Assembly (NCBI RefSeq): GCF_002934455.1
Contig: NZ_PTIR01000002.1
Span: 434,001 to 498,000, forward strand
DNA length: 64,000 nucleotides
Source: Trinickia symbiotica
Lineage (GTDB): Bacteria > Pseudomonadota > Gammaproteobacteria > Burkholderiales > Burkholderiaceae
Direction: 5' to 3'
Part shown: positions 1 through 64,000 of the stretch, piece after piece
Layout of the letters: each line of letters begins with the position of its first letter
Numbering within the stretch: the first letter of the stretch is position 1
Notes under the pieces: model-generated
Seen by the model: only the letters and a program-made list of their open reading frames with translations
What the model was told of the DNA's origin: nothing
The model's database searches: none
Made by a program: the position numbers and the translations under genes

Positions 1-2
1 TG

Positions 3-92
3 CCGCGGGCCGCCTCGCAACTGACGGACGAAGAGCGGCGCACGCTGCAGGAAATGTTCGCTGATGCTGCGCGCCGCAGCTCGTCGAATTGA
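3..92 (+). CDS. C-terminal end of an unidentified protein (5' end outside window)
   Basis: An open frame enters from the left edge and ends at a TGA at 90-92. The last residues read LTDEERRTLQEMFADAARR followed by SSSN. A charged helical tail starting LTDEERRTL is common at the end of MarR-type regulators, but 29 residues are too few to name the family. It converges on the oxidoreductase gene that ends 14 bp further on the other strand. Confidence 0.45.
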   Translation, partial: PRAASQLTDEERRTLQEMFADAARRSSSN

Positions 93-105
93 GGCGCGTC
101 CAAAA

Positions 106-1278
106 CTAGACGACGTTCTTCTCCACGATGGGACGATTTTCCAGAACGCGGTCCCAGCTCAGGGAGGACAGATCGAGCGTCGTGTACTTTCCATCGAGAA
201 TCAACTCGCTCACGCCCCGGCCCGTCGCGGGGCCTTGCTGCAAGCCATGGCCGCTGTATCCATTCGCAAACACGCAGTTCGCGATGTCGGGGTGGTAACC
301 GATGATGGCGTTATGGTCGAATACGTTGTACTCGTAGTACCCGGACCAACAGTTTTCTACGCGAAGGGCTTCGAACTCCGGGACGCGATGCGCGAGCGTC
401 GGCCAAATGACCTCGTCGAAGAGATCGTGATCGACTTCGTCCAGCGGCAGATCGTCCGGATCGTTGTCCGCGCTCGGCGACGTACCGGTGATATAAGTCT
501 TGCCTTCAGGACGGAAGTAGACGCCCGTCGGGTCGATCAACAACGGGCTGTTCGTCAGACGCGCCGGTGACGAGACGTTGAAAATGCTGCGACGTCGCGC
601 ATAGACAGGGATATCGATGCCCATCATCTCCGAGATCTTGCGCGCCCATGCGCCCGCCGCATTGACGAGCGTGTCGCATGGATACCGTTCGCCGTTGCCG
701 GCGACGACGTGGGTGACCTTTCGACCGTCACGGACCAGGCCCGTCACCTCCGCTGCGACATAACGCGCGCCGAGCGATTGCGCCTTTTTACGCAGCGCCT
801 GAACCAGGCCATAGCCGTCGAACCAGCCCTCCCCGCTGACGCCGTATGCCCCCGCAGCGATGTCTTCGACGTTGAGCCAGGGGAACTTTGCCTTCAGCGC
901 GTCTTGCGATAGCAGATCGATATCGGCCCCGAGCCGCCTTTGCAGCGCGTGGTTCTCACGCAGCGTCGTTTCTCCCGACGGCGTAGCCAGAAACAGGTAG
1001 CCGCCTTCGTGCAAGTCGATCGAGGGCTGGCTTCCGTCCACCTCGAGCAGCTCGCCGATGCGACGCAGGAAGTCAATGCCAAAGAGCGACATCTGAATCG
1101 ACAGCGGCGTAGAGAACTGCTGACGGATCGATGCGGCCGATAGCGCGGAAGACGACCTCGCATAGCTCGGATCACGCTCGATGACGGTCACCGACACCGT
1201 CGGATCCGACGCACGCAGAAAGTAAGCGATCGAACTGCCGATTACGCCGCCGCCCACGATAACGACTTGAGAACTCAC
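106..1278 (-). CDS. FAD-dependent oxidoreductase (DAO family), probable pipecolate/amino-acid oxidase
   Basis: About 390 residues, the usual length of DAO-family flavoenzymes. The N-terminus reads VVIVGGGVIGSS, the Rossmann GxGxxG that binds the ADP part of FAD. The C-terminus has the family's closing NGYSGHGLQQGPATG flavin-binding stretch. I chose the GTG at 1278 because AGGAG stands 6 nt upstream and the protein then begins directly at the Rossmann strand. Longer in-frame starts add about 70 residues of unlikely sequence. It lies 113 bp downstream of the ALDH7 gene on the same strand, so the two probably form an operon. In Pseudomonas putida lysine catabolism an AmaA-type pipecolate oxidase makes piperideine-6-carboxylate for AmaB, and that role is inferred here from context. 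Another amine or D-amino-acid substrate remains possible. Confidence 0.85.
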   Translation of the reverse strand: MSSQVVIVGGGVIGSSIAYFLRASDPTVSVTVIERDPSYARSSSALSAASIRQQFSTPLSIQMSLFGIDFLRRIGELLEVDGSQPSIDLHEGGYLFLATPSGETTLRENHALQRRLGADIDLLSQDALKAKFPWLNVEDIAAGAYGVSGEGWFDGYGLVQALRKKAQSLGARYVAAEVTGLVRDGRKVTHVVAGNGERYPCDTLVNAAGAWARKISEMMGIDIPVYARRRSIFNVSSPARLTNSPLLIDPTGVYFRPEGKTYITGTSPSADNDPDDLPLDEVDHDLFDEVIWPTLAHRVPEFEALRVENCWSGYYEYNVFDHNAIIGYHPDIANCVFANGYSGHGLQQGPATGRGVSELILDGKYTTLDLSSLSWDRVLENRPIVEKNVV

Positions 1279-1391
1279 GACTTGCTCCTGCTTGCAGAAG
1301 TTCGGGCGCTCCATGAGAGCGCCCTCACGAACCGAGGCGCCAATATGCCCTCCGCCGAAAGGCACAACGGCTAATCCGGAAGACCCCGCGC

Positions 1392-2891
1392 TTATTCGAT
1401 GTTGAAGTCGATACCTTGCGCCAGCGGCAACGCCGATGAGAAGTTGACCGTGTTCGTGGCGCGGCGCATATAAGCCTTCCAAGCATCCGAGCCCGACTCG
1501 CGTCCCCCGCCCGTCTCTTTCTCACCGCCGAACGCGCCGCCGATTTCCGCGCCGCTCGGGCCGATGTTGACGTTCGCGATGCCGCAATCGCTGCCCGAGG
1601 CCGACAGGAAGCGCTCGCTCTCACGCATGTCCGTCGTGAATACGCAGGACGAGAGCCCATGCGCCGCGGCGTTGTTCGCTTCGATCGCTTCGTTGAAGTC
1701 GCTGTACTTGAGAACGTAGAGAATCGGCGCGAACGTCTCCTTCAGCACGATTTCCGTCTGCGACGGCATTTCGACGATGGCCGGGCGCACGTAGAAGCCG
1801 TTTTCATTGCCGGCAACGACATGGCGCTCACCGCCGAACACCTTGCCGCCTTCGCGCTTTGCCTGCTCCAAAGCCGCCTGCATGCGATTGAACGCGGATT
1901 CGTCGATGAGCGGGCCCATCAGCGTGCCCTGCTCGAGCGGATTGCCAATCGCGACCTTGCCGTACAAGGTCTTCAGACGCTCGACTGTTTTGTCGTAGAC
2001 GCTTTCATGAACGAACAGGCGCCGCAAGCTCGTACAGCGTTGACCGGCCGTGCCGACCGCCGAGAACAGGATGCCGCGCAGCGCCAGTTCCATGTCCGCC
2101 GTTTGCGAAACGATGCCGGCGTTGTTGCCGCCGAGCTCGAGAATCGAGCGGCCAAAGCGGCGCGCGACTTCGACACCGACCGCACGCCCCATCTCTGTGC
2201 TGCCCGTCGCGCTCACGATGCTCGAACGCCGGTCCGACACCAGCTTGGCGCCGACGTCGCGGCCTCCATTGACGACGCACGTCAGTCCTTCGGGGGCCTC
2301 GCCGAACTCCTTCAGCGCATCGTGCAGAATCCTGTCGACGGCCAGTGCCGTCAGCGGAGCCTTCTCCGATGGCTTCCAGATGACCGCATTGCCGCACACC
2401 AAAGCCAGCGCGGCGTTCCACGACCATACGGCCGCCGGGAAATTGAACGCCGAGATCACCGTGCAGACGCCCAACGGATGCCACGTTTCCGCCATGCGAT
2501 GGCCCGGGCGCTCTGACGCGATCGTCAGGCCGTAGAGCTGGCGAGACAGGCCGACCGCGAAGTCGCAGATGTCGATCATTTCCTGCACTTCGCCGAGGCC
2601 TTCCTGCAGAATCTTGCCCGTCTCGAGCGTGATGATGCTGCCGAGCGCACGCTTGCGCTCACGCAGCTTGTTGCCGAGGAGGCGCACCAGCTCTCCACGA
2701 CGCGGCGCCGGAACGTTGCGCCAGACCTTGAAGGCATCCTGCGCTTTTGCGAGCGCTGCATCGACTTCAGCGACGGTCTTGCTTGCGACCCGGCCGATGA
2801 GCTCGCCGTTGATGGGCGAATGCACGGCGATGTCGCCAGCTTCCGCGAGATGGGAGATGCCGAGTTCGGAGAGGATGGTCGATGCTTTCAT
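1392..2891 (-). CDS. amaB: ALDH7-type L-piperidine-6-carboxylate / aminoadipate-semialdehyde dehydrogenase (AmaB-like)
   Basis: 499 residues, full length for the antiquitin (ALDH7) family. It oxidises aminoadipate semialdehyde, in equilibrium with piperideine-6-carboxylate, to 2-aminoadipate with NAD+ in lysine degradation. Visible landmarks are SAFNFPAAVWSWNAALAL in the coenzyme region, LELGGNNAGIV with the general-base Glu, and GTAGQRCTSLRRL with the catalytic Cys. The GQRCTSLRR context and the glycine-rich FGGEKETGGGRESGSD segment near the C-terminus are ALDH7 features rather than generic ALDH. The ATG has GAGGG about 8 nt upstream. A GTTTC-N6-GAAAT half-perfect operator lies 16-31 nt before the start codon, where a bound repressor would block transcription. 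The gene is divergent from the XRE-cupin regulator. Confidence 0.9.
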   Translation of the reverse strand: MKASTILSELGISHLAEAGDIAVHSPINGELIGRVASKTVAEVDAALAKAQDAFKVWRNVPAPRRGELVRLLGNKLRERKRALGSIITLETGKILQEGLGEVQEMIDICDFAVGLSRQLYGLTIASERPGHRMAETWHPLGVCTVISAFNFPAAVWSWNAALALVCGNAVIWKPSEKAPLTALAVDRILHDALKEFGEAPEGLTCVVNGGRDVGAKLVSDRRSSIVSATGSTEMGRAVGVEVARRFGRSILELGGNNAGIVSQTADMELALRGILFSAVGTAGQRCTSLRRLFVHESVYDKTVERLKTLYGKVAIGNPLEQGTLMGPLIDESAFNRMQAALEQAKREGGKVFGGERHVVAGNENGFYVRPAIVEMPSQTEIVLKETFAPILYVLKYSDFNEAIEANNAAAHGLSSCVFTTDMRESERFLSASGSDCGIANVNIGPSGAEIGGAFGGEKETGGGRESGSDAWKAYMRRATNTVNFSSALPLAQGIDFNIE

Positions 2892-2906
2892 TTGATCCCT
2901 CTTAAA

Positions 2907-2922
2907 GTTTCCGATACGAAAT
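2907..2922. promoter_or_regulatory. Operator candidate 1, GTTTC-N6-GAAAT
   Basis: GTTTC at 2907-2911 and GAAAT at 2918-2922 flank six bases. This is the same architecture as two perfect copies in the same intergenic region, with one mismatch. It lies immediately upstream of the ALDH7 start codon. It is probably bound by the divergent XRE-cupin regulator (inference). Confidence 0.55.
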
Positions 2923-3060
2923 TCAAGTACATCGGGGAACTATACACTCGTGCCGTCACCGCTACAACGTCTGCCTACGACGTTCCGCATGTGCGCCGAC
3001 GCGGGCAAGCCGACGCTCAGCGTGGCCACTCAGTAACCAAGATCCGCCTCGATTAAACGG

Positions 3061-3076
3061 GTTTCACATCGGAAAC
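3061..3076. promoter_or_regulatory. Operator candidate 2, GTTTC-N6-GAAAC
   Basis: This is a perfect inverted repeat: GTTTC at 3061-3065, ACATCG, then GAAAC at 3072-3076. It sits in the middle of the 394-bp divergent region between the ALDH7 gene and the XRE-cupin gene. Apart from the three operator-like sites, that region holds only a possible TATGAT -10 at 3233-3238. Confidence 0.6.
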
Positions 3077-3153
3077 GATACGTCTGCGGGCCCGTCCCGA
3101 TCGCTAGCCGGCCCTACCCATTAGCAACTATGGCGTCTCCGCGGTCGCCATAC

Positions 3154-3169
3154 GTTTCACAAAAGAAAC
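3154..3169. promoter_or_regulatory. Operator candidate 3, GTTTC-N6-GAAAC
   Basis: This is a perfect inverted repeat: GTTTC at 3154-3158, ACAAAA, then GAAAC at 3165-3169. The arms are identical to candidate 2 and the spacer differs, as expected for a protein-binding site. It lies 117 bp before the regulator start codon and may mediate autoregulation. Confidence 0.6.
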
Positions 3170-3285
3170 TTTCGAAGCGAGGAGCTGCGCTCCGCGCCGC
3201 CGGATCATTGGTTTCCCGGCGCCCGTCTTTGTTATGATAGGAAACTTGACATGCCGATCGTTAGGACTGCGATCCATCCCCGCAT

Positions 3286-3933
3286 ATGGAAAAAACTCTC
3301 CTGAAGCCAGCTGAGCAGGGCTCCTCCGAGCTTGGCAAGCGAGTGAAGGCCGCCCGGTTGCGGCACGACTACACACTCGAGGTCGCGAGCCGTGTATGCG
3401 GCGTATCGCGCTCGACCCTCTCGAAGATCGAAAACGGCATCATGTCGCCGACTTTCGACGTGCTTCAGAAGATCGTCCATGGCCTGAACATCGACCTCGG
3501 CGAACTCTTCGGCTCGAGTCCGAAACCCGCCGCGAGCGGGCGGCGTGCGTTGACGCGCAAGGGCGGCGGGCAAATGCACGCGGCGGGCTGCTATCTCATG
3601 GAGCTGCTCGCCACCGATCTCTCGCAAAAGGCAATGCATCCGTTCCGGATACGGATCACCGCGCATTCTCTCGACGACTTCACCGAATGGGGGCGTCATG
3701 AAGGCGAGGAGTTTCTCTATGTGCTGAGCGGCAGCGTTTGTCTGTACTCCGAACTGTATGCGCCGACGCATCTGGAAGCGGGCGACAGCATTTATTTCGA
3801 CAGCCGCACCGGGCACGCGGCGGTCTCGACGAGCAAGGACGACGCCGAAGTGTTGTGGATCATCGACGAAGGCCATATCGCGGCCTTCGATGCCGGCGCT
3901 CCGCCCCCTTCGCTGATCAAGCGCCCTGCCTGA
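3286..3933 (+). CDS. XRE-family regulator with C-terminal cupin sensor
   Basis: 215 residues. Residues about 17-72 form an XRE helix-turn-helix (VASRVCGVSRSTLSKIENG, then SPTFDVLQKIVHGLNIDLGELF). Residues about 115-200 form a cupin barrel with GEEFLYVLSGSV and the matching LEAGDSIYFDSRTGHA strand. This HTH-cupin class usually represses amino-acid or polyamine catabolic genes and releases DNA when the small-molecule ligand binds the cupin. The gene is divergent from amaB-oxidase and 31 bp upstream of the reductase gene, so it is the likely local regulator of both arms. The three GTTTC-N6-GAAAC sites upstream are its probable targets. No strong ribosome-binding site precedes the ATG. Confidence 0.88.
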   Translation: MEKTLLKPAEQGSSELGKRVKAARLRHDYTLEVASRVCGVSRSTLSKIENGIMSPTFDVLQKIVHGLNIDLGELFGSSPKPAASGRRALTRKGGGQMHAAGCYLMELLATDLSQKAMHPFRIRITAHSLDDFTEWGRHEGEEFLYVLSGSVCLYSELYAPTHLEAGDSIYFDSRTGHAAVSTSKDDAEVLWIIDEGHIAAFDAGAPPPSLIKRPA

Positions 3934-3964
3934 TTCCATCCCCATACGCCGCGCGACCTGAAAC

Positions 3965-4894
3965 ATGCCGACACTTCTCACCTTCGATGCCACCGCAACG
4001 GCGGCCCTTCTCGACTTCGAAGCACTTGTCGATTCGCTCTCCGTCGCCGCTCAGGAGCATGACGCCGGGCAGATCCGCTCGCCCGTGCGCACCGCATTGC
4101 CGCTCAACGAAGGCGGCGTGCTTCTCTCGATGCCGGCAAGCGCGCACGATATCGCCATTCACAAACTCGTCAGTGTCTGCCCGCGCAACGCGGCGCGCGA
4201 CATGCCGACGATCTTCGGGGCGGTAACCGTCTGCGACGCCACGACGGGCCAGCCAGAGTTCATTCTCGACGGTCCGACGGTCACGGGACGCCGGACGGCG
4301 GCGCTCTCGATGCTCGGCGTCAAGCTGCTGCATCCTTCGGCTCCGCGCACCTTCCTTCTCATTGGCACGGGACAAGAAGCGCGCTTCCATGCGGCCGCGA
4401 TCGGCGCGCTGCATCAGGGCGCGAAGATCTTCGTCAAGGGCCGCACGCCCTCGTCCGAGCAAGCGTTCTGCGAGCAGATGGCGCGCGAAGGCGTCGCCGT
4501 TGCCGCTCTTGCGCAGGTGTCCGCGGACGGACCGATTCCTGACGACATCGATACGGTCATTGCGGCTACGACGAGCAAGATTCCCGTCTACACCGATGGC
4601 GCGAAAGCGAGCCGCCTCGTGATCGGTGTCGGCGCGTTCACGCCCGACGCGGCCGAGATCGCCGCCGAAACGGTCCGGGCGAGCCGCGTCTTCGTCGATG
4701 ATTTCGCCGCGGCAAAAGAGGAAGCGGGCGATCTGCTGCAAGCGGGAGTCGACTGGAGTGCTGTCCGTTCGCTCGGTTCGGTCGTCGGCGGCGAAGTTCG
4801 GAAAGATCAGCCGATGGTCTTCAAGACCGTCGGCAGTGGCGCGTGGGATCTCGCCGCGTGTCGGGTCGCGCGCGCGGCCGCCGCCCGGACATAG
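3965..4894 (+). CDS. Ornithine cyclodeaminase-family Delta1-piperideine/pyrroline-2-carboxylate reductase
   Basis: 309 residues, the family's normal length. The sequence carries IRSPVRTALPL and GGVLLSMPAS near the N-terminus and TGRRTAALSMLGVKLL before the nucleotide-binding Rossmann segment FLLIGTGQEARFHA. These fit the OCD/mu-crystallin branch that reduces cyclic imino acids with NAD(P)H rather than true ornithine cyclodeaminase. In the D-lysine route Delta1-piperideine-2-carboxylate is reduced to L-pipecolate, which the neighbouring oxidase and AmaB would carry on to aminoadipate. It follows the regulator by 31 bp on the same strand and is probably co-transcribed with it. A role in hydroxyproline-derived pyrroline-2-carboxylate reduction is the main alternative. 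Confidence 0.82.
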   Translation: MPTLLTFDATATAALLDFEALVDSLSVAAQEHDAGQIRSPVRTALPLNEGGVLLSMPASAHDIAIHKLVSVCPRNAARDMPTIFGAVTVCDATTGQPEFILDGPTVTGRRTAALSMLGVKLLHPSAPRTFLLIGTGQEARFHAAAIGALHQGAKIFVKGRTPSSEQAFCEQMAREGVAVAALAQVSADGPIPDDIDTVIAATTSKIPVYTDGAKASRLVIGVGAFTPDAAEIAAETVRASRVFVDDFAAAKEEAGDLLQAGVDWSAVRSLGSVVGGEVRKDQPMVFKTVGSGAWDLAACRVARAAAART

Positions 4895-5008
4895 GACTGA
4901 TTGAGCCCCATTGGGGGGCGTGCATTGGCCGACGACCGAACGTCGGGCTGCCCAACGACGAAGCGCCCTCCTGCAGCGATACCCGTTTTGTAGTATTCTC
5001 TTACTTCG

Positions 5009-5027
5009 CGTGCTGCAATGCAGCACG
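5009..5027. promoter_or_regulatory. Perfect 19-bp palindrome upstream of the SBF transporter gene
   Basis: CGTGCTGCA at 5009-5017 and TGCAGCACG at 5019-5027 are perfect inverted copies around a single A at 5018. The element ends 7 bp before the ATG chosen for the transporter and 28 bp before an alternative GTG. It could be an operator or an mRNA hairpin masking the translation start. Confidence 0.5.
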
Positions 5028-5033
5028 GAAGTA

Positions 5034-6077
5034 ATGGTTACGGAATCCTGCATCGTGTCCCGCCCCAAGTACCTTCCCGACAATTTCACGTTGGCCCTTG
5101 TCGGAACCGTCGTTTTCGCGAGCCTGCTGCCGTGCCGCGGTGAAACCGCGGTGGCAGTCGATTGGTCGACCGACCTCGCCATCGCCCTGCTCTTCTTTTT
5201 GCACGGCGCGAAGCTGCCGCGTGAAGCAATCGTATCCGGCGCCACGAATTGGCGCCTGCACGGTCTCGTGCTGCTGAGCACCTTCGCGCTGTTTCCGCTG
5301 CTCGGCCTTGCCTTCAAGCCGGTCCTCTCACCGCTCGTCACACCGGCGATGTATGGCGGCATCCTGTTCCTCTGCACGCTGCCGTCGACCGTGCAGTCGT
5401 CGATCGCGTTCACGTCGATGGCGAAAGGAAATGTGTCCGCAGCGGTTTGCAGTGCGTCGGCCTCGAGCTTGCTCGGCATCTTCATCACGCCCGCGCTGGC
5501 GGGCGTGCTGATTTCGAGTCATGCGACGTCGGGCTCTGGCTGGCACACGGTCGGCAACATCGTGCTGCAGTTGCTCGTACCGTTCGTGTGCGGACAATTG
5601 CTGCGGCCGGTGCTCGGCGGATGGATCGACCGCAATCGCGGCGTCGTCCGCTTCGTCGATCAAGGCTCGATTCTGCTCGTCGTCTACTCCGCGTTCAGCG
5701 AGGCCATCAACGAGGGGCTTTGGCATCGCGTGCCGGTCTCGGCGCTGGTCGGATTGCTCGTCGTGAGCGCCGTCTTGCTGGCCGCCGCGCTGATCGTTAC
5801 GGCGACGGCGAGCAAGTGGCTCGGCTTCGAGCGCGAGGACCGCGTCACGATCATTTTCTGCGGCTCAAAAAAGAGCCTCGCGTCGGGCATCCCAATGGCG
5901 AAGGTCATCTTCGCCTCCCATGCTGTCGGCGCGGCAGTGCTGCCGCTCATGCTATTCCATCAAATACAGCTGATGGTCTGCGCCGCGCTCGCGCAACGAT
6001 GGGGTGCCGCCGCCGCTCGTGCCGACGCGCGCGAAGCGAAAAGCGGAAACCAGCGGGCCTTCAACGAAACGGTTTGA
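5034..6077 (+). CDS. SBF-like (bile acid:Na+ symporter family) transporter
   Basis: About 347 residues with nine to ten hydrophobic segments. It matches the SBF-like branch (YP_ or RCH1-like) in having SRPKYLPDNFTLAL at the start, FFLHGAKLPREAI after the second membrane span, LPSTVQSSIAFTSMAKGN in the conserved core, and FCGSKKSLASGIPMAKVIF near the end. Members exchange Na+ for organic anions; the substrate cannot be read from sequence. It lies 139 bp after the reductase gene, and uptake of a lysine-derived acid is only a guess from location. The start is either this ATG or a GTG at 5055 that has CGGAA 9 nt before it; both leave the first membrane span intact. Confidence 0.8.
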   Translation: MVTESCIVSRPKYLPDNFTLALVGTVVFASLLPCRGETAVAVDWSTDLAIALLFFLHGAKLPREAIVSGATNWRLHGLVLLSTFALFPLLGLAFKPVLSPLVTPAMYGGILFLCTLPSTVQSSIAFTSMAKGNVSAAVCSASASSLLGIFITPALAGVLISSHATSGSGWHTVGNIVLQLLVPFVCGQLLRPVLGGWIDRNRGVVRFVDQGSILLVVYSAFSEAINEGLWHRVPVSALVGLLVVSAVLLAAALIVTATASKWLGFEREDRVTIIFCGSKKSLASGIPMAKVIFASHAVGAAVLPLMLFHQIQLMVCAALAQRWGAAAARADAREAKSGNQRAFNETV

Positions 6078-6134
6078 CCGCGCCCGCTCCGCGGAAACTG
6101 AGAACAGGTGATGGCCTGCTTGTCGATCCGCCGC

Positions 6135-6557
6135 TCACTGCTGCGCGGGCGGTTGCGGATTATTCGCCGGGTTCGTATCGAATTTCAGCACGCGTTGGAT
6201 GCCGTCGTTAGCGACAAGAGCCGACAACCGCGCATGAAGCTGGTCCGCAATATCCCTCTCATAGACCGGCTCGCCGCCTACATAGACGGTGAATGACCTC
6301 AGGTATTTCGCCTTCTTTTCCGGATTCCCGATCGTCTCCTTCGTCCATCGATAGAGCGGATAGCGCTCGGGGCCCGCGCGTTCGGCCTCCGCAACGTAAT
6401 CCGTGAATGCGTCGAATTGGCACACGAGCGTTGCGTTGCTCCGACGCAAGATCAATTCGATCGCATCACGGCACGGATGCAGCGCCCCGGCCCGCAAGGC
6501 CTCGGCAAGCTCCGGCGCAACGTCGATTCGCACTTGGTATTGCCATCGTTCTTCCAT
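6135..6557 (-). CDS. Conserved hypothetical protein, 140 aa
   Basis: No family recognised. The protein is soluble and charged, with YQVRIDVAPELAEALRAG at the start and a proline/asparagine tail (NPANNPQPPAQQ). The central part (LYRWTKETIGNPEKKAKYL) is likely helical. A GAGG stands 6 nt before the ATG, which supports translation. The start codon lies 5 bp from a stretch resembling the first codons of the acetyltransferase at 7708, so the boundary was probably rearranged by the neighbouring duplication. Confidence 0.6.
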   Translation of the reverse strand: MEERWQYQVRIDVAPELAEALRAGALHPCRDAIELILRRSNATLVCQFDAFTDYVAEAERAGPERYPLYRWTKETIGNPEKKAKYLRSFTVYVGGEPVYERDIADQLHARLSALVANDGIQRVLKFDTNPANNPQPPAQQ

Positions 6558-6561
6558 CGGA

Positions 6562-6594
6562 TGCCTCGCGAAGTGAAATCCGTACTGCTTTCAT
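6562..6594 (-). pseudogene. Relic of an acetyltransferase start (first ~11 codons)
   Basis: Read on the minus strand this begins ATG and gives MKAVRISLREA. The intact acetyltransferase one repeat unit away begins METGRISLRVA. After these codons the frame does not continue as an acetyltransferase, and the 140-aa gene begins in a different frame. It is the left edge of the direct repeat that carries the first secreted-protein copy. Confidence 0.55.
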
Positions 6595-6603
6595 GGAATC
6601 TCA

Positions 6604-6673
6604 ATTGTTCGAGTTTCAGGAAATGTGATGTTGGACAAGGCCTCTTTGTCTGAGTGCTCGACATCTCTACACT
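6604..6673 (+). promoter_or_regulatory. Promoter of secreted-protein copy 1 with conserved upstream element
   Basis: The -35 box is TTGTCT at 6646-6651 and the -10 box is TACACT at 6668-6673, with a 16-bp spacer. A conserved element at 6604-6625 contains TTGTTCGAG and the inverted repeat TTTC-AG-GAAA, ending 20 bp before the -35 box. The same three parts with the same spacing precede all three gene copies, including the divergent third copy. An alternative reading is that GGAAAT is an ECF-type -35 box. Confidence 0.6.
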
Positions 6674-6751
6674 GCAAGACATCAACACAGCGCACCGCAA
6701 TGGACTCGGTCCACGCGGTTCCCAGCCAGTTAAAACGTACCGGAGGTCATC

Positions 6752-7027
6752 ATGAAGACGAAGTTTATCGCTGCTCTTGTTCTCGCTGCATCCGCGTCGA
6801 TCGCCGCGCCCGCTTTCGCGAGCGGTTATGGTCCCGCACCGTCCTATCGTCCTGACGTCGGTGCGCCGTCGTCGCAACGTGGCATCAGCGCGCAAACGCT
6901 CGCGGCAGAGCAAGGCAATACCGCCGCTACGCAAAGCGACGTTGGCGGCTCGGTCTCGGTAGCGCAGTCGGGCGGCGCCCGTGTCGAGGCGGGTGGTCAT
7001 ATCAACGACACGTTCTTCGGTCGTTGA
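6752..7027 (+). CDS. Small secreted protein, paralogue 1 of 3
   Basis: 91 residues with a clear Sec signal peptide (MKTKFIAALVLAASASIAA, cleavage probably after AFA). The mature part is about 68 residues. It opens with GYGPAPSYRPDVGAPSSQR, continues with GISAQTLAAEQ, and ends in a glycine/serine-rich stretch with DVGGSVSVAQSGG. It has no cysteines, so it is probably periplasmic or extracellular and unstructured in part. CGGAGG stands about 7 nt before the ATG. Similar small proteins occur in Burkholderia-group genomes, but I know of no assigned function. It is nearly identical to copy 2. Confidence 0.85.
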   Translation: MKTKFIAALVLAASASIAAPAFASGYGPAPSYRPDVGAPSSQRGISAQTLAAEQGNTAATQSDVGGSVSVAQSGGARVEAGGHINDTFFGR

Positions 7028-7093
7028 TTGCAAGTTGCAGGGCGTGCTGCAGTGATGCTCTAAAGCGACTGCACTAGCTTTACGCGCCTCTCG

Positions 7094-7124
7094 AGCGCCA
7101 TCGCGTGATGAACGCGATGGCGCT
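7094..7124 (+). terminator. Rho-independent-type hairpin after secreted copy 1
   Basis: A perfect 12-bp stem (AGCGCCATCGCG / CGCGATGGCGCT) surrounds a 7-nt loop and is followed by TTTACTATT. The stem core recurs after copy 2, and a related stem follows copy 3. Confidence 0.75.
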
Positions 7125-7183
7125 TTACTATTGGCTGCGGCAGATGGAGCAAGAAGAAACGCTATTGCTCGCCCAGCGCTTTT

Positions 7184-7708
7184 TTATGCCGCGGCAATCG
7201 ACCGCACGTATCGCCGCGCGGTAACGGGTATGCCGGCCATCTGGTCCGATTCGGATCCCGCGAATTGCCAGCCTTGCTGCTCGTAGAACTTCATCGCACG
7301 GTTGTTCCCTTCAAGCACGAAGAGATAAAGCCGACTCTCCCCGAGGTTGCGAGTCCATTGCTCGACTGCATCCATCAACAGCTTTCCGAGGCCGCGCCCC
7401 TGGTAGTGCTTCGACACATGCAGATTGTCGAGCAGCACACCGTCGCGCGATTCGGGCTTGCGTTCGGCAAAGACGAAGCCTGCGGCTTCGCCATTGCATT
7501 CAGCGATGAGCGCGAGGCGATCGGCATCTGTCGGCGTGCTCATGCGAATCGCCCAATAGGCGATGCGTTCGCGCTCGACTTCCTCATCGAGATAGACATC
7601 GGGCAAAAGACCTCTATACGTGGTTTGCCAACTCACCGCATGCAGCTTCGCGATCGCCAGTGAGTCCTCCGCATCGGCTACGCGGAGTGAAATCCGTCCT
7701 GTTTCCAT
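7184..7708 (-). CDS. GNAT-family N-acetyltransferase
   Basis: 174 residues. The acetyl-CoA-binding motif A reads VSKHYQGRGLGKLLM at about residues 98-112 (Q/R-x-x-G-x-G). It is followed by the motif B region LYLFVLEGNNRAMKFYEQQ, typical of RimI-like GNATs. The N-terminal ISLRVADAEDSLAIAKLH is the usual first strand and helix. The acceptor substrate cannot be predicted. The gene lies between the two secreted-protein repeat units and its first codons belong to the second unit, so it is divergent from copy 2 across a shared 157-bp region. Confidence 0.88.
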   Translation of the reverse strand: METGRISLRVADAEDSLAIAKLHAVSWQTTYRGLLPDVYLDEEVERERIAYWAIRMSTPTDADRLALIAECNGEAAGFVFAERKPESRDGVLLDNLHVSKHYQGRGLGKLLMDAVEQWTRNLGESRLYLFVLEGNNRAMKFYEQQGWQFAGSESDQMAGIPVTARRYVRSIAAA

Positions 7709-7717
7709 GGAATTCCA

Positions 7718-7787
7718 ATTGTTCGAGTTTCAGGAAATGTGATGTTCGGCAAGCCCTCTTTGTCTGAGTGCTCGACATCTCTACACT
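7718..7787 (+). promoter_or_regulatory. Promoter of secreted-protein copy 2 with conserved upstream element
   Basis: The -35 box is TTGTCT at 7760-7765 and the -10 box is TACACT at 7782-7787, with a 16-bp spacer. The upstream element TTGTTCGAG...TTTC-AG-GAAA lies at 7718-7739, 20 bp before the -35 box, exactly as for copy 1. Confidence 0.6.
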
Positions 7788-7865
7788 GCAAGACATCAAC
7801 ACAGCGCACCGCAACGGACTCGGTCCAGGCGGTTCCCAGTCAGTTAAAACGTACCGGAGGTCATC

Positions 7866-8141
7866 ATGAAGACGAAGTTTATCGCTGCTCTTGTTCTCGC
7901 TGCATCCGCGTCGATCGCCGCGCCCGCTTTCGCGAGCGGCTACGGTCCCGCGCCGTTCTATCGTCCTGACGTCGGCGCACCGTCGTCGCAACGCGGCATC
8001 AGCGCGCAAACGCTCGCGGCAGAGCAAGGCAATAACGCTGCTGCGCAAAGCGACGTTGGCGGCTCGGTCTCGGTAGCGCAGTCGGGCCACGCCCGCGTTC
8101 AGGCGGATAGCCCTGTCAACGACACGTACTTCGGCCGTTGA
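7866..8141 (+). CDS. Small secreted protein, paralogue 2 of 3
   Basis: 91 residues. The signal peptide is identical to that of copy 1 and most of the mature sequence is the same. Changes cluster in the C-terminal third, where SGHARVQADSPVNDTYFGR replaces SGGARVEAGGHINDTFFGR. The conserved start and stop positions and the shared terminator show it is an intact duplicate under its own promoter. The C-terminal aromatic-Gly-Arg ending is kept. Function unknown. Confidence 0.85.
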   Translation: MKTKFIAALVLAASASIAAPAFASGYGPAPFYRPDVGAPSSQRGISAQTLAAEQGNNAAAQSDVGGSVSVAQSGHARVQADSPVNDTYFGR

Positions 8142-8204
8142 TTGCGAGGCGAAGGGCGTGCTGCAGTGACGCCCTGAAGCGACAGCACTGCTTTACGCGC
8201 CGCT

Positions 8205-8238
8205 CGGGCGCCATCGCGTGTCGACGCGATGGCGCCCG
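8205..8238 (+). terminator. Hairpin after secreted copy 2
   Basis: A perfect 14-bp stem (CGGGCGCCATCGCG / CGCGATGGCGCCCG) surrounds a 6-nt loop. No T-run follows, so termination may be less efficient than after copy 1, or the hairpin may mainly protect the mRNA 3' end. Confidence 0.6.
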
Positions 8239-8313
8239 ATTCGTCTGGGCATCGATAACGCCAGCCTATCGCGCTGATTGATTCCGCGCATGACGCGCAA
8301 AACCCAGACACGG

Positions 8314-8383
8314 ATTGTTCGAATTTCGGGAAATGAGTTGTTCGATCAACCCTCTTTGTCCGATCGCGCCGCAGCCTTAAGCT
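8314..8383 (+). promoter_or_regulatory. Promoter of secreted-protein copy 3 with conserved upstream element
   Basis: The -35 box is TTGTCC at 8356-8361 and the -10 box is TAAGCT at 8378-8383, spacer 16 bp. The upstream element (TTGTTCGAA...TTTC-GG-GAAA) lies at 8314-8335, again 20 bp before the -35 box. Most of the surrounding sequence has diverged from copies 1 and 2, so conservation of these parts points to function. The 338-bp gap between copies 2 and 3 holds only this promoter and the preceding hairpin. Confidence 0.6.
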
Positions 8384-8479
8384 AGGAACTGTCAACGTTG
8401 AATTGAGCGCGCCGCAAGCGAATCGATTCGCTCTTAGGCGCGATCCTGCATACATCGATTGAAATTACCGGAGGACACC

Positions 8480-8791
8480 ATGAAGACCAAATTCATCGCC
8501 GCGTTGTTGCTTGCAACGTCTGCCTCGATCGCTGCTCCCGCTTTTGCCAGCGGCTACGGTCCGGCGCCTTTCTATCGCCCTGACGTCGGTGCGCCGTCGT
8601 CGCAACGTGGCATCAGCGCGCAAACGCTGGCAGCCGAACAGTACAACGCCACGACCGTTGCTCGTGACGACACGACCAGCGGCGTGGGCGGCACCGTCGA
8701 GTCGTCGCAGTCGCAATCGGGCGGTGCGCATTCGCGCTCGGACAGCATGCCGACGCAGTCGGGCACCCAGGGACTGTATTTCGGCCACTGA
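8480..8791 (+). CDS. Small secreted protein, paralogue 3 of 3
   Basis: 103 residues. The start is set at the ATG giving MKTKFIAALLLATSASIAA, which matches the other copies and has GGAGG about 6 nt upstream; an upstream in-frame start would add seven residues before the signal peptide. The mature N-terminus (GYGPAPFYRPDVGAPSSQR) is conserved. The C-terminal half diverges and is longer, with a Q/S/G-rich stretch and the ending GLYFGH. This is the oldest-looking of the three duplicates. Confidence 0.82.
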   Translation: MKTKFIAALLLATSASIAAPAFASGYGPAPFYRPDVGAPSSQRGISAQTLAAEQYNATTVARDDTTSGVGGTVESSQSQSGGAHSRSDSMPTQSGTQGLYFGH

Positions 8792-8851
8792 TCGATACTT
8801 CGGGGCGTAGTAGTACCAACGCTTCTGTATCGCCCGGCGTTCGAGACCATG

Positions 8852-8887
8852 CGGGCGCCGTCACGTTGACAAGCGTGACGGCGCCCG
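8852..8887. terminator. Hairpin between secreted copy 3 and the convergent D-2-hydroxyacid dehydrogenase gene
   Basis: A perfect 14-bp stem (CGGGCGCCGTCACG on one arm) surrounds an 8-nt loop. It sits between two convergent genes and could terminate both. The GGGCGCC core is shared with the hairpin after copy 2. Confidence 0.6.
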
Positions 8888-8910
8888 ATTTCATTGCTGC
8901 ATTTGCGGCA

Positions 8911-11900
8911 TCAAGAGGTACGGTACCGGCGCAGCGCAAGGGCGCCGAGCACGCCGAGGGCGAGCACCGCGGCGGCGGCGATCGCGGCCTGCTCCGGCTT
9001 GACACGCGCGGCCGGCTCGAGATAGTGCCGCTCGGCGAGTTCGATCGATCGATCGGCCTGCCGCTCGAGCGCCAGCGCGACCGCTTCGGCAGGATGCATC
9101 GGCCAGCGCCCGGTGCCGTCGCGGATCTGCTGCCGGCAACTGAAGCCGTCCGCGATGACGAGCGTATCGGGCGCCGCCTTGCGGACGGCCGGCAGCAACA
9201 CTTGCTCAGCGATGGTCTGCGAAACGTCGTAATGCTCGCGTTCGTAGCCGAACGATCCGGCATGTCCACAGCAGCCGCTGCGCAACGGCTGCAGCTCGAT
9301 GCCCATCGAGACCAGCAGCTCGCGCTGCGCATCCGCGTTCAGCACCGCGCGCTGATGGCAATGCGACTGCAGCAGCGCACGCGCCTCGAGTCGCGGCGGC
9401 GACCAGCCGTCCGTCTGCGCGAGCAGCTCCGACAGTGTCAGCGTCTGTCGCGCGAGCCGTTCGGCGTCACGGTCGGTCGCGAGCAGGTTCGGCATTTCGT
9501 CGCGGAACACGGACGCGCAGCTGGGCTCGAGCACGACCATCGGAATGCCGGCGCGGATCGCGGGCCGCAGTTCGTCGAGTATCCGATGCAGCCGGCGCTT
9601 CGCCAAATCCAGGAACCCGTAGTCGTAGAGCGGCCGGCCGCAGCAAAGCGGCGCGTCGGGCACGGCGACTCGGTAGCCGGCCGCTTCGAGGACGCGCACG
9701 GCTGCCTTTGCCGTGCCAGGCAAGAAGAAATTGTTGAACGTGTCAGGCCAAAGAATCACTTCGGGCAGCGTCGGATCGCCGCTGCGCACGTGCTCGCGTT
9801 CGCGCTCTCGCCACCACTGCTTGAACGTTTCGGCTGCGTAAGCGGGCGTCTCGCGCTGACTCGTGAAGCCGGTGGCGGCCTTCAGCAGCGCGCCGATCCC
9901 CGGGCTTCGCAACAACGCGTTCACCCAGCCGGGCGCGAGCATCGCGACGCGGGACCAAACGTCGATGAGCCCCATCGAATAGGCAGCGCGCGGGCGCAAC
10001 CGGCCCGCGTAATGGTGCGAGAGGAACTCCGCCTTGTAGGTCGCCATGTCGACCGAGACCGGGCAGTCATGCTTGCAGCCCTTGCATTGCAGGCATAGGT
10101 CGAGCGCGTCGCGCACCGCGTCGCTGCGCCATCCGTCCTTTATGGCCTCGCCGCGCATCATTTCGAACAGTAGCCGCGCCCTGCCGCGCGTCGAATACTT
10201 TTCCTCACGCGTGGCCTGGAAGCTCGGGCACATCATCTCACCGCCGAGCTCGCGGCATTTGCCGACGCCGAAGCAGCGCTCGGTTGCGTCGGCGAACGAA
10301 TGGCGATCTTCGGGAAAGTGGAAGTGCGTGACGACGTCGATCGGCTTGTAGTCGGGGCCGGTGCGCAGGTTCGTATCGAGCGGATAAGGATCGATGATCT
10401 TGCCGGGATTCATCCGCCAGGTCGGATCCCAAATCGTCTTGAAGTCGCGAAATGCCTGAATCACCTCGGCGCCGAACATCTTCGGCAGGAGTTCGCCGCG
10501 CGCCTGACCGTCGCCGTGCTCGCCCGAGAGCGACCCGCCGTAAGAGACGCATAGATCCGCCGCTTCTTCCATGTAGGCGCGAAATTTCCGCACGCCTTCG
10601 GTCGTGCGCAGACCGAACGTCATTCGCGTATGAACGCAGCCGTCGCCGAAATGCCCATAGAGCGTATAGCGGTAGTGGTAGCGGCGATTGAGCGCGTCGA
10701 AATCGCGCAAATAGTCGCCGAGCCGTTCGGGCGGCACGGCCGCGTCTTCCCAGCTCGGCCACGCCTCTTCGTCTTCGGGCACACGGCTCGCGCCGACTCC
10801 CCCTTCACGGAGTGCCCAGATCTCTTCCTGCTCGTGCGGATCCTCGAACAGATGCATGGCCGATGCGCCCGTATTCATGTTGCGCAGCGCGGCGAACGTG
10901 TTCTCGACTTTGCCCTTCGCTTCCTCGGCGCTCATGCCGCCGAATTCGACGAGCAGGTAAGCACCGTCGCTGTCGAGCATGTCCACTCCCGGCAGCCGTT
11001 TGCCCTTGCGAAGCATGTTGTCGATCATGTGCTGGTGAAAGCCCTCGATCGCAACCGGGCCGAATTCGCGGATCCTCACCACTTCGTCGGCCGCGGCGGC
11101 GGCGTTCGGATAGCTGAGCACCATCAGCGTGCGGAACGCAGGGTAATCGATCAGCCGCACCGTTGCGCCGAGCACGAGCGCGCACGTGCTTTCGGAGCCG
11201 ACCAATGAGCGCGCGACATGGAAGTGCTTCTCGGGCAGCAGGTCGTCCAGGTTATAGCCCGAGACGCGGCGCGGGATCTGCGGATACGAGCGGCGGACCG
11301 CGTCGCCGTAGCGCCCGATCAGCGCCTTGAGATCGCGATAGATCTGCGCGCGTCGCCCGCCCTCGCGCACGATCAGCTCGAACGCATCGTCGGACGTCTC
11401 GCCGACGCGCATGCGCAGCCCGTCGTAGGTCAGCACGTCGAGCTCGAGGACGTTGTCGACGGTCTTGCCGCCCATCACCGTGTGTGCGCCGCACGAGTTG
11501 TTGCCGATGTTGCCGCCGAGCGTGCAGTAGCGGTGCGTGGCCGGGTCGGGAGCAAACGTCAGCCCGTGACGCTGGGCGGCGTCGCGCAACTGGTCATTGA
11601 TGAGTCCGGGCTCAACGCGCGCCTGCCGCGATTCCGGGTCCAGCGCGACAAGCCGGTTCATGTACTTCGAAAAGTCGATCACGACGGCGACGTTGCAAGT
11701 CTGGCCGGCCAGGCTCGTTCCGCAGCCGCGGCCCAGCACCGGCACGCCGCGCTCGCGACATGCGGCGACGACCGCGATGACGTCGTCGTCGGTTTGTGGA
11801 ATGACGACGCCGATCGGGACCTGCCGGTAAATCGAATGGTCGGTCGCGTAGAGCGCGCGCGATCCGCCGTCGAAACGGACCTCTCCGGCAATTTTCCCGC

Positions 11901-12006
11901 GTAGTGCGGCCGCCAGTTCGCGCGCCGCGTCGTTCTGCCTGCGAGCATCGCCGACGTGGCGCTGGCCGCGCGTCCTCGCGTGTGCATGCATATCGATGAC
12001 GCTCAT
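8911..12006 (-). CDS. FAD-linked D-2-hydroxyglutarate dehydrogenase-like protein with Fe-S domain (YdiJ type)
   Basis: 1031 residues, close to the ~1018 of E. coli YdiJ. Residues ~50-230 form a PCMH FAD-binding domain (GRGCGTSLAGQTCNVAVVID, LGGNIGNNSCGAHTVMGGKT). Residues ~230-540 form the flavoprotein C-terminal substrate domain with GDGCVHTRMTF and SGEHGDGQARGELL. An Fe-S part follows: Cys-rich segments near residues 577-592 and CLQCKGCKHDCP near 637. Two CCG motifs occur near 782 (LCCGRPLYDYG) and 907 (GCCGHAGSFGYE). It should oxidise a D-2-hydroxy acid and pass electrons to the respiratory chain. The last 30 residues form a single hydrophobic segment ending RRYRTS, an unusual membrane-anchor-like tail. 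AGGAG precedes the ATG by 8 nt. Confidence 0.9.
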   Translation of the reverse strand: MSVIDMHAHARTRGQRHVGDARRQNDAARELAAALRGKIAGEVRFDGGSRALYATDHSIYRQVPIGVVIPQTDDDVIAVVAACRERGVPVLGRGCGTSLAGQTCNVAVVIDFSKYMNRLVALDPESRQARVEPGLINDQLRDAAQRHGLTFAPDPATHRYCTLGGNIGNNSCGAHTVMGGKTVDNVLELDVLTYDGLRMRVGETSDDAFELIVREGGRRAQIYRDLKALIGRYGDAVRRSYPQIPRRVSGYNLDDLLPEKHFHVARSLVGSESTCALVLGATVRLIDYPAFRTLMVLSYPNAAAAADEVVRIREFGPVAIEGFHQHMIDNMLRKGKRLPGVDMLDSDGAYLLVEFGGMSAEEAKGKVENTFAALRNMNTGASAMHLFEDPHEQEEIWALREGGVGASRVPEDEEAWPSWEDAAVPPERLGDYLRDFDALNRRYHYRYTLYGHFGDGCVHTRMTFGLRTTEGVRKFRAYMEEAADLCVSYGGSLSGEHGDGQARGELLPKMFGAEVIQAFRDFKTIWDPTWRMNPGKIIDPYPLDTNLRTGPDYKPIDVVTHFHFPEDRHSFADATERCFGVGKCRELGGEMMCPSFQATREEKYSTRGRARLLFEMMRGEAIKDGWRSDAVRDALDLCLQCKGCKHDCPVSVDMATYKAEFLSHHYAGRLRPRAAYSMGLIDVWSRVAMLAPGWVNALLRSPGIGALLKAATGFTSQRETPAYAAETFKQWWREREREHVRSGDPTLPEVILWPDTFNNFFLPGTAKAAVRVLEAAGYRVAVPDAPLCCGRPLYDYGFLDLAKRRLHRILDELRPAIRAGIPMVVLEPSCASVFRDEMPNLLATDRDAERLARQTLTLSELLAQTDGWSPPRLEARALLQSHCHQRAVLNADAQRELLVSMGIELQPLRSGCCGHAGSFGYEREHYDVSQTIAEQVLLPAVRKAAPDTLVIADGFSCRQQIRDGTGRWPMHPAEAVALALERQADRSIELAERHYLEPAARVKPEQAAIAAAAVLALGVLGALALRRYRTS

Positions 12007-12181
12007 CGGCTACTCCTTCTTGCGCTCGTGGGATTCGTGCTTGGGCTCGCTCTCTTGCGCGCGCGGCGTTGCGGTGCAGAGGCGACGAACGCGAGCATCG
12101 GCAGAAGCCGCAGTTAACGTGCCTGTCCGCGAAGATCATAGTGGACGTAAGGCGGCCGCTGGTTTTCTCGGATCTGAGTTG

Positions 12182-12913
12182 ATGCGTCGCCTCCTGGCAC
12201 GATCGATGCGCGAGCCATTTAGATCACGATTGCGTTCCCGCCCTGCGATGTCGATGTTCGTCGTGCTGTCGGCCGTCGCCGGATTCGTCGATGCGGCCTG
12301 TTTTCTCGCCTTGTCGAAAGTTTTCACGGCGCATGTCACCGGCAATCTCGCAGCGCTGGCGAGCGCGCTCGTCAAGCCCGATGAGACGACGGCGTTGCGC
12401 GTTGCCGTCATCGTCGCGTTCGCCGGCGGCGGCGTGTGCGCCGTCGTTGCGGCACGCATCATCACGATCGATGGCCGCGCCGCGCCGATGCGAGCGCGGC
12501 GCGCGGTGATTCTCGTCGAGGCGGCGTGGCTCGCGCTGCTGCTGGCCTCACAGGCGGTGCTGAGCGACGGAACTTGGGCGCGGTACGCCGTGGCGCTCTG
12601 CGCCGGAGCTGCCATGGGTTGCCAGAGCGCGCTCTCGAAGCTGCCGGGCGAGCTCGGCATGGGCACACCCACCACCGTCATGACAAGCAACTTCAGCGCG
12701 TGGACGATCGCGCTCGTCGAGCGCATGACGCGTCGTCACGATGGCGACAGGCACGATCGGACGCTCGTTCAGCTCTCGCTGCAGCTGCTGCTGTTCGTGG
12801 CGGGCGCGGCAGCCGGCGCGCTCGGCTTGCATCGGTTCGGCATCGCCGTACTGGGCGTGCCGCTGGCCTTACTGCTGGGCGTGGTGCTGTTTTGCGGACG
12901 CAGGCACGATTAG
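12182..12913 (+). CDS. DUF1275 (YoaK-family) membrane protein
   Basis: About 243 residues with six hydrophobic segments. The family signature AGFVDAACFLAL...FTAHVTGNLAALA begins near residue 30, and GAAMGCQSAL and GTPTTVMTSNFSAWTIALVE follow in the second half. DUF1275 proteins are integral inner-membrane proteins of unknown substrate. The start is uncertain: ATG at 12182 or 12206, as neither has a good ribosome-binding site, and an open frame extends further upstream into a region divergent from the dehydrogenase. It is divergent from the D-2-hydroxyacid dehydrogenase gene and separated by 175 bp. Confidence 0.85.
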   Translation: MRRLLARSMREPFRSRLRSRPAMSMFVVLSAVAGFVDAACFLALSKVFTAHVTGNLAALASALVKPDETTALRVAVIVAFAGGGVCAVVAARIITIDGRAAPMRARRAVILVEAAWLALLLASQAVLSDGTWARYAVALCAGAAMGCQSALSKLPGELGMGTPTTVMTSNFSAWTIALVERMTRRHDGDRHDRTLVQLSLQLLLFVAGAAAGALGLHRFGIAVLGVPLALLLGVVLFCGRRHD

Positions 12914-13011
12914 CATGCAACCGCGTCCCTGAGCGGCGTGAGCCTCCATGATGACGATGTATGAAGATAGACTGCGCTGAGCCGCTCAGATTATGTGGAG
13001 GTTTCCCCCTA

Positions 13012-13038
13012 TCAAGTAGCGCCCCACGTTGCCGTTAT
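13012..13038 (+). promoter_or_regulatory. Sigma-28 (FliA)-like promoter of chemoreceptor 1
   Basis: TCAAG at 13012-13016, 14 bp, then GCCGTTAT at 13031-13038. This matches the FliA layout TAAAG-N14-GCCGATAA with a one-base change in each box. The chemoreceptor GTG start lies 58 bp downstream. Similar elements precede the other chemoreceptor and the stator operon in this window. Confidence 0.65.
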
Positions 13039-13095
13039 ACCGCCCGAATCGACAGGCAACCGCGGCATGTTTGCCGCATCACGACAGGGGGAAAA

Positions 13096-14652
13096 GTGGA
13101 CCGTCTGAGTCTGAACGCGAAGTTGTGGTTGGCCTTGCTGGTGACATGGCTGGGTTTGCTGTTGTTCGGAGGCTGGGCGGCCATACAAACGCGCGACACG
13201 ATGCTCGCGGAGCGCAAAGCCGCGATTCGGAACGTCGTCGAGGCGGCGCACGGCATCGTCGCGCAATACGCGCAGATGGCGGAGCGGCACGAGCTGGCCG
13301 AAGCCGATGCACAGCAGCAGGCGATGGCGCGTCTTTCCGCGATGCGCTTTCCCGGCAATGGATACATGATCATCACGACCGCGAAACCCGTCGTGATCAT
13401 GCACCCCGTGCTCGCCGATCTGCGCAACAAGGATGTGAGCCACTACGCGGACAGCGAAGGCAAGCTGCTTTTCGTCGATCTCGTCAAAGTCGGACAGGCC
13501 AGCGGTCAAGGATTCGTCCAATACATGGGCCGTGTGGCAGGCAAGACCGAGCGCATGCCGAAGCTCGCTTTCGTGAAGCGGTTCGAGCCGTGGGACTGGT
13601 ATCTGATTTCGGGCCTTTACATCGACGACATCGACGCGGCTTTCACGGGCGACCTCATTCGCTACCTGATCGCCATCGTCGTGATCGGCAGCTTGGCTTC
13701 TCTGGCACTCGTGGTGATCATTCGCAACGTCAAGCGCAGTCTCGGCGGCGAGCCGGCCTATGCGGCGACGGTCGCCCAGACGATCGCCGAAGGTGACCTG
13801 ACGCACAAGGTCGCGATCGCATCGGACGACGGCAGCATGCTGTCCGCCATGCAGCGCATGCAGCAGAGGCTGGCCGATGCCATTCGTCGCATTCGAGGCA
13901 GCACCGAGACGATAACCGACGCGGCGCGGCAGATCGCGGCCGGCAATCTCGACCTGTCGGCGCGCACGGAGCAGCAGGCGTCGTCGCTCGGTGAAACGGC
14001 CGCTAGCGTGGAGCAGCTGACGGCGACCGTGAAGCAGAACGCCGACAACGCGCGACAGGCTAATCAAATGGCGGCCGAGACCTCGCGGATCGCTGGCGAG
14101 GGCGGTGAAGCCGTGCAGCAAGTCGTCTCGACGATGCAAACGATCGCCGACAGTTCGAGCCGCGTCGTCGACATCATTTCCGTCATCGAGGGCATCGCGT
14201 TCCAGACGAACATCCTGGCGCTCAACGCGGCCGTCGAGGCAGCCCGCGCGGGCGAGCAAGGACGCGGCTTCGCCGTCGTAGCGGGCGAAGTGCGCAATCT
14301 CGCGCAGCGCAGCTCGGAAGCGGCGAAGGAGATCAAGTCGCTCATCGAGGACTCGGTCGGCCGCGTCGAAAACGGCAGGACGCTCGTCGAGGCAGCCGGC
14401 GCGAAGATGCAATCCCTGGTTCAATCCGTACGGCGCGTGACGGACATCATCAGCGAGATCTCGGCCGCCTCCGAGGAGCAGAGCCGCGGCATCGAGCAGG
14501 TCAACATCGCGATCGCGCAGATGGATCAGACGACGCAACAAAACGCGGCGATGGTCGAAGAAGCCGCCGCCGCGGCACAATCGATGGAAGAGCAGGCCCG
14601 TCTGCTCTCGGAAGTCGTGGGCGTATTCCGTGTGGCGGGGGCGCCGGCTTAG
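13096..14652 (+). CDS. Methyl-accepting chemotaxis protein 1
   Basis: 518 residues. An N-terminal membrane span ([19 protein letters not shown]) is followed by a periplasmic single-Cache (sCache_2-type) domain with [10 protein letters not shown] and [20 protein letters not shown] second span lies near 185-205 and a HAMP domain follows. The cytoplasmic signalling hairpin has its tip near 364 ([20 protein letters not shown], then [16 protein letters not shown]). The GTG start is preferred because AGGGGGA stands 4 nt upstream and the sigma-28-like promoter begins downstream of the more distant in-frame ATG at 12961. There is no C-terminal NWETF-like CheR tether. It shares its architecture with the second chemoreceptor at 36301. 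The ligand is probably a small organic acid, as for many Cache receptors (inference). Confidence 0.92.
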
Positions 14653-14758
14653 CGCCTCATACGGTTCTCGTTAAGAACAAGGCGCGTGGCGCTTCCCCTA
14701 TCGGTGACAGAATATCGAGCGTCGAACGTCACCGATTCGAACGAGATGGGAGGCGCAG

Positions 14759-15820
14759 ATGAGGAAGATCGCCAACGAAAGAGTTGCCGGAGCATCAGGC
14801 AACGATCTCGCAGCCGGGCTCAAGCAATTTTTTGCGCCAGGACTGGCCGGCATGGCGCTGGCGCTGGCGCTCGCACTCGGCTCCGCGTTCGCGCAAGCGC
14901 CGGCATTCGATAGTTTTGCCGTTGCGCCCGGTAGCGCGCCTCACGATGTCGCGCCGGACCCAGCCGCGGGCGGTGCCGTCTGGTTCACCGAGCAAGCGCA
15001 GGGCGCGGTGGGCCGGCTCGATCCGCGCACGGGGAAGATCGAGAAGGTTCCGCTCGGTGAGGGATCGGCACCGCATGGGGTGATCGTCGGTCCCGATCGA
15101 GCCGCCTGGGTGACCGACGGCGGCGCGAACGCGATCGTGCGCATCGACGCCGAGACGCTCGCCGTCAAGCGTTTTCCATTGCCGAAAGGCCGGCCGGAGG
15201 CCAATCTCAACACCGCCGTATTCGACAAGCAGGGCCATCTCTGGTTCACGGGGCAAAGCGGCCTCTACGGCGAGCTCGATCCGAAGACGGGAAGCATGCA
15301 CGTCTTCGACGCGCCGCGAGGCCCAGGGCCCTATGGGATCTGCGTGACCCCCGACGGCAGTCTCTATTTCGCCTCACTGGCCGGCAGCTATCTGGGCCGC
15401 ATCGATCCGAAGACGGGCGCGACGGAGGTGATCGAACCGCCCACGCCCAATCAAGGCGCGCGCCGCGTCTGGTCCGATTCGAAAGGGCGCGTCTGGATCA
15501 GCGAATGGAACGCCGGGAAAGTCGGCATGTACGATCCGGCCACGCGTGGATGGCGCGAATGGCGATTGCCTGGCGACAATCCGCACGATTACGCCATCTT
15601 CGTGGACGATCAGGATATCGTCTGGCTCAGTGAGTGGATCGCCAATGCACTCGTGCGCTTCGATCCGCGCACCGAACGGTTCGCCGTGTTCGCGCTGCCT
15701 CGCGCGCACGCGAACGTACGTCAGATGGCCGGCCGCCCGGGCGAGGTCTGGCTCTCGGAATCGGGCACGGATCACCTGCTGCGCTACCGGTCCGGGAAAA
15801 CCGGCTCGCGCGGCAATTGA
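14759..15820 (+). CDS. Secreted Vgb/streptogramin-lyase-like beta-propeller protein
   Basis: 353 residues. After a short charged N-terminus comes a hydrophobic export segment (LAGMALALALALGSAFAQA), then six to seven repeats of the type GxVWFTE / GxIGRLDPxTG. Examples are GGAVWFTEQAQGAVGRLDP and GHLWFTGQSGLYGELDP. This is the virginiamycin B lyase fold. In environmental bacteria most members are not antibiotic lyases, and the export signal here argues for an envelope role rather than cytoplasmic resistance. GGGAGG stands 7 nt before the ATG. It follows the chemoreceptor by 106 bp. Confidence 0.8.
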   Translation: MRKIANERVAGASGNDLAAGLKQFFAPGLAGMALALALALGSAFAQAPAFDSFAVAPGSAPHDVAPDPAAGGAVWFTEQAQGAVGRLDPRTGKIEKVPLGEGSAPHGVIVGPDRAAWVTDGGANAIVRIDAETLAVKRFPLPKGRPEANLNTAVFDKQGHLWFTGQSGLYGELDPKTGSMHVFDAPRGPGPYGICVTPDGSLYFASLAGSYLGRIDPKTGATEVIEPPTPNQGARRVWSDSKGRVWISEWNAGKVGMYDPATRGWREWRLPGDNPHDYAIFVDDQDIVWLSEWIANALVRFDPRTERFAVFALPRAHANVRQMAGRPGEVWLSESGTDHLLRYRSGKTGSRGN

Positions 15821-15902
15821 TTCGCCTGCCCGCACGGCCGCGAGGGCCCATCGCTGACGATGAGCCTGTTCGCGCCGTCCGTTGTTGCCGTCGTTGTTAC
15901 TT

Positions 15903-17348
15903 TTAGACCGCTGTCACCGTGACCGACTTCGTGACGAGATACGGCTCGAGCGACTCAGGACCGCCTTCTGAGCCATAACCGGAATCCTTCACGCCGCCGA
16001 ACGGCATTTCGGGCCACGGCGTGGCCGGCTGATTGATCCAGAGCATGCCGACCTCGAGCCGCTGCGTGAGCAGATGGACGTTGCTGAACGAGCGCGTGAA
16101 CGCGTAGCCCGCAAGGCCGTACGGTAGCCGGTTGGCCTCGTTGATGGCCTCGTCGAGCGAGTCGAAGCCGCGTACCGCCGCAATCGGGCCGAACGGTTCG
16201 TTGTTGAAGACATCGGCATCGAGCGGGACGTCGGTCAGGACTGTCGGCGCAAAGAAGTTGCCCTCGCTGCCGATGCGCTCGCCGCCCGTCGCAATGGTTG
16301 CACCCTTCTCCCGCGCGTCGGACAGCACGCTGGCCATCGCGCTCAGCCGGCGCGCATTGGCAAGCGGCCCGAGCGTCGTGCCTGCGGTAAGGCCATCGCC
16401 GACCTTGATGCTCTGCGCCTGCTTCACGAGCGCTTGCTGGAACGCCTCGCGAATGCTGTTGTGGACGAGAAAGCGAGTCGGCGAGATACAAACCTGACCG
16501 GCATTGCGGAATTTCGCGCCGCCCGAGATTCGCGCCGCGAGCTCGACGTCGGCATCTTCGGCAACGATCACGGGCGCGTGGCCGCCGAGCTCCATCGTCA
16601 CGCGCTTCATGTGCTGACCGGCGAGCGCCGCGAGCTGCTTGCCGACGGGCGTCGAGCCCGTGAACGTGACCTTGCGGATGGCCGGGTGCGGAATCAGGTA
16701 GCCCGAGATCTCGGCCGGATTGCCGTACACAAGCCCGATCACCCCCGCCGGCACGCCTGCATCCGCGAACGCGCGCAACAGTTGCGCCGGCGAAGCGGGC
16801 GTCTCTTCAGGCGCCTTCACGATGAACGAGCAGCCGGTCGTGAGCGCCGCGCAGAGCTTGCGCACGACCTGGTTGACCGGAAAATTCCACGGCGTGAATG
16901 CCGCGACGGGGCCGACCGGCTCCTTGACGACGAGCTGCTGAACGGCAAGGCTGCGCGACGGCACGACGCGCCCATAGACGCGACGTCCTTCGTCCGCAAA
17001 CCATTCGATGATGTCCGCCGCCGCCAATACTTCGATGCGGGATTCGGCGAGCGGCTTGCCCTGCTCCAGCGTCATCAACCGCGCGATCGTCTGGCCGCGC
17101 TCGCGCAGCAGCGTGGCGGCTTTGCGCATCGTGGCCGCGCGCTCGTGCGCGGGCACCTTGCGCCAGATCTCGAAACCGCGCTGGGCAGCCGACACAGCTT
17201 GCTCGAGATCCGCAATGCCGGCGTGCGCGACCGTCCCGATCACCTTGCCCGTGGCCGGATTGACCACGTCGATGGTCTTGCCGCTCGCGGCGTCGCACCA
17301 CTCGCCGTTGATGAGCAACTGCGTGTCCACGTACCCTTCGATTGCCAT
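15903..17348 (-). CDS. NAD(P)-dependent aldehyde dehydrogenase, succinate-semialdehyde dehydrogenase type
   Basis: 481 residues, typical of GabD-like ALDHs. [19 protein letters not shown] and [14 protein letters not shown] form the coenzyme pocket. [11 protein letters not shown] holds the general-base Glu and [14 protein letters not shown] the catalytic Cys. The [10 protein letters not shown] form is found in succinate- and 2-oxoglutarate-semialdehyde dehydrogenases, so the substrate is a short semialdehyde acid, though which one is not certain. GGAG stands 6 nt before the ATG. No partner aminotransferase lies beside it, so it seems to be a monocistronic unit. Confidence 0.87.
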
Positions 17349-17596
17349 GCTGATCTCCTGTTTTCTGCCCGGAAAGACGTCCTACCGGAATCCTCTGCGC
17401 GCTCGCTCATTGGATGGTCGAGCTGCAAGGCGGCGGGAAAACCATAACTTTCGCAGAATTTGCGGTTTTCAGCAGAGCAACAGACAGAAGGCGACCGAAA
17501 CGCCAGATGCTTTCAGTTTGCCAACAACAGCGTCACCCAGTACGCTCGGGACAGCGGATGCGCGCAGCGGTCGAGTCGAGCGTGGAGCGCTTGACT

Positions 17597-17797
17597 TCAA
17601 TCGACGGCGACAGTCCCCAGCAGATCGAGCAGCGCGCACAACCGTTGGCGCTCGAGCATCGATATGCTCGGAAGTTCCAGCAGGCTGTCGATTTGCGAGA
17701 CCCAGTATTCGCGGCGAATCAGGCGCGGACGCGTGATCAACACGTTCACGGCCTTCTCCAGTTGTCCCACATCGGCTTTCAGCATATTCACATGCAT
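17597..17797 (-). CDS. Small conserved-looking protein, 66 aa
   Basis: No family recognised. The sequence is mostly helical (MLKADVGQLEKAVNVLITRP, then RREYWVSQIDSLLELPSIS and ERQRLCALLDLLGTVAVD). It has one cysteine and no signal or membrane segment. AGGAG stands 4 nt before the ATG, the main reason to accept it as a gene. The 248 bp between it and the ALDH start hold nothing else that I can support. Confidence 0.6.
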   Translation of the reverse strand: MHVNMLKADVGQLEKAVNVLITRPRLIRREYWVSQIDSLLELPSISMLERQRLCALLDLLGTVAVD

Positions 17798-17984
17798 CTC
17801 CTTCGCGACAACGTATCATCGCCATCGCCTCATGTCGGCGAGCAAACCCCATTGCCCCAGGCGGTGCGCGGTCAAACGTTTGCGCCCGGCTGCTTGGCTT
17901 CCATGACAGTTCGATGACTACTGCCTATAACGACGACGGCCCAAAGAATCTTGATTGGGGAAAACACTTACATGGAGATCCGTC

Positions 17985-19196
17985 ATGCCGGATGTCACGA
18001 CCGAAATCGCGCGATTCAACGCAGGCCGCGATCACGAACGCCTCGCCATGAAGTATCGGCTCATGCGGGCCTCCGCTTTCGCGTTTCTGCGAGGCACCTG
18101 TCATCTTTTCTATGCGCGCGTGCGCGGTCTGCATGACGGAGGCGTGCTTGCGCAAGGGCCGTCGATTTGGGCCTGCGGCGACATGCACTTGCAGAACTTC
18201 GGCAGCTACAAGGGCGACAACGGGCTCGTCTATTTCGATATCAACGACTTCGACGAAGCGTGCCTCGCCCCTTGCCTTTATGAATTCATCCGCTTGCTTA
18301 CGAGCGTGCTCGTCGCCGCGGAGGATCTGCGCATCAGCCGCGCCGAGGCGCTCGCCTTGTGCCACGTGGCCGTCGAATCGTATGGCACGGCCCTGGGCCT
18401 CGGCAAAGCGCGCTGGATCGAGCACGAGCTGGCCGAGGGCATGGTGCGCGAGCTTTTCGATTCGCTGGGTAAGCGCACGAGAGTCGATCTTCTGAATCGA
18501 CGCACCGAGTCGAACGGCAAAAAGCGCGTCCTCAAGATCGACGGCAAGAAGGCACTGGCGATCGACGACGAAAGACGAGCTGCGGTGATGGCCTTCATGA
18601 GCGATTTCGCGAGCGGCCAGGACAATCCCGGTTTCTACCGGCCGCTCGACGTGGCGCGGCGGATCGCGGGAACGGGCAGCCTCGGCGTCGATCGGTATGT
18701 GATCCTCGTCGAAGGGAAAGGCTCGCCCGACGGCAACTACCTGCTCGATCTCAAGCAAGCGTTGCCGTCGTCGCTCGCCCCCAACCTCACGGTGGCGCAA
18801 CCGCATTGGGATAGCGAAGCGCACCGCGTGGTGGAAGTGCAAGCGCGCGCTCAAGCCGTACCGCAAGCGCTTTTGCACGCGGTAACGTTCGAGAAGCGCC
18901 CATACGTGCTGCGCAGCCTGCAGCCCTCGGAAGACCGCGTCGACCTGGGCGCTTGGGACGGCAAGTTGCCGCGACTCGAATCGGTCGTCGACAACATGGC
19001 GCAGCTCTCGGCATGGGCGCAATTGCGCAGCGGCGGCCGCCAAGGGTCCGCGATCGCCGACGAACTGATCGCGTTCGGCGCGCGAAAAGATTGGCGGCTT
19101 CCGTTGATCGATCTTGCCGTCAAATGCGCCGAGCAGGTCGTCGGCGATTGGCGCGAGTACTGCGAAGGCTACGATCGCGGCGCGTTCAAGAACTGA
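17985..19196 (+). CDS. DUF2252-family protein
   Basis: About 403 residues. The hallmark of the family is GDMHLQNFGSYKGDNGLVYF followed by INDFDEACLAPCLYEFIRL. This resembles the catalytic HxN...D pair of aminoglycoside phosphotransferase and kinase-like folds, so an ATP-dependent phosphotransfer role is possible but unproven. Further family blocks are FYRPLDVARRIAGTGSLGV and DLKQALPSSLAP. I take the ATG at 17985, which has GGAGATCC upstream; an in-frame ATG 30 bp earlier also exists. It stands alone between a small gene and iorA. Confidence 0.85.
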   Translation: MPDVTTEIARFNAGRDHERLAMKYRLMRASAFAFLRGTCHLFYARVRGLHDGGVLAQGPSIWACGDMHLQNFGSYKGDNGLVYFDINDFDEACLAPCLYEFIRLLTSVLVAAEDLRISRAEALALCHVAVESYGTALGLGKARWIEHELAEGMVRELFDSLGKRTRVDLLNRRTESNGKKRVLKIDGKKALAIDDERRAAVMAFMSDFASGQDNPGFYRPLDVARRIAGTGSLGVDRYVILVEGKGSPDGNYLLDLKQALPSSLAPNLTVAQPHWDSEAHRVVEVQARAQAVPQALLHAVTFEKRPYVLRSLQPSEDRVDLGAWDGKLPRLESVVDNMAQLSAWAQLRSGGRQGSAIADELIAFGARKDWRLPLIDLAVKCAEQVVGDWREYCEGYDRGAFKN

Positions 19197-19303
19197 CTCG
19201 TCGCATCCAAAAGAATTAGGCAAGAAATCCGGAGGATTCGATAAGCGAAGGATGTGCAGTTTCATGCACACTCCCACATCGTCGCAGACCTCCGGAGCCG
19301 TCA

Positions 19304-19765
19304 ATGTCCACCTCGTTCGTTCTCAACGGCAAGTCCACGACCCTCGATGCCGATCCCGACATGCCGTTGCTGTGGGCCATCCGCGAAGTCGCGGGGCTCC
19401 ACGGAACCAAGTTCGGCTGCGGGATGGCGCAATGCGGCGCCTGCACCGTTCATCTCGAGGGCCAGGCCATACGTTCCTGCGTGACGCCGCTCTCAGCCGT
19501 CGCCGGCCGCCACATCACCACGATCGAAGGCCTGCAAGGAAAGCCCGCGAAGGCCGTGCAAGCCGCGTGGGTCAAGCTTCAGGTTCCCCAGTGCGGTTAT
19601 TGCCAATCCGGTCAGATCATGTCGGCCGCGGCGCTGCTCGAACACAATCCGGCGCCCACCGATGCCGACATCGATGCCGCGATGAGCGGGAACATCTGCC
19701 GATGCGCGACCTATGCGCGCATTCGCGCCGCCATTCATGAAGCCGCTCAAGAGATCAAGGGGTAA
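19304..19765 (+). CDS. iorA: 2Fe-2S subunit of a molybdenum hydroxylase (isoquinoline 1-oxidoreductase alpha type)
   Basis: 153 residues, the normal size for the small subunit of the xanthine-oxidase family. The plant-ferredoxin cluster is bound by the Cys residues of [17 protein letters not shown] and the following IRSC. The second cluster is bound by QCGYCQSGQ and [11 protein letters not shown]. It carries electrons from the molybdenum subunit encoded 6 bp downstream. CCGGAG lies before the ATG. IorAB-type enzymes hydroxylate N-heterocycles or aldehydes, and many homologues are general aldehyde oxidoreductases. Confidence 0.92.
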
Positions 19766-19771
19766 CGACTC

Positions 19772-21997
19772 ATGACGACCGATATCGCTGAAGTATCGCG
19801 GCCGGCACGGCGCGAGTTTCTCAAGGGCGTCGGCAGCGCGGCGGCGCTCGCGCTCACCATCGGGTTCGAATGGGGCGTCTCGGCGCCGCGCGCGCTCGCC
19901 GCGACGTCCGCATCGGGCGGCCCAGGCGGCCCGGCGGGCGGCACCTTCATGCCTAACGCATTCCTGCGCATCGGCACGGACAATCGCGTGACCGTCATCG
20001 CGAAGCACGTCGAGCTGGGTCAGGGAGCCTATACGGGCATCGCGACGATCGTCGCCGAGGAGCTCGACGCCGACTGGTCGCAGATCGGCGTCGAAAGCGC
20101 GCCGGCCGACGCAACGCGCTACGCGAACCTCGCATTCGGCAAGATCCAGGGCACGGGCGGAAGCTCGGCGATGTCGAACTCGTGGATGCAGCTTCGCGAA
20201 GCAGGCGCCAAGGCGCGCGCCATGCTGATCGCGGCGGCGGCGCAACAATGGAACGTGCCCGCGACGGAGCTTCGCGCCGAACGCGGCACCGTCCATCATT
20301 CGGCAAGCGGCAAGCAGACGACTTACGGCTCGCTGGTCCCCGTCGCGGCAAAACTTCCCGTACCTGAGACCGTCGCGCTCAAAGACCCGAAGACATTCAA
20401 GCTCGTCGGCGCGAAACCGCTGCCGCGCGTGGACGTCCCCCCGAAGACGAACGGCACCGCGCAATTCACGATCGACGTTGCATTGCCCGGCATGCTCGTC
20501 GCCGTCATGCAGCGCCCGCCGCTCTTCGGCGGCACGGTGAAGTCGTTCGACGCGTCGGCGGCGAAGGCGGTGCCCGGCGTCGTCGACGTCGTGCAGGTTC
20601 CGCGCGGCGTCGCCGTCGTCGCGAAAAGCTTTTGGGCCGCGAAGAAAGGACGCGACGCGCTCAAGATCGAATGGGACGATAGCCGCGCCGAAAAGCGCAG
20701 CTCGACCGATATCATGGCCGAGTACCGCCGCCTTGCCGACAAGCCTGGCCTTCCCGCTCGCGTAGTCGGCGACGCGCCGAAGGCGATCGCCGGTGCCGCG
20801 CGAAAAGTTTCGGCCTCCTATGAATTCCCCTATCTCGCCCATGCTCCGATGGAGCCGCTCGACGCCGTCGTCAAGCTCACGGCCGACAGCTGCGAGATAT
20901 GGGCGGGCGATCAGTTCCAGACCGTCGATCAGGGCAATGCCGCGCGCGTCGCGGGCCTTCAGCCGGAGCAAGTTCGGATTCATACGCTCTATGCGGGCGG
21001 CAGCTTTGGACGGCGCGCCAACGCGGAATCGGACTACATCGTCGAAGCGGTGTCGATCGCCAAGGCACTCGGCGCCAATGGCACGCCGGTCAAGCTGCAA
21101 TGGACGCGCGAAGACGACATTCACGGCGGCCGCTATCGCCCGATGTATTTCCACAAGCTCGAGGCCGGCCTCTCCGCCGACGGCCAGTTGACCGGCTGGC
21201 GGCACGTGATCGTCGGGCAGTCGATCCTCGCGGGCACGCCGTTCGAGGCGGTGATGGTCAAGAACGGCGTCGATGCGACCTCGGTCGAAGGCGCGGCGAA
21301 CATCGCCTATGCAATTCCCAACATCGCCGTCGAGCTCTCGACGACGCAATCGGCCGTACCTGTGCTCTGGTGGCGCGTCGTCGGCAGTTCGCACACGGCC
21401 TTCGCCGTCGAGGCGTTCATCGATGAAGTCGCTCATTCCGCGGGCCAGGACCCCTACATATTCCGGCGCAATTTGCTCGCGCACGAGCCGCGCATGCAAG
21501 CGGTGCTCGATCTCGCCGCCGAGCGAGCCGGCTGGAGCAATACGCCGCTACCGCCGGGCAAGGGCCGTGGCATCGCTGTCGCCGAAGCCTTCCATTCGTT
21601 CGTCGCGCAGGTGGCCGAAGTCACCGTCGACAAGGACGGCAAGGTCAAGGTCGACCGTGTCGTCTGCGCCGTCGATTGCGGCACGCCGATCAACCCGGAC
21701 ATCATCGCGGCGCAGATGGAAGGCGGCATCGGCTTCGGGCTCGGCGCGGCGCTCTCGAGCGCGATCACGCTCAAGGATGGCCACGTTGAACAAAACAACT
21801 TCGACGGCTATCAAGTCTTGCGCATTGACGCCATGCCCAAAGTCGAGGTCCATATCGTGCCCTCGAACGAAGCGCCCACGGGCGTCGGCGAGCCGGGCGT
21901 GGCGCCGATCGGGCCCGCCGTCGCGAATGCCATCTTCGCCGCGACGGGCAAGCGCGTCCATGTCTTGCCATTCGCCGCCGCCAACGTCCAAGCGTGA
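19772..21997 (+). CDS. iorB: Molybdopterin-binding subunit of a periplasmic molybdenum hydroxylase (isoquinoline 1-oxidoreductase beta type)
   Basis: 741 residues. The N-terminus carries a twin-arginine signal ([17 protein letters not shown]), so the folded, cofactor-loaded complex should be exported with the Fe-S subunit. Family blocks include [56 protein letters not shown] and [19 protein letters not shown]; the last carries the catalytic Glu of the family. No cytochrome c acceptor gene and no XdhC/CoxI-type maturation gene follows, so electron acceptor and cofactor insertion must come from elsewhere. Confidence 0.9.
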
Positions 21998-22186
21998 GAA
22001 ACAATCTCAACGCGAGGGCTCAGCCATAGCGAGGAACAATTGTTGCGGCGACCTACATTGCTCTATCGTAGTAGCAGGGCGGCGTTGCGACGCCCGGGGG
22101 CGTGACTGCGCTCGCGCGATGAAGCGGGGGGGCCGCCGCGCCTCTCGCCCTGCTCAAATGATTTCCTTGCAGTTGAGGAGGCTCAA

Positions 22187-22654
22187 ATGGCAACAAGTCG
22201 AGATGAAAAGGAGAAGGCGACCGGCGCTGAAAACACGCAGGCAACGCAGGGAGCTGACCAATCGCCCTCGGGCGACGGCAAAGGCCGTGGCGCGAGATAT
22301 GGACTGCGCGGCCCCGCCCGGGTCGCTTCAGAAGAATTCGGTGGCCCGATCATCGGGTTCGTCTGCGACACCGTGACGGGGACACTACGTATGACCGGCA
22401 CCGTTGCAAACGACGCAGTGGAAATCGTGCGCGACGTGTTGACCGGCGCGGTGCACGCGACCGAGGAGGTCGGCACGGAAACGCTCGGCGCTGTCGGAAC
22501 GCTCGGCAATGGGGTCGTCACGACCGCACGCGAGATTCTCGTGGGCGGCGTCGGCGGTGTCCGGGAGATACTCGGGTCCGCGGTACCGCTGCGTGGATCG
22601 GCGCGGGAGGAAGGCGTCGGTACGCGCGAGCGCGAGTCGGCGGGTAAAGCCTAA
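22187..22654 (+). CDS. Hypothetical protein with helical glycine-rich repeats, 155 aa
   Basis: No family recognised. The first ~45 residues are charged and disordered-looking (RDEKEKATGAENTQATQGAD). Residues about 55-140 hold repeated amphipathic segments of the type IVRDVLTGAVHATEEVGTET and VVTTAREILVGGVGGVREIL, with regular Gly/Ala spacing that suggests membrane-surface or membrane-inserted helices. A strong GGAGG stands 6 nt before the ATG. It lies upstream of the P-type ATPase cluster, separated only by the DUF445 gene on the other strand, and may belong with it. The 189 bp before it hold nothing else. Confidence 0.6.
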   Translation: MATSRDEKEKATGAENTQATQGADQSPSGDGKGRGARYGLRGPARVASEEFGGPIIGFVCDTVTGTLRMTGTVANDAVEIVRDVLTGAVHATEEVGTETLGAVGTLGNGVVTTAREILVGGVGGVREILGSAVPLRGSAREEGVGTRERESAGKA

Positions 22655-22735
22655 GTACTGGCTGGCGCGGTCGATTGCGCTTCGCCTGGGTGGGTGGCCG
22701 TGGTTCACGAGAGCGGCGGCGCCCCCCTCGGAAAA

Positions 22736-24031
22736 TCAGAAAAGCGTTCCAAGCGCGTGCAGCACCAGACCCACCATGCCCCCGATCAACGTTCCGTTGA
22801 CTCGGACGAATTGCAGATCGCGCCCCACCTCCACTTCGAGTTTTTCCGTCACGGTCGCGGTATCCCAACGCCGCACCGTGTCGGCAATCAGTCGCGCGAG
22901 CTCGTGCCGCTGAGCGGGCATCATATCGAGGATCGCCTCTCGCGCCCGCTCGTTCATCCGCGAGCGTAATGCTTCATCGCGCAACGCTTCGCGCGTCCAT
23001 TGCGTAATGAGCGTCTGCAGTCGCGCCTTCACGACCGAATCGGGTGCCTGCGCGTCCATGCGCGTTTGTTCGACGAGCTCGCTCCAAAGGCTGCCGACCC
23101 AAGCTGCGAACGCAGGATGCTCGAGCAACTGCTCGCGCCATGCCTCGCATTTCGCCAGATAGGCCGGCGACGCGGCGAGCCCGGCGATCAGCTCATGCGC
23201 GAACTCGCCGAAGCGGCGCCGCCATGGATGATCGCGATTGTCGCGCACGTCGGTCATCGCTTCGTCGATGACGCGAATGACCGCGTCGGCGACCTTATCG
23301 TCGAGCGCGATGCGCTGCCATATCCATCCAGTGCCTTCGCGCACGCGGCGGCGGATCAGGTCGTGGTTCTCGTGAAAGAGCAACGCCAGCTCTTCGAGCG
23401 CAGGCGTAATGAGCGCATCGTAGTCGATGGTTCGCGCCACTTGCGTGAGCACGCCGCCCACGAGCGGCGCAAGCTCGATCTCGCGGATGCGTGCCGCGAG
23501 CGCGCTGCGCGTGAATTGCTCGACATCCTCGGTGCCGACACTGGCCAACAAGTCCGGCATCAGCCCAGCCAGATAGTCGGCGATCTGCCCCGTCTGCTCG
23601 GGCTTGCCGATCCATCGCACGAATGCGCCCGAAAGATCGACGTCGGCAAGCTTCGCCGCGATGTCTTCCTGCGATAGAAAATTCTGCTCGAAGAAATTGC
23701 CAAGGTTCTCGCCGATACGGTCTTTGTTGCGCGGGATGATCGCCGTATGCGGCAACGGCAGACGCAGCGGGTGCCGAAACAAGGCCGTGACGGCGAACCA
23801 ATCCGCGATGCCGCCGGCCATGCCCGCCTCGGCGAACGCGCGGACGAAACCGAGCACAGGATATGCTCGCTCGAAAAACGCCGAAACGGCGAAGAGCGCG
23901 ATCATCGCAATCAGCAGCCCTGTCGCGGCCGCTTTCATACGCCGCAGGTCGCGCGCTTTGTCGGGTCGTTGCTGTCGTTTGTCTCGTTTCATTTGCGGTC
24001 GATCGCGAGAACCTCGTGGACTGGCCGTCAT
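22736..24031 (-). CDS. DUF445 (YjiN-like) membrane protein
   Basis: 431 residues. After a basic N-terminus there is one membrane span near 33-55 (ATGLLIAMIALFAVSAFF). The family signature FVRAFAEAGMAGGIADWFAV then TALFRHPLRLPLPHTAIIP follows, then a long helical domain, and a second hydrophobic segment closes the protein (VNGTLIGGMVGLVLHAL). DUF445 proteins are widespread inner-membrane proteins of unknown function. An alternative start 13 codons later (MKRDKRQQRP) is equally plausible. It is divergent from the P-type ATPase gene, with 94 bp between the starts. Confidence 0.88.
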   Translation of the reverse strand: MTASPRGSRDRPQMKRDKRQQRPDKARDLRRMKAAATGLLIAMIALFAVSAFFERAYPVLGFVRAFAEAGMAGGIADWFAVTALFRHPLRLPLPHTAIIPRNKDRIGENLGNFFEQNFLSQEDIAAKLADVDLSGAFVRWIGKPEQTGQIADYLAGLMPDLLASVGTEDVEQFTRSALAARIREIELAPLVGGVLTQVARTIDYDALITPALEELALLFHENHDLIRRRVREGTGWIWQRIALDDKVADAVIRVIDEAMTDVRDNRDHPWRRRFGEFAHELIAGLAASPAYLAKCEAWREQLLEHPAFAAWVGSLWSELVEQTRMDAQAPDSVVKARLQTLITQWTREALRDEALRSRMNERAREAILDMMPAQRHELARLIADTVRRWDTATVTEKLEVEVGRDLQFVRVNGTLIGGMVGLVLHALGTLF

Positions 24032-24125
24032 TCTAGGCGACCCTTGGGGCTATCCCTAAACGGCTGGCATTCGCATCAGATTGACCTATGCTTGGTCTCT
24101 CAACCGCTGACGACGAAGAACACTC

Positions 24126-27100
24126 ATGAACGGGCGTTCCGATGCGGCTCTCGCCACCGCGCTTACGCGCGCGCCGGGCGAGCCTGCCGCGATGCCTGAT
24201 GCAGCGAACGCGGCCGTCGTCTTGCACTCGGCCGTGCCAGGGCGCGCAAGATTGCATGTACCGCGACTCTACCGCGACGAAGCGGCGTGCAACGCCTTTG
24301 CGCAGAGTTTGACTGCCCGCGGCCCCGTCCGCCGTGTCGAAGCCAGCTCGCTGACGGGAAACGCGCTGATATGGTTCGATCCGGCGATCCCGGTGGCCGA
24401 GATCGCCGCGCTGGCCGGCGAGCCGCCAAACGGTTTCACTCCGAATCATTCGCCACCGTCTGCCAGCGCAAGTGAAAGCGCAACGGCACGCGTTCTTCAT
24501 CCTCCGTTTGCCGCGCGCGAACAGGACCGCAAAGAGCGTGCGCGCACAAGTGCCGGTCAGCTCGGCCAGGCCGCGCGGCCGTGGCACGTGCTCGATGCGA
24601 AGGAAGTGTTGCTCGCGCTCGGCTCGTCGAGGCTTCGCGGTCTGTCCGAGCACGCAGCGCGGCGGCGGCGGCTCGCGAACGGGCCGAATCGCCTGCAGCG
24701 GCCGCAGCGTCGCTCGCCGCTCGCCATGTTCGTGTCGCAATTCAAGAGCTTGCCTGTTGCGCTCCTGGCGAGTTCGGCCGTCGTCTCGATCGCCACCGGG
24801 GGGCTCGCCGATGCCTTGCTGATCACCGGAGTCGTGATCGTGAATGCGGTGATCGGCTATGCGACCGAGGCGCAGACCGAACGTGCGATCGACGCGCTCA
24901 GCGAGGACACGGAACGGCATGCGCTCGTGCTGCGCAACGGGGCCTTGCGCCGGATCGACGCCAGCGATCTCGTGGTCGGCGACATACTCGTGCTGTCGGG
25001 CGGTGCCTACGTGCCCGCGGATGCACGCGTGATCGAAGCCCGGCAACTGTCCGCCGACGAGTCCGCGCTGACAGGCGAAAGCGTGGCGGCAAATAAGTCG
25101 TCGAATCGCACCGATAGCGAGGACGTCGCGCTCGCGGATCGGACCTGCATGGTCTATATGGGCACGACGATCGTCACGGGCAACGGCCTCGCCGTAGTCG
25201 TCGCCATCGGACGCGCCACCGAGATCGGTCTCATTCAAACGCTCGTCGGCACCACGCGCCCGCCGGCCACGCCGATGCAGCGGCAGATGGAACGCCTCGG
25301 GAATCAGACGGTGCGAATCGCGGCCGCGATCTGCGGCCTGGTCTTCGTGCTGGGCCTGCTGCGCGGGCGGGGCTTGCTCGAGATGTTCAAGGCGTCGGTA
25401 TCGCTCGCCGTCGCCGCGGTGCCCGAAGGACTCCCGACCGTCGCGACGACGACGCTCGCTCTCGGCATCCGCCGCATGCGCCGGCAAAACGTGCTCGTGC
25501 GCCGGCTCGACGCCGTCGAAACGCTCGGTGCCGTCCATACCGTCTGCTTCGACAAGACCGGCACACTGACGGTCAACCGCATGCGCGTGCTCGCCATGCA
25601 TGCGAACGGCGAGCGCAGCGCCGTGATGGACGGTCTCCTGTATTCGCCGCAAGGTCGAATCGATCTCTTCGCGCGCGAGGACGTGCTGAGGCTCATGCAC
25701 GTCGCCGTGCTCTGCAATGAAGTGCAGTTGCGAGGCACGGCGCCGCGCTATCGTCTCGACGGTTCCTCGACCGAAATCGCGCTCGTCGAGCTGGCGCTCG
25801 CCGCCGGCATCGACGTCAATGCCGTGCGCATGCGTCATCCGCAGCTGAAGATCGCGTATCGCGCCGAAGATCGAAACTACATGTGCACGCTGCATCGGCA
25901 TGCGGAATCGGGAGGGCATATCCTCGCCGTCAAAGGCAATCCGGTCGAGGTGCTTGCGCTTTGCGACGAGCAGATGAAAGACGGTCAACGCCTTCCACTG
26001 GACGACGAAAATCGCCGCCGCATTACCGAGGCGAACGTCGAGATGGGCGGCAGCGGGCTGCGTTTGCTCGGGTTCGCCTATGCGTCAGGCGACGAAACGC
26101 TGGGCGTGGATTCGCGCGGCCTTTGCTGGCTCGGCATGCTGGGACTCGCCGACCCGATCCGCGAGGGAGCGAAGGAGCTGATCGCCCTCTTCGAAAGAGC
26201 CGGCATCAAGACCGTCATCATCACCGGCGACCAGAGCGTCACGGCGCAGGCGATCGGCAAGACGCTCGGCATCGGAACCAACGGCGGCGCGATCGTCGTT
26301 GACTCGACGCAGATCAACGGCATCGACGAAGCCGCCTTCGCCGAGCTTGCCGCGGACGCCGACATTTTCGCGCGTGCGAGCGCCGCGCAAAAGCTCAGTA
26401 TCGTGCGCAGGCTGCAACGCCAGAACCAGGTCATTGCAATGGTCGGTGACGGGGTCAACGATGGTCCCGCGCTCAAAGCCGCGGACATCAGCGTGGCGAT
26501 GGGGCGTCACAGCACGGATCTGGCACGCGAAGTGGCGGACGTCGTCCTGGAAGACGACGATCTCCAAACGCTGACGATCGCGATGAGTCAGGGTCGCACC
26601 ATTTACAACAACATCCGCAAATCGGTGCACTTTCTCGTCTCGACGAACATGAGCGAAATCATCGTGACGCTGTCGGCTTTCGGCCTCGGTATCGGCCAGC
26701 CGCTCACGCCGATGCAGCTGCTCTGGATCAATCTTCTGAGCGACGTCTTCCCTGCCCTCGCGCTCGCCGTGGAGCCTCCCGAACCCGACGTGCTGCAAAG
26801 ACCGCCGCGCGATCCCGGTGAAGCGATCGTGCAGCGCGCGGACATGCTCCGGTACGGCAAGGAAGCGCTCGCGATCAGCGGCGGGGCGCTCGCGAGTCAT
26901 GCCTTCGCGGCGATGCGTCACGGTGTGGGCGCGGCGGCTGGGACCGTTTCGTTCATGACGCTCACGCTCGCTCAGCTCTTGCATGCGTATAGCTGCCGTT
27001 CGTCGACGCGCGGCGCGCTCAGCATCGTCAAGCGGCCACGCAACCGGCAACTCGATCTCGCGATCGGCGGCTCGGTGGCGCTGCAACTGCTTGCCAGTGT

Positions 27101-27251
27101 GACTCCGGGGTTGAATGGAATGCTCGGACTGTCGCGCATCGATGTGCTCGATGCGCTGGCCATCGCCGCCGGTGCGACGGCGCCCTATCTGCTGAACGAA
27201 TCGACGAAGCCGGCGCTGGCCGTGCGCAACGGGCCGCGCGAGCCGCGTTGA
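24126..27251 (+). CDS. P-type cation-transporting ATPase with PEGLP core and cysteine-free HMA-like N-terminus
   Basis: 1041 residues. Residues ~33-95 form an HMA-like ferredoxin fold ([24 protein letters not shown]) with no CxxC. The P-type core follows: TGES at 316-319, PEGLP at 433-437 in membrane span 4, the phosphorylated Asp in DKTGTLT at 476, and [14 protein letters not shown] from 774. The C-terminal spans include [25 protein letters not shown] in place of CPC, and the LLWINLLSD block, put it with P2-type (Ca2+/Mn2+-like) pumps rather than P1B heavy-metal pumps, yet it has an HMA-like domain. It faces three stand-alone HMA-like genes and a DUF5132 gene. The transported ion is unknown. 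Confidence 0.9.
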
Positions 27252-27271
27252 GCGTTTCTTTTTGGATTACG

Positions 27272-27706
27272 TTAGATCAATGCCGCGACGAGCGCGATCG
27301 CGCAGCGCTCGACCAGCGCTTCGATCGTCTTGTCGACGAGCGCATCCGCGAGCGACCGGGAAGGCATTGCCCGTGCAATACCGCCCATCTGCGGCATCGT
27401 CGCCGCCGGGGCAGTCACATAGGGAATCGCTCGCGCTTCGAGCAAGCCGCACGCCTTGAGTTCGGCGAAGATCCGCTCGGCGCTGACGAACTGGGGGTCG
27501 AAACGCACGACGAGGCTGCCGGTAAGCGAGTTACCGATCGCGCTGCGCACTCCATCGAGCACGCACAGCTGCTGCGCGGCAAGGCGCGCGCGCGCGTCGT
27601 TCCGTTTGATCGCCGAAAGCTTCAGTCGAAGCCGGCCGGGCACGTGATGAACGTGATCCGCGAAATACTCTGACTCTGCCATCCTTGCAAGCGCCCCGTT
27701 ACACAT
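27272..27706 (-). CDS. HMA-like (HMA2-type) domain protein, 144 aa
   Basis: Residues ~22-90 show the same pattern as the ATPase N-terminus: a basic strand after GR (VPGRLRLKLSAIKRN), a helix, then LDGVRSAIGNSLTGSLVVRF and FVSAERIFAELKACG. No CxxC is present, so it should not bind soft metals in the classical way. A hydrophobic C-terminus follows (LADALVDKTIEALVERCAIA, LVAALI) and may anchor it in the membrane. It ends 20 bp from the stop of the convergent ATPase gene. Start choice is open between 27706 and an ATG at 27682; neither has a clear ribosome-binding site. Confidence 0.75.
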   Translation of the reverse strand: MCNGALARMAESEYFADHVHHVPGRLRLKLSAIKRNDARARLAAQQLCVLDGVRSAIGNSLTGSLVVRFDPQFVSAERIFAELKACGLLEARAIPYVTAPAATMPQMGGIARAMPSRSLADALVDKTIEALVERCAIALVAALI

Positions 27707-27822
27707 CCATGCCGATAGCTCGGCGTCATGCGTTATTGCAACGCGTCGATGTGACGGCTTGATTAAAGCGCGCTGATTTTCGCGGAAGGCATGCGATTTT
27801 TTCGCCCCGGGCGACGCAAGCT

Positions 27823-28386
27823 TTATCGCCGATTGGGATCCGCGTCGTCGCCCGCTGCTGGCGGTACGGGTACGGGCGGCAGGGGCGCAGGAGAATCAGT
27901 ACGCGCGCGAGGACGAGCACGCCACGCGTCATAGGCGTACCAGAACAGCGTGACGGCGGGGGCCATGATCTGCCCCCTGACCGTTTGCAGCGTACCGAGG
28001 CCGGCAAGCGTGGCACTGAGTCTGCGCGCCTGCGCTCGCTCGCGCTCCTCGTGAGACTCGCCGGGTTTGCGGCGGGCGATCGCCGGCTCGCGGCGCATCA
28101 CCGCATGGGCGCGCGCAGGCGCGCTTTCCTCCGACGAGACGCGCGGGGGCCGAAGCGAGAACAACCCATGCCGATCCGCATAGGTCGCAATCGCGTCGAC
28201 TGTCGTCGTATGCCGGATCAGTATGCTGCCCGTCAGCGGACTCGCATGCACATCCGTCACGCCGTCGCATTGCGCGAGACGCCGCGACAGGTCAGAAAAG
28301 TACGCGGCGTCGCGACGCCGCGAGCGCAGTTTGATGCGCAGCCTCCCCGCAATCCGATGCGTGAGCTGCGCTTCGTCAAGAGGCAC
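27823..28386 (-). CDS. HMA-like (HMA2-type) domain protein with membrane segment and basic tail, 187 aa
   Basis: I start it at a GTG at 28386 because AGGA stands 8 nt upstream and the protein then opens with the HMA-like domain (IAGRLRIKLRSRRRD, QCDGVTDVHASPLTGSILIR). This start overlaps the end of the DUF5132 gene by 11 bp and suggests translational coupling. A longer frame begins at 28449. After the domain comes a charged linker, a weakly hydrophobic stretch (IMAPAVTLFWYAYDAW) and a proline-rich tail (APLPPVPVPP). No CxxC is present. Confidence 0.75.
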   Translation of the reverse strand: MPLDEAQLTHRIAGRLRIKLRSRRRDAAYFSDLSRRLAQCDGVTDVHASPLTGSILIRHTTTVDAIATYADRHGLFSLRPPRVSSEESAPARAHAVMRREPAIARRKPGESHEERERAQARRLSATLAGLGTLQTVRGQIMAPAVTLFWYAYDAWRARPRARTDSPAPLPPVPVPPAAGDDADPNRR

Positions 28387-28726
28387 CGGGATGATCCTGT
28401 GAAGAAGAAGATGTGGCCGCTTCGCCGCCGTTCGCCCCGTGCGCCGCACCCGCCGCGGACATTCCTTCGACGATTGCGCCTTCGCGCGGATGCTCGAGTT
28501 CGGCGCGCGCCTCGGCCACGAGGTCTTCGAACACCTCGGCCATTTCCGCGGCGGCCTCTCTGCCTTTGTCGAAAAGAATGACGCCTGTCTTGATCACCGA
28601 TTTCGCAAGCGGCTTCGAGACGGCGGCAACGACGGGCAATACGACCGGTGCAAGCACTACTGCACCGACGCCAACCGCGAGCCCCGCCAAGAGGTTGCCC
28701 CTGAAGAAGTCGTCCAGTCCGGCCAT
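28376..28726 (-). CDS. DUF5132-family protein
   Basis: 116 residues. It has the family layout: a short helix (LDDFFRGNLLAGLAVGVGAV), a hydrophobic span (LAPVVLPVVAAVSKPLAKSV), then the amphipathic KTGVILFDKGREAAAEMAEV and EDLVAEARAELEHP. The tail is low-complexity (EAATSSSSQDHPG). AGGGC lies before the ATG. DUF5132 proteins are small membrane-associated proteins often seen beside HMA2-type domains and P-type ATPases; no biochemical role is known to me. It overlaps the next HMA-like gene by 11 bp. Confidence 0.8.
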   Translation of the reverse strand: MAGLDDFFRGNLLAGLAVGVGAVVLAPVVLPVVAAVSKPLAKSVIKTGVILFDKGREAAAEMAEVFEDLVAEARAELEHPREGAIVEGMSAAGAAHGANGGEAATSSSSQDHPGAS

Positions 28727-28808
28727 GACGCGCCCTCCGCAAAGAAATCCATTATAGACGTGCGGTTTCGCGCTGCCGGTGGGTGATCCACCGATTGCGA
28801 AATCACAT

Positions 28809-29378
28809 TCAGCGACGGCTAGCGAAATCGGGCGCGGGATGAGGCGCCGGCCCGCGTTCGGGATGCAGCTTCACGAAAGTATCGAATGCGAGCCACAGAA
28901 AGACCCAGCCGGGCACGGTTTCGATCATGAGCCCGCGCCTCGCGATGGACCACGCGCCGGCGGCCACGAGCGCGAGCGGCAGCACGAGCCGCAAATTCAT
29001 TGGCATGCCGATCGCGCGGCGCACATAGGCATCGAGATCGTCGATCGCTTCTGTGAAGCCCGGATGGCGGCCAGACTCCAGTCCGGCCTCGTCGACGGCC
29101 GGCGGATGCAGCGTGGACTCGACTACGACGTCGAGGTCCTCTAAGAACTGAAAGATCCCCTTCCCGTCGACTTTCGCATGATCGTAGGGAATCGTCATGC
29201 TGCCGGTCGCCGCATTGACGACGACATCGCCGATGCCGTGCTTCGACTCGAGGTATTGCTCGATGCGCTCGAGCTGCGCCTTGCTGCGCGATCGATGGTC
29301 GAACTTGACGCGCAGGCGGCCGCGCACCTGGCTGGCCACCCGCGCGTGGGAATGCGGCTTCTCGCTCGAAGGTTTCAT
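28809..29378 (-). CDS. HMA-like (HMA2-type) domain protein with C-terminal membrane spans, 189 aa
   Basis: This is probably the first gene of the minus-strand set. Residues ~17-85 give the HMA-like pattern (SQVRGRLRVKFDHRSRSK, HGIGDVVVNAATGSMTIPYD, GIFQFLEDLDVVV) with no CxxC. Residues ~125-175 hold two hydrophobic stretches (LRLVLPLALVAAGAWSIA and VPGWVFLWLAFDTFVKL), a predicted hairpin in the membrane. It is followed after 82 bp by the DUF5132 gene. Confidence 0.78.
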   Translation of the reverse strand: MKPSSEKPHSHARVASQVRGRLRVKFDHRSRSKAQLERIEQYLESKHGIGDVVVNAATGSMTIPYDHAKVDGKGIFQFLEDLDVVVESTLHPPAVDEAGLESGRHPGFTEAIDDLDAYVRRAIGMPMNLRLVLPLALVAAGAWSIARRGLMIETVPGWVFLWLAFDTFVKLHPERGPAPHPAPDFASRR

Positions 29379-29468
29379 TTGGCTGTCTGACTCGCCCGAA
29401 GGAAGAAGAACAACCGAACGCCGCGAGAAGCGTGCCAGCCTGGGGCTATCTACAGCAACTGCCAGCCC

Positions 29469-30143
29469 CTAATACTGCGCGACAATCGTCACGCGTCGGT
29501 TCGCGGCGCGCGCCACGGCATCGTCGCCAAGCGCGAGCGGATCGTTGTCGGCCCGCCCGATTGCGGCAAGGCGGCCCGGCTCGATCCCCCGCTCGACGAG
29601 GAAGCGCACGACGGCCCCCGCTCGCGCAGCCGAAAGCTCCCAGTTCGAGGCATATTGAGCCGTCGCGATCGGCGCGCTGTCGGTATGGCCTTCGACGAGG
29701 ATGCTCCTCGGCGAGCCTTTCTTCAATACCTCAGCGACGCGCGTGAGATCGTCGAGGCCGTCGGGCAACAGTCGCGCCTCGCCGGAATTGAAAAGAACCC
29801 TCGCATTGATCGCGATTTCGATCCCCTGCGGCGTCTCCTTCACGGTCACTTCGCGCCGGTCGACGAGCGGCGCGAGCAGCGCGACGAGCCGAGCCCTGCG
29901 TGCAAGATCGGGCTGCGCGACGGATGGCGCCACGGCCACGGGCACCGCCTGAGCGGCCGCGGCTTTCATTTCGGACTCCTTCGTTTTCGCGAGCTGCAGA
30001 ATGTACATTGCGAGGAAGAAGACCATCAAGGTCGTGACGAGATCGGCATAGGAAAGAAGCCAGCGCTCGGAGCGGGCTTCGTCCTCATGCTCCTGATCGC
30101 GCGGCGAAGTGCCGGGCGGCTTGCTGATCGATGAAAATTCCAT
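29469..30143 (-). CDS. MotB-like stator subunit with OmpA peptidoglycan-binding domain
   Basis: 224 residues, shorter than typical MotB (about 300). One N-terminal span, SYADLVTTLMVFFLAMYIL, carries the proton-carrying Asp at position 34 in the MotB context. A linker leads to an OmpA-like domain (~105-224) with FNSGEARLLPDGLDDL, LVEGHTDSAPI and NWELSAARAGAVVRFL, which grips peptidoglycan. It forms an operon with the MotA-like gene (62 bp between) and the cNMP/FliG-like gene, and appears to be a second, non-canonical stator (MotCD-like) rather than the main flagellar MotAB. Confidence 0.88.
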   Translation of the reverse strand: MEFSSISKPPGTSPRDQEHEDEARSERWLLSYADLVTTLMVFFLAMYILQLAKTKESEMKAAAAQAVPVAVAPSVAQPDLARRARLVALLAPLVDRREVTVKETPQGIEIAINARVLFNSGEARLLPDGLDDLTRVAEVLKKGSPRSILVEGHTDSAPIATAQYASNWELSAARAGAVVRFLVERGIEPGRLAAIGRADNDPLALGDDAVARAANRRVTIVAQY

Positions 30144-30205
30144 GTCCTCGGACGCTCCGTTCGACTGCCGAATCGAAAGGGACCGGCAGACGCTGCACCT
30201 GTAAG

Positions 30206-30970
30206 TCAGCCGAGCAATTCAGCCGATCGTTCGCGGATATCTCCGGCGAGACGGGTTTCGATCGTTTGCGGCGATTCCTTGCGCGATATGGCGAGCAAGC
30301 CGTCGAAATAGAGCCTTCGGAAGCGCAGCTCCGAATCGACCTGCGCCTTGATCTTGCCGTAGAGCGGCAAGAAGATGAGATTAGCGAGACCGAGACCATA
30401 GAGCGTCGCCGTAAACGCCGCGGCAATGCCGCGTCCGAGCGAAGCGGGCTCGAGGATATGACCCGTCACGTGAATGAGGCCGAGGACGGCGCCGAGGATA
30501 CCGAACGTCGGCGCGTAGCCGCCGGCCTGCTGCCAGATCTTCGCCGCGGCCATGCGATTGCGCTCGTAAGCGTCGAGCTCCCTGCGCAATGCATCTTCGA
30601 GCACCGGCGTCGGCACGCCGTTCGCCAGCAAGTCGAGGCCGCGTTTGGCGAAAGCGTCGATGCCGTTCGAATCGATCGATTCGAACGCGAGCAGACCGTT
30701 GACCTTGGCCTGATCGCCCCATTCGAGCAGCAACGCAAGATTCGCGCGATCGACCTGCTTCGGCTTCGAGAACGCGAGCGCGAGTTGCTTCACGCCATCA
30801 AAAAAACGCGCCCAGGTGTTCTGTATCATCACCGCGCCAAGTGTGCCGCCGAGCACGACGACGAGCGCCTCGGCCTGCAGCAGCGACGTGAAGTCGCCGC
30901 CTTCGAGCCAGAAGCCGGTGGCGATTGCGGCGGTACCGAAAATGGCACCGAATAACGTAAGCAGATCCAT
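30206..30970 (-). CDS. MotA-like stator subunit
   Basis: 254 residues with four predicted membrane spans, as in MotA/PomA/MotC. The first span is LLTLFGAIFGTAAIATGFW and the second includes EALVVVLGGTLGAVMIQ. The cytoplasmic loop carries charged helices, and the pore spans hold the conserved prolines (GGYAPTFGILGAVLGLIHV and NLIFLPLYGKIKAQ). With the MotB-like partner it should conduct H+ or Na+ to drive rotation or another mechanical task. It ends 62 bp before the MotB-like gene and follows the cNMP/FliG-like gene by 37 bp. Confidence 0.9.
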   Translation of the reverse strand: MDLLTLFGAIFGTAAIATGFWLEGGDFTSLLQAEALVVVLGGTLGAVMIQNTWARFFDGVKQLALAFSKPKQVDRANLALLLEWGDQAKVNGLLAFESIDSNGIDAFAKRGLDLLANGVPTPVLEDALRRELDAYERNRMAAAKIWQQAGGYAPTFGILGAVLGLIHVTGHILEPASLGRGIAAAFTATLYGLGLANLIFLPLYGKIKAQVDSELRFRRLYFDGLLAISRKESPQTIETRLAGDIRERSAELLG

Positions 30971-31007
30971 AGCCGATCTATTCCAGTTTGGTGAGGCTGT
31001 CGTGCAA

Positions 31008-32234
31008 TCAGGCCGCGCCGGCCGTCGGGGCCGATTTGAGCGCCTTCACCGTTTCGAGGAAGCGCACCTCGATGTCGCCCACCTCGACGGGGTCGATCTT
31101 GATGTCGCGACGCATGACCCACGCAATTTCGTTCCTGCGCGTTTCCGTCATCACGGCCAACAGGCGGTCCACGACCGATTGGTCCGTCATCGAGGCGAAG
31201 AGCTTCGCGAGATCGTAGGTATCGGTCTGGCTGATGGCTTCGAAGAGCGTGCGCTGATCGACGTACGCCAGGTCCTCGAGCGACTTCACCTCGGTCACCC
31301 TGCGCGGATTGCGGCGCGAGAAGTAGGCGACGCCCTTCTCCTCGACGTAGTTGAGCACCTTGGTCTTGCGGAACGCGAACACGTCCTCCGCGATCTCGGC
31401 GTGCGAGAGCTTGTTGAGGATCACGGATTTGTCGACGCCGATCAGCGCCTCGAGATCCGTCAGATCGATCAGCTCGAGCTCGCTGTTGATCGCGATATCG
31501 AGATCCTCGTCGGCCACCTGTTGCGCACGCTCCGTGATCCGCGCCGGGTCGAATGTGACGAGCTGGCGTGCCGCGGCGCCGTCGTTCGCCGCATAGCGCG
31601 CGGCGTTGCTGCTGAAGTGCTCCGTGGTGCCCGACTGCAGCGTGATGAGATTGAGCTTTTCCATCCGCTTCAACATCGTCATGACGTGTGGGCGCGAATG
31701 CCCCGCGATGGCCCGGCATTTCTTGATGACGTCGACGAGCGGCACCGAGACTTCGTCGGACTGGCCGCGACGCGCCCAGCCATCTCCCGAGTCGGCGTTT
31801 TCCGATCCTGCCATCAACGAAAGGACATGCGCGTACGAGAGCACGCCCGGCAGGAAATCGGCATGCGTATAGGTCGCGAGCAGATCGTCGCGCTTTCGCA
31901 GTCGGCGGATCGTCGAGCGCACGATATGCCGCAACAGCGGCGAGGCGCGCTCGAGCTCCTGCTCGACCATTCCCGCCTGGATGACCGTCAGTTGGCAGAA
32001 CGTCAACGCCTTCGCCGTATGCGCTTTCGGTTCGGGCGGCAGCAACGCGGCTTCGCCGAAAAACTCGCCCTTGCCGAGGGTGGCGAGCACGACCTTCTTG
32101 TCGTCGCAATTGGTCGAGATCTCGACCTTGCCGTCCGCGATCACATAGATGACCGGCTCTCCGGCGTAACCTTCGGAATAGATGACCTCACCCGGCGCGG
32201 CCGCCCGCGACCACGAAGTGCGTTGTTGGCTCAC
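31008..32234 (-). CDS. Cyclic-nucleotide-binding-like / winged-helix / FliG C-terminal-like protein
   Basis: 408 residues in three recognisable parts. Residues ~10-110 form a CNMP-binding beta-roll (GKGEFFGEAALLPP), but the phosphate-contact Arg of the usual R-T/S-A motif is His72 here (AHTAKA), so nucleotide binding is uncertain. Residues ~160-205 look like a winged helix (LVDVIKKCRAIAGHSRPHVM). Residues ~316-400 resemble the FliG C-terminal domain that contacts MotA (SLEDLAYVDQRTLFEAISQ, RNEIAWVMRRD). It starts at a GTG with AGGGGA 7 nt upstream and is the first gene of the stator operon, 50 bp after a sigma-28-like promoter. It may be a ligand-controlled clutch or rotor partner for these stators (inference). 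Confidence 0.75.
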   Translation of the reverse strand: MSQQRTSWSRAAAPGEVIYSEGYAGEPVIYVIADGKVEISTNCDDKKVVLATLGKGEFFGEAALLPPEPKAHTAKALTFCQLTVIQAGMVEQELERASPLLRHIVRSTIRRLRKRDDLLATYTHADFLPGVLSYAHVLSLMAGSENADSGDGWARRGQSDEVSVPLVDVIKKCRAIAGHSRPHVMTMLKRMEKLNLITLQSGTTEHFSSNAARYAANDGAAARQLVTFDPARITERAQQVADEDLDIAINSELELIDLTDLEALIGVDKSVILNKLSHAEIAEDVFAFRKTKVLNYVEEKGVAYFSRRNPRRVTEVKSLEDLAYVDQRTLFEAISQTDTYDLAKLFASMTDQSVVDRLLAVMTETRRNEIAWVMRRDIKIDPVEVGDIEVRFLETVKALKSAPTAGAA

Positions 32235-32284
32235 TGTCGATCCCCTGTCAAGCTTGGATGTTGTGCTTTCCCCGTATGGACCGG

Positions 32285-32312
32285 ATAACGGCAGCTTGTC
32301 AGGAAATCTTTA
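32285..32312 (-). promoter_or_regulatory. Sigma-28 (FliA)-like promoter of the stator operon
   Basis: On the minus strand: TAAAG (32312-32308), 15 bp, then GCCGTTAT (32292-32285). The -10 box is identical to that of chemoreceptor 1. It lies 50 bp upstream of the GTG start of the cNMP/FliG-like gene, so the operon is probably expressed with the motility regulon. Confidence 0.65.
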
Positions 32313-32402
32313 TCGATGTTTTCCCGTAACGAACCTCATGCCTCGGTAACAATGACCTATCTCTCGACGACCGGCGGAAGCTCGACGGCTCGTCGCGACT
32401 CG

Positions 32403-33014
32403 CTAAGGGGTCTTCCACAACCGGGTCAACGGACCGCCCGCACCCGTCAACGGGTCGCTTTCCGGAAAGTCGACGGCAAGCATCGCCTCGTGCTCTGCCT
32501 CGCTCAACGCCTCGCGACTGATGGCGGTGTCCTGATTGGGTGGATAGGCGCCGACCACGAGAAAATCGGAGCTCGCCTCGATCCTGCAGTGCGCTGTGCC
32601 CGCGGGCAGAACGACGACGTCGCCCGCCTCGACTTCGACTTCGCGCCCGACCGGCGGCGGGCCACCGAGAATGACACGCGCCCTGCCACGCGCGAAACCG
32701 AGCACTTCGTGCGTCGACGGGTGGAAATGATGGAAATCGTAGACACCGTCTCGCCAGTGCGGCGGCCAACCGTTCTGACTGAAGAGCTGCTCGAAGCGCG
32801 CAGCGGGATCCGAGCCGATGATGGGCACCGCGCGTCGATACACGAGCACGGGCAAACGCGGGTTGTTCGGAATCCAATCGTTCGAGGGCAACTGAAAGGC
32901 GTCAGGCTGCGGAAGCGCGGCGGTCGAATCGGTCGCCCCGAGCGTGGCGAATGCCGATAGCAATCCGCGAAGTCCGGGCCCTACGTTGAAGCATCGTTGT
33001 TCCTGCTTAGTCAT
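32403..33014 (-). CDS. Cupin-domain protein (YjlB-like)
   Basis: 203 residues. The cupin core runs from [20 protein letters not shown] to [14 protein letters not shown], giving the HxH...E and later His metal-ligand pattern of the fold. The N-terminal part contains [16 protein letters not shown], characteristic of the YjlB group. No function has been established for that group; metal binding is likely. GGAG stands 7 nt before the ATG. A DUF4148 gene lies upstream on the same strand with 93 bp between. Confidence 0.8.
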
Positions 33015-33107
33015 CGAGGTTCTCCTTGAGCGACATCATCGATCAAGCAAACCTCGTGCGAGCGCCAGCCGTTCTTGACCGGCGCCCTCCTCACCGAGAC
33101 GAACGCC

Positions 33108-33374
33108 TTACTGACCTCCCCCATAAAGCGCGTTCAAGCGATCCAACGTCCCGTCTTTTTGCGCGCGGAGCAGCTCTTGATACACCTCGGCCCGCGTCTT
33201 GCCCATGGGAGCACCGCTCTCCATGCCAGCAGCCGGTTGCGCGCCCACGGCGTTCTGCGTCATCACCGTGGCGTCGTTCGATGTCGTGCTTGGCGTGTCT
33301 TCGTTTCCTGCCGCCATTGCCTGCGTGGTACAAACCGCGAATGCGGCAATTGAAATTACCGTCAGCGTCTTCAT
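33108..33374 (-). CDS. DUF4148 small secreted protein
   Basis: 88 residues, with the start set at the ATG that begins a signal peptide (MKTLTVISIAAFAVCTTQAM, cleavage probably after AMA) and has GGAG about 6 nt upstream. The mature part is low in complexity until the DUF4148 motif GKTRAEVYQELLRAQKDGTL near the end. DUF4148 proteins are periplasmic or secreted and abundant in Burkholderiaceae. A longer in-frame start at 33539 would put 55 non-signal residues first and is rejected. Confidence 0.85.
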   Translation of the reverse strand: MKTLTVISIAAFAVCTTQAMAAGNEDTPSTTSNDATVMTQNAVGAQPAAGMESGAPMGKTRAEVYQELLRAQKDGTLDRLNALYGGGQ

Positions 33375-33501
33375 GGACTTTCTCCAGCGAGATACGGGCG
33401 AGGCCCGGCACGGATCGCTCAATGCGGTGCGCGCCGGTTGCGAGTGACGCTCGTGCTCGATGCAGGAACGCCACGCCGGAGGTACCGGGAGACACGACGG
33501 T

Positions 33502-34863
33502 TTATTCCTGGTTTTTCGTTGATGCGGGAGCGCTAGCATCCAGACGCTGCGCCAGATGCTTTAACGCATCGGATACCGCAACGGGATACGGATCGGCAGG
33601 CTCCAGGCTTTGCAACGCAAGTGGCAGCGCCATCAATTGGCGGCGCGCGTGGTCGCGGCTGGCCGCGAGGTTCGGCTGGCCTTTGCGGCGCGCACCCGCC
33701 ACCATGACCGGCTCCAGCAGCGCAATGCCGTCTCGCCTTTCGTCCGCGAGCGCGAGGCAATCGCGAGTCATCACACCGTGCCGGTCCACCTGCCGAAAGA
33801 CGGCCTTGCGCGCCGGCCAGGTCGCCTTGCCCTCGGAACGCTTGCGCCGCGGCTGGTGCGCATATTCGACGAGCTTGTAGGCAAAATCCAGGTAAGGAGC
33901 ATCGGCGGAGGTATTCATGCGCGTGCCCACGCCGAAGCCGTCGATCGGAGCATGGGCCGCGACGAGATCGCGCACACGGTATTCGTCCAGATTGCCGCTC
34001 GCGAAAATCGTGACGTACGGCAATCCGCCCTCGTCGAGGATGCGCCGCACGCGGCGCGCATGCTCGCCCAGATCGCCGCTATCGATCCGGACCGCCTTGA
34101 TCGCGATGCCGTATCGCGCGACGCGGCGAGCGAGGTCGACTATCTTGCGCGCGGCCGCTTCGGTATCGTACGTATCGATCAGCAACGTGGTATTGGCCGG
34201 CTGAGAATGAGCGAAGTCCTCGAAGGCCTGAGTTTCGTTCGCGTGCGCCTGCACATACGAGTGCGCCATCGTGCCGTGGACCGATATTCCGAAGCGCACG
34301 CCGGCGGCAAGCGTCGCCGTTCCCGTGAAGCCCGCGAGATAGCTTGCACGCGCGGAAAGCAGCGCGGCCTCCGAGCCGTGCGCACGGCGCAGCCCAAAGT
34401 CGATGAGCTGCGCATCGGGCGCCGCGAGTACGATACGCGCGGCTTTGCTCGCCACGACCGTCTGATAGTGGATCAGGTTCATCACGCGGCTTTCGACGAG
34501 CTGGGCCTCGCGCATGGGGGCCGTGATCCGCAAAACGGGCTCGTCCGGAAAGAAGACGGTGCCTTCGCGGATCGCATCGACGTCTCCGGTGAAGTGCAGC
34601 GTCCCGAGCGAACGGAGGAACCCCGGCTTGAACCGGCCGGTTCGAGCAAGGAGCGCGAGGTCGTCTTCCGTGAACCGCAGTTTCTCGAGGTAGTCGAGCA
34701 CCTGCTCGAGCCCCGCCGCCATGAGGAAGTTGCGCTGAGGCGGCAACGATCTGACGAATAACTCGAAGCTCGCCGAGTCGTTCATGCCGCCGTCGAAGTA
34801 CGCCTGCAGCATCGTCAATTCGTACAGATCGGTAAGAAGCGGGCTATCGAGCGATACCTTCAT
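33502..34863 (-). CDS. pncB: Nicotinate phosphoribosyltransferase
   Basis: 453 residues from the ATG at 34863, which gives the expected opening LLTDLYELTMLQAYFDGGM. Further family blocks are FELFVRSLPPQRNFLMAAG, RRAHGSEAALLSARASYLAG, LIDTYDTEAAARKIV and KAVRIDSGDLGEHARRVR. The enzyme joins nicotinate with PRPP to nicotinate mononucleotide, using ATP, in the salvage branch of NAD synthesis. The next gene upstream is a LysR regulator, 151 bp away and on the same strand. An extended frame to 34986 adds 41 arginine-rich residues with no family support. Confidence 0.9.
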   Translation of the reverse strand: MKVSLDSPLLTDLYELTMLQAYFDGGMNDSASFELFVRSLPPQRNFLMAAGLEQVLDYLEKLRFTEDDLALLARTGRFKPGFLRSLGTLHFTGDVDAIREGTVFFPDEPVLRITAPMREAQLVESRVMNLIHYQTVVASKAARIVLAAPDAQLIDFGLRRAHGSEAALLSARASYLAGFTGTATLAAGVRFGISVHGTMAHSYVQAHANETQAFEDFAHSQPANTTLLIDTYDTEAAARKIVDLARRVARYGIAIKAVRIDSGDLGEHARRVRRILDEGGLPYVTIFASGNLDEYRVRDLVAAHAPIDGFGVGTRMNTSADAPYLDFAYKLVEYAHQPRRKRSEGKATWPARKAVFRQVDRHGVMTRDCLALADERRDGIALLEPVMVAGARRKGQPNLAASRDHARRQLMALPLALQSLEPADPYPVAVSDALKHLAQRLDASAPASTKNQE

Positions 34864-35014
34864 GGTGGCGTCCCCCCAACGGCGTCCGTGCCGGCGGCAG
34901 GCGCAACGCGTCGAGATCCCTGTGGAAGGTGCTCGCACTTTTTGCGCCAGCCGCGCGCGGTCAGCCCGTCGACAGGTCCAAGCCATCCGCCGAAAAGCGT
35001 CAACGGGGCATACG

Positions 35015-36010
35015 TCAGGCCGCTACATGGCCGCTTTCCTGGGGGCGCTTCTTCCCGCTGGCGGCACGTGCGCCGCTCGGCGAGCCGCCGCGCCAGTCAT
35101 CGCCGCCTTCGAGCGCCGGCGTCGACTCGAAAAGCTCGGCCACCCATTCGGCGAACACCCGGACTTTCGCGGACAGATGACGGTTGTGCGGATAGACGAT
35201 CGAAATGGGCTTCGGCTTCGGATTGAAATCCGGCAAAACCTCTTGCAGCGATCCGTCGAGCAGATGCGGCAACACCATGAAGAGCGTCGGCTGAATCAAC
35301 CCGAAGCCCTCCACGCCGCAAGTGACGTAGGCGTCGGAATCATTGACCATGAGGGCGCCCTTCACCCTGACTTCGACAGGCTTCCGGTCGATCATGAATA
35401 CCCACGGATGGGGACGGCCGTCATGGCTCATCCGAAAATTCACGGCGCGATGGCCCTCGAGGTCGGCAATCGTCCTCGGCTCGCCGTATCGCTTCAGATA
35501 CTCGGGCGATGCGCAGGTAACGCGCTTCAACGTGCCGATCCGGCGGGCGACCAGCGACGAGTCCTCGAGCGGCCCGACCCGAATCATGCAGTCGACCCCT
35601 TCCTCGATCGGATCGACGGGCCGATCCGACAGCCCCAGATCGAGCGTGATATCCGGATAGCGCTGATGAAAGATCGAGAGCGCCGGAATTACGAGCCGGC
35701 GCCCGATGGCGCCCGGCATGTGCACCCTCAGCGAACCGCTCGGCTTGCGGTTGCCCTGCTGGAAGCTGGCGTCGGCTTCCGCGATCTCCGAGAGAATCTT
35801 CATGCAGTGCTCGTAGTACGCGGCGCCGTCGGGCGTCAGCGAGAGCCGCCGCGTCGTCCGGTGCATCAGTCGCACGCCCAGCAACGCCTCGAGGTTCTGG
35901 ATCGTCGTCGTCACCGTCGCGCGCGGCATGCTGAGCGTCTCAGCGGCCCGCGTAAAGCTGTTCGCGTCCACCACGCGGGTAAAAACCTCCATTGCCTGAA
36001 TGCGGTCCAT
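35015..36010 (-). CDS. LysR-family transcriptional regulator
   Basis: 331 residues. The N-terminal winged HTH reads MEVFTRVVDANSFTRAAETL and PRATVTTTIQNLEALLGVRL, with the LysR recognition helix. The C-terminal part is the periplasmic-binding-like effector domain (SDRPVDPIEEGVDCMIRVG), of the CrgA-like branch. GGAGG stands 8 nt before the ATG. The last ~40 residues are an extra Gly/Ala/Lys-rich tail. It is not divergent from an obvious metabolic target (the neighbour is a chemoreceptor), so its regulon is unknown. Confidence 0.88.
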   Translation of the reverse strand: MDRIQAMEVFTRVVDANSFTRAAETLSMPRATVTTTIQNLEALLGVRLMHRTTRRLSLTPDGAAYYEHCMKILSEIAEADASFQQGNRKPSGSLRVHMPGAIGRRLVIPALSIFHQRYPDITLDLGLSDRPVDPIEEGVDCMIRVGPLEDSSLVARRIGTLKRVTCASPEYLKRYGEPRTIADLEGHRAVNFRMSHDGRPHPWVFMIDRKPVEVRVKGALMVNDSDAYVTCGVEGFGLIQPTLFMVLPHLLDGSLQEVLPDFNPKPKPISIVYPHNRHLSAKVRVFAEWVAELFESTPALEGGDDWRGGSPSGARAASGKKRPQESGHVAA

Positions 36011-36218
36011 ATGCCAGCCCTCCGGTCGCCAACGCGTCAGGATAGGACAGCCGACATGGCCGGCACAAGCCGATTCCTATTTGATTCTTGACTATTCGTA
36101 TTGGCTGAACAGTGAGACTTCTTGGGGGCTGGTGAGCCGATCGACGCTCGAGAAGCGGCAATTCGATCAGCGTTATTGATAAGACGAATAATTTACGCTG
36201 ATGACGCCCCTCCCTGCA

Positions 36219-36246
36219 TAAAGTTATCCCCCTTGCACGCCGTAGA
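36219..36246 (+). promoter_or_regulatory. Sigma-28 (FliA)-like promoter of chemoreceptor 2
   Basis: TAAAGTTA at 36219-36226, then GCCGTAGA at 36239-36246; TAAAG to GCCG spacing is 15 bp. The -35 half is a near-perfect FliA match and the -10 half is weaker. It argues for the ATG at 36301 (or 36277) and against the GTG at 36253, which would fall at or next to the transcription start. Confidence 0.55.
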
Positions 36247-36300
36247 TGATCGGTGATTGCAACCATCCTGGCGCGCATGCGCACGCCGCCGTATCGACAG

Positions 36301-37866
36301 ATGACAAAACTATCGCTGAGTCAGCGCCTCTGGATCGTGACCATCGCCGTCTGGCTGGGCCTGTTGTCGCTTGGTGTATTCGACGCCTTCAAAGCCCGCT
36401 CACTGATGATCGCTGAGCGGGAAGCCTCGCTGAAGGGCGTGATCGACATCGCCACCAACGTCGCCAATGCCTACTATCAGCAAGCCCAGAACGGAACGCT
36501 GCCGCTCGAGCAGGCCAAGCGCGAAGCGTTGGCACGCATCAAGGAGATGAGATACGGCAGCAACGGCTACGTCCTCGTCGACAACTCCGAGGGGATCGTG
36601 CTCATGCATCCGGCCGTGCCCTCACAGATCGGCAAACTGACGCTCGACGCGCGGGACGGCACGGGCAAGCTCTACATCCGCGAGATCATCGATGTCGCAT
36701 CGAAGGGCGAAGGCTTCGTCAACTACGTCTACGTGAAGCCCGAAACGGGAAAGCCGACGCCGAAACTGAGCTACGTTCGCCGGTTCGAACCGTGGGACTG
36801 GAACCTGATCACCGGCGTCTATAGCGACGATATCGACGCGATGTTTCGCGGCATCCTGCTGCGCGCGCTCGTGCTCATGCTCACCATCGGCGGGGCCGTC
36901 ACGCTGGTGACCACCCGCATCACGCGCGGCATCCGGCGTCAGTTGGGCGGCGAGCCCGACTACGCCGCTCAGATCGCGAGCCGTGTCGCCGATGGGGACT
37001 TGACGGCTTCCGTTGCCGCGCGCACGGCGGACGATCGCAGCCTGCTCGCCGCCATGGCTCGCATGCAGCGCAATCTGTCGTCGATCGTCGGCCGCATACG
37101 CGGCAGCGCGGAAAATCTCACGACCGCCGCGCAGCAGATCGCCGCGGGCAATACCGATCTTTCGGCGCGCACGGAAGAACAAGCTGCGTCGCTCGAGCAA
37201 ACGGCGGCATCGATCGAGCAATTGACCGCCACGGTCAAACAGAATGCGGAAAGCGCGGGACATGCGAACGGCCTCGCGACGAACGCGTCCGAGATCGCGG
37301 CGCGAGGCGGCGACGTCGTCGGCCGTGTCATCGATACGATGCAAGGGATTTCGTCGAGCTCGACCAAGATCGGCGACATCATCGGCGTCATCGACGGAAT
37401 CGCGTTTCAGACGAACATCCTTGCATTGAACGCGGCCGTCGAAGCGGCGCGCGCCGGCGAGCAAGGCCGCGGATTCGCTGTCGTGGCCGGCGAAGTGCGC
37501 ACGCTCGCCCAGCGCAGCGCTGCCGCGGCGAAGGAAATCAAGGAGCTCATCGTTGAATCGACCACGCGCGTTCAGGACGGCTCGGCACTCGTGGAGCAAG
37601 CGGGCAGTGCGATGCGCGAGATCGTCGAAGCGATCGAGCGCGTCAGAAGGATCATCGGCGAGATCGCCGCGGCCTCGACGGAGCAGAGCACAGGGATCGA
37701 GCAGGTCAATCGCGCGATCGCGCAGATCGACGAGGTGACGCAGCAGAATGCGGCGCTCGTGGAGCAGGCATCGGCCGCCGCCAGCCTCATGGCCGATCAG
37801 ACGCAACAGCTGATCGCCGCCGTCGCCGTGTTTCAGACGGCCGAGCACGAAGCCGCAATGTATTAG
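36301..37866 (+). CDS. Methyl-accepting chemotaxis protein 2
   Basis: 521 residues with the same layout as chemoreceptor 1: membrane span ([18 protein letters not shown]), a single-Cache sensor ([39 protein letters not shown]), a second span near 180-200, HAMP, and a signalling hairpin with its tip near 363 ([20 protein letters not shown]). RFEPWDW and the tip are nearly identical between the two proteins, so they are paralogues with different ligand pockets. The start codon has no clear ribosome-binding site; 36277 is an alternative ATG. The stop overlaps the stop of the convergent LysR gene by 4 bp. Confidence 0.92.
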
Positions 37867-38771
37867 CGCGTATCCGTGCTCGATACCTGGCGCAGTTCGT
37901 CGGCGATGATCGCGATCAGTGCATCCGTCGCCGCACCGGGCGGGCGCCGCGGATGACTGATGCGCACGATGTGGCGCACGATGCGCGGCGCGAGAATCGG
38001 ATGGGCCCGCATCGTGCCTCGCTGAACCGATCGCTCGACGACGATGCGCGGCAGAATCGTCGCAAAGCGCGTGGTCTCGACGAGCTTCACGATCGCGCTG
38101 AGGACGTCGATCTCGAAGCGCGGCGCGAGCAACACATCGGCGGCTTGCGCCGCCGCATCGAGCACGCCGCGCAATCCGTGACGCTTCGTGGGCAGCACGA
38201 GATCGAGGTCCTGCAGCTGACCGAACTCGATCACCGAAGGCAGCGTCGGGCCGGCGGCGACGCCGGTTGCGAGCACCATTTCTTCGTCGAGAAGCGGCTC
38301 CGAATCGAGCGACAGACGCGCACGTGGTCGGTTGATCAGCGCGGCGTCGAGTTGGCCGCCGGTGACGAGATCGATGAACGTCGCGCTATAGCCGTCCACA
38401 ACCGTCACTTCGACGTGCGGATACTGCGCGTGAAACCGCGAGAGTGCATCCGCCAACACCGTCTCGGTGACGGATGCGATGAGTCCCAGCGATACATGCC
38501 CCGTCACGATCTCGTCGCGCTGCATCAGTTGCATGCGCGCGTGCTGAAGGTCGCGCATGATCGGCAGAAACAGTCGATACATGAGCCGGCCCGCGGCAGT
38601 CGGCGTCATGCCATGCGCTCCGCGCTCGAACAAGGTCTGGTGGAGCTCGTCCTCGAGCTTGGCGATCTGCATGCTGAGCGCGGGCTGAACGATGTTGAGC
38701 CGCTTCGCGGCGCGCGTGACCGAGCCATCCTCGAAGAGCGCAATGAAGTATTGGATTTGCTTGAGGTCCAT
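37863..38771 (-). CDS. LysR-family regulator of the divergent UbiD operon
   Basis: 302 residues with the classical LysR HTH ([40 protein letters not shown]) and a substrate-binding-like effector domain ([20 protein letters not shown]). It is divergent from the ubiD-ubiX-MFS-ThDP-hydroxyacid dehydrogenase operon, the usual layout for a LysR activator of an aromatic or organic acid operon. A perfect palindrome at 38943-38952 and a related TGATCGATCGATCG at 38819-38832 lie in the 300-bp shared region and are its candidate sites. Confidence 0.88.
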
Positions 38772-38942
38772 GTCGTTTCGCCGTCGGCGGAAATTGCCGC
38801 CTTTATCATCATCGTCGCTGATCGATCGATCGCCCGGTCATCAATCGTCCTCGACCGATTCAATGCTCGCGATACATATCCATGTCTGCGACGAGCCAGT
38901 GCGCCGACATCAGTGACAACACCGATATCACGCTGACTGATT

Positions 38943-38952
38943 TGATCGATCA
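38943..38952. promoter_or_regulatory. Palindrome TGATCGATCA in the LysR-UbiD intergenic region
   Basis: This is a perfect 10-bp palindrome, 120 bp before the ubiD start codon used here. A second, longer match (TGATCGATCGATCG at 38819-38832) is close to the LysR start. Two copies of one motif in a divergent LysR region fit the usual pair of binding sites, but GATC-rich repeats also arise by chance in this composition. Confidence 0.35.
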
Positions 38953-39071
38953 GAAAACAATATTAGCCGTTATAGGTCCGACTCGCTATGCTGCGTCAAA
39001 TGCCGATTGACTTGCCGCGCGACGGCCGTTCACGACGATCGGCGGCCATGGCCAGAGAGGAACCCCCTTCA

Positions 39072-40556
39072 ATGAATTCACGAGAGTTGACGGCGCCCGC
39101 AACCGCCGGAGTCCGCGAAAGCGGCGCGGCGCCCGCACGTACGCTGCGCGACTGGCTCGCGCATCTGGACCGGACAGGTCGGCTCGCCACCATCGAGCGC
39201 ACAGTCGATCTGAAGCATGAGCTCGCCGCTATCGCGAAGCGTCTCGACGGGCGGCAGGCCGCCTGTTTCATGCGCCCCGGCTCCCATTCGATCGCCGTGG
39301 TCAGCGGCTTCATGTCACGCCGGGCGTGGATCGCGGAGGCGATGGGAGTCAGTGAAGACGCCCTGCTGCGGCGCTTTTCCGATGCGGCGGCGCATCCGTT
39401 GCCATGGCGTGAAGTCGACGCGGACGAAGCCGCGTGCCAACAGATCGTGCACACCGCGGGCATCGATCTCTACGCGCTGCTGCCGATACCGACGCACAGC
39501 GAGCATGACAACGGTCCGTACATTACGGCGGGCCTCGTCATCGCGCGCAACCCGCGCACCGGTATCCAGAACGTCTCGATCAATCGCATCCAGGTCCACG
39601 GCCCCGACCGAATGGGGATCCTGATGCTGCCGCGGCATCTCCACGAGTTCTACAGCGCGGCCGAAGCCAATGGCGAACCGCTGGACGTCGCCATCGCGAT
39701 CGGCGTCGATCCGCTCACGCTGCTTGCCTCGCAAGCCATCACGCCGATCGATCATGACGAGCTCGAAATCGCTGGCGCGCTGCACGGCGAGCCCCTGCCC
39801 GTCGTCAAATGCAAGACGAACGAAGTGCGTGTGCCGGCCAATGCGGAGATCGTCATCGAGGGGCGCATCCTGCCGGGCGCGCGTGAAATGGAGGGACCGT
39901 TCGGCGAGTTTCCGAAGTACTACAGCGCGCGCGAGGCGCGTGAAGTCATTGAAGTCCGCGCGCTCACGCATCGTCGCCATCCGATCTATCACACGATCGT
40001 GCCCGCCGAGATGGAGCATTTGCTGCTCGGCGCGATCCCGCGCGAAGCGACGTTGCTCGGTCATCTCCAACGCAGCCACCCGAACGTGAAGGACGTGGAG
40101 TTGTCCGTCGGCGGCGTCTGCCGCTATCACCTCTGGGTCCAGCTCGACAAGAAGCGCGAAGGGGAAGCCAAGAACGTGATCCTCTGCGCATTCGGCGCGC
40201 ACTATGACATCAAGCAGGTCGTCGTCGTCGATACCGATGTCGACGTCCATGATCCGGCCGAAGTCGAATGGGCGATCGCCACGCGCTTCCAGGCCGATCG
40301 CGATCTCGTCGTCATCGAGGGCGCGCAAGGGTCCGTGCTCGATCCTTCGACGACGGTCGGCCTGCCCGACGATGCGCCGCCGCACATGCAGGGCATCAGC
40401 GCGAAGATGGGCCTCGACGCGACGCGCCCGTTGGTTTATTCCGGACACGTCTTCACGCGCGTGCGCATTCCAGGCTTCGAGACCGCGGACCTCGCGGCGC
40501 TCGTCGCGCCCGACAACGCCGCGTTCGGCACGTACATGAGCCGTGCCAATGGCTAG
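39072..40556 (+). CDS. UbiD-family (prenylated-FMN) decarboxylase
   Basis: About 494 residues, the family norm. Blocks include GRQAACFMRPGSHSIAVVSG, NVSINRIQVHGPDRMGILM, and ILPGAREMEGPFGEFPKYYS; the last contains the conserved Glu of the prFMN pocket, and VPAEMEHLLLGAIPREA follows. It should decarboxylate (or carboxylate) an aromatic or alpha,beta-unsaturated acid using prenylated FMN made by UbiX, encoded in the overlapping next gene. AGAGAGG lies 11 nt before this ATG; earlier in-frame ATGs exist up to 38988. The LysR control and clustered carrier suggest catabolism rather than ubiquinone synthesis. Confidence 0.88.
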   Translation: MNSRELTAPATAGVRESGAAPARTLRDWLAHLDRTGRLATIERTVDLKHELAAIAKRLDGRQAACFMRPGSHSIAVVSGFMSRRAWIAEAMGVSEDALLRRFSDAAAHPLPWREVDADEAACQQIVHTAGIDLYALLPIPTHSEHDNGPYITAGLVIARNPRTGIQNVSINRIQVHGPDRMGILMLPRHLHEFYSAAEANGEPLDVAIAIGVDPLTLLASQAITPIDHDELEIAGALHGEPLPVVKCKTNEVRVPANAEIVIEGRILPGAREMEGPFGEFPKYYSAREAREVIEVRALTHRRHPIYHTIVPAEMEHLLLGAIPREATLLGHLQRSHPNVKDVELSVGGVCRYHLWVQLDKKREGEAKNVILCAFGAHYDIKQVVVVDTDVDVHDPAEVEWAIATRFQADRDLVVIEGAQGSVLDPSTTVGLPDDAPPHMQGISAKMGLDATRPLVYSGHVFTRVRIPGFETADLAALVAPDNAAFGTYMSRANG

Positions 40557-41163
40557 GCCGCGCCTCGTCGTCGGCATCACCGGCGCCAGCGGTGCGATGA
40601 TCGGCGTGCGCTTGCTCGCGGCGCTGCGGCGCCTGGGCACGCACGAGACGCATCTCGTGGTTTCGCCGTCGGGCGCCGTGACGGCCGCCCAGGAACTCGG
40701 CGTCGGCCGCGCCGATCTCGACCGTCTTGCCGATGTCGTACACAACGTGCGCGACATCGGCGCGTCGATCGCGAGCGGATCGTTCGTCACCGCCGGCATG
40801 GTGATCGCTCCCTGCTCGATGAAGACGCTCGCCGCGGTCGCGCATGGCTTCGCCGACAATCTGCTCACGCGCGCGGCCGACGTGACGCTCAAGGAGCGGC
40901 GGCGCCTCGTGCTCGTCGTCCGCGAAACGCCGCTCAATCTCGCACATCTTCGCAACCTGACGCTCGCAACCGAAATGGGTGCCATCGCTATGCCGCCGGT
41001 ACCCGCCTTCTACGCGCATCCGAAGACGATCGAGGACGTCGTCGACCACACGGTCGGGCGCATCCTCGATCTCTTCGGCGTCGAGCATGGCGAGATCCCG
41101 CAGCGATGGAGCGGCCTTGCCGACTCGTTCAGGAACGGCGGATCGGACGAGCCCGAGTGTTGA
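40549..41163 (+). CDS. ubiX: UbiX-family flavin prenyltransferase
   Basis: 204 residues. The flavin/dimethylallyl-phosphate fold is visible in VVGITGASGAMIGVRLLAA, GSFVTAGMVIAPCSMKTLAA and VVRETPLNLAHLRNLTLA. It transfers a dimethylallyl group to FMN, supplying the cofactor for UbiD. The ATG overlaps the ubiD stop by 8 bp, so the two are translationally coupled; a GTG two codons earlier is also possible. Confidence 0.9.
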   Translation: MARPRLVVGITGASGAMIGVRLLAALRRLGTHETHLVVSPSGAVTAAQELGVGRADLDRLADVVHNVRDIGASIASGSFVTAGMVIAPCSMKTLAAVAHGFADNLLTRAADVTLKERRRLVLVVRETPLNLAHLRNLTLATEMGAIAMPPVPAFYAHPKTIEDVVDHTVGRILDLFGVEHGEIPQRWSGLADSFRNGGSDEPEC

Positions 41164-41298
41164 GTGTGTGCAAGCGGCCCGCGCCAACCGTCGCCCGCAC
41201 GCGAGCAGGGCTGCCGGCGCCGCCTAATCGCGGGAGACGATCGCCTTGCCTTCCCCGTATGAAAAAAGCGTTGGAGACCCTTCACGGAGCACAAGGAA

Positions 41299-42660
41299 AT
41301 GAATACGACCGTTGGCGGCGTTAGCAGCACCACGACACAGAGCAATCGCAGCATCGTCATTGCCGCGGCCTCTTCCTGTTTCGGCTGGGCATTGGATCTC
41401 TTCGATCTCTTCGTGCTCCTCTATGTGGCGCCCGTAGTCGGCAAGCTCTTTTTTCCTTCGGAACATCCAACGCTCTCGCTGGCCGGCGTCTATGCATCGT
41501 TCGCCGTGACGCTGCTGATGCGCCCGCTCGGTTCGGCTCTGTTCGGGTCTTATGCGGACCGCCACGGCCGCAAGCGTGCGATGAAGATCGCCGTGCTCGG
41601 CGTGGGCGTCACCACCGCGGTGTTCGGCACGTTGCCGACGGTGCACCAGGTAGGCATCGCCGCGCCGGTCATCTTCGTGCTGCTGCGACTCGTGCAGGGC
41701 GTGTTCGTCGGCGGCGTGGTGGCGTCTTCCCACACGATCGGCACCGAGTCGGTGCCGCGGCATTGGCGCGGCGCGGTCTCGGGCTTGATCGGCGGCGGCG
41801 GCGCGGGTATCGGCGGGCTCATCGCCTCGTTCGTTTTCTATGTCGCGTCCGACCTGTTTCCCGGCCCGCAGTTCGAGGTCTGGGGCTGGCGCACGATGTT
41901 TTTCGCCGGACTGCTGACCTCGCTGATCGGCGCGCTGCTATTCACGAAGCTGGAAGAGTCTCCGTTCTGGAAAGCCCAACAGGCGCACCGCGCCGCGCGA
42001 CGGGCGGCAGGCGTGGCGCAGAAGTCGCCGCTGCGCGTCCTGTTTTCCCCGCCGCATCGCCGCGTGATGCTCGTCAACGTGATTCTGACCGGCACGAGCG
42101 GCGCGGGCTACTACCTCTGTTCCGGCTATATGCCGACGTTTTTCAAAGTCATCAAGCACTTGCCGAACAGCGCAACGTCGACCATCCTGATGACGACCGG
42201 ACTCCTTTCGATGATCGCCGCCGTCGCGATCGGCGCACTCTCCGAGCGTTTGGGCCGCAAGACCGTCTTCATCGGCGCGGGGGTGCTGCGCCTCGCCCTG
42301 CTGCCGGTGCTCTATCTGCTGATGACGCGAACGACGAGTGTGCCCGTGCTCGCCGCCTATGCGCTGCTGCTCGCGATTCTCGGCGGCGCGACCTACGCTC
42401 CGCTACTGATCTTCCTGAACGAGCGCTTTCCCACGGCGATTCGCGCGAGCGGCACCGGTCTCTCCTGGAATATCGGCTTCGCCATCGGCGGCATGATGCC
42501 GACGGTCGTCTCGCTGTTCGCGCGCGACATGCAGCGGTTGCCCGCGACTCTGTCATGGTTCCTATTCGGCATTTCGGCGCTGTTTCTGCTCGGCGCCTTG
42601 ATCGTGCCCGAAACGCGGGGCAATCTCGACATCGAAAGAGAAGCGGAAGACCAACGATGA
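41299..42660 (+). CDS. MFS transporter (metabolite:H+ symporter type)
   Basis: 453 residues with 12 predicted spans. The MFS signature follows span 2 (GSYADRHGRKRAMKIAVLGV) and the acidic span-1 motif FGWALDLFDLFVLLYVAPVV resembles the aromatic-acid and sugar-acid symporters. VLLRLVQGVFVGGVVASSHT marks span 4. It likely imports the operon's substrate, an aromatic or hydroxy acid. AAGGAA stands 2-3 nt before the ATG. It is 135 bp after ubiX and overlaps the ThDP gene by 4 bp (ATGA). Confidence 0.87.
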   Translation: MNTTVGGVSSTTTQSNRSIVIAAASSCFGWALDLFDLFVLLYVAPVVGKLFFPSEHPTLSLAGVYASFAVTLLMRPLGSALFGSYADRHGRKRAMKIAVLGVGVTTAVFGTLPTVHQVGIAAPVIFVLLRLVQGVFVGGVVASSHTIGTESVPRHWRGAVSGLIGGGGAGIGGLIASFVFYVASDLFPGPQFEVWGWRTMFFAGLLTSLIGALLFTKLEESPFWKAQQAHRAARRAAGVAQKSPLRVLFSPPHRRVMLVNVILTGTSGAGYYLCSGYMPTFFKVIKHLPNSATSTILMTTGLLSMIAAVAIGALSERLGRKTVFIGAGVLRLALLPVLYLLMTRTTSVPVLAAYALLLAILGGATYAPLLIFLNERFPTAIRASGTGLSWNIGFAIGGMMPTVVSLFARDMQRLPATLSWFLFGISALFLLGALIVPETRGNLDIEREAEDQR

Positions 42661-44342
42661 CCCTTGAAACCGAATTTCTCACAGGCGCGCGTCTGCTCGT
42701 CGATTCGTTGCGTACACAACTAACTGATACGATCTTCACGGTGCCGGGCGAGAGCTTTCTCGCGGTACTCGATGTGCTCTACGACGTGCGCGATGAAATT
42801 CGCCTCATCGTCTGCCGGCATGAGAGCGGCGCGGCCAATATGGCCGAAGCGCACGGCAAGCTCACGAATCGGCCGGGCATCTGCTTCGTCACGCGCGGCC
42901 CCGGCGCATCGAACGCGTGCATCGGCGTACACACGGCAAGGCAGGACTCGACGCCGATGATCGTTTTCGTCGGTCAAGTGTCGCGCGATGCGCTCGAGCG
43001 CGAAGCGTGGCAGGAGATCGATTACCGCCAGATGTACGGCCACGTCGCGAAGTGGGTCACGCAGATCGAGTCCGCCGCGCGAATTCCCGAGATCGTGAGC
43101 CGCGCATTCCATGTGGCGACGTCGGGACGACCTGGCCCGGTCGTCATCGCGCTGCCCGAGGATATGCTCGTCGAGCTCGTTCCCGCGGAGAATGTGCCGC
43201 CGCTACTGCCCTCTCAGTCGATCGCCATGGAGCCGGCCAGGGCGCAGATCGACGAACTGCGAACGCTGCTCGACGAGGCGCAGCGGCCGGTCGTCCTGCT
43301 CGGTGGCGGCGCATGGACTCCCGCCGCGTGCGCCGACTTGCAGGCGTTCGTCACGCGCTTCCATTTGCCCGTGGTTTGCGCGTTCCGTCGGCAGGACCTG
43401 TTCGACAATCGCGATCCGCACTATGCGGGCGAAGCCGGGCTCGGTATGGATCCGGCCCTCGCCGAACGACTGCGCGCAGCCGATCTCGTTGTTGCGATCG
43501 GACCGCGGCTCGGCGAGACGAGCACACACGGCTATGAACTGTTTTCCGTTCCGGTGCCCGCGACAAAGCTCGTCCATGTCCATCGCGACGCCGCTGAACT
43601 CGGGCGGGTCTACCGTCCGCATCTCGCGATCAATGCCGGCATGGCCGAGTTCGCGCAAGCGCTGTCACGATTGCCCGCGCCCGCCCACTCCAGGTGGAGC
43701 GATTGGACTCGCGCCGCGCACGCCGACTACGAAGCTCGGCGAACGCCGCCCGCAAGCAAAGGGGCAATCGATCTTGCGGCGATTGTGGCGCACGTCGACG
43801 AGACCCTGCCTGAGAACGCGATCGTCAGCAATGGCGCCGGCAACTATACGTTGTGGGTGCAACGCTTCTTTCGTTATCGCGGCTGGCGCACGCAGCTTGC
43901 CCCGACGAGCGGGGCGATGGGCTACGGATTGCCCGCCGCGATCGCGGCAGCATTGCACGAACCGACGCGGCCGGCGGTCTGCTTCGCGGGCGACGGTTGC
44001 TTCCTGATGACGGGTCAAGAACTCGCGACGGCGGTGCAATACGGCGCTCGCGTCATCGTGATCGTCGTGGACAACGGCATGTACGGCAGCATCCGCATGC
44101 ATCAACACCGCCACTACCCGGGGCGTGTCATCGGCACCGAGCTCAAAAGCCCCGACTTCGTCGGGCTCGCGCGCGCGTATGGCGCCTATGCCGAGCAAGT
44201 CGAGCGCACTGAAGATTTTCCTTCGGCCTTCGAGCGCGCACGCGCTGCGCGGACAGCGTCTGTGCTCGTCTTGCCCACCGAACCCCACGTCCTTACGCCA
44301 AATTTAGTCATCGATGCCGGAGCGGAGGCGAACGCTCGATGA
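42657..44342 (+). CDS. ThDP-dependent enzyme (acetolactate synthase / 2-oxoacid decarboxylase family)
   Basis: 561 residues. The catalytic Glu is in CRHESGAANMAEAHG near residue 58, and the ThDP/Mg motif starts at CFAGDGCFLMTG and closes at VVDNGMYGS. The middle domain carries PVVLLGGGAWTPAACADLQA. The sequence is nearer acetolactate-synthase-type enzymes than classical benzoylformate decarboxylases. With the FMN-dependent 2-hydroxyacid dehydrogenase directly after it (4-bp overlap), the simplest guess is that it decarboxylates or condenses the 2-oxoacid that enzyme makes. Start: the ATG at 42657, inside the ATGA overlap with the MFS gene. Confidence 0.85.
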   Translation: MTLETEFLTGARLLVDSLRTQLTDTIFTVPGESFLAVLDVLYDVRDEIRLIVCRHESGAANMAEAHGKLTNRPGICFVTRGPGASNACIGVHTARQDSTPMIVFVGQVSRDALEREAWQEIDYRQMYGHVAKWVTQIESAARIPEIVSRAFHVATSGRPGPVVIALPEDMLVELVPAENVPPLLPSQSIAMEPARAQIDELRTLLDEAQRPVVLLGGGAWTPAACADLQAFVTRFHLPVVCAFRRQDLFDNRDPHYAGEAGLGMDPALAERLRAADLVVAIGPRLGETSTHGYELFSVPVPATKLVHVHRDAAELGRVYRPHLAINAGMAEFAQALSRLPAPAHSRWSDWTRAAHADYEARRTPPASKGAIDLAAIVAHVDETLPENAIVSNGAGNYTLWVQRFFRYRGWRTQLAPTSGAMGYGLPAAIAAALHEPTRPAVCFAGDGCFLMTGQELATAVQYGARVIVIVVDNGMYGSIRMHQHRHYPGRVIGTELKSPDFVGLARAYGAYAEQVERTEDFPSAFERARAARTASVLVLPTEPHVLTPNLVIDAGAEANAR

Positions 44343-45517
44343 AACTCGCGCGTCATTTGTCCATCGGCGACCTCGAGCGCAGTGCGCGCCGCAGGTTGCC
44401 GGCCAGCATCTATGGTTACGTTAGCGGCGCGGCCGAAGACCAATGCGCGCTCGCGGGCAATCGTGCCGCATTCGCTCGTTGGGCACTCGTCCCGCGAATG
44501 TTGACCGGCGTTGCCGAGCGCTCGCAGGAGGTCGAACTGCTCGGCGTGCGCTATGCATCACCGATCGGCATTGCGCCAATGGGGCTTGCCGGACTGTGCG
44601 CGCATGACGGCGACCTCCAACTCGCCCGTGTCGCGCATAGCGAGCGCGTGCCCTTCGTTCTGAGCGCGGCGTCGACGGTGCCGCTCGAAGCGATCTCGAA
44701 CGCCGCGCCCGGCAGCTGGTATCAGGCCTACTTGAGCGCCGATCGCGCCGCGATCGCCGCTCTACTCGCGCGCGTCGAAGCCGCGGGCTTCCCCGTACTG
44801 GTGGTGACTGTCGATGTCCCGCTCGCTTCCCTACGAGAAAACGAGCTGCGCAACGGCTTCAGCGTGCCGCTGCGCTTGAGCACTCGGCTCGTGCTCGGCG
44901 GGCTCGCCAGGCCGCGCTGGATGTGGTCCACGTTCGCGCGGACACTGGCCACGCGGGGCATCCCGCACTTCGAGAATTTCACCGCAACGCGCGGCGGACC
45001 TATCGTCACTGGGGCCACCGGCGATCACCGCAGCGGACGTGCGGCGCTCAACTGGGGCGATATCGACTGGATAAGGAAGCAGTGGAACGGCAAGCTGCTG
45101 ATCAAAGGCATCCTTCATCCGGGTGATGCACGGCGCGCGAAAGAGGCCGGCGCCGATGGGGTGATCGTGTCGAACCATGGCGGCCGGCAACTCGACGGTG
45201 CGCTCGCCACGCTTGATGCGCTGCCCGAGATCGCCGCGGTTGCGGGCGACATGGCCGTCATTCTCGATGGCGGGGTGCGCCGCGGCACCGACGTGCTGAA
45301 GGCGCTCGCACTGGGTGCGCGGTTCGTTCTCGTGGGCCGGCCCGCGATGTATGGACTCGCGGTGGGCGGCGAGGCTGGCGTCCGGCATGCGCTGCGACTG
45401 CTGCGGCGGGAAATCGACGTGGATCTCGCGTTGATCGGATGCGCGCGGATCGCCAATATCGATCGGGAGTTCGTGGCGCGGATCCATCAGATGGGCTGGC
45501 CCCGCGATGAAGCATAA
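44339..45517 (+). CDS. FMN-dependent alpha-hydroxyacid dehydrogenase (MdlB/LldD family)
   Basis: 392 residues, the family norm. GYVSGAAEDQCALAGNRAAF and PIGIAPMGLAGLCAHDGDL open the FMN barrel. The active-site segment VSNHGGRQLDGALATLDALP carries the His base and Arg, and VILDGGVRRGTDVLKALALG completes the FMN phosphate site. The segment between barrel strands is long, as in the membrane-associated mandelate and lactate dehydrogenases. It oxidises an L-2-hydroxyacid to a 2-oxoacid for the ThDP enzyme encoded before it (ATGA overlap). It is the last gene of the five-gene operon; the convergent SH3 gene ends 12 bp further on. Confidence 0.9.
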   Translation: MKLARHLSIGDLERSARRRLPASIYGYVSGAAEDQCALAGNRAAFARWALVPRMLTGVAERSQEVELLGVRYASPIGIAPMGLAGLCAHDGDLQLARVAHSERVPFVLSAASTVPLEAISNAAPGSWYQAYLSADRAAIAALLARVEAAGFPVLVVTVDVPLASLRENELRNGFSVPLRLSTRLVLGGLARPRWMWSTFARTLATRGIPHFENFTATRGGPIVTGATGDHRSGRAALNWGDIDWIRKQWNGKLLIKGILHPGDARRAKEAGADGVIVSNHGGRQLDGALATLDALPEIAAVAGDMAVILDGGVRRGTDVLKALALGARFVLVGRPAMYGLAVGGEAGVRHALRLLRREIDVDLALIGCARIANIDREFVARIHQMGWPRDEA

Positions 45518-45528
45518 AGCGCTTCCGG

Positions 45529-45933
45529 CTACTGATCACCGCCGCCCAATTGGCCATCCAAGCGCAGACGACCTTCCTCGACCCACCCTTGGAAATCCTC
45601 GCCGGACTTATTCACATACATCACTTGGTACCACGTCTTGTATGGCTTATAGACCGTCACGACGTCGCCGGGAACAATAAAGGTACGCTTGGTCAGGCAT
45701 TGAGGAGCGGGAGCCGAATAGAAATAGGCACGCCCCGATCCCGTGACTGTCGCGGAAGCCGGCGGTCTGAAATTGTCGTCCGGGCCGCTCGTCGCCGCGT
45801 TGAGTTTTTGACAGTCCAATGAACCTTCAGCATGCGCATAGGTTGTGGGGAAGCTCGCGCAGAAGACGAGAATCGCTCCTCCCCACATACTCGCCGACAT
45901 CGCGATCTTTGCCACGATACGTTTCGGAGACAT
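45529..45933 (-). CDS. Exported SH3-like protein
   Basis: 134 residues. A long signal peptide (MSPKRIVAKIAMSASMWGGA through TYAHAEG) precedes a small beta domain: GRAYFYSAPAPQCLTKRTFI, VPGDVVTVYKPYKTWYQVMY, then EDFQGWVEEGRLRL, the pattern of bacterial SH3 (SH3_3-like) domains in cell-wall proteins. Two mature cysteines (LDCQKL, PQCLTK) could form a disulfide. The GTG at 45978 would add 15 residues before the signal and is not preferred. Confidence 0.7.
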   Translation of the reverse strand: MSPKRIVAKIAMSASMWGGAILVFCASFPTTYAHAEGSLDCQKLNAATSGPDDNFRPPASATVTGSGRAYFYSAPAPQCLTKRTFIVPGDVVTVYKPYKTWYQVMYVNKSGEDFQGWVEEGRLRLDGQLGGGDQ

Positions 45934-45997
45934 AGATGTCGGTTGTCTATGGCTTTGTTGTAGGACCCGAACGGGCACCTCGAGCGTTCCGAGCGTC

Positions 45998-46192
45998 TCA
46001 GCCGCGGCTTTCCAATGCGCGCTCGATTTTCTTGTCCGTCTTGTACTGGCTCAACGCATAAACGGACCAGATAGCGGCGGGCACCCATCCGATAACCGTG
46101 AGTTGGAGAAGAAGACAGATGATTCCAGCGAACGGACGGCCGATCGTGAAAAACTGGAACCACGGCAAAACCAAAGCGAGCAAAAGACGCAT
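45998..46192 (-). CDS. Pmp3/YqaE-like small membrane protein
   Basis: 64 residues with two hydrophobic segments (LLLALVLPWFQFFTI and AGIICLLLQLTVIGWVPAA) and a charged C-terminus. It resembles YqaE/Pmp3 proteolipids in the turn between spans (TIGRPFAGIICLLLQL) and the closing WVPAAIWSVYALSQY. Pmp3 relatives respond to membrane-potential or stress changes. I use the ATG at 46192 because GGGGA stands 4 nt before it; an ATG four codons earlier is the alternative. Confidence 0.7.
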   Translation of the reverse strand: MRLLLALVLPWFQFFTIGRPFAGIICLLLQLTVIGWVPAAIWSVYALSQYKTDKKIERALESRG

Positions 46193-46298
46193 TGCGATCC
46201 CCATCTAGTGAGCGTCGTTATCGATACCGGCTAACGGCCGGGCGGCGCGCTTGCGCGCCGGTCATTGTCTCATTGTTCCCCCTTTCCTCGGGCAGCGC

Positions 46299-46334
46299 AA
46301 AAAAAAACGCCCGCGCGCGAATCCGCGTGCGGGC
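46299..46334 (-). terminator. Rho-independent terminator of the EF-hand gene
   Basis: On the minus strand an 11-bp GC-rich stem (one G.U pair) with a 4-nt loop is followed by nine T. It lies 37 bp after the stop codon of the EF-hand gene. Confidence 0.85.
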
Positions 46335-46370
46335 AGCATGACGCTTCCGTGATCGGGCGTCGACGCGCCT

Positions 46371-46766
46371 TTATTGCCGTTGACGCTGCTGCAGGTACTG
46401 CCTGACATCGCTCATCGTGACGCGCCCGCTGTGCGTCGTGTCGATCTGATCGAAGTGCTTGGCGATATAGCCGAGCCCATTCGCTTGGGCTTGCGTCTTG
46501 GTGATCGCGGCGCCGTTGCTGAGCACCGTGTTAGCGCCAAGGCGTGCGTCGAGCCGCTGCTGCGCCTGTTGGGCCAGGTCGTTGCCCGTAGTCGGCATCG
46601 TCGCCGTCGCCCGCGTTCGCGGGAAGTACGGTCCATCGACCCCGCCGCCGCGATGCGGCAGTTGGACAGGCGCAACCGATTGAAGCGTGGCCGCAGCGAC
46701 ACCACCGGCCAGCACGCTCAATAGCATCAAGAGAGAAAGTCTTCGCAGCATATCGATTGGTGACAT
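46371..46766 (-). CDS. Exported EF-hand calcium-binding protein
   Basis: 131 residues from the ATG that starts a signal peptide (MLRRLSLLMLLSVLAGGVAA). The C-terminal region contains one canonical 12-residue EF-hand loop, DTTHSGRVTMSD, with Asp1, Thr3, Ser5, Gly6, Val8 and Asp12, flanked by helices (IAKHFDQI and VRQYLQQRQRQ). One loop with Asp at position 12 would bind Ca2+ weakly alone. The first half of the mature protein is proline/threonine-rich. A much longer in-frame start at 46934 is rejected, as it precedes the signal peptide with arginine-rich sequence. The gene is followed by a strong terminator. Confidence 0.75.
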   Translation of the reverse strand: MSPIDMLRRLSLLMLLSVLAGGVAAATLQSVAPVQLPHRGGGVDGPYFPRTRATATMPTTGNDLAQQAQQRLDARLGANTVLSNGAAITKTQAQANGLGYIAKHFDQIDTTHSGRVTMSDVRQYLQQRQRQ

Positions 46767-46812
46767 GATCCGCTCTCTATAAGGGGTAGCTGAAGAAACC
46801 GGCAATCGCCGG

Positions 46813-48642
46813 TTACTGCGTCGAGGACTGTGCCGCCAGCGTCGGCGTGCCCGCCGGGCTTTCGTCTCTCCACGGCGGCGGCAGCATCCAAAGTCCAAGC
46901 GCACCGGGCGCTGGCTGTGCTGCATAAAAATCACGCAGGTCCGATTTCATCTTCGGGCGCGCATTGTCGTCGAGATAGATCATGTGGCCGCCGGGATAGA
47001 GCGTCACCTGCAGGTTCGGATTCAACCCTTGCACTGTCTGCAAGCGTGCGAGCTGTTTCTCAGTGTTGAAGAACGGCGTGGCGAGATCGTGGTAACCGTT
47101 CAACGCAAGCACCTGCAACTGCGGGTTGAGCTCGATCGCCGCCAGCAGATCGGGAATCGTATCGGGCAGCGGCTGGCCGTCGTGCGAAAAGTCCCAGACG
47201 TTGATGATGTTGTCGTTCAACGGCATGTAGGTCGCGTTCGGCGCCGTATAGCCGAGATACGTCGGCATCTGCGTCGCGAGAGCCGTCGTGAACGGCTGCG
47301 AAATCAGGATATCCGAAGGATCGCCATCGGCTTGCAGACGCGGATCGCTATCCGGCAGTGACACGCGTCCGTCGTAGCGGCCGATCGTCGTGCCCGGCAG
47401 CAGTTCGTTGTTGAATGGATTGATGTTGAAATAACCATTCAGCGCCTGGAACGACAAGCCCGACGACCACGTCCACGAAGCCAGCGTAGGCGCGCTCGGG
47501 AAAACCGGCGTGCCCAGGAACGTCGGTACGCCGAGTTGGCTCAGTACCCACGACTGCGCATACTTCCTGAAGTCGCGATAGTGGGTTGTCGCGAACAGCT
47601 CCGACTGGAACGCAAACAGCGCCGGGTCGACCTGAACCGGCAGCGACAGTTGGTTGAAGTAGGCCGCCACCGCCGCGTATCCGGGGTAATAGCCGCTCAA
47701 CGTGTCGGTGTCGAGCTTGAGCGCATTCATGTCGATCGTGTTGCCGCTGAGGATCGCGACCGCTTCGATCGCATCGGCGAAGTAATTCAGGATTGACGAC
47801 TGCAGCATGATCCCCGTCAGATGAACGCCGGCGGATTCGAGCGCGAGCGCCAGCATGTCCGTGCGCGGCGTGCCATACGATTCGCCATAGAGATACAGCG
47901 GCGAATTGCTCCGGTTGTTCGCCGCGATATAGCGACGAATGAAGTCGCGCATCACATTGACATCGGGATCGCTGCCCCAGAACTTCTGGTTCGTGTTTGG
48001 CGCAATGGCCTCCGAGAGCCCCGTGCCCGGCGGGTCGATGAAGACCATGTCGGTCGTATCGATAAGACTCTGCGCATTGTCCACGAGCGGGAAATTCGGC
48101 CAATTCGTCATCAGTGGATCAGGCGTGGCCACGCGCGTAGGGGCGAACGAGCCAAGCCGCAGCCAAATCGATGAGGAGCCGGGGCCACCGTTGTAGAAGA
48201 ACGTGACCGGGCGAGCCGTCCCGTCCTTGCTCGGCGCCGTATAGGCGACGTACGACATCGTCGCTTCCGGCTTGCCGCCAAGATCGAAGGCCGTCAGATG
48301 GCCCGTTGTCGTCGTGTAGTGAATCGTCGTATTGCCCGACGTCCAAACGTGATGCATGACGGCCGCCTTCTCCGTCACTTGCGTCGGATCGAGACTGTCG
48401 CCCGCGTTCGTCGAATAGGCTATCTGATCCACGAAAGGCGCATCGGCCATCGCCTGCTGCTCAACGGCTGACTGCGCTGCCGTGGGTTGCTGCGCATTCG
48501 CGCTTGCCGCCACCGGCGAGCCGCCGTCGCCACCGCCGCACCCGGCAAGCGCAAGCGCCGCCGCCGCAATCGCACCGAGCCAGAGCCCGCCGCCATGACG
48601 ACGCTCGAGGCTGGGTGCACCACTCCTATCTCGCTTCTTCAT
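46813..48642 (-). CDS. Peptidase S10 (serine carboxypeptidase)-like lipoprotein
   Basis: 609 residues. The N-terminus has a lipobox (ALALAGC, Cys near residue 35), so the enzyme is probably anchored in a membrane facing the periplasm. The S10 catalytic triad is visible: Ser in LYGESYGTPR, Asp in LNGYHDLATPFF, and His in YPGGHMIYLDD. The oxyanion region FFYNGGPGSSSIWLRLGSF is the NGGPG motif of the family. S10 enzymes remove C-terminal residues from peptides at acidic pH; bacterial roles are little studied. AGGAC lies 5 nt before the ATG at 48642. The EF-hand gene ends the set, 46 bp on. Confidence 0.87.
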   Translation of the reverse strand: MKKRDRSGAPSLERRHGGGLWLGAIAAAALALAGCGGGDGGSPVAASANAQQPTAAQSAVEQQAMADAPFVDQIAYSTNAGDSLDPTQVTEKAAVMHHVWTSGNTTIHYTTTTGHLTAFDLGGKPEATMSYVAYTAPSKDGTARPVTFFYNGGPGSSSIWLRLGSFAPTRVATPDPLMTNWPNFPLVDNAQSLIDTTDMVFIDPPGTGLSEAIAPNTNQKFWGSDPDVNVMRDFIRRYIAANNRSNSPLYLYGESYGTPRTDMLALALESAGVHLTGIMLQSSILNYFADAIEAVAILSGNTIDMNALKLDTDTLSGYYPGYAAVAAYFNQLSLPVQVDPALFAFQSELFATTHYRDFRKYAQSWVLSQLGVPTFLGTPVFPSAPTLASWTWSSGLSFQALNGYFNINPFNNELLPGTTIGRYDGRVSLPDSDPRLQADGDPSDILISQPFTTALATQMPTYLGYTAPNATYMPLNDNIINVWDFSHDGQPLPDTIPDLLAAIELNPQLQVLALNGYHDLATPFFNTEKQLARLQTVQGLNPNLQVTLYPGGHMIYLDDNARPKMKSDLRDFYAAQPAPGALGLWMLPPPWRDESPAGTPTLAAQSSTQ

Positions 48643-49222
48643 TATTCGTCCTTGGAGGTTGAGTTGCCTTGTCTCGATGACCGCCACCTTCTATACGCGT
48701 CGTTTCTTCGCGGCGCGCAATAGCAGACGACGGTCGACCTTCAGCCCTCTTCTCGACACAACCAAGAGCCTGACTATCGAACCGCATAAATGAATACTGC
48801 GTGATGCGAAACGTCTGTTAAGCGATTTTGATAAAGAATTTCGGAGGGTAATACATAGATACCGATAAGATCGGCGTTATGAAATTAGGCGGGAACGTGC
48901 GGCTTGTCAAGGCGTGGCGGCGTCGGTTCCTCGAGCGTACGCACTAGTTGTGGCGCGCTCGAGCACCCCGGGACGAAAACCTTTTCTATTGCCGGAGTTC
49001 TACGTGCTCAATCGCCCGCCCCTTGAAATAGTAAGGTATTTGTCAATAAAAAGTATAAAGGACGTTCTTTCTTTATTTAACGTAGCGAAGCAATCTATCG
49101 ATAACTCGTTGAATTGTGAAAAGGATCGAGCGCGCGTCCCGCTTTGTGATGCAATCGCGGCATGAAGATTGCAAACCGGTTCGTTGCGGGTTTTATCGAC
49201 GCCTCTTGCGAAGAACGCCGGA
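48643..49222. other. 580-bp gap without a recognised gene; AT-rich core
   Basis: No open frame here looks like a gene. The first half is ordinary GC-rich sequence and includes the S10 gene's upstream region. From about 49020 to 49125 the composition turns AT-rich, with runs such as CAATAAAAAGTATAAAGG, unlike anything else in the window. It adjoins the DUF1640/XRE pair and may mark an old insertion boundary. Confidence 0.5.
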
Positions 49223-49486
49223 CTAGTGAATGAGCTTGACGAGTCCGACGACCAGGGCAGTCATGGCGAACATCGTGCCGATGTACCACTTGATCAGTTC
49301 GGCTTTTGTCTCGGCCAGCCTTGCCGAGACACTGGCATCAAGCGCGGCCAGGTCTTGCTTCGTCGCAATCTGATCATCGATGATTTCGCGCAATGCGTGC
49401 GCCTGGCCCTTGGCCTGCTCGTGCGTAAAGCCAGCGGCCTCGAGCTTTTCAGCGTAAGCAAGCGTGTCAAAAACGATAGCCGTCAT
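49223..49486 (-). CDS. DUF1640/CCDC90-like coiled-coil membrane protein
   Basis: 87 residues from the ATG that gives IVFDTLAYAEKLEAAGFTHE, the family opening. A heptad-rich helix follows (KGQAHALREIIDDQIATKQD, ASVSARLAETKAELIKW), then a C-terminal membrane span (IGTMFAMTALVVGLVKLI). This is the layout of bacterial DUF1640 proteins, relatives of mitochondrial MCUR1/CCDC90. Longer in-frame starts reach 49546. It is downstream of the XRE regulator and probably co-transcribed with it. Confidence 0.8.
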   Translation of the reverse strand: MTAIVFDTLAYAEKLEAAGFTHEQAKGQAHALREIIDDQIATKQDLAALDASVSARLAETKAELIKWYIGTMFAMTALVVGLVKLIH

Positions 49487-49549
49487 CGCGCGTCGAGGAA
49501 GGTCGTTGAAGGGATCCATGGTAGCGCGCCCAGGCTTCAAATGCAATCC

Positions 49550-49753
49550 CTACGTTGCATTGCGCTGCACGGTCAGCACCAGGCCTCGATACGCGTCGGC
49601 CTCCTTTGGCGGAACTGTCTGCCCCGTCTTTTCGTAGCGACCGATTTGCTGTCGCGTGAGGCCCCAACGCTCCGCGAGCTGCGTCTGCGTCAGCCCGACC
49701 TTCTTGCGCAGCGCCTGCGCGTCCTCGCCGTAAAGCACGTCGGTATCCTTCAT
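49550..49753 (-). CDS. Small XRE-family HTH regulator
   Basis: 67 residues. The HTH is ALRKKVGLTQTQLAERWGLT followed by RQQIGRYEKTGQTVP. The ATG at 49753 has GAAGAG about 7 nt upstream. An ATG at 49780 is rejected because it would fall inside the operator and right at the expected transcription start. No antitoxin/toxin partner of known type is seen; the downstream gene is the DUF1640 protein, which it may control together with itself. Confidence 0.8.
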   Translation of the reverse strand: MKDTDVLYGEDAQALRKKVGLTQTQLAERWGLTRQQIGRYEKTGQTVPPKEADAYRGLVLTVQRNAT

Positions 49754-49766
49754 GGGCGGCTCTTCA

Positions 49767-49788
49767 AATGGAACTTGCATGTTCCATT
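49767..49788. promoter_or_regulatory. Operator-like palindrome AATGGAAC-N6-GTTCCATT upstream of the XRE gene
   Basis: Perfect 8-bp arms at 49767-49774 and 49781-49788 around TTGCAT. On the minus strand a CATAAT -10 box (49791-49786) overlaps the outer arm, so binding would block RNA polymerase. This is the standard place for autorepression by a small XRE protein. Confidence 0.7.
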
Positions 49789-49878
49789 ATGATACCGCAC
49801 CCACGGTTCTTATCTCGAAATACGCCCGCCTCCGACAGTACTCCTCGTGACGCTGAAAAAGCAATTAGCCGCGATGTT

Positions 49879-50283
49879 TCACCCCTGCAAGCCGGCATGC
49901 ATGATCAGGCCCAGTCCCACCACGACGACAACGGCACCAATGGCCCGTGCGATACGCTCGCCGTCCGGCGCGAGCCGTTCGCCGGTAATGGCAACCGTCA
50001 CGACAGTCATCATGCGCAAGTCGATGATTCCAACGGCGAGCAAAACCGCCGTCAAGCCGAGCGAGCAATAGCGCATCCGCATCCAGGTCATCGACATCGA
50101 CCAGCCGCCCGCCATCGGCATTCCGTCCATCGACGACATCGATGCGGACCAGACGACCGTGATCGCCGCGCCGATGACGAAAAGCAGCGCCGACGTGCCG
50201 AACAGGGCTCGCTGGGAGGCGAATTCCGAGGCCATGGGCCGCGGAATCGCCCGCTCCGCGGGATGGTCTTCCATCATGCTCAT
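49879..50283 (-). CDS. Hypothetical membrane protein with Met-rich loop
   Basis: 134 residues with three to four hydrophobic segments (ALFGTSALLFVIGAAITVVW, GLTAVLLAVGIIDLRMMTVV, AIGAVVVVVGLGLIMHAG). Between the first two lies a methionine-rich stretch (MSSMDGMPMAGGWSMSMTWM) reminiscent of copper- or metal-handling membrane proteins, though no family is certain. The ATG at 50283 has GAGG 11 nt upstream and starts just after the DUF899 stop (50297); an ATG at 50319 would overlap it. Probably co-transcribed with DUF899. Confidence 0.6.
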   Translation of the reverse strand: MSMMEDHPAERAIPRPMASEFASQRALFGTSALLFVIGAAITVVWSASMSSMDGMPMAGGWSMSMTWMRMRYCSLGLTAVLLAVGIIDLRMMTVVTVAITGERLAPDGERIARAIGAVVVVVGLGLIMHAGLQG

Positions 50284-50296
50284 TTTGAACGCTGCC

Positions 50297-51067
50297 TCAA
50301 CGCGTTTCGTACTCGTCATGGCGAACCCACCAGAGGCCGTCCGCTTCGTTGCGTCCTTTCGGCGCGCGATCGAGCCACTGGTACATGCCCCAGAGGCCGT
50401 CCAATCCTCGTGCATAAGTCGAGTAGGTGTGATAGACGACACCATCCTCGAGGATGAATGCGCTCATGCCGGGCCGGTCGCGCGTGTAGGTCGCCGCGTC
50501 GGTGCCGCATGCAGCCGCGAATTGACCGACGGGCTCGGGCGGCTGCTTCATGTCCATGACATGACCGTCGCGCGCGTAGTTGTATTCAATGCCGCCTTTG
50601 CACTGCTGCTCCTCAGTGATCGACACGTTGAAGTCGAAGTTGAATTCGCTGCCGAGCGACGACGCCCAAGGAAACGTCCAGCCCATCCGCCGCTTGTACG
50701 CCTGCAGCTTTGCGAGCGGCGCCCGCGACACCGCCATCAGCATGACGTCGTGGTTCGCGAGGTGAACGGCGAATCCGTTGAACCCATCCGCGATCGCCGA
50801 GCACGATGGGCACCCCGCTTTGTAATCGGGCCCAAACATGAAGTGGTAGACGAGTAGCTGCGATCGCCCTTTAAACAGGTCCGGCAGCGAAACATTGCCT
50901 TCCTCAGTGTCGAACCGATAGTCCTTCTCGACGCGGACCCACGGCATTGCCTGCCGCTGCCTCGCCAGTTCGTCGCTGCGTCGCGTCAGCTCCTTCTCGG
51001 CCTCGAGGAGCTTGATCCGCGCCGCGAGCCACTCGTCACGTGTGCCGGTTGCATGTGTCGTCGCCAT
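50297..51067 (-). CDS. DUF899 thioredoxin-like protein
   Basis: 256 residues. Family blocks are RDEWLAARIKLLEAEKELTR, MPWVRVEKDYRFDTEEGNVS, LLVYHFMFGPDYKAGCPSCS and PWASSLGSEFNFDFNVS. GCPSCS resembles the thioredoxin-fold active site position, so a redox role is likely, but substrates are unknown. AGGAGG stands 5 nt before the ATG. Divergent from the TPR/winged-helix gene at 51193 and followed by a Met-rich membrane protein. Confidence 0.87.
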   Translation of the reverse strand: MATTHATGTRDEWLAARIKLLEAEKELTRRSDELARQRQAMPWVRVEKDYRFDTEEGNVSLPDLFKGRSQLLVYHFMFGPDYKAGCPSCSAIADGFNGFAVHLANHDVMLMAVSRAPLAKLQAYKRRMGWTFPWASSLGSEFNFDFNVSITEEQQCKGGIEYNYARDGHVMDMKQPPEPVGQFAAACGTDAATYTRDRPGMSAFILEDGVVYHTYSTYARGLDGLWGMYQWLDRAPKGRNEADGLWWVRHDEYETR

Positions 51068-51192
51068 TCGTTCCTCCTGAAGGGGTTTCGTCGTTCGGTC
51101 GGTCCCCGATTCGACATGCTCGTTGGTGAGCGTGGTGATAGATTAGGGCCGGGCGTCTGACGAGGGGGAGTGACAACTGTGGCGCGATTCGG

Positions 51193-52410
51193 ATGGACTC
51201 GCTGATCGAGGCCGCGGCGCGCGCGCTCGCGGCCGGGGATGCGCTCGGTGCGCTGAATCGCGTCGCGCTGCGCTCAGACGCGCCCGCGCTCGCGCTTCGA
51301 GGCGTTGCCATGGCTCAGCTCGGAGATCTGGCGCGAGCAAAAGCGCTGATGCGCAGCGCGGCGCGCGCCTTCGGTCCTAAAGAAGCGTTGGCCCGCGCAA
51401 GGTGTGTCGTCGCCGAGGCCGAGATCGCGCTCGCCTCGCGCGAGCTCAACTGGCCGGCGAAGATGCTGCACGCGGCACGCGCGACGCTCGAAGCGCATGG
51501 CGATCGGCTGAACGCGGCCCACGCGCGGTACCTCGAAGTCCGGCGCCTCTTGCTGATCGGCCGCCTCGAGGATGCCGAGCGCTTGCTCGTCGGACTCGAC
51601 CCCGCACCGTTCCCGCCCGCGTTGAAGGCAGCGCACGAGCTGATCGTCGCGGGCATGGCGATGCGGCGGCTCGAGGCAAAGGCCGCGCGCGCCGCGCTCA
51701 CCCGCGCCCGACAGGCCGCGGCCCATTCGGGCATTCCTGCGCTGAAAGCGGAAGTCGAGAGCGCGGCTCTCCTGCTGTCGACGCCGGCGGCGCGGCTGAT
51801 CGCGCACGGGCAGGCGCATCCGCTACTTCTCGAAGAAGTCGAAGCGCTGATGATGTCGGGCGCGCTCGTCGTTGACGCTTGCCGGCATATCGTCGCCTGC
51901 AACGCAGCCCCCGCGATCCATCTTGCACGGCGACCGGTGTTGTTCGCGATCGCCCGCGCCCTCGCCGAGGCGTGGCCCGAAGACGTGCCCCGAAACGCAT
52001 TGATCGCCGATGCATTCCGGACGCAGCTCCCCGATGAATCGCATCGTGCGCGGCTGCGGGTGGAGATGGCACGGCTGCGCGCCACAATTCGGCCGCTAGC
52101 AGAGGTGATCGCGACAAAAAGGGGATTTGCACTGGTCCCGCAGCATGCTCGCGAGATCGTCGTGTTGGCACGGCCCGTCGACGAGAAGCACGCGGCCGTG
52201 CTCGCTTTGTTGGCGGACGGCGAATCGTGGTCGAGTTCCGCCGTGGCGCTCGCGCTCGGCGCCAGTCAGCGGACGGTGCAGCGGGCACTCGATTCGCTCG
52301 CGGAGAGCGGCAAGGTGCAATCGGTCGGCCGCGGGCGGGCCCGCCGTTGGATGACACAGCCCATGCCGGCTTTGGCGACCACGTTGTTGCTCCCCGCTCG
52401 GCTAGTCTAG
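51193..52410 (+). CDS. TPR-like / winged-helix DNA-binding protein
   Basis: 405 residues. Residues ~1-200 are alpha-helical pairs of TPR type (AMAQLGDLARAKALMRSAAR, ARYLEVRRLLLIGRLEDAER). Near 320-375 comes a DNA-binding helix-turn-helix (LALLADGESWSSSAVALALG, ASQRTVQRALDSLAESGKVQ), followed by GRGRARRWM, the wing of an IclR/MarR-like fold. It is probably a regulator of the divergent DUF899 gene and the downstream propeller gene. No effector is evident. Confidence 0.7.
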   Translation: MDSLIEAAARALAAGDALGALNRVALRSDAPALALRGVAMAQLGDLARAKALMRSAARAFGPKEALARARCVVAEAEIALASRELNWPAKMLHAARATLEAHGDRLNAAHARYLEVRRLLLIGRLEDAERLLVGLDPAPFPPALKAAHELIVAGMAMRRLEAKAARAALTRARQAAAHSGIPALKAEVESAALLLSTPAARLIAHGQAHPLLLEEVEALMMSGALVVDACRHIVACNAAPAIHLARRPVLFAIARALAEAWPEDVPRNALIADAFRTQLPDESHRARLRVEMARLRATIRPLAEVIATKRGFALVPQHAREIVVLARPVDEKHAAVLALLADGESWSSSAVALALGASQRTVQRALDSLAESGKVQSVGRGRARRWMTQPMPALATTLLLPARLV

Positions 52411-52438
52411 TGAATGGAAAATACGTCAGGAGACATGC

Positions 52439-53125
52439 ATGAAACGATCGGCAGCCGAAATCATCCGCGAGTACGGCCCGTTTCCCGGCGCCGACGGTGT
52501 GCACGGCGTCAGCTACGACGGCCACCATGTCTGGTTCGCGACCGGCGACAAGCTGCAGGCGTTGGACCCGTCGAGCGGGGAAACGCTACGCTCGATCGAC
52601 GTCGCGTCGCGTGCGGGAACGGCGTTCGACGGGGAGCATCTCTTTCAAATCGCCGACGACCGCATCCAGAAGATCGATCGCAAGACGGGGCGTGTGATCG
52701 CCACGATTCCCGCGCCGGGCGGAGGCGGCAACTCGGGGCTCGCATGGGCGGAAGGAACGCTTTGGGTCGGGCGCTATCGCGAGCGCAAGATTCACCAGGT
52801 CGACCCCGAAACAGGCGCCGTTCTTCGCACCATCGAGTCCAACCGCTTCGTCACGGGCGTGACATGGGTCGACGGCGAGCTCTGGCACGGAACTTGGGAA
52901 GACGACGCAAGTGAGTTGCGACGAATCGACCCGCAAACGGGCGAAGTGTTCGAATCCATCGAAATGCCGGAAGGCGTCAATGTCTCGGGGCTCGAGTCCG
53001 ATGGCGGCGAGCAATTCTTCTGCGGGGGCGGTGGCAGCGGCAAGTTGCGGGCGGTGCGCCGACCGAAGCGTGACGACACGGCCGGTAGCGGCGAGGACCA
53101 ACCTGGCGACGCCATGCGCACCTGA
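52439..53125 (+). CDS. Glutaminyl cyclotransferase-like / SMP-30-like beta-propeller protein
   Basis: 228 residues with repeated propeller blades (GVHGVSYDGHHVWFATGDKL, GLAWAEGTLWVGRYRERKIH, GVTWVDGELWHGTWEDDASE) and the DPxTGxVLRTI linker. No signal peptide, so it is cytoplasmic, unlike exported glutaminyl cyclotransferases. The catalytic residues of that enzyme cannot be confirmed by eye. AGGAG lies 6 nt before the ATG. It follows the TPR/wHTH gene by 28 bp and is likely co-transcribed. Confidence 0.7.
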   Translation: MKRSAAEIIREYGPFPGADGVHGVSYDGHHVWFATGDKLQALDPSSGETLRSIDVASRAGTAFDGEHLFQIADDRIQKIDRKTGRVIATIPAPGGGGNSGLAWAEGTLWVGRYRERKIHQVDPETGAVLRTIESNRFVTGVTWVDGELWHGTWEDDASELRRIDPQTGEVFESIEMPEGVNVSGLESDGGEQFFCGGGGSGKLRAVRRPKRDDTAGSGEDQPGDAMRT

Positions 53126-53218
53126 CCGAATCGAATGGAGTGAAGCCGCTAAAATACTCGGACGTTTTCTACCGATCGTCCCGTCGTCTTCCCGAGCAGC
53201 CCCATCGTCCCACACCCC

Positions 53219-54673
53219 ATGCGCGACATCACGACCGAGACCGCGATCGAGCCAGACAAAGCGCACGAGCGCAAATTGACGATCACGCTATGGCTCGTCG
53301 CCACGGGGTTCTTCATGCAGACGCTCGATACCACGATCGTCAACACGGCCCTGCCCGCAATGGCGCGCAGTCTCGGCGAGTTGCCGTTGCGTATGCAATC
53401 GGTCGTCGTCGCCTACTCGCTGACGATGGCGCTGATGATCCCCGTCTCGGGCTTTCTCGCCGATCGCCTTGGCATGCGGCGCGTGTTCTTCGCCGCGATC
53501 CTCGTTTTCACCGTGGGGTCGCTCTTTTGCGCGAGCTCGCGCGCGCTTTGGCAGTTGGTCGCGTCGCGCGTGTTGCAAGGCGTCGGCGGCGCAATGCTGC
53601 TGCCTGTCGGGCGCCTCGCGATTCTGCGCACGTTTCCGCGCGAGCGATACCTGGCGGCGCTCAGCTTCGTTGCCATCCCGGGTCTCGTCGGCCCGCTGAT
53701 CGGCCCGACGCTCGGCGGCTGGCTGACCGACGTCGCTTCGTGGCATTGGGTCTTTCTGATCAATGTGCCGGTCGGCGTCGTCGGCTGCGCGGCCACGGCG
53801 CTCTTCATGCTCGGCGAGCCATTGCCTTCGGCCGGCGGCTTCGACATCAAAGGCTATGCGATGCTCGCGCTGGCGATGCTTGCGCTCACGGTCGCGCTCG
53901 ATGGTCTCGCGGAGCTCGGGCTCCAGCATGCCATCGTCCTGGTGCTGCTTATCTTTGCGTTCGCTTGCCTGACGGGGTACGCATTGCACGCCGCGCGCAG
54001 CGAGGAGCCGCTGTTCTCGCTCGACCTGTTTCAGATCCCGACTTTTCGGGTCGGCCTCCTCGGAAACCTCTTCGCGCGCATCGGCAGCGGGGCGATGCCG
54101 TACCTGCTGCCGCTTCTGCTCCAGGTGAGCCTCGGCTATTCGCCGTTTCACGCGGGCCTGATGATGTTGCCGGCCGCCGCTGCCGGCATGGCGTCGAAGC
54201 GCATCGTCGTCGAACTCATTACCCGGTATGGATACCGCTCCGTGCTGCTCGTCAACACGGTGATCGTCGGCCTGACGATGGCGAGCTTCGCGCTCGTCGC
54301 GCCAAACCAGCCCATTTGGGTGCATATCGTGCAGTTTGCGATCTTCGGCGGTTTCAATTCGATGCAGTTCACCGCCATGAACACGCTCACGCTGAAGGAC
54401 CTCGGCACCGGCGGGGCCAGCAGCGGCAACAGCTTATTTTCGCTGGCGCAGATGCTCTCGATGAGCCTCGGCGTCACCGTGGCCGGCGCGCTGCTCGGCA
54501 CCTTTACGTCGTTGTTCGGCCATCAATCGTCCAATCAAACGCTCGTGGCGTTTCATGCGACGTACGCATGCGTCGGCGTCATCACCGCGTCTTCGGCCTG
54601 GATCTTCGCGCAGCTCGCACCCGATACGCGCGGGGTCAGCGGCCACGGCGAAGCGCATATCGGAGAGGATTGA
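53219..54673 (+). CDS. DHA2-family MFS exporter (MdtD/EmrB type)
   Basis: 484 residues with 14 predicted spans, the DHA2 layout. Signatures are TGFFMQTLDTTIVNTALPAM at span 1, GFLADRLGMRRVFFAAILVF, and SRVLQGVGGAMLLPVGRLAI. It resembles MdtD, a drug/H+ antiporter of unproven substrate. The upstream 93 bp hold no clear promoter match. A HAD phosphatase gene follows 92 bp downstream. Confidence 0.9.
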   Translation: MRDITTETAIEPDKAHERKLTITLWLVATGFFMQTLDTTIVNTALPAMARSLGELPLRMQSVVVAYSLTMALMIPVSGFLADRLGMRRVFFAAILVFTVGSLFCASSRALWQLVASRVLQGVGGAMLLPVGRLAILRTFPRERYLAALSFVAIPGLVGPLIGPTLGGWLTDVASWHWVFLINVPVGVVGCAATALFMLGEPLPSAGGFDIKGYAMLALAMLALTVALDGLAELGLQHAIVLVLLIFAFACLTGYALHAARSEEPLFSLDLFQIPTFRVGLLGNLFARIGSGAMPYLLPLLLQVSLGYSPFHAGLMMLPAAAAGMASKRIVVELITRYGYRSVLLVNTVIVGLTMASFALVAPNQPIWVHIVQFAIFGGFNSMQFTAMNTLTLKDLGTGGASSGNSLFSLAQMLSMSLGVTVAGALLGTFTSLFGHQSSNQTLVAFHATYACVGVITASSAWIFAQLAPDTRGVSGHGEAHIGED

Positions 54674-54765
54674 GCCGCGCGGTACGCACGTTGCTGCACA
54701 GTCCCGACATCACGAATCGACGCCTGAAGGCGTTGAGCGAACCTGAGCAAGAGGATCACCCACCT

Positions 54766-55440
54766 ATGCGCATCGAGACATCGTTTCTTTTCGACCTCGA
54801 CGGTACGCTCGTCGACAGCGTCTATCAGCATGTGCTCGCCTGGAAGGAGGCGCTCGACTCGGAGGGCATCGATCTTTCCGTCTGGCGCATTCACCGCAAG
54901 ATCGGCATGAGCGGAGGTCTCTTCGTCAACCAGCTCCTGCGCGAAACGCACGATCAATTCAACGAGGATCGAGTCGAGCGTCTGCGCGTCGCCCACACTG
55001 CGGCCTATCAACGCCTCCGTAGCGACGTGAAGCCGCTGCCGGGCGCGATCTCGCTGCTCGACGCGCTGACGCGGGCAAACATTCGATGGGCGATCGCGAC
55101 GAGCGGGCGGATGGAAACGGCGAAGTTCAACCTCGAAGCGCTCGGCGTCGACCCGCAAACCGCCGTCGTCGTCACGCGCGATCAAGTCAAGCACGCGAAG
55201 CCCGACCCCGATCTCTTTCTCGCGGCTGCCGATCGGTTAGGTGTGCCGATCGAGCATACGGTCGTGGTCGGTGACAGCGTCTGGGACATGCTGGCGGCGC
55301 GTCGATGCCGGGCGCTCGGCGTGGGACTGCTCTCGGGAGGCTATGGAACCGACGAGCTCGAGAAGGCGGGGGCCCTGCGCGTCTATGAAGACCCCGCCGA
55401 CCTCCTCTCTCATCTCGACGAAGTCGCGGCTAGGCCATAG
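54766..55440 (+). CDS. HAD-family hydrolase (beta-phosphoglucomutase/phosphoglycolate phosphatase type)
   Basis: 224 residues. Motif I is FLFDLDGTLVDS with the nucleophile Asp10 and Asp12; motif II is IATSGRMETAKFNL; Lys of motif III in DQVKHAKPDPDLF; and motif IV GDSVWDMLAARRC. The helical cap between motifs I and II marks a C1-type HAD. It removes phosphate from a small metabolite; the substrate is open. The start is the ATG at 54766; the longer open frame upstream is a reading of the MFS gene in another frame. Confidence 0.9.
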   Translation: MRIETSFLFDLDGTLVDSVYQHVLAWKEALDSEGIDLSVWRIHRKIGMSGGLFVNQLLRETHDQFNEDRVERLRVAHTAAYQRLRSDVKPLPGAISLLDALTRANIRWAIATSGRMETAKFNLEALGVDPQTAVVVTRDQVKHAKPDPDLFLAAADRLGVPIEHTVVVGDSVWDMLAARRCRALGVGLLSGGYGTDELEKAGALRVYEDPADLLSHLDEVAARP

Positions 55441-55476
55441 CGGATTGCGCTCCGCTTTCGCGAGCGAAGCACGACG

Positions 55477-58266
55477 TCAGCCGCCGATCAGTTTCAAGCC
55501 GGCGGGCAGCGTCTCGCCGAAAACGCGCACCGAGTCGGCGTCGTCGAGTTCGACGACCTCGCTGACCATCCGCACCCATCGCGGCGGCGCATTCGCCGCC
55601 TGCAACCGGCGTGCGACGGTCTCTCGGACTTCGAGCGGCAGGTCTCGGGCCCGGTCGCCCGTCACGCGAGCGATCTGAAGCGCGGCAAAGACGGCCGATT
55701 CGACCTTCTTCCAATCGAGCGCCAAAATCGCGTCCAGCCATCGCGTCGCGACTGCCGGCGGCACGACGCCATGCGCACTGCCATAGAACGGTCGACGCGT
55801 GCCGATCCGTCCGATCGCCCACCACTGCTGCTGATTCTCCGAGGGCTTTCGAAGTCGGTCGAGCAGCCGCTCCGCCATGTCGATCTTGCGCTCGACCGGT
55901 ATTCGCTCGAGCGATGCGGAAACGAGGACCATGTCGGCATGGCCGACCTTCGCGGGATCGAACGGCAGCTTGCGTCGCTTCATGTTGGCCGGATCGAGAT
56001 AAGCCATCGCATCGAGCAACTGCAGTTGCGCCTCTTCGCCGAGGCCGCCCGCCGCGCGGCGCCAAAGCGTCCACCATTCGGACCAGACGCGGCCGTCGTT
56101 GACGTATTGAATGCCGTCGTCGAAGAGCGACCAGAGTTGATCGACGCGCCAATCGTCGAGCGGATAACCGAAACCGGGGCGAATGCAGTACCCGGCCAGA
56201 TTGAGCCATATCCGCTCATGGTCCGCGGAGCGCCGCCGCCGGCGCGCGCGCTCCCAAAGCGCACCGAACATCTCGCGAAGCAACGCGCTGTCCCAACTTT
56301 CGCGCGGCCCGAGCAGTTCCTCGAGCCGCGAGCGCAACCGCTTCGTTTCCTTTGGATCGACGCCGGCCGCGCGCGCGCCGAACGCTCGATCGATAGGCGC
56401 GATCGCCGCTTCCAGCGACGAATGCGCCGCCGTTTCAGACGCGGACGCGGCCTCCGCACCGAGTTCGCCCTGCCGTAATTGAAACTCGAGGAGCCATCGT
56501 TGCCCGGGGTCGTCGGCGCCGACGCAATGCATCTCGAGGGTGCCCACCTCGGTGAGCGAGGTCGCGAGCTTGACCGGCGTTTCGCGCGCCCCGCCCGTCC
56601 CCTTCGGCTGCACGACGGTCGCGATCGGCGGCAAGCGCACGAAGTCCCCCGTCGAGAGATCGACGAGCTCGCCATGCCGATAGGCCGTATCGGCCGCGGT
56701 CGAAACCAGATGGAAACGCACGGGGTGCCCGAGCCGCAGCGCAAAGAGCCGATCCTCGAGACGCACCTCGTGCCCCTCCTCGGTCCCCCTTGGCAAAAGA
56801 CAGACACCGCGCTTCACGTCGCCGTCCTCGTCGAGCACGAGCATGTAGCTGCGCGGCGACCCACCGCCGATCCTTGGCGCAAATCCTTTGCGTGCGAGGC
56901 TATAGGCAACGGCGCCGCGCGCGACGGCCACATCGGGATGATCGTTGCGCAGGACGTGCAACGGCCGTTGGCGCCATGCGCCGATGGTGTCGGCGAGACG
57001 GTCCGCCAGCAGCCGGCTCCGAAAGACGCCGCCATTGAGCAACAACGTATCCGGCATGGCCGCGGCCGCGCCCGCGTGCTCCGGCACATTCAACGCTTCG
57101 CGCGAAGGTCCGTCGAAGCGACTCAAGAACGCAGCGATGTGTCGCGTGATGGCCGGGTCAGCGGCATAAGGCAACCCGAACTCGACGATCGCGCCTCGCG
57201 CGCGACGAGGCGTTTCGCCTGGCTCGACGACGGGGAAAAATCCGTCGACGACGACGCGCTCCGCTTCCTCTCGGTCAAGCTCGGCCGTTCGTGCTCCGCC
57301 GACGAGTCTCGCTCCGGCGGAAAGCAGCGTGATGGCGACCGAGTCGCGCGCGTCGTCCGACAGGAGCTGCTCCTTTGCCGCTCGACACCGCTCGACGAGC
57401 TGCGAGAGGCTCGCCGCCGACAAGCGCGTATCGCCCGAGGCAATGCGCGTTTCGACGAGGCGCGCGAGCGCGAGATCCATGTTGTCGCCGCCGAGCATCA
57501 GATGGTTGCCCACGCCGATGCGCGTCAATTGCGGCTCGCCGTTGTCGAACTGCACTTTAATGAGCGTGAGATCGGTCGTGCCGCCGCCGACATCGCAAAT
57601 GAGCACCAGTCGCGTCCCGGCAAGCTCCTCTTTCAGCGTCGCGCGATGACGGAACAGCCAGTCGTAGAACGCGGCCTGAGGCTCTTCGAGCAGGCGCAGA
57701 TCAGGCAGCTTCGCGATCCGCGCCGCTTCGAGCGTAAGCGCGCGTGCGCCGTCGTCAAACGACGCGGGCACCGTGAGCACGACATCCTGCTGCTCGAGCG
57801 GAGCGTGCGCAAAGCGGTGATTCCAGGCGCGGCGCAGATGAGCCAGGTAGCTGGCGCTCGCCGTGACGGGCGATACCTTGCCAACTTCGTCGCCGGCGCC
57901 CCAAGGCAGAATCGGCGCGAGACGATCGACTGAAGCATGCGAGAGCCAGCTTTTCGCGCTCGCGACGATGCGGCCCGGCACCTGCGCGCCGAGCGCCCGG
58001 GCGAGCTGGCCGATGACGGCCGGCGGCTCGGCGCCGATCCCGTCGTCTTGCCCGGCGCGCGTCCATGGCAATTGCAGGTCGCCCTCATGGAGCTCGCCGG
58101 GGGCCGGGTGATATCGCACCGACGGCAGGAGCGGCCGCGCGCCGACTTCACCGAGACTTACGAGCTGGTCGACGTCGAAGACACGAATGTTTTCCGATCC
58201 CGCCTCGACATAGGCGAGGACCGTGTTGCTCGTGCCGAGGTCGATGCCGACCGTGTATTGCTTCAT
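55477..58266 (-). CDS. Hsp70-family protein with DUF3731 C-terminal extension
   Basis: 929 residues. The ATPase domain (1 to ~480) has phosphate loop 1 VGIDLGTSNTVLAYV, loop 2 CDVGGGTTDLTLIKV, the adenosine motif DTLLLNGGVFRSRLL, and GGDNMDLALARLV. Residues after ~600 carry the family-specific tail, with WSLFDDGIQYVNDGRVWSEW and YLDPANMKRRKLPFDP, in place of a substrate-binding domain. It begins 5 bp after the stop of the first Hsp70 gene and forms an operon with it and DUF2760. Partner proteins (DnaJ, GrpE) are not encoded nearby. Likely a chaperone or ATP-driven switch of unknown client. Confidence 0.88.
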   Translation of the reverse strand: MKQYTVGIDLGTSNTVLAYVEAGSENIRVFDVDQLVSLGEVGARPLLPSVRYHPAPGELHEGDLQLPWTRAGQDDGIGAEPPAVIGQLARALGAQVPGRIVASAKSWLSHASVDRLAPILPWGAGDEVGKVSPVTASASYLAHLRRAWNHRFAHAPLEQQDVVLTVPASFDDGARALTLEAARIAKLPDLRLLEEPQAAFYDWLFRHRATLKEELAGTRLVLICDVGGGTTDLTLIKVQFDNGEPQLTRIGVGNHLMLGGDNMDLALARLVETRIASGDTRLSAASLSQLVERCRAAKEQLLSDDARDSVAITLLSAGARLVGGARTAELDREEAERVVVDGFFPVVEPGETPRRARGAIVEFGLPYAADPAITRHIAAFLSRFDGPSREALNVPEHAGAAAAMPDTLLLNGGVFRSRLLADRLADTIGAWRQRPLHVLRNDHPDVAVARGAVAYSLARKGFAPRIGGGSPRSYMLVLDEDGDVKRGVCLLPRGTEEGHEVRLEDRLFALRLGHPVRFHLVSTAADTAYRHGELVDLSTGDFVRLPPIATVVQPKGTGGARETPVKLATSLTEVGTLEMHCVGADDPGQRWLLEFQLRQGELGAEAASASETAAHSSLEAAIAPIDRAFGARAAGVDPKETKRLRSRLEELLGPRESWDSALLREMFGALWERARRRRRSADHERIWLNLAGYCIRPGFGYPLDDWRVDQLWSLFDDGIQYVNDGRVWSEWWTLWRRAAGGLGEEAQLQLLDAMAYLDPANMKRRKLPFDPAKVGHADMVLVSASLERIPVERKIDMAERLLDRLRKPSENQQQWWAIGRIGTRRPFYGSAHGVVPPAVATRWLDAILALDWKKVESAVFAALQIARVTGDRARDLPLEVRETVARRLQAANAPPRWVRMVSEVVELDDADSVRVFGETLPAGLKLIGG

Positions 58267-58271
58267 CGAAT

Positions 58272-60119
58272 TCAGCCGACGGCCCCTCCGCGCACATCGA
58301 ACTCGACCTTCCACCGCTCGTCGGTCCCGCGCGGGATCGCTTCGAGCTCGAGCGTCCCCGATTCGGTGACGCGCGCATGAAGCTTGACCGGGATGACTTC
58401 GCCGGCCGTGCGCCCTTGCGCCGGCAGTGTCGCCTCGATCGCGTCGAGCTCCTGCAACTCGTCCGCCGACCACGCTTCGAGCATGGAGCCGACCTGATCC
58501 TGGCGGCGCACCGACGAGCCGAAAAACCGGAAATGAACAGGCTCCCCGACGACGAGACCGAACTCTTGCGCCGGCAAGTCCGCGTCCGTGCCTTCCTCCA
58601 TGCCGAACGGCGCAACGCAAAGCGCTTGGATCGGCGGCTCGATGCCAGGAACGGCCGGCATCGCCGATTCGACGCCGACATAGTACGAACGCGCGGTGCC
58701 GCCGCGGATCCGCACGCCTTTGCCGCGCTTCACATAGCCGTAATAAGCCGCGCCGCGCGCGACGGCAAGGTCGAAATCCGCACCTGAGAGAAGACGCGCA
58801 GGCGCGGAGCCTTCGGCGGCGAGCCAACCGTTCAGCGCCTGCATGATCCGCTCGACCAACAGCGGCGACTTGAAGACGCCGCCATTGAAGAGAACGGCGG
58901 TCGGATGCAGAAAGCTCACCCCTTCTATGCGCGCCTCGTTCGAGCCGTCGAGTTCGGCGAGCGCGCCGACCTGCCGGCCAAGAAAGGCGGCGAGATGCCT
59001 CGTGATGCCCGCGTCCTGCGCATAAGGCAGGCCGAGCCGTGTCAAGCCCGCCCTCGGCCGATTGATCGGTCTCGCCGAAACGTCGACTTGCGGAAAAAAG
59101 CCTTCGAGAATCGTTTGCGTCAGTTCGTCGCGCGTGAGCTCGGTCCGGATCGAGCCGCCGATCAGCTTCGAGCCGCGGCTCGGCACCACGAGCGGCGCGA
59201 CGTCCGTATCGGTCGACGTCAGCAGCGTCTCCTTCGCCGAGCGGCAGGCGTAGGTGAGTGCGCGCAATTGCCACGCGTCGGCCTGCGTGCCTTGCGCGGC
59301 CAGCTTGCGTGCTACGACGTGCGCGAGCGCAAGGTCCATGTTGTCGCCGCCGAGCAGAATATGGTCGCCGACCGCGACGCGATGCAGCTCGAGATTGCCC
59401 TCGCGCTCGACGACGGCGATCAGCGACAAATCCGTTGTGCCGCCGCCGACATCGACGACGAGGATGATGTCGCCTACTCGCACCTCTTTACGCCACGCCC
59501 CCGCGCTTTTTTGGATCCAGCTATAGAGCGCCGCTTGCGGTTCTTCCAGCAGCGTCGCTCGGCTATAACCGGCGGCCTCGGCGGCCTCCGCCGTCAACTC
59601 CCTCGCGGCCGGGTCGAACGATGCCGGAATCGTCACGGTGATGGCCTGCTCGGCGAATGGCGCGTCGGGGTGCGCATAGTCCCAAGCCTCGCGCAGATGC
59701 GTGAGATAGCGGACGGAACTCTCGAGCGGCGACGTGCGCGCGACCTCGGGCGGCGCGTCGCTCGGCAAAATGGCGGCGCGGCGGTCCACGCCGGGATGGC
59801 ACAACCAGCTCTTCGCGCTGGAAACGAGCCGAATCGGCGTGCCGGCTCCCCGGCTGCGTGCCATTTCGCCGACGATGAAATCCCGCGCCGAAGTCCACGG
59901 CAGTGCGAGATCGCCCGGCGTCAATTCGCTTTCATGCGGGAGATAGAGGAAGGACGGCAGCAAATCGAGGGCTTCGAGCGCCCCCGGGCCGACCAGTTGC
60001 ATGACGGGCATGACGTCCTGGCTCGTCTTCTCGCCGTCGCTCGCGGAGAGATCGACGTAGGAAAGCGCGCAATGCGTCGTGCCGAGATCGATGCCGATCG
60101 AATAGCGCGGCTCGCTCAT
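58272..60119 (-). CDS. Hsp70-family protein (DnaK-like)
   Basis: 615 residues. Loop 1 is SIGIDLGTTHCALSYVDLS, loop 2 VVDVGGGTTDLSLIAVV, adenosine motif TAVLFNGGVFKSPLL. The ATPase domain ends near 480 and a beta-rich C-terminal domain follows (HARVTESGTLELEAIPRG), shorter than the DnaK lid. Its ATG overlaps the DUF2760 stop (ATGA), and the next Hsp70 starts 5 bp after its stop, so all three should be produced together. It is distinct from housekeeping DnaK, which lies with dnaJ/grpE elsewhere. Confidence 0.9.
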   Translation of the reverse strand: MSEPRYSIGIDLGTTHCALSYVDLSASDGEKTSQDVMPVMQLVGPGALEALDLLPSFLYLPHESELTPGDLALPWTSARDFIVGEMARSRGAGTPIRLVSSAKSWLCHPGVDRRAAILPSDAPPEVARTSPLESSVRYLTHLREAWDYAHPDAPFAEQAITVTIPASFDPAARELTAEAAEAAGYSRATLLEEPQAALYSWIQKSAGAWRKEVRVGDIILVVDVGGGTTDLSLIAVVEREGNLELHRVAVGDHILLGGDNMDLALAHVVARKLAAQGTQADAWQLRALTYACRSAKETLLTSTDTDVAPLVVPSRGSKLIGGSIRTELTRDELTQTILEGFFPQVDVSARPINRPRAGLTRLGLPYAQDAGITRHLAAFLGRQVGALAELDGSNEARIEGVSFLHPTAVLFNGGVFKSPLLVERIMQALNGWLAAEGSAPARLLSGADFDLAVARGAAYYGYVKRGKGVRIRGGTARSYYVGVESAMPAVPGIEPPIQALCVAPFGMEEGTDADLPAQEFGLVVGEPVHFRFFGSSVRRQDQVGSMLEAWSADELQELDAIEATLPAQGRTAGEVIPVKLHARVTESGTLELEAIPRGTDERWKVEFDVRGGAVG

Positions 60120-60670
60120 AGCTCGATCTCCGCGGGCGCGATCACGGTCGCGTCGTGACTACCCGTCAGCTTCGGCAGCCGGACGTCCTCGACCCGCCAC
60201 CCACGATGGCTGATGCTGCCGCTGAACGGCGGCTTGCCGACAACGTTGCCCGTGAGCCGGATTGCCTTGGCATCGAAGTTCTCGGCCAACGTCACGCGAC
60301 TGCCCTCGGCCTCTTCGCGCACTGGGCGAATCGTGAAATGCTCGCGCAGCGCCTTGCGGCAGCCTTCATGCACGAGCCTCGCCGCTGCGCCAATGTCCGC
60401 ATCCCCGTAGCTGCCGATGTCCTCCTCGACGAAATCGATCAAGCGCGCCTCGCGCTGGAGAAGTCCCAATAGCTGAAGCGCCGCGTCCGGGCCCGTATCC
60501 TTGATCACGGGCGCGGCAGCGGTCGGGGCTTGGGGCGCCGCGGCGACGGGCGCGGCGCCTTCCCGCAGGCGGAGCACGCCGGCCGCGAACTCACGATCGG
60601 CGAGGATGGTAAAAAACGTGCCGATCGCGAGAGACAATCGACTGAAAAACGAAACGTTCGTTTCGGGCAT
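60116..60670 (-). CDS. DUF2760-family protein
   Basis: 184 residues. An N-terminal hydrophobic helix (VSFFSRLSLAIGTFFTILAD) may associate with the membrane. The rest has ALQLLGLLQREARLIDFVEE, IGAAARLVHEGCRKALREHF and SISHRGWRVEDVRLPKLTGS, all family blocks. AGGAG stands 9 nt before the ATG. DUF2760 genes are regularly found before the Hsp70 pair; a membrane recruiter for the chaperones is a fair guess but untested. Confidence 0.82.
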   Translation of the reverse strand: MPETNVSFFSRLSLAIGTFFTILADREFAAGVLRLREGAAPVAAAPQAPTAAAPVIKDTGPDAALQLLGLLQREARLIDFVEEDIGSYGDADIGAAARLVHEGCRKALREHFTIRPVREEAEGSRVTLAENFDAKAIRLTGNVVGKPPFSGSISHRGWRVEDVRLPKLTGSHDATVIAPAEIEL

Positions 60671-60886
60671 GAGCAGTGGCTCCTTTGAGCTCGCTTGAAC
60701 GACGAATTGACTTTCCCCTCCTCGGCATCGATGGCCGGCAAAGGGAACAAAAAGGGTCGGATGGCCGATACGTGATCGGCGCTCAGCCAACCTGCGCAGA
60801 CGACATTTTGCTTCAGGTGAGCCTTCGGAGCCCAGTTGCGCTCATTCGCGAGGCATACTCGATACAGTGATGACGATGGATTGGCG

Positions 60887-61456
60887 CTAGACGCCGGCCT
60901 TGGCCAGAATGACGATCGAAATGCCCAGCGCCGCCTGCTCCGCATCCTCGTTGCGATAGGAGTGCGCGACATGGCCGGGGAACGCGAGCACGTCCCCGGC
61001 GACGAGCGAGTGCCGTTCACCCGCGACGAACACAGTCACCGTGCCCGACAAGCAGGTGAAATATTCGCGCGTGCCAGGCAGATGTGGCGTACCGCGCATT
61101 GAGGCACCAGGCGCGAACGCCATCGTATCGAGTATGCCGTCCGGCACGGGCTCGGGCACGAGGGGCCGGACCGTCAGGCCGGTACGGCGATTCGATGCCG
61201 GCACTTCGCTGGCCGCCCATTTCCGTACCTTCGCGCGAGGCGATGCCAGTAACTCGTCTATGGGCGCCGCAAGCGCCCCCGCGACCTTCATCAGTACGGC
61301 GAGCGATGGATTGCCCTCGCCCGACTCCAGGTTCGCTATCGTCGATCGAGGCAACCCTGAGACTTTCGCGAGAGCGTCCTGCGTCAGCGAACGCGCATGT
61401 CGCAAGGCCACGAGATTGCGGGCGAGATGGTGAGCAGCCTGTTCTACTTCGTCCAT
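60887..61456 (-). CDS. XRE-family regulator with cupin domain
   Basis: 189 residues. HTH: ALRHARSLTQDALAKVSGLP with RSTIANLESGEGNPSLAV. Cupin: GTREYFTCLSGTVTVFVAGE and VAGDVLAFPGHVAHSYRN. It is divergent from the SDR-QueA pair with 121 bp between and is their probable regulator. Two short inverted repeats in that gap (61488-61501 and 61538-61554) are candidate sites. Same general class as the regulator at 3286. Confidence 0.88.
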   Translation of the reverse strand: MDEVEQAAHHLARNLVALRHARSLTQDALAKVSGLPRSTIANLESGEGNPSLAVLMKVAGALAAPIDELLASPRAKVRKWAASEVPASNRRTGLTVRPLVPEPVPDGILDTMAFAPGASMRGTPHLPGTREYFTCLSGTVTVFVAGERHSLVAGDVLAFPGHVAHSYRNEDAEQAALGISIVILAKAGV

Positions 61457-61537
61457 CGTATCGAGTATCCGACAAGGTTTTGGACATCACGCTGGAGCGT
61501 GTACGGCCGTGTGGCCATTATCGGTCATACGGAAACC

Positions 61538-61554
61538 GCCGGTTGTGCACCGGC
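61538..61554. promoter_or_regulatory. Inverted repeat GCCGGT-N5-ACCGGC upstream of the SDR gene
   Basis: Perfect 6-bp arms at 61538-61543 and 61549-61554, ending 23 bp before the SDR start codon. It may be an operator for the XRE-cupin regulator or a leader hairpin. Confidence 0.4.
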
Positions 61555-61577
61555 AGAACCTGGACGAGGAGAACATC

Positions 61578-62303
61578 ATGGATCAACCGTTCAGCCTTGA
61601 AGGCATACGCGCCGCGATCACCGGGGGCACGTCCGGACTCGGCCTTGCCCTCGTCGATGAGCTTTCAGCGCGCGGAGCGCGAGTGGCCTTCGTCGCGAGG
61701 GACGCCGGGCGCGTCGCATCTGTGGCTGGCGAACGCCCGTACGCGACGGGCTTCGCGGCCGACGTCTCACGCAAAGACGACATCTATCCGCTCGCGATGC
61801 AAATCACCGGCGTGCTTGGCGGCGTCGATGTGCTCGTGAACAATGCATCGTCGCTCGGTCCCGTGCCGCTCGCGTTGCTTGGCGATACCGATTGCGAGGA
61901 CCTCGAAGTGGCCATTGCCACAAACCTGCTTGGACCATTCCGTCTGACGAAGGCGCTTTTAGGCGCGCTCGCCGCCGCAGCGCGCGAGCGAGGCGGCGCA
62001 ATAGTGCTGAATGTATCGAGCGACGCGGCCGTCGAGCCGTACCCGACTTGGGGCGCCTATGGCGCGACGAAGGCCGCGCTTCGCCACATGAGCCGCATCT
62101 GGGACGAGGAACTGCGTGCCGACCGCATTCGCGTGCTTTCGCTCGATCCCGGCGATATGAATACGCCGTTCCACGCACTTGCGGTGCCTGACGCGGACAT
62201 CGCGACGCTAAAGCGCCCAGCCGACGCGGCACGCGAATTTGCCGACGCGATCGCATCGACGCTCGAGGAAATGCGTCACCTGCCCGTCAAAGGAGAAATG
62301 TGA
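61578..62303 (+). CDS. Short-chain dehydrogenase/reductase
   Basis: 241 residues. The Rossmann motif is AAITGGTSGLGLALVDEL (TGxxxGxG). The NNAS motif and the catalytic Ser (NVSSDAAVEPYPTW), Tyr and Lys (GAYGATKAALRHM) are all present. The proton-relay Asn is in IATNLLGPFRLTKALL. It reduces or oxidises a carbonyl/alcohol with NAD(P). GAGGAG lies 6 nt before the ATG. Its stop overlaps the GTG start of the QueA-like gene (GTGA), indicating coupled translation and a shared pathway. Confidence 0.9.
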   Translation: MDQPFSLEGIRAAITGGTSGLGLALVDELSARGARVAFVARDAGRVASVAGERPYATGFAADVSRKDDIYPLAMQITGVLGGVDVLVNNASSLGPVPLALLGDTDCEDLEVAIATNLLGPFRLTKALLGALAAAARERGGAIVLNVSSDAAVEPYPTWGAYGATKAALRHMSRIWDEELRADRIRVLSLDPGDMNTPFHALAVPDADIATLKRPADAAREFADAIASTLEEMRHLPVKGEM

Positions 62304-63421
62304 GCATGGAAGCGGCAACGACACCGGTCCAGCGACCGAAGAATGCACGACTACTTGTCGTCGATCGCTGGGGGAAGATCGAGCATCGGGCTCGGAGTGC
62401 GATCGTGGGTCTGCTGCGCCGCGGCGATTGTCTGATCGCCAATGATGCCGCAACGCTGCCAGCGAGCCTGTCCGGCGTCCTCGAACGCACGGGTGCGCGC
62501 GTCGAATTGCGGCTAGCCGGCCGCTCTTCGCTCGAACCCGACGACGTTCGAGACTTTCGTTGCGTCGTTTTCGGCGACGGCGATTTTCGCACGCCGACCG
62601 AAGCTCGCCTGGCGCCGCCTCCGCTGAAACTCGGCGAGCGTATCGTGCTCGGAGCGCTAAGCGCTACCATCGTCCGACTCCTCGACCATCCGCGTTTGAT
62701 CGAGATCCGATTCGAAGGCGAGCCCGTACGGATCTGGCACGAACTCGCGGTGCATGGCAAGCCAATTCAGTACTCCTACATGGTCGAGCCGCTTGCGATG
62801 TGGGATGTCTGGACGCCCATCGCCGCGCATCCCGTCGCGTTCGAACCTCCATCGGCGGGTTTTGCCCTTGACTGGCATTTGTTGCGCGCATTGCGTGAGA
62901 AGGGGGTGGCATTCGCCACGTTGACGCATGCGGCGGGATTGTCAACGACAGGCGATTCGGCGCTCGATGCGCAGTTGCCGTTCGACGAGTGCTACAGGAT
63001 CCCCGCGGCGACTGCCGCGTTGGTCGAAGCCACACGCAAGCGCGGTGGACGCATCGTCGCCATCGGGACTACTGTCGTGCGCGCGCTGGAGGCCGCGGCA
63101 AGTGTCGATGGCACGGTGCAAGCGGGCGACGGTGTCGCGCGTCAACACATTGGTCCGCGAACGAAGCTCAAAGTCGTCGATGCAATCGTGACAGGCACAC
63201 ACGAACCCGATTCCAGCCACTACGCGCTGCTCGGAGCGTTCACCGATGAGTTGACGCTACAACGCGCGGAGGCCGCACTCGAGGCGTCGCAGTATCGGAC
63301 GCATGAGTTCGGCGATTCAATGTGGGTCGAGCGCCACTGCTCACGCCGATCCACGCCTTGCATCGCTTCGCGCCTCGATGGCACGCACGACCGCCGCCAT
63401 ATCCTCGTTGCCATGTCCTAG
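62300..63421 (+). CDS. QueA-family (SAM:tRNA ribosyltransferase-isomerase) paralogue
   Basis: 373 residues. The QueA fold is recognisable from [18 protein letters not shown] (QueA: GDLLVFNNTRVIPAR), [13 protein letters not shown] (QueA: FVTLHVGAGTF), [17 protein letters not shown] (QueA: GTTSVRSLE), and [20 protein letters not shown] (QueA: VTNFHLPESTLIM). Several motif residues differ: NNTR is NDAA at 48-51, FHLPES is THEPDS, and LHVGAGTF is THAAGLST. It may act on another substrate with SAM. Start: GTG at 62300 overlapping the SDR stop; ATG at 62306 is an alternative. The last ~28 residues after the family end ([10 protein letters not shown]) overlap the next gene antisense. Confidence 0.82.
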
Positions 63422-64000
63422 CGACACGGTCTCCGAATACAGCTGGAAGCAGACATCCAGCAGCGGCGACGCAAGGTTTGCGTTGCGCGCCGCCTCAGTC
63501 GCCAGCCGATTGTTCTTCAGCACGTCGACGATCGATGCCTGGACCTCGAAATTTTCGTTCACGAGCTTGTCGACCTTCACGCGCGATATGCTGCTCGCCA
63601 TTTGACCCGCGTCGAGCACGGCCTGGAACTGCTTCATGTCGAGCCCGAAACGTCGCGCGAGATGCGCGGCCTCGGCAAGCGAAGTCACCATCGGAATCAG
63701 AAAGCTATTGACCGACAGCTTCATCAAGAGCGCGGACGGCACGGCTCCGCAAACGACCGTTTCATGACACATCGGCTTCAGCAGCGGCCGAACTTCCTCG
63801 AGAGCCGCCGGGTCGCCCGCCATCATCGCCACGAGCTGCCCCGCCTCGGCCGGCTTGCGCGAGCCGGAGACCGGTGCTTCGACATAGCGGCCGCCCGCCG
63901 CGCGAACATCGGCCTCGAGCCCGCGCGAATAGTCGGCCGACGTCGTGCCCATGTGCACGATCGTGTGTCCCGCGACGTTCGCGGCGAATGCATCGGTGCC
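63341..64000 (-). CDS. Beta-hydroxyacid dehydrogenase (HIBADH family), 5' end outside window
   Basis: The frame is open to the right edge; about 219 C-terminal residues are seen. The substrate-binding segment is [20 protein letters not shown] (xGSxxxAxxG) and the catalytic Lys is in [20 protein letters not shown]. The C-terminal helical domain follows. The N-terminal NAD(P)-binding domain lies beyond the window. Members reduce or oxidise 3-hydroxyisobutyrate, tartronate semialdehyde, succinate semialdehyde and similar acids. Its 3' end overlaps the convergent QueA-like gene by 81 bp. Confidence 0.88.

Follow-up and report, generated by a model that had tools for sequence, protein, structure and literature searches.

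A calcium-type P2A ATPase, HMA_2 proteins and a DUF5132 protein form a recurrent gene block in Trinickia symbiotica, with a putative role in organising the pump at the membrane

We studied a 64,000-nt stretch of the genome of Trinickia symbiotica (GCF_002934455.1, NZ_PTIR01000002.1, 434,001–498,000), hereafter the window, to which all positions refer. The block of interest spans 22187–29378. On its left side lie the gene for a 155-aa repeat protein with an 11/22-residue periodicity, here called REP (22187..22654, forward strand), and that for a 431-aa DUF445 protein (22736..24031, reverse strand; PF04286, 331.9 bits), followed by a gene for a P2A-type ATPase of 1041 aa bearing an HMA_2 domain at its N-terminus (24126..27251, forward strand; matches to E1-E2 ATPase, Cation_ATPase_N and Cation_ATPase_C). 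The remaining genes, all on the reverse strand, encode a 144-aa HMA_2 protein (27272..27706), convergent with the ATPase gene across a gap of 20 bp; a 208-aa HMA_2 protein (27823..28449); a 116-aa DUF5132 protein (28376..28726); and a 189-aa HMA_2 protein that combines the HMA fold with two hydrophobic helices (28809..29378). As read from the sequence, an alternative GTG start at 28386 in the second HMA_2 gene would give a product of 187 aa and an 11-base overlap with the DUF5132 gene.

An ORF check returned the positions given by an initial annotation for the ATPase, the three HMA-like genes and the DUF5132 gene. The block drawn there (24126–29378) is a real unit, but its left boundary had to be moved to 22187; the REP and DUF445 protein genes were found again at other DUF5132 loci. 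REP of the window clusters with REP genes from 14 other such loci (best match in locus L045, 2.5e-51), and the DUF445 cluster is present in 10 of 90 loci, the window counted. In the REP autocorrelation, lag 22 was equalled in 1 of 500 shuffles and lag 11 in 5 of 500. REP had no significant match in Pfam (best E 0.35), and neither REP nor the DUF445 protein matched PADLOC at E 0.01.

Judged by its sequence, the pump belongs to the P2A ATPases, its nearest solved structures in a PDB sequence search being human SPCA1 (ATP2C1; best, 472 bits) and the bacterial LMCA1 of Listeria. SPCA1 also ranked first when the pump model (mean pLDDT 82.7) was used in a fold search. The CPC motif in M4 by which P1B heavy-metal ATPases are recognised is absent, and PEGLP stands instead at residues 433–437 (25422..25436, forward strand), as the initial annotation had it; all 44 aligned pumps have P433, E434 and G435. 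The same holds for the DKTGT and TGE motifs and for the Ca-type ligands E434, N841, E844, N869 and D873, so that the P2A signature for Ca2+-type pumps (PEGLP in M4, Asn/Glu in M5, Asn/Asp in M6) was found in all 44. The roles of these ion-site residues are assigned after SERCA, which Asn841 and Glu844 in M5 resemble; in an alignment, M5 of SPCA1 has Ser/Ala at these two positions. The pump thus shares its core, DKTGT, PEGLP and the Asn/Asp pair of M6 with SPCA1, LMCA1 and SERCA, and differs from them by the N-terminal HMA_2 domain, which a low-confidence linker joins to the rest of the model. None of the NCBIfam equivalog cut-offs was reached (PMR1, 593.3 against 798.3 bits; SERCA, 515.6 against 703.4; PMCA, 369.9 against 507.05), so that Ca2+, possibly Mn2+, stands as a putative substrate.

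The HMA_2 profile (PF19991, curated cut-off 30 bits) matched all four proteins in which an HMA-like pattern had been noticed. The cut-off was passed by two of the small proteins, those of the genes at 27272 (34.8 bits, residues 19–80) and 28809 (34.1 bits, residues 12–162), while the product of the gene at 27823 (27.5 bits, E 3.5e-6) and the ATPase N-terminus (22.5 bits, E 1.2e-4, residues 31–85) scored below it. Strand and helix order in the model, together with conservation, place the HMA-like domain of the ATPase at residues 31–98 (24216..24419, forward strand). In a whole-genome profile search at E <= 0.01, these four were the only HMA_2 places in the 6.7-Mb genome. The pattern by which they were noticed needs one correction: GRxR occurs in all four and LTGS or ATGS in the three small proteins, but the ATPase has LTGN. 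Similarly, CxxC is indeed absent from the whole length of all four proteins, but 'cysteine-free' is true of the 189-aa protein only, with isolated cysteines in the products of the genes at 27272 (C48, C86) and 27823 (C61) and in the ATPase (C55). The CxxC metal loop of classical HMA metal chaperones is likewise missing from all 230 related domains of the mapped loci, which were collected with a profile grown from the CxxC-free domains of the window, and any cysteine occurs in just 90 of them. What is invariant is a basic strand, namely R21 and R23 in 71 of 71 HMA_2 proteins, and G39, R40 and R42 in the HMA-like domain of 44 of 44 pumps; H34, ahead of GRxR in the pump, is kept in 42 of 44.

Of the small proteins, the 189-aa one was modelled. 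AlphaFold2 gave block means of 94–98 pLDDT for residues 11–80, and the model has the HMA (ferredoxin-like) fold, with a Foldseek E of 6.7e-4 and a VIA Z of 9.2 to ATP7B, the latter on a scale where unrelated RNA polymerase L subunits score 8.5 too. In a separate search of the HMA_2 profile against solved structures, the top match was a designed repeat protein (3.8e-7), which we regard as spurious. Because the HMA fold is kept, the CxxC metal loop is absent and the GRxR-type basic strand is invariant, a docking or regulatory role of the HMA_2 domains, in protein-protein contacts or in binding to phosphate or anionic lipid, is more likely than one in carrying metals. The earlier statement that they are not metal carriers is supported as far as the count of 0/230 for CxxC reaches; the scaffold or gating function proposed along with it, like the ligand of the basic face, is something that we infer.

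The family would resemble the CoBaHMA domain family of calcyanin. Common features would be an HMA fold whose first strands bear basic residues and the lack of CxxC. This presumed resemblance is the reason for considering a link of the block to intracellular calcium carbonate, which is a thought only. P-type Ca2+ transporters have been suggested for Achromatium, with none found in magnetotactic genomes (PMC11773610); the portion of that article available to us mentions neither HMA_2 nor DUF5132.

The DUF5132 protein of the window scored 58.8 bits against PF17195 (curated cut-off 25 bits). Two alignments display a single hydrophobic stretch with GxG and small-residue packing, followed by a Glu/Ala-rich stretch. 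Conservation of E67, D68, A71, E72 and E76 in loci L045–L122 is by construction, as the scan pattern required these residues; in 12 sequences obtained by other means, E57, E61, E64, D68, A71, E72 and E76 are kept too. The profile hit no solved structure below E 0.16. On plasmids, the window protein had no match at E 1e-3, and we therefore see no sign that DUF5132 was spread by them. The literature searched yielded no paper naming DUF5132, PF17195, PF19991 or CoBaHMA, in keeping with the earlier remark that no experimental description was known, but a similar principle has been published, at least in the accessible parts of two reports: in mycobacteria, PacL proteins are scaffolds of P-ATPases, and PacL1 and CtpC of Mycobacterium tuberculosis form metal efflux platforms ('effluxosomes') (PMC9374683, PMC13043812). 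As far as those parts describe them, PacL1 resembles the DUF5132 protein in being a small protein with one transmembrane helix and conserved glycines, in having a cytoplasmic part rich in Glu and Ala, and in the company of a P-ATPase gene. The pumps described there are of the P1B metal type, that of the block is P2A. The small protein belongs to DUF1490 there and to DUF5132 here, and the block has additional free HMA_2 proteins. The His-rich motif of PacL also sets the two apart: at least three His among the last 20 residues were counted in 1 of 83 DUF5132 proteins, the His tail being absent from the other 82, against 3 of 9 DUF1490 proteins, all nine of the latter plasmid-borne.

Membership of DUF5132 in the PacL (DUF1490) family was considered and dropped, and the likeness is kept in the sense of 'works like'. 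In hhalign the two profiles aligned with a probability of 4.4% and a score of 19.9; 20 full shuffles gave at most 15.2 and the reversed profile 13.9, but rotated profiles reached 19.9. Of 300 shuffles within regions, 1 equalled the ungapped full-length score and 16 the local score; shifting the C-terminal helix raised the local score to 15.6, above the true 12.5. For 83 DUF5132 members, 25 of 61 matching families were listed, with neither DUF1490 nor DUF6110 among those 25. DUF6110 was found in 0 of 100 genomes of the phylum in a search whose controls gave no signal either, and two actinobacterial plasmids had no DUF1490. Among six plasmid-borne pumps beside DUF1490 (PacL-type) genes, HMA_2 was detected at E < 1e-4 in two, weakly in two (0.013, 0.073) and not in the other two.

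The survey called for by the initial annotation upheld the co-occurrence of the genes; with the profile matches of the small proteins, neither of the two outcomes that the annotation had named as refuting it was observed. Among 369 genomes of the host's class, 11 carried both DUF5132 and a full-length pump with an HMA_2 domain, one DUF5132 only, one the pump only and 356 neither (Fisher's test, 3.9e-19, without phylogenetic correction); the 13 genomes with either belong to 13 families. The search model had six of the 12 pumps among its rows; the six others still scored 1372–1476 bits, and the next pump 968 bits with a match starting at model position 106. No such pump was present in any of 10 genus relatives (0 of 10). 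Further counts were made on 90 DUF5132 loci, which leave out L055 (a copy of L054) and L040–L044 (HMA_2 loci without DUF5132) and count both L107 and L034, which have an identical DUF5132 protein; map counts rest on 88, DUF5132 having been lost at gene picking in L079 and L113. A same-strand HMA_2 gene lies within 300 bp of DUF5132 in 75 of 88 loci, 24 of them with an overlap of 1 or 4 bases, and is lacking there in 13; the DUF5132/HMA_2 gene overlap of the window thus recurs in relatives. The HMA_2-bearing pump is missing from 39 of the 88 maps, many of which end at contig ends, and DUF5132 is paired with another pump type in nine cyanobacterial loci. Taken over several phyla, the same genes stand together, with overlaps and in varied orders.

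In relatives, the unit often has a further member. A divergent paralog of S-adenosylmethionine synthetase (MetK) follows 31 of 49 mapped pumps, whereas the window block has none and the host's single MetK gene is located elsewhere. The 33 paralogs, L107 and L034 both included, resemble MetK in GHPDK (30/33) or GHPDR (3/33) and in SGK (33/33), and two match TIGR01034 above its cut-off. They differ from it in lacking GAGDQG (0/33, against 7/7 untruncated controls), in having His for D239 (33/33) and in rarely keeping Q99 (1/33) or D119 (3/33). A better-scoring MetK is also present in 22 of 23 genomes examined, a chosen subset of paralog carriers.

We lean, by a little, towards a P2A pump for Ca2+, possibly Mn2+, encoded along with a membrane assembly by which it would be held or regulated. 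Using ATP, the pump would export the cation, and the HMA_2 domains on the pump and on the three small proteins would serve docking or regulation. DUF5132, presumably produced together with an HMA_2 membrane protein, may act as a scaffold that gathers pumps; the HMA_2 proteins and this scaffold, in what could be a physical complex, would then organise the pump at the membrane much as in the PacL/CtpC platform.

A tentative and less probable alternative goes beyond scaffolding. In it, the ligand of the basic HMA_2 face would be polyphosphate, phosphate or an anionic lipid; the pump, the repeat protein and the MetK-like protein, where present, would act jointly on calcium and on phosphate or lipid, at the surface of a membrane or of a granule. 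The invariant arginines of the HMA_2 proteins and the pumps, the periodicity of REP and the MetK paralog are consistent with this, as are genes nearby for MgtE, CaCA exchanger and EcsC (by Pfam) and for Pst/PhoU (named by eye), each in 6–16 of 90 loci. Nevertheless, Pst/PhoU genes are common across bacteria and their count is a raw one without a background rate, and the window block has neither a Pst gene nor the MetK paralog. It is improbable that the HMA_2 proteins bind a metal through non-cysteine ligands and hand it over for export by the pump: the fold is nearest to those of copper chaperones and metal-binding domains and H34 is well conserved, but the domains lack CxxC, mostly lack any cysteine and keep basic residues instead, and in the pump CPC is replaced by PEGLP and Ca-type ligands. 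That the genes merely travel together by chance on one island is very improbable, for despite their patchy presence (DUF5132 above cut-off in 1 of 11 genus genomes) and a blastn synteny that, in all 5 relatives examined, runs no further than the edge of the block, they recur, overlapping and in different orders, across phyla, and pump and DUF5132 co-occur though apart in 4 of 5 class genomes with a pump-less DUF5132 stretch.

Returning to the scaffolded pump, one may speculate, though it is rather doubtful, on a widespread and undescribed calcium system made of a P2A pump with an HMA-fold docking domain, a DUF5132 scaffold and free HMA_2 proteins that assemble it and, in many lineages, the MetK paralog, which, having lost methionine-site residues, would probably sense or make a product other than S-adenosylmethionine and so tie the export of calcium to (poly)phosphate or ATP. 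The pairing of pump and divergent MetK in relatives raises the question of how calcium export might be linked to the chemistry of nucleotides, methionine or phosphate. If the scaffolded assembly is genuine, DUF5132 and HMA_2 would gain a testable role, the HMA fold would be seen to have passed from carrying metals to docking, and the principle of scaffolded P-ATPases, as the available mycobacterial accounts present it for P1B pumps, would extend to pumps of the calcium type in proteobacteria and in other phyla, Nitrospirota and Desulfobacterota among them.

The block at 24126-29378 is a real, conserved set of genes centred on a calcium-type pump. On checking, the initial annotation had its ORFs right, in both strand and coordinates. 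The Pfam family HMA_2 (PF19991) was matched by the products of the minus-strand genes at 27272 (34.8 bits), 27823 (27.5 bits) and 28809 (34.1 bits), as well as by the N-terminus of the ATPase encoded at 24126-27251 on the plus strand (22.5 bits); with a cut-off of 30 bits, two of the four proteins lie above it and two are weaker yet significant. At E <= 0.01, HMA_2 occurred at four places genome-wide, all inside the block. None of the four proteins carries CxxC, as first claimed, but to call them cysteine-free was an overstatement, because three of the four domains contain one or two isolated cysteines. Among HMA_2 proteins, R21 and R23 were present in 71/71 and Lys or Arg at position 25 in 66/71, and G39, R40 and R42 appeared in all 44 HMA_2-tailed pumps.

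The 189-aa product of the gene at 28809 was modelled by AlphaFold2 with 60 relatives. Residues 11-80 were predicted as a well-defined domain, with block means of pLDDT of 94-98, followed by helices at 106-123, 129-146 and 157-171, the latter two hydrophobic. In Foldseek, the top match to this model was ATP7B (E = 6.7e-4, the sole match below 1e-3), and HMA domains or HMA-bearing proteins made up 18 of the top 20 rows. The VIA Z values for ATP7B (9.2) and CopZ (8.9) are not decisive by themselves, since unrelated RNA polymerase L subunits reach 8.5. The match of the HMA_2 profile to the CopA structure 1p6t (E = 7.8e-5) adds weight, and the predicted fold is HMA-like.

The block ATPase is of the P2A type. 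Its top NCBIfam model was the PMR1-type Ca2+ ATPase (593 bits, below the 798 cut-off), and the best PDB sequences were human SPCA1 (472 bits), Listeria LMCA1 (440) and then SERCA (366); SPCA1 again came first when the ATPase model was searched in Foldseek. In that model, a low-confidence linker (residues 107-149) joins the N-terminal HMA-like domain. DKTGT, TGE, E434, N841, E844, N869 and D873 were unchanged across 44 pump sequences including that of the window, and we take the last five to be Ca2+ ligands by comparison with SERCA. SPCA1, as aligned, does not have the two located in M5. The substrate is therefore likely Ca2+ or Mn2+.

The DUF5132 (PF17195) protein of the window, encoded at 28376-28726 on the minus strand, scored 58.8 bits in Pfam. 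An alignment scan yielded 78 named DUF5132 loci, with titles naming Pseudomonadota, Nitrospirae, Desulfobacterota-type lineages, cyanobacteria, Methylomirabilis, Brocadia and one Chloroflexi bin. Together with the window and a further 12 loci found by genome searches, and after removal of one copy, 90 loci were mapped, 88 of which kept DUF5132. An HMA_2 gene lay on the DUF5132 strand within 300 bp in 75 of these 88 maps, and in 24 the two genes shared 1 or 4 bases; other overlaps are less certain, as a script set the start codons. An HMA_2-tailed P2 pump was present in 49/88 maps, many stretches running out at contig ends. Gene order varied, the pump lying on the DUF5132 strand in 27 cases and on the opposite strand, as in the window, in 22. 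Nine cyanobacterial loci (L062, L070, L076, L077, L089, L094, L100, L104 and L105) paired DUF5132 with a different pump type of 746-844 aa, with SVPTTV in M4 and without CPC; several of them encode HMA_2 proteins with two HMA_2 domains each. At three further loci (L041, L042 and L043), HMA_2 genes adjoin HMA_2-tailed pumps of 713-726 aa with STPVAF in M4, and DUF5132 was not found there.

HMA_2 matches were found in 6 of 200 genomes of the phylum. The HMA_2 pump was P2 in two (the window genome and G439), both with DUF5132 adjoining the pump; in the other four, the HMA_2 pumps observed were of CPC or STPVAF type, and DUF5132 was not found within the fetched stretches. Across 369 genomes of the class, taken as the same set in both searches from matching genome handles, DUF5132 and the full-length HMA_2-P2 pump, at any distance, each occurred in 12: both in 11, DUF5132 only in one (G223, an assembly of about 430 contigs in which DUF5132 sits on one of 5.8 kb), the pump only in one (G256) and neither in 356 (Fisher's test, 3.9e-19, kinship ignored; the 13 genomes represent 13 families). 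The search model itself included six of the 12 pumps as rows; the remaining six scored 1372-1476 bits. Ten other genomes of the genus had neither DUF5132 at cut-off (one sub-threshold match) nor an HMA_2-tailed pump; the gene set is thus patchy. Synteny with five relatives breaks off at the block's right-hand boundary. Adjoining the block is a cassette (29469-32234) of a MotB-like, a MotA-like and a 408-aa protein, with strong matches in 9/10 other genus genomes. The MotA-like protein scored 244.9, above the NCBIfam cut-off of 237 for flagellar motor protein; ZorB matches of the MotB-like protein (4e-19) may reflect only the MotB family; and the 408-aa protein has a cyclic-nucleotide-binding domain, with FliG_C matching it weakly (E = 0.021).

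The unit is larger than the block at 24126-29378, and further genes recur around the pump. The family of the repeat protein at 22187-22654 (plus strand) was found in 15/90 loci, and between HMA_2 and the pump in 10 of the 14 others. Its sequences showed 22- and 11-residue periodicity (0.189 at lag 22, whereas 200 shuffles peaked at 0.110 across all lags); with the window protein by itself, 1/500 shuffles reached the lag-22 value. Such periods recall amphipathic lipid-binding helices. The DUF445 gene at 22736-24031 (minus strand) recurred in 10/90 loci including the window. In Burkholderia sp. WSM2230 (L045), the nearest relative, the set lies in mirror order, minus the gene for the 189-aa protein.

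A MetK homologue lay 3' of the pump on the same strand for 31/49 mapped pumps, with an overlap of 1 or 4 bases in 14 cases, and likewise came after the pump in 5/5 genomes where the pump stands apart from DUF5132 or without it. A second, better-scoring MetK was present in 22/23 examined genomes with the paralog; the window genome has a single MetK, outside the block. The paralogs form a separate family, with a mean identity of 58% among themselves and 43% versus normal MetK. GAGDQG was seen in 0/33 paralogs versus 7/7 untruncated controls, His replaces D239 in 33/33, and Q99 and D119 were kept in one and three, respectively; the lost residues are presumably methionine-binding. HPD and SGK were retained in 33/33, and NCBIfam still calls two tested paralogs MetK. 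Most of the 33, which include L097:5246-6448 and L038:8210-9385, are coupled to the pump.

According to PMC9374683, PacL1 (DUF1490) is a one-helix protein that requires its Glu/Ala repeats to sustain pump level and form complexes, with relatives reported as DUF1490 and DUF6110; PMC13043812 describes effluxosomes and a helix GxxG motif. DUF5132 shares the PacL plan, with G19 in 80/83, acidic E61, E64, E67, E72 and E76, and a D-x-x-A-E motif, several of these acidic and motif residues being fixed by the scan pattern and kept too in 12 sequences found otherwise. Sequence and profile comparisons did not establish homology of DUF5132 to DUF1490. Of six DUF1490-linked pumps, two matched HMA_2 below 1e-4 and two weakly, and two did not match.

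A literature search over 5.39 million papers, with preprints and most subscription papers outside its scope, returned no mention of DUF5132, PF17195, PF19991 or CoBaHMA; the matches listed for 'HMA_2' were plant HMA2 papers, and the two listed for metK combined with P-type ATPase, operon, calcium and paralog concerned other subjects. The gene set is apparently undescribed so far, and its interpretation as a scaffolded pump assembly, based on analogy, is likely.
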